From: a virus
Strand: one strand, 5' to 3'
Virus record (IMG/VR): IMGVR_UViG_3300022925_000159
Coordinates: 1-25,694 of that record
DNA length: 25,694 nt
Of this stretch, positions 1-25,694 are shown piece by piece (position 1 is the first letter of the stretch; each line of letters starts with the position of its first letter). The translations under genes were made by a program, and so were the position numbers. Below the pieces are notes generated by a model that ran no database searches, was not told the DNA's origin, and was given only the letters and a program-made list of their open reading frames with translations.

Positions 1-1308
1 TTTGAAGTTCGGATTTTGAGAGAGCCTGTTGATCTTCCTAAGGTAAGCAATTTCTTTGTTCAGGATTGGCATCCTGTCAAGTTCACGCTGAGTGATTCCG
101 AGACCTTGTGGGCTGAGGACAGAATCCAATGCAGCCTGAGAAGTGTCCATAACACCTTGACGACCCATCACTGGCTGAACATCAGCACCTTGAACAACTT
201 CATAGGCTTTGCTTGCTCTTTGTTTTAGGCTTTGGGCGGTTTTTGTAACACCTGCTTGGATCTCTTCTGCTGCAGCTGTTGGGATGTCTTCTGCACCCAG
301 AACTCCTGCCTGACCTGAGCCAAATTCTTCTTGAAGTATTTTTGCGTCTGCACGAATCTGAGCCAACTGGTCTTCATCAAATGCTCGGATGATGCCTGTA
401 GCTGTTGGTTGACTTGAAGCAGAGAATCGCATGATGTCTTCTTCTTCAAGCTGTGGTGTTGTCTTCTGACCTATCTGACCTGTTCTTGCATCAGGCAGTG
501 CAGCTGTCCGCTGACCCTGAGTCAGTGGGTATTTTGATTCTTGTAAAATCTCTGGCTTGAAACGAGGGAACATTGTTCTGACACCCTCTGGGACTGCTTT
601 GCCTGATGCCTTGGCAACAGTCTTGACACCTTTAGCGATAGGTGGCATCAAAACATCAACACCCACGCCAATAGCCGTAGATGTGCCGACTTCACCTGCT
701 AAGTCTTCAATTGACCTGTCTTTAGCTGCAGTTGTTTCAGGAGTAAGCATAGCCTCACCAGCCTGACCTGCCAATTCAGTCGTGCCGTATGCACCAGTTC
801 CACGCAAGATTGTTTGGCCTAGAGTTTTGGCTCCACCGACAAATTTTGTGGCTGGTGCGAACTTAATTATCTCGCCAGTAAATGTCCCGATGTCTTGGCC
901 TGAAAATCCTGGTTTGTTGACATAATATGGTTTGCCATTCCAGACAATCATAGGGTTGTCAAATTTGTCGGTGTAAACTCCACCCCAGCGTTCGTCATCT
1001 TTGAAAGCATCTTGCATGATCTCAGCCTTACCGAAATCATCTCTGGCGAACATCAACTTGTTGTTCATCATGAATGCTTCAAAAAATCCTGGAGCATTGT
1101 CTCCCATCTCAGTTGTTTCGGGGATGTTGGGGAATTCAATCGGGATGCCTTCGCCAGTGGCTGCAGCATAAATCCCTCCAGGAAGAGAAGCAATCTGTTC
1201 CCAAAGGCTCTTTTCATTTGCCTCTGCGACTTGTTGACCTTCTGGTGTCGGGTTTGCAGACGGATTGCCGAGAGCTCCTGCTCCATCAGGTAATGCTATT
1301 CCACCCAT
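1..1308 (-). CDS. Large putative internal virion protein, cut at left edge (436 residues visible)
   Basis: The frame stays open from ATG 1308 to position 1, so at least 436 residues are present and the C-terminus is missing. It begins MGGIALPDGAGALGNPSANP. A conserved-looking segment follows at about 78-135 (FFEAFMMNNKLMFARDDFGK, DDERWGGVYTDKFDNPMIVW, NGKPYYVNKPGFSGQDIGTF). Next is a Gly/Ala-rich potential membrane region (about 136-215), a KYPLTQGQRTAALPD segment, and long helices (FDEDQLAQIRADAKILQEEF). I recall this layout from very large proteins at the end of marine podovirus structural operons. It may continue into an enzymatic domain outside the window. TAATG overlap with the preceding gene. 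Confidence 0.7.
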   Translation of the reverse strand, partial: MGGIALPDGAGALGNPSANPTPEGQQVAEANEKSLWEQIASLPGGIYAAATGEGIPIEFPNIPETTEMGDNAPGFFEAFMMNNKLMFARDDFGKAEIMQDAFKDDERWGGVYTDKFDNPMIVWNGKPYYVNKPGFSGQDIGTFTGEIIKFAPATKFVGGAKTLGQTILRGTGAYGTTELAGQAGEAMLTPETTAAKDRSIEDLAGEVGTSTAIGVGVDVLMPPIAKGVKTVAKASGKAVPEGVRTMFPRFKPEILQESKYPLTQGQRTAALPDARTGQIGQKTTPQLEEEDIMRFSASSQPTATGIIRAFDEDQLAQIRADAKILQEEFGSGQAGVLGAEDIPTAAAEEIQAGVTKTAQSLKQRASKAYEVVQGADVQPVMGRQGVMDTSQAALDSVLSPQGLGITQRELDRMPILNKEIAYLRKINRLSQNPNFK

Positions 1309-2996
1309 TATGACCCCCATCCTTTAATTATATATGGTGATTTGGAATCAAAGATCCCATTGTTAATTACAACAGCACCATCATCAAGACTGTTATACCA
1401 CTCAAGCACAGCAGCCTCGTCTTCTGGGTCTCCTGTGTATTTTTCAAAAATGCCTCGGTCAAATTTATTCAATTCTTCATTGACTGCTCTCATGTTTGTG
1501 TATTCGTTTGATGTCAGCATCTCTTGTTCAAGTTGATTCAGTCTGACACCATTTTCAGCCATTTTCTTGAAAGCATAAAGAGAGATGTAGTTGGCTTCAG
1601 GAGTGTTACCGAGATACAATGCTGCTTGTTGGTAGGCTTTGAATTCCATGTCGGAGGTTGAGCCTGACCCGACAGGACGCATTTTCGGAGCCAAGAAGTT
1701 TGATGTCGCTTGCAAAGTCTCAAGACCCACAATCTCAGGATCATTGATGCCGAAAGCCTGATTAAAGACTTGCTTGAATGGCATCATGACTTGTGTCAAC
1801 TTGCCTGTTTCAACTTTGCCTGATTTCAAAAGCGTCAGTGCTTCGTCAACTCTCGGGAGAACCTCACGAGCAGTCGTATTGTAGGTGTCAGAAGCCTTGG
1901 CAATCAGCGGCAGACGCTTCTCAACATATGTCGTAAAGAATGGTGTTGCTGCAGTCTTTGATGGGGTTAACATGAGATTGATGACTTCATCACCTTTCAT
2001 GAAAGGCACAACTTCTAGGAAAACGCCAGCATCTGAAATAGGTTGGCCAATTTGAGAATCATTTTTGGCTGTGAGCCTATCAACGATAGTTTGAAAGTTC
2101 GGGGAAGTTTCTGGCAAATTAAGACCGATGACAAATTTCTTTGCATCTTCCGCAGACATATATTTAGCCAAAGTTCCTGAGCCACTCGTTTTATATGTTT
2201 CTGTTTTTGGTGGCTCTGCTATCAAGTTGCTGAATGTGTTGGCTTGATCATTGTTCAGCAGAACTTCAGAACCTTTTTCATATTTCACACCGCCAAGATT
2301 CAATCCTTCATCAGAAGTGACTACATAAGTGCTCGGCTTGCTAGGAGTTTTAGGCTTGCTGGTCAAGAAGAACCCACCACCTTGTTCAGCATCTGAAGTC
2401 GCAGTTTTGTAGGCTTGTGTTCCTGGAGTGACCAGAACAGACTCGCCATCTTTATTATACAGTGTTATAGGCTTGGCAGCAGATGTTGGGTCTGGGAACT
2501 GTTGGGTCTGAACGACATTTCCTGCACCATCAACTTGTGCCCAGTTATAAACTGCAGCACCAGTATTTTGATCCATCTTTACGGATCCATCTTCATTCGT
2601 GACTGGGTTTTGTTTTTTCCATTGTAAATTTACACCAGTGCCTTTGGCTGGCTTGATCAAGTTGGCGATCTGAAGAGCAGTGGCTGGAAGTTTTTCTTCT
2701 CTGTCACGCTGACGCTCATAATCTTTCATGAGGTATTGTGCTGGGGTCAATGCTGCAGTGCTGGCTGCACCCAGAGCAGTGGCTCCTGGCTTGGAGGCTT
2801 CTGCTGCCATTTGAGAGAAATATATAAATGAAAGCAATGCAGGATCAATAGGCTTTGGGGCTGGCTGAAGAGCCTGAGCGAGCTGCATAGCATTTTGAAA
2901 GTTCTCTTGACCACCGAGAGCCTTCAATGCACCTTGTGGGAGGTTGAGAATGTTTGTGCCTGATGCTCCTAAAACTTTGTTATCACCAATAGCCAT
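1308..2996 (-). CDS. Putative internal virion protein (562 aa)
   Basis: A 562-residue protein that starts MAIGDNKVLGASGTNILNLP. Residues 50-95 are an Ala/Met-rich hydrophobic-helical segment (LLSFIYFSQMAAEASKPGAT then ALTPAQYLMKDYERQ), followed by a soluble region rich in Thr, Lys and Asn (residues 110-290) and a helical C-terminal half (DTYNTTAREVLPRVDEALTL, QLEQEMLTSNEYTNMRAVNE). A hydrophobic leading block plus a long helical body is common in proteins carried inside the head and ejected with DNA. There is no enzyme motif. The start follows the upstream stop after four bases with GGGGAGA nearby; the stop overlaps the next start (TAATG). Function is inference. Confidence 0.7.
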   Translation of the reverse strand: MAIGDNKVLGASGTNILNLPQGALKALGGQENFQNAMQLAQALQPAPKPIDPALLSFIYFSQMAAEASKPGATALGAASTAALTPAQYLMKDYERQRDREEKLPATALQIANLIKPAKGTGVNLQWKKQNPVTNEDGSVKMDQNTGAAVYNWAQVDGAGNVVQTQQFPDPTSAAKPITLYNKDGESVLVTPGTQAYKTATSDAEQGGGFFLTSKPKTPSKPSTYVVTSDEGLNLGGVKYEKGSEVLLNNDQANTFSNLIAEPPKTETYKTSGSGTLAKYMSAEDAKKFVIGLNLPETSPNFQTIVDRLTAKNDSQIGQPISDAGVFLEVVPFMKGDEVINLMLTPSKTAATPFFTTYVEKRLPLIAKASDTYNTTAREVLPRVDEALTLLKSGKVETGKLTQVMMPFKQVFNQAFGINDPEIVGLETLQATSNFLAPKMRPVGSGSTSDMEFKAYQQAALYLGNTPEANYISLYAFKKMAENGVRLNQLEQEMLTSNEYTNMRAVNEELNKFDRGIFEKYTGDPEDEAAVLEWYNSLDDGAVVINNGIFDSKSPYIIKGWGS

Positions 2997-3000
2997 TCAA

Positions 3001-4494
3001 TTATCTCCCCTGACTCATATAATATGCGGAGGCCAATGCCCCCAGACCACCAAGAGTCTGGCCGTAGATTGACGGAGTCTGAACATATTGCTGACCTTGC
3101 GAGAGCGAATATTGAGTCGTTTCATATGGGACACCTTTCAAAGCACCCATTGCAAAATTCAACATCTGGAATGGATATTCTCTTTGCTCAACATAATCTG
3201 AATATGCGAGGTCAAGAGCCATCTGATCAAGTTTCCTGCGAGCCTCACCAGCCGAAAGCATGCCTGATGCTGCTTGTTCCTGAAGTCCTTGAACTAAAGG
3301 TGCATAAGACTGCAGTTGTTCTGCTTGACGGAGGCGAGAGGCTTCTTGAGTTTCGTATGCGGCACGTTGTGCTGCTTCTGCTCCGAACCTAGCCTCACGA
3401 TCTTGTTGGTATCTTTGACGGAGAACATCTTCAGCTCCAAAGCGTGCAGCCCGATCTCTTTCTCTTTGCGCCATACGAGTTTCGTATGCGGAACGACCAG
3501 CTTGTTCTGCACCGAATCTTGCTTGTCTATCACGCTCGGCTTGTTCCATACGAGCAGCTCTGTCTGCCATTGACATCTCTGCACCGAATGCTCTGTCTTG
3601 AGCGAATCTGCCATAGAGGTCTGATTCAGCTGCGAACCTTGCGGCACGATCTCTTTCTGCTTGTGCGGAAAGTGCTTGCTCAGCTCCAAAGCGTGCTGCT
3701 CTGTCTGCTTCAAATTGTTGTGCTGCGAACCCTAAGCCTTGTTGTGCTGCTTGAGAGCGGATGTCACCTGCTCTTGCTGCACCTTCAGAGGCAGTCAGAA
3801 TGTCTGAGATTGCTGCTCTTGAGCCACCGAATGCACCTGCTCTTGCTGCTTGGGCTCTGTTTGCTGTTTGTTGTGCTGCTATTTGACGCTCAACTTCACG
3901 AACTGCTGGGTCTGCTGCACCTTGATAAATATCTAAAAATGGTTGTGCTGATTCAAGCGTAAATCCTGGACCAGTTAATTGTTCGCGAGTCGCACCTTGA
4001 TAATCACCAACAAGTTCGCCTCTGGTCAAAGCACCTTGACGACCCATTTGGCCAGTGTAACCTGTTATGTCTGGGGCTTTTCCTATCAATTGACTAGAGG
4101 TCATGCCTCTGTATCCTGGAGCTGATCCGCCAGTGAGTTGACCACGAGTCGCACCGCCATATCCTGGACCCATCAACTGAGACCTAGTGGCCGCATCATA
4201 ACCACGACCAAGCCTTGTTGCTGCTTGATATGCTGTGTCAACATAAGGCTGATAACTTTCAGCCCCACTAGTCAAAAGATCAAAAGCCTGTCTTTCTTCG
4301 GGTGTTAATTTTTTCCCGTCATAACTAGCGATCCGTGCACCTTGATATCCTGGGTAAGGACTTTTGGCTAGCTCTCCTGCTTGCTCAAAAAGTATTTTGC
4401 CACCTGCTGAAACCCACTCAGGGATGTCTGTCCCTGTAAGGACATTTTCATAGGTAGGTAAATTTTCAGTGCCTGTTGTGCAAAAGCCACCCAT
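3001..4494 (-). CDS. Putative internal virion protein with two repeat types (497 aa)
   Basis: A 497-residue protein. Residues 86-178 carry about six degenerate copies of YxGATRxQLxGP (for instance YGGATRGQLTG, YQGATREQLTG). Residues 262-375 are a helical repeat built on DRAARFGAE (265, 283, 323, 348, 366) with Ala/Gln/Arg heptads, a likely long coiled coil. The C-terminal part has the conserved-looking YPFQMLNFAMGALKGVPYET and ends in a small hydrophobic stretch (LGGLGALASAYYM). These features resemble ejected inner-core proteins. The start directly follows the upstream stop (TAAATG) and a GGAGG. Function is inferred from composition and position. Confidence 0.7.
   Translation of the reverse strand: MGGFCTTGTENLPTYENVLTGTDIPEWVSAGGKILFEQAGELAKSPYPGYQGARIASYDGKKLTPEERQAFDLLTSGAESYQPYVDTAYQAATRLGRGYDAATRSQLMGPGYGGATRGQLTGGSAPGYRGMTSSQLIGKAPDITGYTGQMGRQGALTRGELVGDYQGATREQLTGPGFTLESAQPFLDIYQGAADPAVREVERQIAAQQTANRAQAARAGAFGGSRAAISDILTASEGAARAGDIRSQAAQQGLGFAAQQFEADRAARFGAEQALSAQAERDRAARFAAESDLYGRFAQDRAFGAEMSMADRAARMEQAERDRQARFGAEQAGRSAYETRMAQRERDRAARFGAEDVLRQRYQQDREARFGAEAAQRAAYETQEASRLRQAEQLQSYAPLVQGLQEQAASGMLSAGEARRKLDQMALDLAYSDYVEQREYPFQMLNFAMGALKGVPYETTQYSLSQGQQYVQTPSIYGQTLGGLGALASAYYMSQGR
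3370..3711 (-). repeat. Degenerate RxARFGAE coding repeat
   Basis: Five clear RxARFGAE-type units (one RFAAE variant) plus two decayed ones inside the 497-aa gene, seen on the plus strand as ctccaaagcgtgc and ctccgaacctagc blocks. The repeat opens long spurious frames on both strands. Confidence 0.65.
3961..4239 (-). repeat. Degenerate YxGATRxQLxG coding repeat
   Basis: About six short units inside the 497-aa gene, spaced roughly 13-21 residues apart. They are conserved in protein (ATR-QL-G) more than in DNA. Confidence 0.55.
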
Positions 4495-4935
4495 TTATGC
4501 CTCCACGAATACTGAGCCAGCCTTGGTCATTCCTAGACGCTCAAAAAATTTGTCTTTACGCTCAAGATCGCCAGAGAAGATGTGACCCAGTCTCACAGTT
4601 AGTTTAGCGTCATTTGCTGTTTCGATAAAGTTTTTAATTAGTTTTAGTGCTATTGTTCCTTTCCGATGCTTCGGTGAAACATAAAACCAAAGGTCTGCAA
4701 GATAAGGTTGATCAGACCACCAGTCTTGACCTACCATCCCTCCAACAGAACCCATCAATTCATTTCCTTCATCTAATGCCACAAATACAACACCTCTGTG
4801 TATGACCTCATTGATTTTATTTATCATCTTTTCGCTATTGATTGGTGGAGTCGGTATTTCAGTTTGCTCATGCATTTCTGCTAACATACCAATCAAAGCA
4901 CTCAAATCAAGTGGGCCAGCTCTCCTTATTTCCAT
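4495..4935 (-). CDS. GNAT-family N-acetyltransferase (146 aa)
   Basis: A 146-residue protein with the GNAT fold: N-terminal MEIRRAGPLDLSALIGMLAE, a strand pair GVVFVALDEGNELMGSVGGM, then motif A at 81-105 (DLWFYVSPKHRKGTIALKLI), where HRKGTIA replaces the classical RxxGxG/A loop for acetyl-CoA, and a C-terminal FFERLGMTKAGSVFVE strand. Some phage GNAT-like proteins share this HRxGxxA form. Acetyltransferases move acetyl groups from acetyl-CoA to amines; the substrate cannot be read from sequence. The location inside the internal-virion gene run is unusual for an enzyme and suggests either modification of a virion protein or a structural use of the fold. Confidence 0.8.
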   Translation of the reverse strand: MEIRRAGPLDLSALIGMLAEMHEQTEIPTPPINSEKMINKINEVIHRGVVFVALDEGNELMGSVGGMVGQDWWSDQPYLADLWFYVSPKHRKGTIALKLIKNFIETANDAKLTVRLGHIFSGDLERKDKFFERLGMTKAGSVFVEA

Positions 4936-5258
4936 TACATGTTACCAAGAGCACCCATCTCACGAGGCATACCGCCAGCTGGTGCTCTACGCTGTTGCTG
5001 CATTTGTGCACCTTGACCTGCTACTGCTTCAACTAGCTCTTGCAACTCAGGCAACAACTTCATCAAAACACGAGCAACTTCTGGGGTGATTGCTGAATCA
5101 AGCATCCGCAACTCTTCTGGACCCATATTTGCTAACCGAGCCATCAGAACAGCACGGATGCTTTCAGACGACTTCATTAAATTTTCACGACCTTGAGCAG
5201 GCATTGCAGCCAGAGGATTGGCAGTCGCACCATCCATTTTCATTGGTTCACGAGCCAT
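4935..5258 (-). CDS. Helical protein of unknown function (107 aa)
   Basis: A 107-residue, Met/Ala/Leu/Glu-rich protein with three predicted helices (ENLMKSSESIRAVLMARLAN, EELRMLDSAITPEVARVLMK, LPELQELVEAVAGQGAQM) and a flexible, Arg/Gly/Met-rich end. There is no membrane helix or signal peptide. It overlaps both neighbours by one base (TAATG) and lies between two putative internal virion genes and the acetyltransferase. No family recognised; a small internal or assembly protein is likely from context. Confidence 0.65.
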   Translation of the reverse strand: MAREPMKMDGATANPLAAMPAQGRENLMKSSESIRAVLMARLANMGPEELRMLDSAITPEVARVLMKLLPELQELVEAVAGQGAQMQQQRRAPAGGMPREMGALGNM

Positions 5259-6595
5259 TATAAAATCTCCTTTGGCTTGTAGAGTGATGACCAGTCTGTG
5301 GTCTTACAAAATGCACCGATGACCCAACAAGTTGGCTCGAAGATGCGACGATAAACTTTGCCTAGATAATCAGGCTTGTTTCGCTCTCCGTAAATGTAAG
5401 CGATCTCATTAGCCCTGTGACAAGCAACATGTTTCCAGAAATTAACAAGTTTCCCTTTACGCATTTGCTTGACCATCCAGACAGCCCAAACATGATAACC
5501 ATTAACATGCTGTGGGGTTAGGTAGTCACGAGTGAATCGGTAATCAAGAACAACTTGCTTACGAGTCATCATGCCTTGACGGCACAACTCATTACAAATA
5601 ACTCGGCCACCTACAATTCCACCAAGAACACCACCGATAACTCCTCCGATTCCAGGAAGCAGAGCATTACCGACTGCTGTTCCGATTGCTGAAGCACCTG
5701 CAGACTTTGCTGCCTTTTCAGGATCCTCGCCCATAGCGAGCTGAACACCAAAGTTGATAATTCCAGCACCTGCGGCACCTGACCAGTTGGCTTTTGCTGC
5801 TTCAGTCCCATAAAGCCTATCACCAACCTGTTCAAGATAAGTCGGTGTTGAAGAGCTGGCTGTGATTGCTTCGGAGGTGATATTTCCTTTTGCTCCTTCG
5901 CTTAGGGTTGCTTTGCCTGCTTTATCAACAGTGACACCTGCCTTTGAAAGTTCGTCTGCGGTGTAAGAAGTTACATTATCACCGATTGATTTTCCTGCAT
6001 CATCACCCAATGCATTGAAAAGGTCTAAGTTGCCTGTGGCTTCTGCTACTTTTCTGTTTGCTAGTTCTGGAACAACAATATTGTTTTTAGGCAATTCGGA
6101 AAGATTTGAGAATGCTGAACTTTGAGTTGAAGAAACAAGCTGTGATGGCGTAGATCCAAAAGTTTGTCCAACACCTGCCAAAAGTTTGTCTGTTGTGCTG
6201 CCTGCTAAGTAAGGATCAAAAAGTGCGGCACCTGCTTGAGATGCTGCTTGTTGACCGACTTGGCTGGCTACGCCTATTACTGCTTGCTTGCCGATCTCTG
6301 ACCAATCAGGAAGTCCTGGAGGAGCACCTTGTTCTTCAGTCAGCCTACGGTATTCCTCAAGCATCTCCCTGTCAGAGTCGCTGTTGGGATTGTAACTTCT
6401 GGTTCCTGTTTGGATTGTGCGAACCCAGTTGAATACAGGCATCGCAGAAGTTCCATAAACATTCTGCAAATTGCTCAAATCCATTTGTGGCGTTTGAGAC
6501 CTTGTTTGATAAACACCATAAATAACAGGCTTATCTGATTCTTCCTCTAGGGTCAGGCCTGTCAATGCTCCTGGTTGTCCTGTTACGTCTGCCAT
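5258..6595 (-). CDS. Putative internal/ejection protein with glycine zipper (445 aa)
   Basis: A 445-residue protein. The long N-terminal region (1-270) is Ser/Gly/Ala/Asn-rich and low in charge. Residues 299-331 form a glycine-zipper membrane segment (SAIGTAVGNALLPGIGGVIG then GVLGGIVGGRV), typical of proteins that insert into bilayers. Residues 332-430 are a compact domain with several Cys (334, 338, 392, 423, 430) and aromatic residues (NGYHVWAVWMVKQMRK, FWKHVACHRANEIAY, EPTCWVIGAFC). This tail domain recurs in other phages as I recall, but is unnamed to me. A DNA-ejection channel component is plausible from zipper and position. TAATG overlaps at both ends. Confidence 0.7.
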   Translation of the reverse strand: MADVTGQPGALTGLTLEEESDKPVIYGVYQTRSQTPQMDLSNLQNVYGTSAMPVFNWVRTIQTGTRSYNPNSDSDREMLEEYRRLTEEQGAPPGLPDWSEIGKQAVIGVASQVGQQAASQAGAALFDPYLAGSTTDKLLAGVGQTFGSTPSQLVSSTQSSAFSNLSELPKNNIVVPELANRKVAEATGNLDLFNALGDDAGKSIGDNVTSYTADELSKAGVTVDKAGKATLSEGAKGNITSEAITASSSTPTYLEQVGDRLYGTEAAKANWSGAAGAGIINFGVQLAMGEDPEKAAKSAGASAIGTAVGNALLPGIGGVIGGVLGGIVGGRVICNELCRQGMMTRKQVVLDYRFTRDYLTPQHVNGYHVWAVWMVKQMRKGKLVNFWKHVACHRANEIAYIYGERNKPDYLGKVYRRIFEPTCWVIGAFCKTTDWSSLYKPKEIL

Positions 6596-6843
6596 TAGCT
6601 GATTACTCCTTTCCCTTTTAAGTCTTCTATGAGAGTGCCAAGAACATCGGCAACCTCAGCTAAAGTTGTTGAATCTGCATCTAAAACATAATCTTTTGTG
6701 ACATTTGATGTTTGAAATGGGGTTGTGTTTGCTGCTGAGTTGATCTCAGACAACTGCAACTCCAAAGTGGAGATCGTCCTTTGTGCCCAGCCTTGCTCGT
6801 AGGCTCTTGGTGGTTGTGGCAATCTTACATTTATTCTACTCAT
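6595..6843 (-). CDS. Small phage protein of unknown function (82 aa)
   Basis: An 82-residue protein. The first half, MSRINVRLPQPPRAYEQGWA then TISTLELQLSEI, contains the conserved-looking YEQGWAQRTI block with an amphipathic helix. The second half, KDYVLDADSTTLAEVADVLG, ends in a helix up to VIS. It overlaps both neighbours (ATGA upstream, TAATG downstream), so it belongs to the same translation unit. The type is frequent beside tail genes in marine phages from memory. No function known; possibly a small tail component. Confidence 0.7.
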   Translation of the reverse strand: MSRINVRLPQPPRAYEQGWAQRTISTLELQLSEINSAANTTPFQTSNVTKDYVLDADSTTLAEVADVLGTLIEDLKGKGVIS

Positions 6844-8732
6844 CTCAAGCCATCCTGCCTTGCGTTAACTCTGAAATCACCAACCAGCCAACTATCTCCG
6901 ACTGAGGAACTTTCCAATTTGAATCCTATCTGGCGACCACGAGCTCGCAGACTTACTTTAGTTGAATTTGACGAAATAGTAAATGGTCCTTTTGTAATAT
7001 CAACATCTTGAGGATATTTTCTTGACTTTACAGTCATATTCAAAGAACCTGTCATTGTTGCATCAGGCACAACTTTATCAACAAGCATCAAATCATCACC
7101 AGTTTGAGAAACTTCCATTGGTGAAGTTTCAATGAATGCAGTCATAGCAGCACCATCAGCGTCTGTTCCAGTTTCGTGATTGTAAAGATCTCCGTCTTCA
7201 TCATAAGCAAAAGGAACTTTCCGGAAGCCAAATGCATCTTCCCATGCGGTTCTTGACATTGACCCGATTGACCAAGCATTGTCTCTGTAATTATATGTTA
7301 CATAAGAATCAGGCTCTGGGTCAGGAGTTGTTGCTGAGACGTCAGTGCTGACATAGAACCAAGTAACTTCATCAAAATCTTTATTCAGTGCGCAGAAAAA
7401 TTTATCTGAATAGTTCTTTTGCATTCTGTCAAATACATAATGCTTAACTGGGCAAGGCAACTCTTGAACAGCACCATTGTAAATGAAGAATGTTTCATTA
7501 GACATCCAATAAACATCTCCGTCAACATTCCCCATAACGCCCATGCCTATGGCTCCGCAGTTCGTAGCCAACAAACGGAAAGAAAAGGTGAATGGTGGGC
7601 CAACAAATGACATCCCGTAAACTGCTTCATCCGTAGAGATGAATGTTTCATCACGGGTTGATATCACATCTGTTATCTTTGTCCCAACAACAAGCCTCTG
7701 ATCACCTGCGGTATTGGTTGCTGATGGCGTCCAGTTTGCATAATCTTCTTGATCAGACCAACGCACAAGCATCGGGTCAATGTCCGAACCACCCAAAGGT
7801 GTGCACCCGCAAGAAACCAAATGCCTATCAGGGAAAGAAACAGTCGTCATCCTGTTTTCATCAGGAACATCAGAAGCACCACCAAGACTAGAAACTGCAA
7901 CAGCTCTGCTTCCAACGCCTGTGGAAGTGTCCCAATAATATATAGCACCACTGCGAACAGTTGCTATTATGTCTTCACCCCATTGGTTCAAAGTCCATTG
8001 TGAGTTTTCCAAACGCAGACTCGTAGAGATTGTCCGAGGAGTTCCCCAAGTTCCTAATCCCCATCCACCAGCACCCCAACCGAGTGCAGCATTTGATGTT
8101 TGAGTTCCTAAGCCAGCAGCCGCACCAATTAAATAATCAATATTGACTGTTCCACCACCTGTTCCTGTGCTGGTTGCTGCTGTTCCTACATCAATTGTGT
8201 AAGTGTTCGCATCAATGTAAGATATTTGATAGCCATAGGCTGCATTGATAGTGTCTGCGAGAATGCCATTGGTCGCACTGGCACCTCTTATTCTTACCCA
8301 GTCTCCGTCCAATGCACCATGGGCTGTATCCGTAACAGTTATGACGGAACTAGTGTCAACAGTCGCAAATGGATTTGACAGACTGGATGAAGTTTTACGC
8401 AGAGGAGTTATATCGTATAAGGCTTGGTTCTCGTTAACCATCAAGTGATTGTGAGTTCCGAGTGCCAAATAGTCTTCACCATCTGTTATGGCACGCCAAT
8501 AAAGCATGCTGCGAACAACACCTATGGCAGTTGCTGTAATTGTGTAGTTTGCATTGCCATCGGAGGAAAGGCCATATTGTGTTTCTTTTTCCCAGCCACC
8601 AATCTTTGTTGGGAATCCGTCTCTGAATCTTACTTTGTCTCCGTCAATATAAAATGGACCATTCTTGCCTGCAGAATATTGAGTTATATCTTTGACGATT
8701 CCTGGTCTGAATTGAAGAAGACGCAATGACAT
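6840..8732 (-). CDS. Large tail protein, possible nozzle/hub (630 aa)
   Basis: A 630-residue protein that I recognise as a common structural protein of marine podoviruses: PGIVKDITQYSAGKNGPFYI, GDKVRFRDGFPTKIGGW, ALYDITPLRK, then VITVTDTAHGALDGDWVRI. A Trp/Gly motif (GWGAGGWGLGTWG) lies at 218-230. The rest is made of short beta blades with recurring Trp/Tyr, such as SGAIYYWDT, SWSIG-like and MLVRWSDQEDYANWTP. That pattern suggests a beta-propeller like P22 gp10, the tail nozzle; this analogy is inference. It starts after the endolysin with a TAATG overlap and ends with an ATGA overlap. Confidence 0.7.
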   Translation of the reverse strand: MSLRLLQFRPGIVKDITQYSAGKNGPFYIDGDKVRFRDGFPTKIGGWEKETQYGLSSDGNANYTITATAIGVVRSMLYWRAITDGEDYLALGTHNHLMVNENQALYDITPLRKTSSSLSNPFATVDTSSVITVTDTAHGALDGDWVRIRGASATNGILADTINAAYGYQISYIDANTYTIDVGTAATSTGTGGGTVNIDYLIGAAAGLGTQTSNAALGWGAGGWGLGTWGTPRTISTSLRLENSQWTLNQWGEDIIATVRSGAIYYWDTSTGVGSRAVAVSSLGGASDVPDENRMTTVSFPDRHLVSCGCTPLGGSDIDPMLVRWSDQEDYANWTPSATNTAGDQRLVVGTKITDVISTRDETFISTDEAVYGMSFVGPPFTFSFRLLATNCGAIGMGVMGNVDGDVYWMSNETFFIYNGAVQELPCPVKHYVFDRMQKNYSDKFFCALNKDFDEVTWFYVSTDVSATTPDPEPDSYVTYNYRDNAWSIGSMSRTAWEDAFGFRKVPFAYDEDGDLYNHETGTDADGAAMTAFIETSPMEVSQTGDDLMLVDKVVPDATMTGSLNMTVKSRKYPQDVDITKGPFTISSNSTKVSLRARGRQIGFKLESSSVGDSWLVGDFRVNARQDGLR

Positions 8733-9241
8733 TATATCATCTCCAGCGACTGATGTTTTGTTTCATCGTTACGACGAGTCCAGCCTCTCCCGAATGTTTC
8801 AAAAGTTTTAAGGCTCTCGTAGAAATCTTGCCTTATTTTGTGCATTTCTTCAACAATTTCTTTTTGTGGTTTGTTGGCCACTGCAGCCAGCGTCATGGGA
8901 CCAATGGCTCCATCTGTAGTTACCCCCACGATTGACTGAAGAGCCTTAGCGGAGCGTCCTGGACCACTGTTTACAGCCCAATCAAATAAGAACCAATCAA
9001 CTCCACTCGGAAGATCGTCGCCTCTCACTTTGTCCCAGTATTTAATTTTGTAGAGCGGAGTGACTTGCTCAACTGTCAGAGCCTTGATATCATCTTTGGT
9101 TACTTCATGACCGACATATTCTTCCCAGACTTTTTTAGTTACGCCTAAATTAGTCGCACCTCCAGGATCACTAGGGTGATCAACATAACCACCTTCATGT
9201 TCTAACAGCATCTCCATGCATTTGTTCAAGTTGTGATTCAC
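8732..9241 (-). CDS. Endolysin, GH108 muramidase-like (169 aa)
   Basis: A 169-residue lysozyme of the glycoside hydrolase 108 type, which cuts the glycan backbone of peptidoglycan. Visible features: LLEHEGGYVDHPSDPGGATN with the likely catalytic Glu16 in EGGY, the DPGG loop (25-28), the FDWAVNSGPGRSAKAL helix (86-101), and a C-terminal peptidoglycan-binding-3-like part (VGVTTDGAIGPMTLAA) followed by GRGWTRRNDE. The start is GTG at 9241, overlapping the holin stop (GTGA); the next in-frame ATG at residue 9 is an alternative that still keeps the catalytic residue. There is no signal peptide, so it needs the holin. Length is normal for the family. Confidence 0.85.
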   Translation of the reverse strand: MNHNLNKCMEMLLEHEGGYVDHPSDPGGATNLGVTKKVWEEYVGHEVTKDDIKALTVEQVTPLYKIKYWDKVRGDDLPSGVDWFLFDWAVNSGPGRSAKALQSIVGVTTDGAIGPMTLAAVANKPQKEIVEEMHKIRQDFYESLKTFETFGRGWTRRNDETKHQSLEMI

Positions 9242-9633
9242 TTAGTCAGACCTTTCGATTTCTCAAATGTCCGCATGCCACCGAGACCAAGCATCCCGAG
9301 CAGAACAGTCATTAAAGAGTCCATGTCAAACTGCGGCAGCTCAGGAATCTCTGCACCTGCCCAACCTGCACCGAACAGAATCAGCGGAGCAACCACGAAA
9401 TGATAAGCCAAAGCGACACCGCAAGTCCAACCGATAAAAGGACGCCAACCAGCAACAAATATCGATCTGTGCTGTGCTTCAGCTTTGTTGATATCAGTTT
9501 GTGCCATCGCAGCTTCGTGAGCGTGCTTTTCTGCCATAGTAGCAATGTCATGTGCAAGACGAGCCTTCTGATCTTTGTCCTCAATGAATTTATCGAGGAG
9601 GCCAGTGACTGGACCGATAAGTGCTTGAAGCAT
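9238..9633 (-). CDS. 3TM holin, GTA-type (131 aa)
   Basis: A 131-residue protein fitting the holin family named for gene transfer agents (3TM holin, PF11351). It has an N-terminal hydrophobic helix (LQALIGPVTGLLDKF), a charged helix with DKDQKARLAHDIATMAEKHA, the family signature IFVAGWRPFIGWTCGVALAY at 58-77, then a membrane helix to about residue 90, and a last hydrophobic segment (SLMTVLLGMLGLGGM) before a basic tail. Holins make holes in the inner membrane to release the endolysin. The next gene is an endolysin, overlapping by four bases (GTGA), which supports the role. Confidence 0.8.
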   Translation of the reverse strand: MLQALIGPVTGLLDKFIEDKDQKARLAHDIATMAEKHAHEAAMAQTDINKAEAQHRSIFVAGWRPFIGWTCGVALAYHFVVAPLILFGAGWAGAEIPELPQFDMDSLMTVLLGMLGLGGMRTFEKSKGLTK

Positions 9634-9636
9634 GAT

Positions 9637-9837
9637 TTAACCCTTTCCTTCATGATTCATCCAAACGGCAAATGCACCTGTCATAGCCCCTGTGACAACA
9701 GAAACAAGCCCAGCTTGGGCATTGCTAGGCTCTGGCAAAGACATAAACCACTCAACAACTCGCCAACTCATGAGTGTCATAACTAGCATCATGAATCTAG
9801 GCAGTATTTTCCACTTCAAAAAAGTTTCGACTGTCAT
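9637..9837 (-). CDS. Two-helix membrane protein, holin candidate (66 aa)
   Basis: A 66-residue protein with two clear membrane helices: residues 11-32 (ILPRFMMLVMTLMSWRVVEW) and 42-60 (AGLVSVVTGAMTGAFAVWM), joined by the short loop SLPEPSNAQ and ending in the charged tail NHEGKG. Size and topology fit a class II holin. The next gene also has a holin-type pattern, so one may be holin and the other antiholin or helper. The start is preceded by ACAAGGAGC, a usable ribosome-binding site. No further family name is safe. Confidence 0.7.
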   Translation of the reverse strand: MTVETFLKWKILPRFMMLVMTLMSWRVVEWFMSLPEPSNAQAGLVSVVTGAMTGAFAVWMNHEGKG

Positions 9838-9838
9838 G

Positions 9839-10012
9839 TTAAATGCTCCTTGTTAACAAACTCACAAGAAGCAAAATTGTGGCACCTGCAGTCCCGATCA
9901 TAATACGCTCAATGCGTTTGATACGGAGGATTGTTTCTTTCCAACGCTCCGCACAAACAGCTTCGTGTGTATCAATTTGCGATTGAACGCTCTGGACTGT
10001 CGGCTTCGCCAT
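9839..10012 (-). CDS. Small protein with C-terminal membrane segment (57 aa)
   Basis: A 57-residue frame, ATG 10012 to TAA 9839-9841. The soluble N-terminal part (MAKPTVQSVQSQIDTHEAVC then AERWKETILRIKRIER) is helical and charged; residues 37-53 (IMIGTAGATILLLVSLL) form one membrane helix. It overlaps the upstream gene by 41 bases and its stop is one base before the next ATG. I recall near-identical openings in marine phages. With the two membrane proteins and endolysin that follow, it is a candidate antiholin, pinholin or other lysis regulator. That function is inference. Confidence 0.65.
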   Translation of the reverse strand: MAKPTVQSVQSQIDTHEAVCAERWKETILRIKRIERIMIGTAGATILLLVSLLTRSI

Positions 10013-10208
10013 CCACTTCCTCCACAGTTTTAATCAGTGCTGTGGTGAAAGCGTCTTGTGCCACTTGCACTTGATCAAGTTGAAAACGGAGAGAGCCAGC
10101 CTTGGACTGCAGATCACGAATCTGGTTAATCAGATACATCTGCTGGCTGTCCATAGCAGACTCTTCATATTCCTTACCTGCGATGGTGATTACATTTGAC
10201 TCACTCAT
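9972..10208 (-). CDS. DUF6447-like small protein (78 aa)
   Basis: A 78-residue protein whose start, VITIAGKEYEESAMD, and following heptad-like helix, QMYLINQIRDLQSKAGSLRF, fit my memory of the DUF6447 group of short phage and bacterial proteins (assignment from pattern only). The helix from residue 22 to 62 should form a coiled coil. It overlaps the upstream gene by four bases (ATGA) and, unusually, the next small gene by 41 bases. It has no assigned function; it could act with the fibre or the lysis genes that follow. Confidence 0.65.
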   Translation of the reverse strand: MSESNVITIAGKEYEESAMDSQQMYLINQIRDLQSKAGSLRFQLDQVQVAQDAFTTALIKTVEEVDGEADSPERSIAN

Positions 10209-10450
10209 GCTGTGTAAGCCTTCCCTGCTGTGATTGCGGCATTGACTGCTGTCATGCTTTCATCTGTCCAAAAGTCTTTTGCAACCATGATTTCCAGATG
10301 CTCAACATTACGGTCTACGCAATTTTGCTTTTCAGTTGCATCAAGCTCTTCCCCTTCTGTGCCAGCAATAATACCATTGATAAGGTCAACACTGTCACCC
10401 ATTGCTGAATAGTGCTGTGCAATTTCTTCTGCTGTGATTTCATTGTCCAT
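10205..10450 (-). CDS. Small conserved protein of unknown function (81 aa)
   Basis: An acidic, helical 81-residue protein: MDNEITAEEIAQHYSAMGDS, a CVDRNVEHLEIMVAKDFWT segment and the C-terminal SMTAVNAAITAGKAYTA. The WTDE...AINAAITAGKAYTA ending is one I recall in small proteins after phage fibre genes. An AGGAG lies seven bases before ATG. It overlaps the next gene by four bases (ATGA). A fibre-assembly chaperone is a reasonable guess from its position, since small acidic chaperones often follow fibre genes, but the sequence alone does not show this. Confidence 0.65.
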   Translation of the reverse strand: MDNEITAEEIAQHYSAMGDSVDLINGIIAGTEGEELDATEKQNCVDRNVEHLEIMVAKDFWTDESMTAVNAAITAGKAYTA

Positions 10451-10466
10451 TTTAATCTCCTATAGT

Positions 10467-13400
10467 TTAGTTGGACTCAAGTGCGGCTATACGAGCATTA
10501 GCCTCATCTAGTTGTTGTTTCAGTTCTTTAACTGCATTAACCAGATACCAAGTCATGTTATCTGGGTCTACTGACAGAACGCCTGTAGATTCTTCTTTTA
10601 CCATATCTGGTAATACTTGCTGTATCTCTTGTGCGATTACACCAAGCTGTAAGCCTTCTTTCCTGATAACATTTTTAGCATCAAGTTCTGTAATTTCATC
10701 TTCAGTGCGATACTCAAAGTTGCGAACTTGAACTTGTGTGATTGCATCAAGACCAGTTGTGTTGTCTACAATGTTTTTCTTCAGTCTGCGGTCAGATGTT
10801 GTTGACCAGCTAGATGAGTTGTTACCTTGGTAGACACCCCCACCTCCGGGATAAATAAATCCAGTGGATGTTCCTTTGTCATAAATGTCTGTGTTATCAG
10901 CAACAATGTTAATGGCATAGTTTGCAGTTGCAGTTGACCTTGCTCTACGACCAATATAAACATTACCACTACCTGTCGTTAGGTAGATACCAGCCCCATA
11001 TCCAACAGCCACATTATCTGAACCACTCGTTGTAGTATAGGCAGAATCACCACCTATAAATGTATTATTACTACCTGTGGTCATTGCACCACCAGCATAA
11101 TACCCAATACCAGTATTACCACCGCCTGTGCTAGTTGTGAGAGCAGATGAACCTACTGCAGTGCTATAGTTACTAGTTACATTTGCGTCTAAAGCATTAT
11201 TACCAATGGCGGTATTCTGGATTCCCGTGGTATTAGCATACATTGCATTGTAACCCATCGCAGTGTTAAAGTTTGCAGTGGTGTTTGCTTGCAGTGCAGC
11301 TCTGCCTAATGCCGTATTATACGAACCTGTTGTGTTGCCTTGCAGGTTTGCATAACCAACAGCAGAATTATATTGTCCAGTTGTATTTGCATTTAAGGCA
11401 TAAGCACCAGCTCCTACATTTTCTGTGCCAGTGGTGTTAGAATACGAAGCACGATAACCCACAGCCACATTGTTAGAAGCGGTGGTGTTAGAATACAACG
11501 TATCAGTGCCAACAGCCACGTTAGAAACACCAGACGTGTTGCTGTAAAGAGATTGAAAGCCAAGCCCTACAACATTGTTACCAGTGGTGTTAGAATACAA
11601 AGAGCGATAGCCAAGCGCATCAACATAAAAACCAGTAGTAGTACTATACCCAGACTGATAACCAATAGCGGTGTTGTTGGATGCGGTGGTGTTGAATCGC
11701 AAGGCTTGTCTACCAAGTGCGGTATTATAATTGCCTGTCGTATTTGCATACAAAGACAACACACCCATTGCAGTGTTGTTTGTTCCTGTTGTGTTGGAAT
11801 ACAAAGCCTCATCGCCAAAAGCTGTTACCTCACCTGTGGTGTTGCTGTAGCCAGCTTTATTGCCAACGACAGTTATAGGTGAGCCTGTTGTATTGCTATA
11901 TCCCGCTAAATTACCGATAGCTACATTTTCAGATGCAGTGGTATTATTACGAAGCGCATCCTGACCCATAGCAACACTGTAATTGCCAGTTGTGTTTGAC
12001 ATTAAAGCTCTACGACCAACACCCACATTATATGTTCCTGTTGTATTGGTATAAAGTGAAGATACGCCAAACGCAGTGTTATTACTTGCTGTGTTAAAAT
12101 ATAGAGTGCTTTCCCCAACAGCAGTGTTGCTGCTGCCTGTAGAGTTAGTATAACTGGTCAGTCTTCCTACAGCAGTGTTGCCCGCACCTGTCGTATTACT
12201 ATATCCAGCCTGATACCCCACACCAGTGTTGTTGTTTGCGGTGGTGTTGGAGTAAAGTGCTTGATGACCAATGGCAGTGCTATTGGTGGCAGTGGTGCTA
12301 TTCTGTAACGCACCTGTACCTATACCAATGTTATTAGTATCTCCTGTACCTGCAAAAGTTGTAAGTGCTAGATAACCAATACCAATGTTATTAGACGCAG
12401 TTGTTACTGCATCAAGTGCTTCATTACCAATCCCTATGTTATTATTACCTGTGGTATTTGCATATACTGCACGATATCCTAAACCGATTGTTCTTGTACC
12501 AGTAGTATTACTATACCCTGCCTGATAACCCACTGCTGTGTTGTTAGATGCTGTGGTGTTTGACCCAAGTGCATTTGCACCCACCCCTGTGTTAAATATA
12601 CCTGTTGAGTTTGCATCTAAAGCAGATTGCCCAACTGCGGTGTTTTGATAACCAGTCGAATTTGAGGTAAGAGCTTGATATCCAACAGCAGTGTTGTTAT
12701 CGGCGGTAGTATTCGTGCCTAAAGCCCCTCGTCCAACAGCCACGCTATTGTTGCCTGTCGTGTTGTTTTGCAGAGCCACATACCCAACTGCTACAAGGCT
12801 GCTGCCTGTAGTATTGTCGTAACCAGCCCTCCATCCAACAGCAGTGTTGTTGGACGCAGTTACTTGTGTGTCAAGAGCCTGATGGCCAAGTGCTGTATTA
12901 TAACCGCCAGTGGTCGTATTACGCAGGGAATAGTTACCAACTGCTATATTGTATACGCCAGTGGTATTGCTAAGCAAAGCATTACTACCAAAAGCCACAT
13001 TGTCACTAGCTGTGGTGTTGGCTGACAGTGCCGAAGCACCAAAAGCGTTTAAGCGTGTGCCAGTGGTGTTTGCGTCTAACGAGTATATACCCACTGCCGT
13101 ATTGCTTGCACCTGTCGTGTTTGCTAACAGTGACTGATACCCAACTGCTGTGTTGTTGTTTGCGGTGGTGGTGGCTTTTAATGCCTCTCCTCCAACTGCT
13201 GTATTATAATCTCCGGTAGTTACAGCAACACCTGCTGCCCTGCCTACGAAAACACTCATGTCTGCAGTAGTCGAAGCAAATCCAGCATTAGCACCAAGTG
13301 CAGTATTATTGCCACCAGAAGTTAATGCAGTTAGTGTGTTTAGCCCAACAGCAACATTGTAGTTTCCTGTTAAACTGCCATCATCTAACGCAGCATCACC

Positions 13401-14327
13401 CAACGCCACATTGCCTGTGCCAGTCGGATAATTGCCGTCCAGTTTAATCGTGCCGCTGGAAACATCTAGGTTTGTCCCGACTGTTAAACCTGCACCAGTT
13501 GTAACAAGTTGGCTGTTATCAATTGTGATTGCTGCTGTGCCACCAGTTTTGAAAATGATCGAGTCATTGTCAGAGTCTGAATTTGTGCCACCTTGAATCT
13601 CAATATAACTTTGAGTTGTGCCACCTCTTTTCAGGCTGATTGTAAGTTTGCCAGCCTCACCTGTTGTTTCGTTTGTTTCTGGTGCTGTTACGGCGATGTT
13701 AGCATATTCAACATCTGCTACAGAAACACCCCCAGCACCATCATCGGTGTTAGCGTGGAAAACAATTTTTGAAATTGCATCACCATCTGCTGGGCTAGCA
13801 GAGTTCCGATACATCTTCATGTCTGGCCCAGAAGCAGACCCAGCATTGGTTGATTCTGCTGTGATGAAGTTTCCTGTGCCTGTGCCTTCTATAAAAATAG
13901 AGTCAGTGAAGTAACCATCGTCAATAGCATTGACAGCTCCTGTTGAGGCATCAACATAAACAATTGCTGCTCTGCCATTTGGAATTGTTACTCCTGATCC
14001 ACCTGAAGTTTTGAATGTCAGGTCATAACCACCACTAGTTCCGTTTTTGAAGATATAAACTTTGTCAACATCAGGAACAATGACTTCCCTCGCAGCTGTA
14101 AGAACGCCAGTCATAAGCACAACAGCGTTACGAGCCTCATCAGTCGAGCCATTATTGGTGGTCAGGGTGTAACTTGCTGAGTCATCATGTGTTACGGAGG
14201 CGACTCCTGTAACAGCTTGCTCAAGAAGCGTTCCCAGATTTGTGTTGGTTATTGTTCCCCATGTGCCTGACTTTTCGCCATCAGCCATGAGTTCCAGTCG
14301 GAGATTGGTTGAATAAGTGCTAGGCAT
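10467..14327 (-). CDS. Giant repeat tail fibre with S74 self-cleaving chaperone (1286 aa)
   Basis: The largest gene here. Residues 1-140 form a virion-attachment head (TYSTNLRLELMADGEKSGTW, NLGTLLEQAVTG, VYIFKNGTSGG). Residues 150-305 are a beta-rich linker. Residues 306-1137 hold about 49 tandem 17-residue units of consensus TAVGYQALYSNTTGNNN, like the YadA/trimeric-adhesin head beta-roll. Residues 1178-1286 are the intramolecular chaperone of the peptidase S74 family: SDRRLKKNI with Ser1178 and Lys1183 at the spacing of the catalytic pair, LQLGVIAQEIQQVLPDMVKE, and a C-terminal coiled coil (VKELKQQLDEANARIAALES). Cleavage before Ser1178 would release a 109-residue chaperone after trimer folding. 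It should bind the host surface. AGAGGA precedes the ATG. Confidence 0.85.
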   Translation of the reverse strand: MPSTYSTNLRLELMADGEKSGTWGTITNTNLGTLLEQAVTGVASVTHDDSASYTLTTNNGSTDEARNAVVLMTGVLTAAREVIVPDVDKVYIFKNGTSGGYDLTFKTSGGSGVTIPNGRAAIVYVDASTGAVNAIDDGYFTDSIFIEGTGTGNFITAESTNAGSASGPDMKMYRNSASPADGDAISKIVFHANTDDGAGGVSVADVEYANIAVTAPETNETTGEAGKLTISLKRGGTTQSYIEIQGGTNSDSDNDSIIFKTGGTAAITIDNSQLVTTGAGLTVGTNLDVSSGTIKLDGNYPTGTGNVALGDAALDDGSLTGNYNVAVGLNTLTALTSGGNNTALGANAGFASTTADMSVFVGRAAGVAVTTGDYNTAVGGEALKATTTANNNTAVGYQSLLANTTGASNTAVGIYSLDANTTGTRLNAFGASALSANTTASDNVAFGSNALLSNTTGVYNIAVGNYSLRNTTTGGYNTALGHQALDTQVTASNNTAVGWRAGYDNTTGSSLVAVGYVALQNNTTGNNSVAVGRGALGTNTTADNNTAVGYQALTSNSTGYQNTAVGQSALDANSTGIFNTGVGANALGSNTTASNNTAVGYQAGYSNTTGTRTIGLGYRAVYANTTGNNNIGIGNEALDAVTTASNNIGIGYLALTTFAGTGDTNNIGIGTGALQNSTTATNSTAIGHQALYSNTTANNNTGVGYQAGYSNTTGAGNTAVGRLTSYTNSTGSSNTAVGESTLYFNTASNNTAFGVSSLYTNTTGTYNVGVGRRALMSNTTGNYSVAMGQDALRNNTTASENVAIGNLAGYSNTTGSPITVVGNKAGYSNTTGEVTAFGDEALYSNTTGTNNTAMGVLSLYANTTGNYNTALGRQALRFNTTASNNTAIGYQSGYSTTTGFYVDALGYRSLYSNTTGNNVVGLGFQSLYSNTSGVSNVAVGTDTLYSNTTASNNVAVGYRASYSNTTGTENVGAGAYALNANTTGQYNSAVGYANLQGNTTGSYNTALGRAALQANTTANFNTAMGYNAMYANTTGIQNTAIGNNALDANVTSNYSTAVGSSALTTSTGGGNTGIGYYAGGAMTTGSNNTFIGGDSAYTTTSGSDNVAVGYGAGIYLTTGSGNVYIGRRARSTATANYAINIVADNTDIYDKGTSTGFIYPGGGGVYQGNNSSSWSTTSDRRLKKNIVDNTTGLDAITQVQVRNFEYRTEDEITELDAKNVIRKEGLQLGVIAQEIQQVLPDMVKEESTGVLSVDPDNMTWYLVNAVKELKQQLDEANARIAALESN
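10923..13412 (-). repeat. About 49 tandem 51-base coding repeats in the fibre gene
   Basis: The period is exactly 51 bases where I measured it (GTGGTGTTAGAATAC on the plus strand at 11431 and 11482). Protein units keep A-x-G, the Asn-Thr-Thr-Gly/Ala turn and Asn residues. Most copies vary at third positions, so they are old copies under protein-level selection. A few units are one residue short (around TLYFNTASNN) or long (TTFAGTGDTNN). Confidence 0.85.
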
Positions 14328-14344
14328 GGGTCAATATCCTCTTT

Positions 14345-14764
14345 TTAATCAATCCGAATTATTGCTGCTGCACCAGCTGCAGGAAAAACAATCCGAAAAG
14401 TTCCTGCTGTTACAGTGAAGTCACCGCCAAAACTTAAAACAGCAATTGAATTATCACCAGCAGTCGTGTCATTATAAATTAAAGCACCAGCAGTAGTGAA
14501 TGATGCAGAAGTCCACTCAGGATCATCAAAATCAACATAAGCAGTTGTCCCACTCGTGCCGATTGTCGCTCCTGTCAGAGTTACGCCACCTGCTGTGTAA
14601 CCTGTGCCACTGACTTCGCCTGAGGCAGTATATGCAGTTGTGGTTGCGTCCAAAGTCGCAGAAGAAGTGTAAAGTGCTATCTTGATAGTATCAGTATCAA
14701 GATCCTGTTCTTTTTGGAACAGATCCTCTTTGAAAGAGGTGCACATAGCTTGGGTAATAGCCAT
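14345..14764 (-). CDS. Conserved small virion protein (139 aa)
   Basis: A 139-residue protein of a type I recognise from many podoviruses: MAITQAMCTSFKEDLFQKEQ, then TIKIALYTSSATLDATTTAY, SGTGYTAGGVTLTGA, a central YVDFDDPEWTSASFTTAGAL strand pair, and a final FRIVFPAAGAAAIIRI. The family is nearly always labelled hypothetical; its place between connector and fibre genes suggests a tail or decoration component. GGAGG precedes the start and it lies two bases after the adaptor stop. Mostly beta by composition, with no membrane segment. Confidence 0.75.
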   Translation of the reverse strand: MAITQAMCTSFKEDLFQKEQDLDTDTIKIALYTSSATLDATTTAYTASGEVSGTGYTAGGVTLTGATIGTSGTTAYVDFDDPEWTSASFTTAGALIYNDTTAGDNSIAVLSFGGDFTVTAGTFRIVFPAAGAAAIIRID

Positions 14765-14766
14765 TG

Positions 14767-15390
14767 TTAGATGCCTCCGTTATATTCAGCTGTATAGTTC
14801 CGTGCCATTTCTTGCTGGAACAGTTGCACAGCCTCATCAAACTGTCCCTTGTATAAGTTTAGCGTTTCTGGTGCTTTAAGAAAAGCAGAAGTTTCATAAA
14901 GTGCAGCAGAAAGTAACACTGCCTCCGCATGATCACCTATCCAACTGTTTGCATTCCCTGAAGAAAGCCCAGTTTCAGGTGCTATAAAATCAACATTAGT
15001 TATTATAATAGAATTTGGCGTTGGAGCAAGCGTCACAGTGATTCCACTTGTGCTAGCAGATTTTGTGCTATAATATTTTGGAGTTCCTGTTGCTGTGGCA
15101 TCAGGCCAATAATCACGCAAATAAGAATCAATTCTGTGATCAAGGTAAGAAATCCCAGAAGCAGAAAGAATATCAATCTGCCTGATCATTCTCGCATTTG
15201 GTATTGTATAATCAGCTTGACCATCAACTGTTGCTAAAGGGGAGCTCTGCCTGTAACAAGGCAAACTTGGCAATCTTTGAAAGATCATCTCCTCAGCCTG
15301 AGCAATAATTTGATCAATGGAGTTTGACAACTCTGTTGAGTCATCTTCCATAAAGTTTTGTATATTAGCGACTAATTGTGTATAATTCAT
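14767..15390 (-). CDS. Head-tail adaptor, SU10-type (207 aa)
   Basis: A 207-residue protein resembling the phage SU10 adaptor group. It has an N-terminal helix pair (YTQLVANIQNFMEDDS, DQIIAQAEEMIFQRLPSLP), a beta core (VDGQADYTIPNARMIRQIDI, KYYSTKSASTSGITVTLAPT), and C-terminal helices (AEAVLLSAALYETSAFLKAP, FDEAVQLFQQEMARNY). I chose the ATG at 15390, which makes an ATGA overlap with the upstream stop, over the ATG five codons earlier, which would overlap by 19 bases. Adaptors of this type form the dodecameric ring under the portal. Two adaptor-like proteins in one phage may form successive rings or one may be a tail tube component. Confidence 0.7.
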   Translation of the reverse strand: MNYTQLVANIQNFMEDDSTELSNSIDQIIAQAEEMIFQRLPSLPCYRQSSPLATVDGQADYTIPNARMIRQIDILSASGISYLDHRIDSYLRDYWPDATATGTPKYYSTKSASTSGITVTLAPTPNSIIITNVDFIAPETGLSSGNANSWIGDHAEAVLLSAALYETSAFLKAPETLNLYKGQFDEAVQLFQQEMARNYTAEYNGGI

Positions 15391-16316
15391 ATTCCATACC
15401 CCCATCCTTGCTCACCCCAGCCACCTTGTCCCCATCCTTGGGCTGGCTCGGCTGTTCCGATGGCACCTGTTCCACCTAATCCTGTTTCAGTTATTTCAGC
15501 TACGGCAACTTCGTTACCTGTTGTTCCTATGCCAGACACACCAACAACACCATCAACTTGGACTCTTACGCTACTTCCGTCAGACTCACCAAGGATGTGC
15601 ACTGCACCTGTTCCTGCTACGCCTGTTTCGGCTATCTCAGATTCTTCAAGTGTAGTGCCGAGTGCACCTGTTCCTGCGACTCCTGTCTCAGTTATTTCTG
15701 ATTCAAGAGTGAATGCTCCCAGAGCTCCAATGCCAGCCAAACCTATGACTGTTGTGGCTGTTGAGAATGTTCCTAGAGCACCTGTTCCTGCCAAACCTGT
15801 CACTGGGACAGATATAACAATGTTAGCTACTGCTGTGCCTGTATTGCCTGTGCCTGCTACGCCTGTCTCTGTTATTTCTGATTCAGCTGCATAAACACCA
15901 AGAGCTCCTGTTCCTGCTACACCAACAACATCTGTTTCAAATTCAGTTATTGTTCCTGTGGCACCTGTGCCTGCTACGCCAGTGACTAATAAATCTATCT
16001 CTGGAGAAAATGTATTGCCAACGACCCCAAATGACGGAACACCAACTGGTGGCCTCTGTTGAATAGGTAAAAAAGGATCGTAATTGTAGCCTATGAAAAC
16101 TTCAGCATCTTCTTGTCTGTTATTTCCTGGTCTTGGGTTAAGTAGTGCTGTGGCATCAATGACATTCTTTGCTGGCGTCAGCTGAGGGTGCTTTGGATCC
16201 CACTCTTCTGGCTCAACATAATATCCCTGCCAAGTCCTTTTGAGAGACTTGTAAGGAACTTTGAAGCCTGAGATGTCGCTCGTGGCTACAGATTTTGTGC
16301 CTTTTGCATACCTCAT
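15387..16316 (-). CDS. Phage structural protein with Gly-rich tandem repeats (309 aa)
   Basis: A 309-residue protein in three parts. Residues 1-80 are the same domain as the 108-aa neighbour (SVATSDISGF, VEPEEWDPKHPQLTP, DATALLN, FIGYNYD). Residues 111-288 hold nine copies of a roughly 20-residue unit built on GVAGTGALG (for example at 132-140, 152-160, 212-220, 232-239) with spacers such as ESEITET; this should form a regular beta structure. The last 16 residues are Trp/Gly repeats (GWGQGGWGEQGWGYG). It ends with an ATGA overlap into the second adaptor. It may be a fibre or a connector decoration; function unknown. Confidence 0.75.
   Translation of the reverse strand: MRYAKGTKSVATSDISGFKVPYKSLKRTWQGYYVEPEEWDPKHPQLTPAKNVIDATALLNPRPGNNRQEDAEVFIGYNYDPFLPIQQRPPVGVPSFGVVGNTFSPEIDLLVTGVAGTGATGTITEFETDVVGVAGTGALGVYAAESEITETGVAGTGNTGTAVANIVISVPVTGLAGTGALGTFSTATTVIGLAGIGALGAFTLESEITETGVAGTGALGTTLEESEIAETGVAGTGAVHILGESDGSSVRVQVDGVVGVSGIGTTGNEVAVAEITETGLGGTGAIGTAEPAQGWGQGGWGEQGWGYGI
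15453..15986 (-). repeat. Nine-copy GVAGTGALG coding repeat
   Basis: In-frame degenerate repeat inside the 309-aa gene, units of about 60 bases, visible on the plus strand as recurring gcacctgttcctgc-type blocks. Unit lengths vary (about 18-27 residues), and copy 8 is diverged (GVSGIGTTG). Confidence 0.75.
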
Positions 16317-16643
16317 TTAAGTCACCACAGTTACGAATCCGACTGAGCCTTTGCCACTTATGCCAACAGGAGGAAGTTGATTCCTGTCTGTTGAGATTGC
16401 ATAATTGTAGCCGACAAAAAAGAAAACAGGCTCTTGATCATCATCTGGCCTAGCATTCTTTAATGCAGTCGCATCAAAAACATTTTTGCGTGGAGTCAGC
16501 TGAGGTTGCTTTGGGTCATATTCTTCTGGCTCAACTTTTAAGCCATCCCAAGTTGTGACAAGATCTTTGTAGTCGACTTCAAACCCTGTGATGTCGCTTA
16601 TTGCTACAGACCTTATGCCTCTTGCTCTTCTGACTCTTCCCAT
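16317..16643 (-). CDS. Phage structural protein, short paralogue (108 aa)
   Basis: A 108-residue protein homologous to the N-terminal 80 residues of the next gene product. Shared features, in order: SVAISDITGF (SVATSDISGF in the partner), a YKDL...TWDG segment, KVEPEEYDPKQPQLTP, KNVFDATALKN, and a VGYNY end. It has no repeat region, so it represents the common domain alone. The next start follows its stop directly (TAAATG). I recall this domain from small structural proteins of marine phages; its role is unknown. Position between the two adaptors suggests a connector or tail-attached component. Confidence 0.75.
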   Translation of the reverse strand: MGRVRRARGIRSVAISDITGFEVDYKDLVTTWDGLKVEPEEYDPKQPQLTPRKNVFDATALKNARPDDDQEPVFFFVGYNYAISTDRNQLPPVGISGKGSVGFVTVVT

Positions 16644-17323
16644 TAACTCAAATTCAATCCTGTTGGGCGAACTCTCAATGTCACCCCATCATTGTCTGTT
16701 GATGCTGCAAATTCAAATGCTCTTTCATAAACTTGGTTGAGCAGATTAAATTTGTCAGGCTGATATTTCAGTGCTAACTTGCTAGCCAGCCCTGCGCATA
16801 TGCAATCGCTCCACCTATAAGGTATGTCAGCGTCTTGATTTGATGCACTTATGTCTTCAAGTTGATTGATTGACCAATAAACAAGACTGTAACTATTTGT
16901 GTCTGGCACTTGCCAAAGATACATGACAGGTGTGTATTGTTTATCAAGCATGTATTGGCTTGGCTTGCCTGTGTCAGACTTGTTCGGCAGTTGATTGTAT
17001 TCTGATATGCTTATACGCTGAACTATTGTGTCTGTTGTTGTGCTGCCTGTTGTTTCTCTTATAACAACATCAATGAGATCAATTGTCCCAGCAGGCAAAG
17101 TGTAAGTGCTTGTGCCTTGGGTCAGAGCCAAAGTATTGTTTTGAACTGCCCAGTAGTTTATTCCTCTGTTTGCAAATTCACTAAATAAAAGATTTAGGCT
17201 TCTGCGAGCAGCAAGAGCCTGATAGCCTGTCATGTTCTGAGCGTCCATCCCGACTCGCTCAAAAGACTCGGCAATTATTTCTTCAACATCTGGCCTGAAT
17301 GCGACTGTTCCTGAAGTAGCCAT
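16643..17323 (-). CDS. Head-tail adaptor, P22 gp4 / T7 gp11-like (226 aa)
   Basis: A 226-residue protein that fits the podoviral adaptor family, which forms the ring joining portal to tail nozzle. The evidence is the N-terminal IIAESFERVGMDAQNMTGYQ helix, ARRSLNLLFSEFANRGINYW followed by AVQNN, a beta segment STYTLPAGTIDLIDVVIRET, and a C-terminal helix ALKYQPDKFNLLNQVYERAF. The order of helix pair, strand pair and C-terminal helix is characteristic, and the length is typical. The gene starts with GAGGAG and a TAATG overlap and is followed by a TAATG overlap. A second, different adaptor lies 1.3 kb downstream. Confidence 0.75.
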   Translation of the reverse strand: MATSGTVAFRPDVEEIIAESFERVGMDAQNMTGYQALAARRSLNLLFSEFANRGINYWAVQNNTLALTQGTSTYTLPAGTIDLIDVVIRETTGSTTTDTIVQRISISEYNQLPNKSDTGKPSQYMLDKQYTPVMYLWQVPDTNSYSLVYWSINQLEDISASNQDADIPYRWSDCICAGLASKLALKYQPDKFNLLNQVYERAFEFAASTDNDGVTLRVRPTGLNLS

Positions 17324-18063
17324 TATAAAGACTCCTCGACAATTATTCCGTCAAACGAGGCTGAAACAGCATTCGCCTGATTTTTGTTACAAATGGCTCT
17401 GACCTCGATATCTGATTTCTCAGGAATCTTCAGAGGTTGAGCAAATGGATAAAGTATTTCGCCTTCCGAGACATCAACTTTGACTGCTGTCCTGAAAACT
17501 TCCCCAGGATTCCTGACCATGAAACGAACAGTCATAAAAACTCCACCTGATGTTCCTGTGCCGTGAGTGGCCACACCTTGATAAACATACAGGCTTTTTC
17601 CTGCTGGGACTGTATAAACAGCCATTAGGGTCTGATTTTCACCTGCTGTTATTTGGGCGTAGGTTGTCCCTCCATTGGCGATTGTGATGTTTCCTGTAGG
17701 AGCGGAGCCTCCAGTTATGTAAGCTCTGTATACACGCAAAAAAGTCTGTGTAGTGGTGTAGGTTCCAGAGCCGTTCAGCGTGAAAGCCTCAGAAACTTCT
17801 AAATAATTAGCATCCAGCCCAAAAATTATTCCTGTAACGCCTGAATCAGACGCTCCACTGGCACTCGTAGCAGTCATAGCAACAGCTGAAGCAGGATATG
17901 CGTAGATTCCACCTGCATCCCAGACAGTTTCATTGACATTAATGATGTTCGGATTGTATCCGTATTTGAAAAGTGAACTGTGATATGGTATTTGGCTTCT
18001 GGAAATTTGGAGCTCGAATGGCTCTGTAGTCCCAACCCTACTGATTGAAGATACTTGAGCCAT
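17323..18063 (-). CDS. Putative virion structural protein (246 aa)
   Basis: A 246-residue protein with two recognisable parts. The N-terminal half (FELQISRSQIPYHSSLFKYG, VNETVWDAGGIYAYP) resembles a conserved phage structural protein I recall from cyanophages and other marine podoviruses. The C-terminal half is a beta domain (YTVPAGKSLYVYQGVATHGT, VFMTVRFMVRNPGEVFRT, PEKSDIEVRAI) with the style of a jelly-roll or receptor-like particle protein. AAGGAGG precedes the ATG. Its stop overlaps the next start by one base (TAATG). It is probably exposed on the particle; the exact position is unknown. Confidence 0.7.
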   Translation of the reverse strand: MAQVSSISRVGTTEPFELQISRSQIPYHSSLFKYGYNPNIINVNETVWDAGGIYAYPASAVAMTATSASGASDSGVTGIIFGLDANYLEVSEAFTLNGSGTYTTTQTFLRVYRAYITGGSAPTGNITIANGGTTYAQITAGENQTLMAVYTVPAGKSLYVYQGVATHGTGTSGGVFMTVRFMVRNPGEVFRTAVKVDVSEGEILYPFAQPLKIPEKSDIEVRAICNKNQANAVSASFDGIIVEESL

Positions 18064-18074
18064 TCGAATCCTCC

Positions 18075-18488
18075 TTAATACTCTTTAGCCACCCTCAGAA
18101 CAACTTGATACGCATCACCTGCAGCAGCTGAGCCTGTTGTGGTAAATTTTACATCACCAGTTGGGCTTGTGCCGTATGAAGAAGTTGATGGCAAGCCACC
18201 AAACTTTTCAAAGTTGTGATAACCCTGTTGGCTTTCAGCTAAGTGCATGACAATAACATCAGTGCTAGCATCAGCCAACACTTCTACTGTCAATCCTTCA
18301 ATGATCCACCAACACTCAAGTATTCTGACGCCTGTGCATGTGTCGCCATTTGAACTCTTAGCGAGAGACGACACATCAATCTTGGTGACTGCACTTTCAT
18401 TACCTGTATCAACATACTGATATTGAAAAGCGAACACAGCCTCACGAGGGTTGTCGGCTATCGTAGTTGTTGTTACGATATCAGCCAT
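18075..18488 (-). CDS. Putative virion structural protein (137 aa)
   Basis: A 137-residue protein with a mixed beta composition. Segments include NPREAVFAFQYQYVDTGNES, a central CTGVRILECWWIIEGLTVEV stretch and a C-terminal AYQVVLRVAKEY strand. An AGGAGG site precedes the ATG. Together with its two neighbours it forms a run of three soluble beta-rich proteins between capsid and connector genes. I have no family name. Candidate roles are decoration, head fibre or tail component; none can be chosen from sequence. Confidence 0.65.
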   Translation of the reverse strand: MADIVTTTTIADNPREAVFAFQYQYVDTGNESAVTKIDVSSLAKSSNGDTCTGVRILECWWIIEGLTVEVLADASTDVIVMHLAESQQGYHNFEKFGGLPSTSSYGTSPTGDVKFTTTGSAAAGDAYQVVLRVAKEY

Positions 18489-18503
18489 CAGTTACCCTCC
18501 TGA

Positions 18504-18968
18504 TTATGAGAGGTTGTTATTCTGCAAATACAGAACAGTTACAGTTGCGGCACCTGCGGTTGCTGCAGTTCCTGTCTGATTGTAAGTGACTGTGACATCA
18601 ACATCAGTTGTGCCAATATCAATCAAGTTGCCAATCTGAGAAACATCAGAGGTCGCAAGAACCCGAGCTTGAGAGCCAACGGCCAATGCATCTGCATACT
18701 GGTCAGCAGTTGAGCCATCACCAATATCAAAAGTATTAGTTGTGCCTGCATCAAATGCAGTCGTCACATCTACAGTGATTTGGAAAATTTGGCTGTTTGC
18801 AGGAACAGTTGCGACTACAGTTGTAGTGCCATCAGCTCCGAAAACTACATTTGCACTTTGTGCCATTAAAACAAAGCCAACATTTGCCTTGTCTGTTCCG
18901 ACTGTGGTGCCAGTCGTTTCTTTGATTGTTCCAGCCTTAATAGGTCCAGAGAAAGTTGTTGTAGCCAT
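18504..18968 (-). CDS. Beta-rich virion protein (154 aa)
   Basis: A 154-residue protein, very rich in Thr, Val, Ala and Gly, with many alternating hydrophobic residues and no charged clusters: MATTTFSGPIKAGTIKETTG, then VFGADGTTTVVATVPANSQI, FDIGDGSTADQYADAL, and DVDVTVTYNQTGTAATAG. This is the composition of beta-sandwich decoration or fibre proteins. An AGGAGA lies six bases before ATG. It is the first gene after the capsid hairpin, and would be the first affected if the hairpin reduces transcription. I recall similar proteins in marine podoviruses annotated only as structural. Confidence 0.7.
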   Translation of the reverse strand: MATTTFSGPIKAGTIKETTGTTVGTDKANVGFVLMAQSANVVFGADGTTTVVATVPANSQIFQITVDVTTAFDAGTTNTFDIGDGSTADQYADALAVGSQARVLATSDVSQIGNLIDIGTTDVDVTVTYNQTGTAATAGAATVTVLYLQNNNLS

Positions 18969-19021
18969 TTTTATCTCCTGTCGTGGCTAGTGTCTGCCGA
19001 GGCAGTCAGGATTAAGGTTGA

Positions 19022-19043
19022 GGGGAGGGCTTCTGCCCTCCCC
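19022..19043 (-). terminator. GC-rich hairpin after the major capsid gene
   Basis: A perfect nine-base-pair stem (GGGGAGGGC / GCCCTCCCC) with a four-base loop lies nine bases after the capsid stop codon in the direction of transcription. It is followed by TCAACCTTAATCC rather than a run of T, so it is not a complete intrinsic terminator. It could act as a leaky terminator, like the one after gene 10 of T7, or protect the capsid mRNA 3' end. A weaker inverted repeat, CTGCC-GA-GGCAG, lies at 18994-19005 in the same 83-base gap. Confidence 0.6.
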
Positions 19044-19051
19044 CACATTCA

Positions 19052-19960
19052 TTATGCTCCTTCGGAACCGAAGATGCCACGCCAATCGGTGAAGCCGAAC
19101 GAATAACGCTCACGCACCTTATAGCGAACATTGCCAGTTTCAAAGTCACCTTCCATGCCTTTTTTAAGAGGCGAACGCTGGAAGTGCTTCAGGCCATCAG
19201 GAACATCCGTCATAATGAAGAATGAATCTGAATCTGACAGACGACGCATCACATGGTAACCCTGAGGCAGATAACCACCTGCTCGGATTGCGTTGATGTC
19301 GTTGTCAGCAGTGCCTGTGCGTAGCTGAGACTCAAGCAGACGCTCTGCAACAAAACTATATGCAGTCGGGATGACTAGCATTGTGCCTTGTGCAGCGATA
19401 CGAAGACCACGATCGTCTTTCATGTCTGCAATTTGAATCAGCATTTGTTCCAGAGAAGTTTCTGAAAGGTCTGCTGCGGTTGCCAAAGTGTTTGACTGGT
19501 TACCAGAACGAGTCGGGTGATCAGTTGCACACAGTGTTTTACCATCACCACCAGTTACGCCTGAACCGCTGAAAGCATTGTTCAGAACATTAGCTGCTTT
19601 GATTTCCTTTGTGGAAGCCATTGAGCGAGCCAATGCTTTTGTGTAACGAGCAGCGATTGAGCCATAGAGACCATCTTCTTCGGCTTCTTCTGTGATGCTG
19701 AATGCCAAAGCAATTGTCTCATGCTGATAGCGAGCAGTCCATTGCTGGCTTGCTGCGTCATAAGAGATTGCTGCACCTTCCGCTTTCACAGGAGCATTGC
19801 CAAAGCCTTCCAAAAGAACATCTTCTTCAAATGCCTTCTGAGAGGTGTTGGTGTCAAAGACTGCCTGCCACTCTGGTGGATATTGATCATACTCGAGGCC
19901 AAAAAGGGTGTTTAGTCCTGGCTCGAGCATTTTTGCAAATTGTGCTCTATTCATTGCCAT
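19052..19960 (-). CDS. Major capsid protein (302 aa)
   Basis: A 302-residue protein that I recognise as the Mu gpT-like major head subunit type found widely in marine phages. Diagnostic segments are LEPGLNTLFGLEYDQYPPEW, an ALAFSITEEAEEDGLYGSIA helix, LARSMASTKEIKAANVLNNA, LCATDHPT, MLVIPTAYSFVAERLLESQL, and the C-terminal MEGDFETGNVRYKVRERYSF. It should fold as the HK97-type coat. There is no long N-terminal delta domain, in keeping with a separate scaffold gene. AGGAGG stands nine bases before ATG, one of the strongest sites in the window, as expected for the most abundant virion protein. A strong hairpin follows its stop. Confidence 0.9.
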   Translation of the reverse strand: MAMNRAQFAKMLEPGLNTLFGLEYDQYPPEWQAVFDTNTSQKAFEEDVLLEGFGNAPVKAEGAAISYDAASQQWTARYQHETIALAFSITEEAEEDGLYGSIAARYTKALARSMASTKEIKAANVLNNAFSGSGVTGGDGKTLCATDHPTRSGNQSNTLATAADLSETSLEQMLIQIADMKDDRGLRIAAQGTMLVIPTAYSFVAERLLESQLRTGTADNDINAIRAGGYLPQGYHVMRRLSDSDSFFIMTDVPDGLKHFQRSPLKKGMEGDFETGNVRYKVRERYSFGFTDWRGIFGSEGA

Positions 19961-19973
19961 TGTTTATACCCTC

Positions 19974-20525
19974 CTATATGCCAGCTGTTGCTTTCAGGAC
20001 ATGCTCGTTGATGAGCACTTCCATAACAGCGTTAGTCCCAAATGCATTCTCAGGTGCGTCATACAACGCAATGATTTTGCACTGGGCAGTTCCTGCTGCC
20101 ATAGTTCCTGAAATTTCAAAGCCAGATTGGCCTGTTGTGGTTGAACCTGCCCCAGCAACAATATCGGCACAGTTACCGATGTTTGTCTGAGCAGGACTGC
20201 CAGCTGATTGAGCCTTGAACACAATATACGGATCATCGTAAACATATGCGATAATATCCGTAGCGGTTGTGCCTGAAGGCCAATATTCGCTGTAAACGTA
20301 AGAGCCATCACTTGCAGTGTATGAACATCCTGCGAACACACCAATGATATTTACCTCTGTAGCACCTGCAGGCTGAAGCGTGCCATCCGCTGCGAGGATG
20401 ACGGCATCGCCGTTAAAGATGTTCTCTGCGAGACCAGAGGTAATGGTGTATTTGTTAGCACGAGGTGCATAACCGCTCATGTGGCGAACTGGGATAAACC
20501 CAAAGGCTGCATCTGCATTTGCCAT
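19974..20525 (-). CDS. Head decoration-like / capsid-stabilising protein (183 aa)
   Basis: A 183-residue beta-rich protein. It opens with MANADAAFGFIPVRHMSGYA, then alternates short strands with Gly/Thr turns: NIFNGDAVILAADGTLQPAG, GVFAGCSYTASDG, AYVYDDPYIVFKAQ. This opening and the VYDDPxxxFxxQ segment are what I associate with small proteins that sit just upstream of the coat gene in marine phages and are usually labelled head decoration or structural. AAGGAG precedes the ATG. The final codons contain the AGGAGG that serves the coat gene. A capsid surface role is likely, not proven. Confidence 0.7.
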   Translation of the reverse strand: MANADAAFGFIPVRHMSGYAPRANKYTITSGLAENIFNGDAVILAADGTLQPAGATEVNIIGVFAGCSYTASDGSYVYSEYWPSGTTATDIIAYVYDDPYIVFKAQSAGSPAQTNIGNCADIVAGAGSTTTGQSGFEISGTMAAGTAQCKIIALYDAPENAFGTNAVMEVLINEHVLKATAGI

Positions 20526-20548
20526 TTTCGCTACTCCTTATATAGCAG

Positions 20549-21034
20549 TTAATCGTCAGCCATGACCGAGATGTCTCGACCAGAGCTACTAGTTGATTTC
20601 CTATCCTGGTGAATAGGAATGCCCCCTGTCCTTGCCATCGCATCAAGTTCTCCTGGAATTGATTCGTTCTGCTCTTCAGCCCGACCACGATAGTAGTCTT
20701 TCATGGCTTTGAACTTCTCTTCAGGCATCTCACAAAGGATCATGCCTTCAACTCCTATTGAACCTGCCCACTGTCCGTGATTGATAGTTGGGAATCTCTG
20801 ATCTTTCACTGAATCAGCAGGGCGAGGATTCCAGCCTGCACGCATACGCTTGTATACATTGTCTGGAGTCTCTCTACCCTGAATCGAGGTAGCAATCCAT
20901 CGTTGAACCATCCCAGGACGGGGATCGGGTGCGTCCAACAATGATGGTGGTTTCCATGCAGTATCGGGACGAGCATCCCCTGCACGGAGTTCGGAACGAG
21001 ATTCTTGTGCACGCACATTTCTATTATTAGCCAT
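20549..21034 (-). CDS. Conserved capsid-region phage protein of unknown function (161 aa)
   Basis: A 161-residue protein. Recognisable segments are the N-terminal RNVRAQESRSELRAG, the central WKPPSLLDAPDPRPGMVQRW, and GWNPRPADSVKD followed by INHGQWAGSIGVEGMILCEM. From memory this combination is conserved between scaffold and coat genes in several uncultured marine phages, but no role is established. A GAGGAG site formed by the final codons of the scaffold gene precedes the start, so expression is likely coupled to scaffold. No transmembrane segment. A structural or assembly function is inferred from position and conservation. Confidence 0.75.
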   Translation of the reverse strand: MANNRNVRAQESRSELRAGDARPDTAWKPPSLLDAPDPRPGMVQRWIATSIQGRETPDNVYKRMRAGWNPRPADSVKDQRFPTINHGQWAGSIGVEGMILCEMPEEKFKAMKDYYRGRAEEQNESIPGELDAMARTGGIPIHQDRKSTSSSGRDISVMADD

Positions 21035-21036
21035 GG

Positions 21037-21933
21037 TTAGCTCCTCTGCTGTTTGATCTCATTAGCATAACGCTTCAGAGATTTTTCATCATTAATACCG
21101 AGTTCTCTAGCCATTCGTAACTGATCCTGTGTCATGCGAACCCTGTTTCCTTTGTAAGTTCCCGAACCGCCTGCAGTTGGGGCGACTGGTGCTCTGCTTT
21201 TTGCTCGAGGCTTACTTTGCTCGCCTCCTGAGTTTAACTCGGGAAAGACATTAAGTAAACGATTATTAAGCAGTTCGTAATAATCATCACTATTTTTGTC
21301 ATGACCTTCAAGGTCCAACTGCACATCAATTGCCCGTGCAGCCGCAGTTTCCCGCTCAAATCCAGGAGAATTAAACCAGCGATTTTTCTGCCACCAGTCC
21401 ATTGCTTTTGGTGGTGCAGGTTGCTGGGCAACTTGCTGAGCACGACCGACTGTTGGTGAAATAGACTGTGCAGCAGCTTGTTGTTTTTGCATCTCAGCGA
21501 TACGGATAGCAGCACGCATATCAGCAAGTTGCTCGGTGAAATTCAGCTGTGCTTGAGTGTCACCTTCTTCAACTGCCTTTGTTAGTGCTTGCTTTGTTTG
21601 CTCGTAACGCTGATGAAATTCGTTCTCAGCCCTATGAGTGTTGCCTTGCTCAAGACGCTCAAGCCTTGCTTGGAGTTGTGCGACTTGTTCTTGAGCCTGA
21701 CGAGTTTGAACCTCAGCATCTCTGCGTTGGTCTACAAGTTTTTTGATTCGGTTTTGGACTTTGGCTCCGTATTCAGAGTCTTCACTATCGGACTCTTTTT
21801 CTTTTGCCGCAACCTCTTCTTGAGGCTCTTCAGCCTCGTCTTCGGCGATTTCGATTTCAAGATCGTCATCTTTTTGACCTTTGGTCTTTTCAATCTCTTT
21901 TTCGATCTCTGCCAATACTTCTTCTTGTGACAT
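21037..21933 (-). CDS. Capsid scaffolding protein (298 aa)
   Basis: A 298-residue protein with the usual scaffold layout. The N-terminal 60 residues are very acidic (EIEIAEDEAEEPQEE), then comes a long Gln/Ala/Glu-rich coiled coil (about residues 60-170, RQAQEQVAQLQARLERLEQG). A Pro-rich linker follows, and the C-terminal region is basic (QLRMARELGI to the end), as expected for a capsid-binding helix. Scaffolds fill the procapsid and guide coat assembly, then leave. I chose the ATG at 21933 because GGAGG lies eight bases before it; the earlier in-frame ATG at 21948 has no such site. Position two genes before decoration and coat proteins supports the call. Confidence 0.8.
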   Translation of the reverse strand: MSQEEVLAEIEKEIEKTKGQKDDDLEIEIAEDEAEEPQEEVAAKEKESDSEDSEYGAKVQNRIKKLVDQRRDAEVQTRQAQEQVAQLQARLERLEQGNTHRAENEFHQRYEQTKQALTKAVEEGDTQAQLNFTEQLADMRAAIRIAEMQKQQAAAQSISPTVGRAQQVAQQPAPPKAMDWWQKNRWFNSPGFERETAAARAIDVQLDLEGHDKNSDDYYELLNNRLLNVFPELNSGGEQSKPRAKSRAPVAPTAGGSGTYKGNRVRMTQDQLRMARELGINDEKSLKRYANEIKQQRS

Positions 21934-21959
21934 GGTAGCGTCCTCCATGGTTATTTCGC

Positions 21960-22364
21960 TTAGTCTACATAAGATGTCAGTGTTGCACCTTCTGGGATGA
22001 TTGAGGTGATCTCATCATCATTCAGCAGAAGCATCTTTACACCATTTACTGTTAATTTCTGGCCAGCATATTTGCCATATGTGACCCGATCACCGATTTC
22101 AGGCCAATCGCCTTTCCATCTTTGACCAGTATCACGATCGCGATATGCGAGTTCCCCTTGTGCCAGAATAGTTCCGTGGGCTGTCAGGTATTCTTCGTTT
22201 TCCACGCTTTGAGACGGAAGGTAAATACCACCTTTTGTTTTCTTCTTCGCCTGATTTGGCTGAACAAGAACTTTCCATCCCATTGGTTTGGGGAATTGAT
22301 GCGACCCTAAAGTCGCCTTTGTTTCCTCATCAGTGATGAGATCTTTTGCATGTGGATGAGACAT
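21960..22364 (-). CDS. Phage GroES-like co-chaperonin (Cpn10)
   Basis: A 134-residue protein that matches the GroES/Cpn10 fold. Residues 25-70 correspond to the first GroES strands and mobile loop: WKVLVQP, then a basic loop (KKKTKGG), IYL at 47-49 in the place of the IVL tripeptide that grips GroEL, and a later TILAQG segment like GEVLAVG. Residues 89-122 (IGDRVTYGKYAG, KMLLLNDDEITSII) match the GroES C-terminal half. It carries about 20 extra N-terminal residues and a longer roof-loop region (YRDRDTGQRWKGDW). Phage T4 gp31 and other viral Cpn10s replace host GroES so that GroEL can fold the capsid protein. Its place directly before scaffold and capsid genes fits that role. Confidence 0.85.
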   Translation of the reverse strand: MSHPHAKDLITDEETKATLGSHQFPKPMGWKVLVQPNQAKKKTKGGIYLPSQSVENEEYLTAHGTILAQGELAYRDRDTGQRWKGDWPEIGDRVTYGKYAGQKLTVNGVKMLLLNDDEITSIIPEGATLTSYVD

Positions 22365-22366
22365 GG

Positions 22367-22567
22367 TTATGCATCCTCTTCATTATCAAGTTTTTTCATC
22401 ATTTCACTGATGATGTCATGGGCTCTGTCGAGACCCTCAGCAACACCAGCGTTCTTTTTATATGCCTCGTGGTCTTGCATACGACCAAGAACCATATTCT
22501 CAGCTATCGCTGACCTCTCCTCTTTCAGAGTCTTTTGGATCTTTTTCAGCAGATCTATCACTGTCAT
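22367..22567 (-). CDS. Small helical protein of unknown function (66 aa)
   Basis: A 66-residue, mainly helical and charged protein: MTVIDLLKKIQKTLKEERSA, then a central MQDHEAYKK segment, and a C-terminal helix ending in DNEEDA. A GGAG eight bases before ATG supports the start. It sits immediately upstream of the GroES-like gene, with its stop two bases before the AACC-ATG of that gene, so it is probably co-translated. I recall similar short proteins next to the capsid genes of other marine podoviruses, without assigned function. A coiled-coil or dimeric assembly factor is possible. Confidence 0.7.
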   Translation of the reverse strand: MTVIDLLKKIQKTLKEERSAIAENMVLGRMQDHEAYKKNAGVAEGLDRAHDIISEMMKKLDNEEDA

Positions 22568-22652
22568 TTTTCAACTCCGACTTGCCAGACATCGAAACGC
22601 CTGATACAAAGATTTCAACGACTTCACCTTCATCAGCCTTTTCATTAGGCAT
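22500..22652 (-). CDS. Possible small acidic protein (50 aa)
   Basis: A 50-residue frame from ATG 22652 to TGA 22500-22502. It starts MPNEKADEGEVVEIFVSGVS, and its C-terminal half is rich in Asp, Glu, Ser and Lys. It fills a gap that would otherwise be 77 bases without a gene, between the Lys-rich peptide and the 66-aa gene, but overlaps the latter by 68 bases. The ribosome-binding site is weak (AAGAAG). The hydrophobic VVEIFVSGVSM patch suggests a beta strand. This could be a real short gene or an open frame by chance. Confidence 0.4.
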   Translation of the reverse strand: MPNEKADEGEVVEIFVSGVSMSGKSELKNDSDRSAEKDPKDSERGEVSDS

Positions 22653-22743
22653 ATGAAGACTTCTTTTTGGTCTTCTTTTTAGAAGCCATCTTTTTAGAAG
22701 CCATTTTCTTTATTGGCTTCTTTTTTGGTTTTCCGTATGTCAT
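22645..22743 (-). CDS. Tiny lysine-rich peptide (32 aa)
   Basis: A 32-residue frame, ATG at 22743 and TAA at 22645-22647, containing 14 lysines and two tandem MASKK units. It has one of the best ribosome-binding sites in the window (AAAAGGAGG, six bases before ATG), which is the main reason to accept so short a gene. It lies in an otherwise empty interval after the 101-aa gene. Composition is like a protamine or histone tail, so DNA binding is the obvious guess, but nothing else supports it. It overlaps the next small frame by eight bases. Confidence 0.6.
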   Translation of the reverse strand: MTYGKPKKKPIKKMASKKMASKKKTKKKSSYA

Positions 22744-22787
22744 GGTTTTTCCTCCTTTTGAGACTAGTGACGAAAAATTAGACCTAT

Positions 22788-23093
22788 TCATTTCTTTTTA
22801 CTCTTTTTTGATCCTTTAATCAAATCTGAATCTGCTTTTCTGGCTCCACCTTTGCCAGTTGCGAATGATCTGACACGACCAATAGCCCAAGATGTTGGGG
22901 TTTGGCCAGGACGAGAACCTGATGAATAGTAGGCACCCATGCCTCTTTTAGCGACTTTGCGGAGTTTTGCTTTTGAAAAGCCTGAAGACTTGCTGTATTT
23001 ATCAATGGCTGACTCTAGGCTGCCACCACTCTTTTTACTTGCTGATTTTTTTGCGTCTTTTTTCGCTGGCTTTTTTGTAACTCTTGGTGACAT
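22788..23093 (-). CDS. Conserved phage domain protein with histone-tail-like ends (101 aa)
   Basis: A 101-residue protein. The first 26 residues read like a histone H1 tail (VTKKPAKKDAKKSASKKSGG) and the last eleven are again Lys-rich (KGSKKSKKK). Between them lies a folded segment with KLRKVAKRGMGAYYSSGSRP and SWAIGRVRSFATGKGGARKA, a pattern I recall from a small domain of unknown function (the DUF5824/DUF5872 group; the exact number is uncertain) frequent in marine T4-like phages. An AAGGAGG site precedes the ATG. It overlaps the previous gene by 59 bases. A DNA-binding or capsid-internal role is plausible from composition, not proven. Confidence 0.75.
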   Translation of the reverse strand: MSPRVTKKPAKKDAKKSASKKSGGSLESAIDKYSKSSGFSKAKLRKVAKRGMGAYYSSGSRPGQTPTSWAIGRVRSFATGKGGARKADSDLIKGSKKSKKK

Positions 23094-23268
23094 TTTTTGA
23101 CCTCCTTTTGGCTATCCGCTCCATCTCTGCTTTGGTCAACTTGCCTTCGCGATATTTTTTGGCAGTGCTTTTGATTTCTGCTTCTTGGGCTTTTGGATTC
23201 TTGGCACCACGAACATACTTTGTGTTCACGCCACCTTTTGTTTTTGGTTGCTTAGGGAACTTGCGCAT
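23035..23268 (-). CDS. Lysine/arginine-rich small protein (77 aa)
   Basis: A 77-residue, strongly basic protein. It begins MRKFPKQPKTKGGVNTKYVR and ends in a helix rich in Lys/Arg (KRRSKN, KKASEKRRKKISK). A GGAGG lies about nine bases before the ATG. The gene overlaps the end of the HEGRHR gene by 17 bases and the start of the next gene by 59 bases; the latter has its own strong ribosome-binding site, so both frames look translated. The charge and lack of any hydrophobic core suggest nucleic-acid binding or packing inside the head, but no family is recognised. Confidence 0.65.
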   Translation of the reverse strand: MRKFPKQPKTKGGVNTKYVRGAKNPKAQEAEIKSTAKKYREGKLTKAEMERIAKRRSKNVTKSYKKASEKRRKKISK

Positions 23269-23962
23269 CTTCTTGCCCTCCTAACTGAGAAAGAACTCCA
23301 GGAGCCGCAACTCCACCAATGCTGAGGAACTTTATCAACTCGCCGAGAGTTCCTATTGGTTGCTTGCCTCCACCTTCTGGGAAGCTGATTTCTTCAGAAA
23401 GCATTTGTGTGCTCGGTTTCATCTGGCTAAGTCTTGGTGAATTTGATGGTCCAATGAAACGAACTAGCTGATATGGCTCACCTTCAGCGTTCAATGCTCT
23501 TGAGCGGTGACGACCTTCATGGGCAGTGATCTGGGCTGAATTGGCTGGGAAGTCATCATACCCTAAATAAGGGACATCTGAATAACGGATGCCAGCCTGA
23601 CGCAAATCACGCAGGTCTGCAACCTTTTGATCAACCATGTCACGGATATATGGGTCGCCCATCGGGATTTCAGCTGCAGCCCGACGGAAAGTATCGGGAT
23701 TCATCAAGCCTACATCTGCGGAACCTTCTTTGGCCTCTTGCAGTGCATAATACAAGGCTCTGTCATCGTAAATGTCAAACATCTGCGGAGCTAGCCTGTC
23801 AAGGTTGACAAGTTTTTCGCCTGTTTCATATGCAACATTCTCTGGGGTGGTCGGGAAGCGAACTGCATCTCCTGGCTTGCCAGAAAGTTTGTTGGCCAAA
23901 GACTCAACCCAACGCACTGCGTCGTCTGTAAGTTCGCCGAGTATTTTTGATGCCGCACCCAT
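23252..23962 (-). CDS. Protein with HEGRHR motif, possible ParB/sulfiredoxin-like fold (236 aa)
   Basis: A 236-residue protein. Residues 125-170 hold the most informative segment: IRYSDVPYLGYDD, then ITAHEGRHRSRAL (H148-R153) and YQLVRFIG. The arrangement of a beta strand, an HEGRHR loop, a helix and another strand is like the G-x-HR loop of the ParB/sulfiredoxin nucleotide-binding fold, and HEGRHR also occurs in large polyvalent phage proteins from memory. The C-terminus (residues 200-236) is hydrophobic and Gly-rich. It overlaps the upstream gene by one base and the downstream one by 17 bases. No enzyme activity can be assigned. The fold suggestion is moderate-to-weak inference from one motif. 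Confidence 0.7.
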   Translation of the reverse strand: MGAASKILGELTDDAVRWVESLANKLSGKPGDAVRFPTTPENVAYETGEKLVNLDRLAPQMFDIYDDRALYYALQEAKEGSADVGLMNPDTFRRAAAEIPMGDPYIRDMVDQKVADLRDLRQAGIRYSDVPYLGYDDFPANSAQITAHEGRHRSRALNAEGEPYQLVRFIGPSNSPRLSQMKPSTQMLSEEISFPEGGGKQPIGTLGELIKFLSIGGVAAPGVLSQLGGQEDAQVP

Positions 23963-24918
23963 TATTCTTCACCAATTTTAATTTCTTTTGGTTTAGTTTC
24001 TGATATCGCTTCCAAAAAACCACCATCTTTATAGCTGAAAAGATCTTCCATGATATCTTCAGAACCTTCAAAAAGATCCATGAATTGGCCTTTTATTTCT
24101 TCGTCAGAAGAGTCAGGGAATTTGTATTTCATTTCAGAAATCATATCCAAAATTTCATCTTCATTTGCTTCAGATATGAATTCTGGTGCATCTAATTCAT
24201 CAATGAACAATAAATCGTCTTCTCTTCCCTCTATTTTTGCTAAATATTTAGCCTCATCAATTCCTTTTTTGAAAGCATTCAAAGAGCTGAAATCAAAGTT
24301 TTTAGGGATTGTGAGCCTTGCTGCTTTGGCGACAGGTGCAACATCATCAATCTTGCCCAAAGGCAGCTTACTCAACGCACCAGCGACTGGCGTAGCAACA
24401 ACACCTTGAACGAATGTCCTGCGAGGGACTTTTGGACCAGCTGAAGCGATCAATGGCTCTACATTTGGAACAATGTCTGAGGAAGTTTTTTGCCCCAAGT
24501 TTTTCAGAAATGCTGCGGCTGGCTTTGTGATTGCTTTCGTCAATGGGAAAGCCTCAACAGCACTCAGACCCAAACCAATGGTTGGTGCGATATAATCAGT
24601 TGCTGTTTGTGCTTTGTCAAACTCTCTGCCTGCTTCTTGGGCTCCAAAAACTAAGCCAGCAGGAGTGAAGTCCATGAGGCCAATGCCCATTGGGTTTCTT
24701 GCGTCTGGGCTTGTTGATCCTGTTACGCCTTCAGCGATGTCCCTAGCACCGAACTTTGAAAGACCGCCATATTGACTTAAAAAGTTCGCGATTGCTTGAC
24801 GAGTTTTCTCCCGCATTGTTGGCTCGTATGGCACCAACTGGCCTTGCTCAGCTATGTAATCAGCTGCAGCCTGAGTCGGGATATTTAATCTGCCATCTGG
24901 TCGGAATGCCTCAGCCAT
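23962..24918 (-). CDS. Putative virion protein with acidic C-terminal region (318 aa)
   Basis: A 318-residue protein of unknown function. Residues 1-140 contain conserved-looking phage segments (YIAEQGQLVPYEPTMREKTR, FGARDIAEGVTGS) and glycine/alanine-rich hydrophobic stretches around residues 80-140. The last 90 residues are very acidic (DDLLFIDELDAPEF, SEANEDEILDMI, FEGSEDIMEDLF), a composition seen in scaffolds, chaperones and proteins that mask basic partners. It starts with a good GGAGG site and its stop overlaps the next start (TAATG). Its basic small neighbours make an interaction between acidic tail and basic partners conceivable, but this is speculation. Virion association is inferred from context only. 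Confidence 0.7.
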   Translation of the reverse strand: MAEAFRPDGRLNIPTQAAADYIAEQGQLVPYEPTMREKTRQAIANFLSQYGGLSKFGARDIAEGVTGSTSPDARNPMGIGLMDFTPAGLVFGAQEAGREFDKAQTATDYIAPTIGLGLSAVEAFPLTKAITKPAAAFLKNLGQKTSSDIVPNVEPLIASAGPKVPRRTFVQGVVATPVAGALSKLPLGKIDDVAPVAKAARLTIPKNFDFSSLNAFKKGIDEAKYLAKIEGREDDLLFIDELDAPEFISEANEDEILDMISEMKYKFPDSSDEEIKGQFMDLFEGSEDIMEDLFSYKDGGFLEAISETKPKEIKIGEE

Positions 24919-25109
24919 TAAACTTGGCCTCCTGACAACTCCCTAGCGAGAACCTGCAATGTTTCTTGAAAGCCTTTGTCAAGTTCTTTGGCAGCCATTG
25001 CGAACTTGCGTGGGCTGACCTCTGTTGACTTGATTCCTCTACGCTCAAGAAAACTCTTGGCTGCTCGGATTTCTGCATTGGCTACTTTTTTGATTGCTGC
25101 TCTTGCCAT
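24918..25109 (-). CDS. Small helical protein of unknown function (63 aa)
   Basis: The frame is open further upstream to 25241, but that extension overlaps the preceding gene by more than 120 bases. I chose the ATG at 25109, which follows the upstream stop by four bases and gives MARAAIKKVANAEIRAAKSF. The 63-residue product is Ala/Lys/Glu-rich and probably almost entirely helical, with no membrane segment. Its stop overlaps the next start by one base (TAATG). A GGAGG inside its final codons serves the next gene. I do not recognise the family; a small structural or DNA-contacting protein is possible. Confidence 0.65.
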   Translation of the reverse strand: MARAAIKKVANAEIRAAKSFLERRGIKSTEVSPRKFAMAAKELDKGFQETLQVLARELSGGQV

Positions 25110-25113
25110 TATA

Positions 25114-25371
25114 CTACCACGCTTTGCATGACCAATAGCGTGCCTTTGTTTTTGGTCCTGGGTTATCACAATTGTGCCGAGAGCGGAAGTTGCTTCTGCG
25201 TCCTGGCTGGTTCTTTTTGATCCGCATATTCGGATCGCCAAAAGTCACACGCTTGACTCTATCGCCATCTTTGACATAAACGACTGATTTCTTTTTGCCG
25301 TATGATGGCTCGCCTTTGCCGATTCGGCGAGGCTTGTTAAGAGTGACTGTGCGTCCTTTGTATTTTGCCAT
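25114..25371 (-). CDS. Conserved basic phage protein with His/Cys C-terminal motif (85 aa)
   Basis: A highly basic 85-residue protein. The N-terminus (KYKGRTVTLNKPRRIGKGEP) and middle (VKRVTFGDPNM) are followed by a C-terminal block, RSRHNCDNPGPKTKARYWSC plus KAW. From memory, this C-terminal block recurs in marine phage proteins, including cyanophages and pelagiphages, without a defined role. The spacing of H66, C68 and C82 with aromatic residues could bind metal or cross-link, but that is inference. It overlaps the gene before it by one base and is followed four bases after its stop by the next start. The position ahead of the capsid genes suggests a virion or morphogenesis role; function unknown. 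Confidence 0.75.
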   Translation of the reverse strand: MAKYKGRTVTLNKPRRIGKGEPSYGKKKSVVYVKDGDRVKRVTFGDPNMRIKKNQPGRRSNFRSRHNCDNPGPKTKARYWSCKAW

Positions 25372-25598
25372 CAGTAAATCCTCACGCTGTTGCCATCAAC
25401 ATATTTAGGTAAGCAATAGGCTGTGACTCTGTCCCTTGGATCCATGCGGTCAGAATATTGATAGTTTCCGTATCGTTTTGTAATGTTCCGAGCATACCAA
25501 TTGCAATCATTAAGATCGCGAAAATACATGTCATTGCTAACAAGTCTACGCTCATCTCCGACCCCTAAATACACCATCAACAAAAACACATGAATCAA
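25371..25598 (-). CDS. Small protein with hydrophobic N-terminus (75 aa), TTG start
   Basis: A 75-residue protein. The first 13 residues are strongly hydrophobic (MIHVFLLMVYLGV), followed by a polar domain with two cysteines (C32, C62) that could pair if exported. It lacks a normal signal-peptide cleavage motif, so it could be an uncleaved membrane anchor. The start is a TTG directly after the upstream stop; an AGGAG ribosome-binding site about 10 bases before it supports this choice over the internal ATG at residue 8. It overlaps the next gene by one base (TGATG). Similar short proteins with an N-terminal hydrophobic stretch are common in marine phages from memory, but I cannot name a function. 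Confidence 0.65.
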   Translation of the reverse strand: MIHVFLLMVYLGVGDERRLVSNDMYFRDLNDCNWYARNITKRYGNYQYSDRMDPRDRVTAYCLPKYVDGNSVRIY

Positions 25599-25694
25599 TC
25601 AAACTTTGCTCCTCGCTTTTTTCTTTGCGTCTGGAGAAAGATCTTTGAAGTGATAAACACGCTTTGAATCTTTGCTCATTGTTTTGCCTGTCAT
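25599..25694 (-). CDS. Small basic protein of unknown function, possibly cut by window edge
   Basis: An open frame enters at the right edge and encodes up to 31 residues, ending in a lysine/arginine-rich tail (KKKARSKV). There are two possible ATG starts, at the very edge (25694) and five codons in (MSKDSKRVYHF). Because the edge coincides with the first ATG, the real gene could begin further upstream, so it may be partial. Its stop codon is immediately followed by the TTG start of the next gene, which suggests they are translated together. The short peptide with FKDLSPDAKKKAR resembles small phage proteins but I do not recognise a family. The frame is clear; function is unknown. Confidence 0.5.
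   Translation of the reverse strand: MTGKTMSKDSKRVYHFKDLSPDAKKKARSKV

Follow-up and report, generated by a model that had tools for sequence, protein, structure and literature searches.

Does a phage with a small coat protein need a GroES of its own, and if so, for what purpose? T4 gp31 is the textbook phage replacement of GroES, and the need for it is usually explained by the size of the coat. The locus analysed here raises the question in another form: in a virus record of 25,694 nucleotides (25.7 kb, an incomplete genome, called 'the window' as a whole below), a groES-like gene stands among the genes of a phage head. The coat of this phage is only 33 kDa, so that the size reason given for T4 does not apply.

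A GroES relative encoded ahead of the head genes

The groES-like open reading frame (ORF) starts with ATG (Table 1), and its 134-aa product is a true relative of Cpn10/GroES. A profile search, set beforehand as the check, gave 54.8 bits against Pfam Cpn10 (PF00166; cut-off 21.1, E 9.9e-15, residues 26 to 122 covered). The protein also matches PHROG 3188 ('co-chaperonin GroES'), the NCBIfam GroES models, with scores under their strict cut-offs, and, by sequence search, solved GroES chains. The AlphaFold2 model (pLDDT 90.3, pTM 0.82) is a Cpn10 barrel. Its best matches among solved folds are Cpn10 chains, with Z scores of 11.3 to 8wuc, 10.8 to 4v4o and 9.5 to 1aon; T4 gp31 follows at 7.4 to 7.8, and the nearest viral folds are many GroES models labelled 'uncultured virus'. 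Alcohol dehydrogenases are in the fold list as well, at Z 6.3 and below, which could point to a chance match with their GroES-like fold. However, the Cpn10 chains (Z 8 to 11) stand well above them and the sequence profile score is far over its cut-off; this explanation is refuted, and we give it practically no credence. The preliminary description of this DNA, which had proposed a GroES-like protein with a GG-IYL mobile-loop tip, was therefore right on both points. Pfam alone overlooks some divergent Cpn10: it reported none in the record G024, where a profile made in this analysis found one.

Downstream of groES, on the same strand, come in order the genes of a 303-aa scaffold-like protein, of a 161-aa and a 183-aa protein, and of the 302-aa major capsid protein, which confirms the position directly ahead of scaffold and capsid genes that had been noted. 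The 303-aa protein is called scaffold-like from its composition and position only. As 11 bases separate the groES stop from the next ATG, the two genes are likely, from this spacing, to share one transcript.

Table 1. Features of the groES-like gene and its neighbours (positions in the window)
Feature	Position	Strand	Evidence
groES-like co-chaperonin, 134 aa, Cpn10 domain at residues 26-122	21960..22364	-	Pfam PF00166, PHROG 3188, fold match to solved Cpn10
Mobile-loop tip GG-IYL, residues 45-49, expected GroEL contact	22218..22232	-	Sequence; clade conservation
Predicted helix, residues 51-60, within segment 4 residues longer than bacterial GroES	22185..22214	-	Length count; AlphaFold2, 2 models
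Roof hairpin region, residues 70-92 (GELAYRDRDTGQRWKGDWPEIGD), 3 residues longer than bacterial	22089..22157	-	Length count, sequence
N-terminal extension, residues 1-25	22290..22364	-	Length count; conserved in CRP-901/902, absent from QDWS535 clade
Scaffold-like protein, 303 aa, acidic, heptad-rich, PHROG 28737 (function unknown)	21037..21948	-	27% identity to same-position HTVC027P protein
Conserved 161-aa protein, PHROG 36003	20549..21034	-	PHROG match
Conserved 183-aa protein, PHROG 37556, putative head decoration/head protein	19974..20525	-	Function inferred from position only
Major capsid protein, 302 aa, 33 kDa, Mu gpT-like	19052..19960	-	Phage_capsid_4 59.9 bits, Mu-like_gpT 38.7 bits, PHROG 371
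66-aa ORF directly ahead of groES, PHROG 32603	22367..22567	-	Relatives have a short ORF at the same place

The window belongs to a CRP-901-type roseophage. Its closest public records are the Roseobacter phages CRP-901 and CRP-902 (GroES 67 to 69% and coat 83% identical), and it has the head-module gene order of that type: short ORF, GroES, about 300 aa, about 160 aa, about 185 aa, coat. This order is common to phages of Roseobacter, Pelagibacter, Caulobacter, Planktothrix and Alcaligenes. Elsewhere on the minus strand, the window encodes a 1286-aa tail spike/fibre protein with a C-terminal Peptidase_S74 self-cleaving chaperone domain (10467-14327), and a GNAT acetyltransferase amid tail/structural genes (4495-4935).

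Anatomy of the phage protein

We aligned 111 phage GroES (representatives at 75% identity) with 40 bacterial GroES. Between the loop-tip Gly and the next conserved Gly, all 40 bacterial proteins have 14 residues; the phage segment has 18 residues in 96 of 111 cases, the window protein among them, and 17 to 22 in 107. By this alignment, what is constant in the clade is a stretch directly behind the GroEL-binding tip that is longer by four residues. In eight other phage GroES (GAP32, Vibrio D93, Shewanella 1/44, Vibrio 1.049, VP505, BcepSaruman, Motura and RAS14), the segment has 13 to 14 residues. The insert, which the preliminary description omitted, is more constant than the roof insert. AlphaFold2 predicts a helix exactly within the lengthened segment, and another at the matching place of a Caulobacter-type relative (34% identical), the two predictions being not fully independent since their alignments overlap. 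Canonical GroES is not known to have a helix at this place, and we found no description in the open literature of a helix-lengthened loop combined with a kept roof.

The tip itself is well conserved: Gly46 is present in 105 of 109 phage representatives, and I, L or V occupies position 47 in 106. A strict version of the motif is failed by 28 of the 109, so that, going by sequence, the contact with GroEL may be different in some subclades.

The roof segment, 18 residues long in bacteria, has a median of 19 in the phages (range 8 to 26) and 21 residues in the window protein, with Trp83 and Trp87. The roof insert with Trp residues that had been reported thus holds as to the two Trp and the greater length, but it amounts to just three residues, at a site of variable length in the clade. 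The additional residues at the N-terminus were confirmed: 26 precede the first conserved Pro, versus a median of 27 in phages and 4 in bacteria. This extension is conserved in CRP-901/902, whereas the QDWS535 clade has hardly any of it.

Coupling to the coat type

How strictly does this gene accompany its coat? Viral contigs of IMG/VR were fetched with the coat proteins of six reference phages, GroES being unused in the fetching; a nine-sequence coat alignment was too diverse for the collection scan, and single coat proteins were therefore taken as queries. Five coat clades were counted (window, HTVC027P, QDWS535, RW and MW202675). Each of the 283 loci with sufficient sequence upstream has a Cpn10 gene before its coat gene, at a distance of 1.8 to 3.5 kb (clade medians about 2.0 to 2.4 kb); the loci without Cpn10 in these clades have at most 2.5 kb of upstream sequence, hence their place outside the 283. 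Dereplicated at 90% coat identity, the five clades have no cluster with a contradicting member. Contigs of bacterial genomes have Cpn10 at 44 of 59 coat loci; each of the remaining 15 is short, gapped or apparently chimeric. Four loci apparently lack GroES: L475 has an N-run across the gene, and L503, L506 and L530 look chimeric or gapped. All four are on public bacterial MAG contigs, the faults lying within phage sequence of this group; one of the contigs is labelled as a Dehalococcoidia chromosome.

In a collection of 50,697 phage records, the coat query found 21, of which 17 also match the GroES query; MW202675, vir526 and MW202601 have a Cpn10 by annotation or profile, so that 20 of the 20 records checked (among 21 public records of this coat type) are positive. 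For comparison, the two GroES queries combined match no more than 111 of the 50,697 records (about 0.2%). The check set beforehand, whether phages of the same capsid type always have the gene by the head genes, has a positive outcome in the informative IMG/VR loci of the five clades. In a published set of 82 HTVC023P-type genomes, GroES is one of 13 core genes (PMC9599517). That every informative same-coat relative checked has the gene suggests that the head proteins of this marine phage need it. We found no description in the open literature of a fixed link of Cpn10 to a coat type across host phyla.

The farthest coat clade, that of vir526 and MW202601, usually has its Cpn10 away from the coat gene, and the gene is present in 4 of 4 records of at least 44 kb, a small sample in which two are near-identical. 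That distant coat relatives keep a non-adjacent Cpn10 suggests a functional as well as a positional link, in as far as few records, two of four near-identical, can tell. The gene lies at 100-453 in vir526 (BK063670, L160) and at 13798-14013 in MW202601 (W07); one virus is assigned to Methanomicrobiales.

Two further arrangements were seen. Record G026 (behind L147, 77.8 kb) has two Cpn10 genes about 57 kb apart, and is perhaps two joined phages. Shewanella phage 1/44 (L594, 5992-6297) and Vibrio phage 1.049 (L595, 5016-5291) have a different Cpn10 within the head-tail cluster, and a coat fused to its protease; this Cpn10 is another possible capsid-linked lid.

GroES and coat distances are correlated (r 0.90, above all 999 permutations), as expected for genes inherited together. 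The conserved neighbourhood and this correlation would also follow from a shared ancestry of the whole head module.

Origin of the gene and supply of GroEL

A tree of phage GroES with bacterial GroES alone splits the two sets with a support of 0.996, one vir526-type (archaeal-virus-type) sequence siding with the bacteria. When other phage GroES were added (FastTree), the phage clade had a support of 0.87 with one archaeal-virus sequence inside, and of 0.32 without it. A single origin of the phage Cpn10 line is likely on these trees. Recent capture of groES from the host was rejected, given an identity of about 33% and the separate branch.

GroEL was sought in 35 long records of the group: the Cpn60 profile found none there, and was positive in 14 of 14 control genomes. 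The window itself is a fragment. If the protein acts as a lid, host GroEL must therefore serve; the lid would come from the phage, and GroEL from the host.

What does the phage GroES do?

In T4, gp31 and host GroEL fold the coat gp23, and GroES is no substitute in that task (PMC3012670). We consider it probable that the present protein likewise caps host GroEL and, made from the head cluster, helps in the folding of at least one product of that cluster (scaffold-like, small head or coat protein). It would be produced just before these proteins; its GG-IYL tip would bind host GroEL, by analogy with gp31, and the lid would close the cage around a head protein. The lengthened arm after the tip may lift the lid, add GroEL contacts or alter affinity; we infer that the loop change acts on cage geometry or affinity. 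Heptamer, GroEL binding and client identity are assumed likewise. Because Cpn10 follows the coat type, the coat is most likely the client, and the 303-aa scaffold-like protein is a second candidate.

Three other explanations were weighed. The gene might be an auxiliary one, with GroES raising the overall folding capacity of the host during infection and no special client in the head. Elsewhere, Cpn10 genes do lie amid nucleotide/metabolism genes (for example, in GAP32, Motura, BcepSaruman and RAS14), and gp31 of T4 is able to stand in for GroES with every E. coli client (PMC6318259). In this group, however, the gene is far from sporadic: it is in every informative locus, with hosts of several phyla, always just before the head genes, and its sequence has departed from the bacterial form; we find this explanation unlikely. 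Being inside the head cluster, the protein might instead have been repurposed for assembly or for the virion, GroEL being no longer used, and its bulky N- and C-terminal tails and the weakened tip motif of some relatives would fit. Yet few positions are as conserved as the mobile-loop Gly and the hydrophobic residue next to it, a pattern not easily accounted for if GroEL were no longer bound, and we regard repurposing as very unlikely.

According to the preliminary description, the longer roof, with the N-terminal extension, might make the cage larger or change its shape to suit the coat. The three added roof residues, the two Trp within, and a Trp or aromatic residue near the roof base that is kept in most of the clade, are in keeping with this. 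But the roof is often shorter than the bacterial one in the clade, the extension is missing in the QDWS535 clade, and a normal cage accommodates a 33-kDa client, for which no enlargement is needed. Cage enlargement by the roof was therefore rejected, and the idea that roof and extension together reshape the cage is quite unlikely. In T4 gp31, the cage is enlarged by longer mobile loops, with no roof (PMC6318259); the change there is at the mobile loop, as is the constant change in CRP-901-type GroES.

Beyond the capping of host GroEL, we tentatively put forward a third mode of co-chaperonin adaptation, more doubtful than the capping itself: an old phage Cpn10 line of single origin, tied to a single coat type in phages whose hosts span several phyla. 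In it, a short helix at the mobile-loop base, with the roof kept, would adapt host GroEL to a small coat or scaffold protein beyond the reach of the host's own GroES. That a whole phage group of sea and fresh water, abundant and with a coat of just 33 kDa, keeps GroES without exception argues for reasons other than coat size. The group offers many natural GroES variants, including that of the lab-growable Caulobacter phage RW, for asking why a phage needs its own lid; we found no experiments on GroES of this clade in the open literature.

Comparison with known systems

The GroES of CRP-901 and CRP-902 (PMC10149686) is orthologous to the window protein at the identities given above, likewise precedes the scaffold-like and coat genes, and is annotated as co-chaperonin GroES. 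The same holds for the GroES of HTVC023P-type pelagiphages (PMC9599517; 37% identity for HTVC027P), annotated as GroES; both differ from the window protein in sequence only. The two papers list GroES, leaving its coupling to the coat and the loop length unanalysed. Phage GroES, and its annotation in relatives, were thus already known; the tight coupling of Cpn10 to the coat type is new.

Viral chaperonin genes are reportedly common in the sea, according to a study of virioplankton chaperonin genes (Marine et al. 2017, ISME J, cited in PMC7185714), which is said to focus on GroEL-carrying viruses. From those viruses, the CRP-901-type group differs in having GroES only.

With bacterial GroES (PF00166), the window protein shares the domain, the fold and the loop tip; it differs by the four extra residues after the tip, its N- and C-terminal tails, a different roof and a separate branch. 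With T4 gp31 and RB49 CocO, it has in common a phage-made lid of Cpn10 fold, no phage GroEL, a lengthened mobile loop and the coat as expected client. However, gp31 has a 22-residue loop, no roof and a coat of about 56 kDa (PMC6318259), whereas the window protein, about 10% identical to it, shows the longer loop (18 versus 14 residues, four over GroES) without the loss of the roof (21 residues versus 18 in bacteria), and goes with a coat of 33 kDa. The best reading is that of a protein gp31-like in action, from a separate Cpn10 line that has kept its roof.
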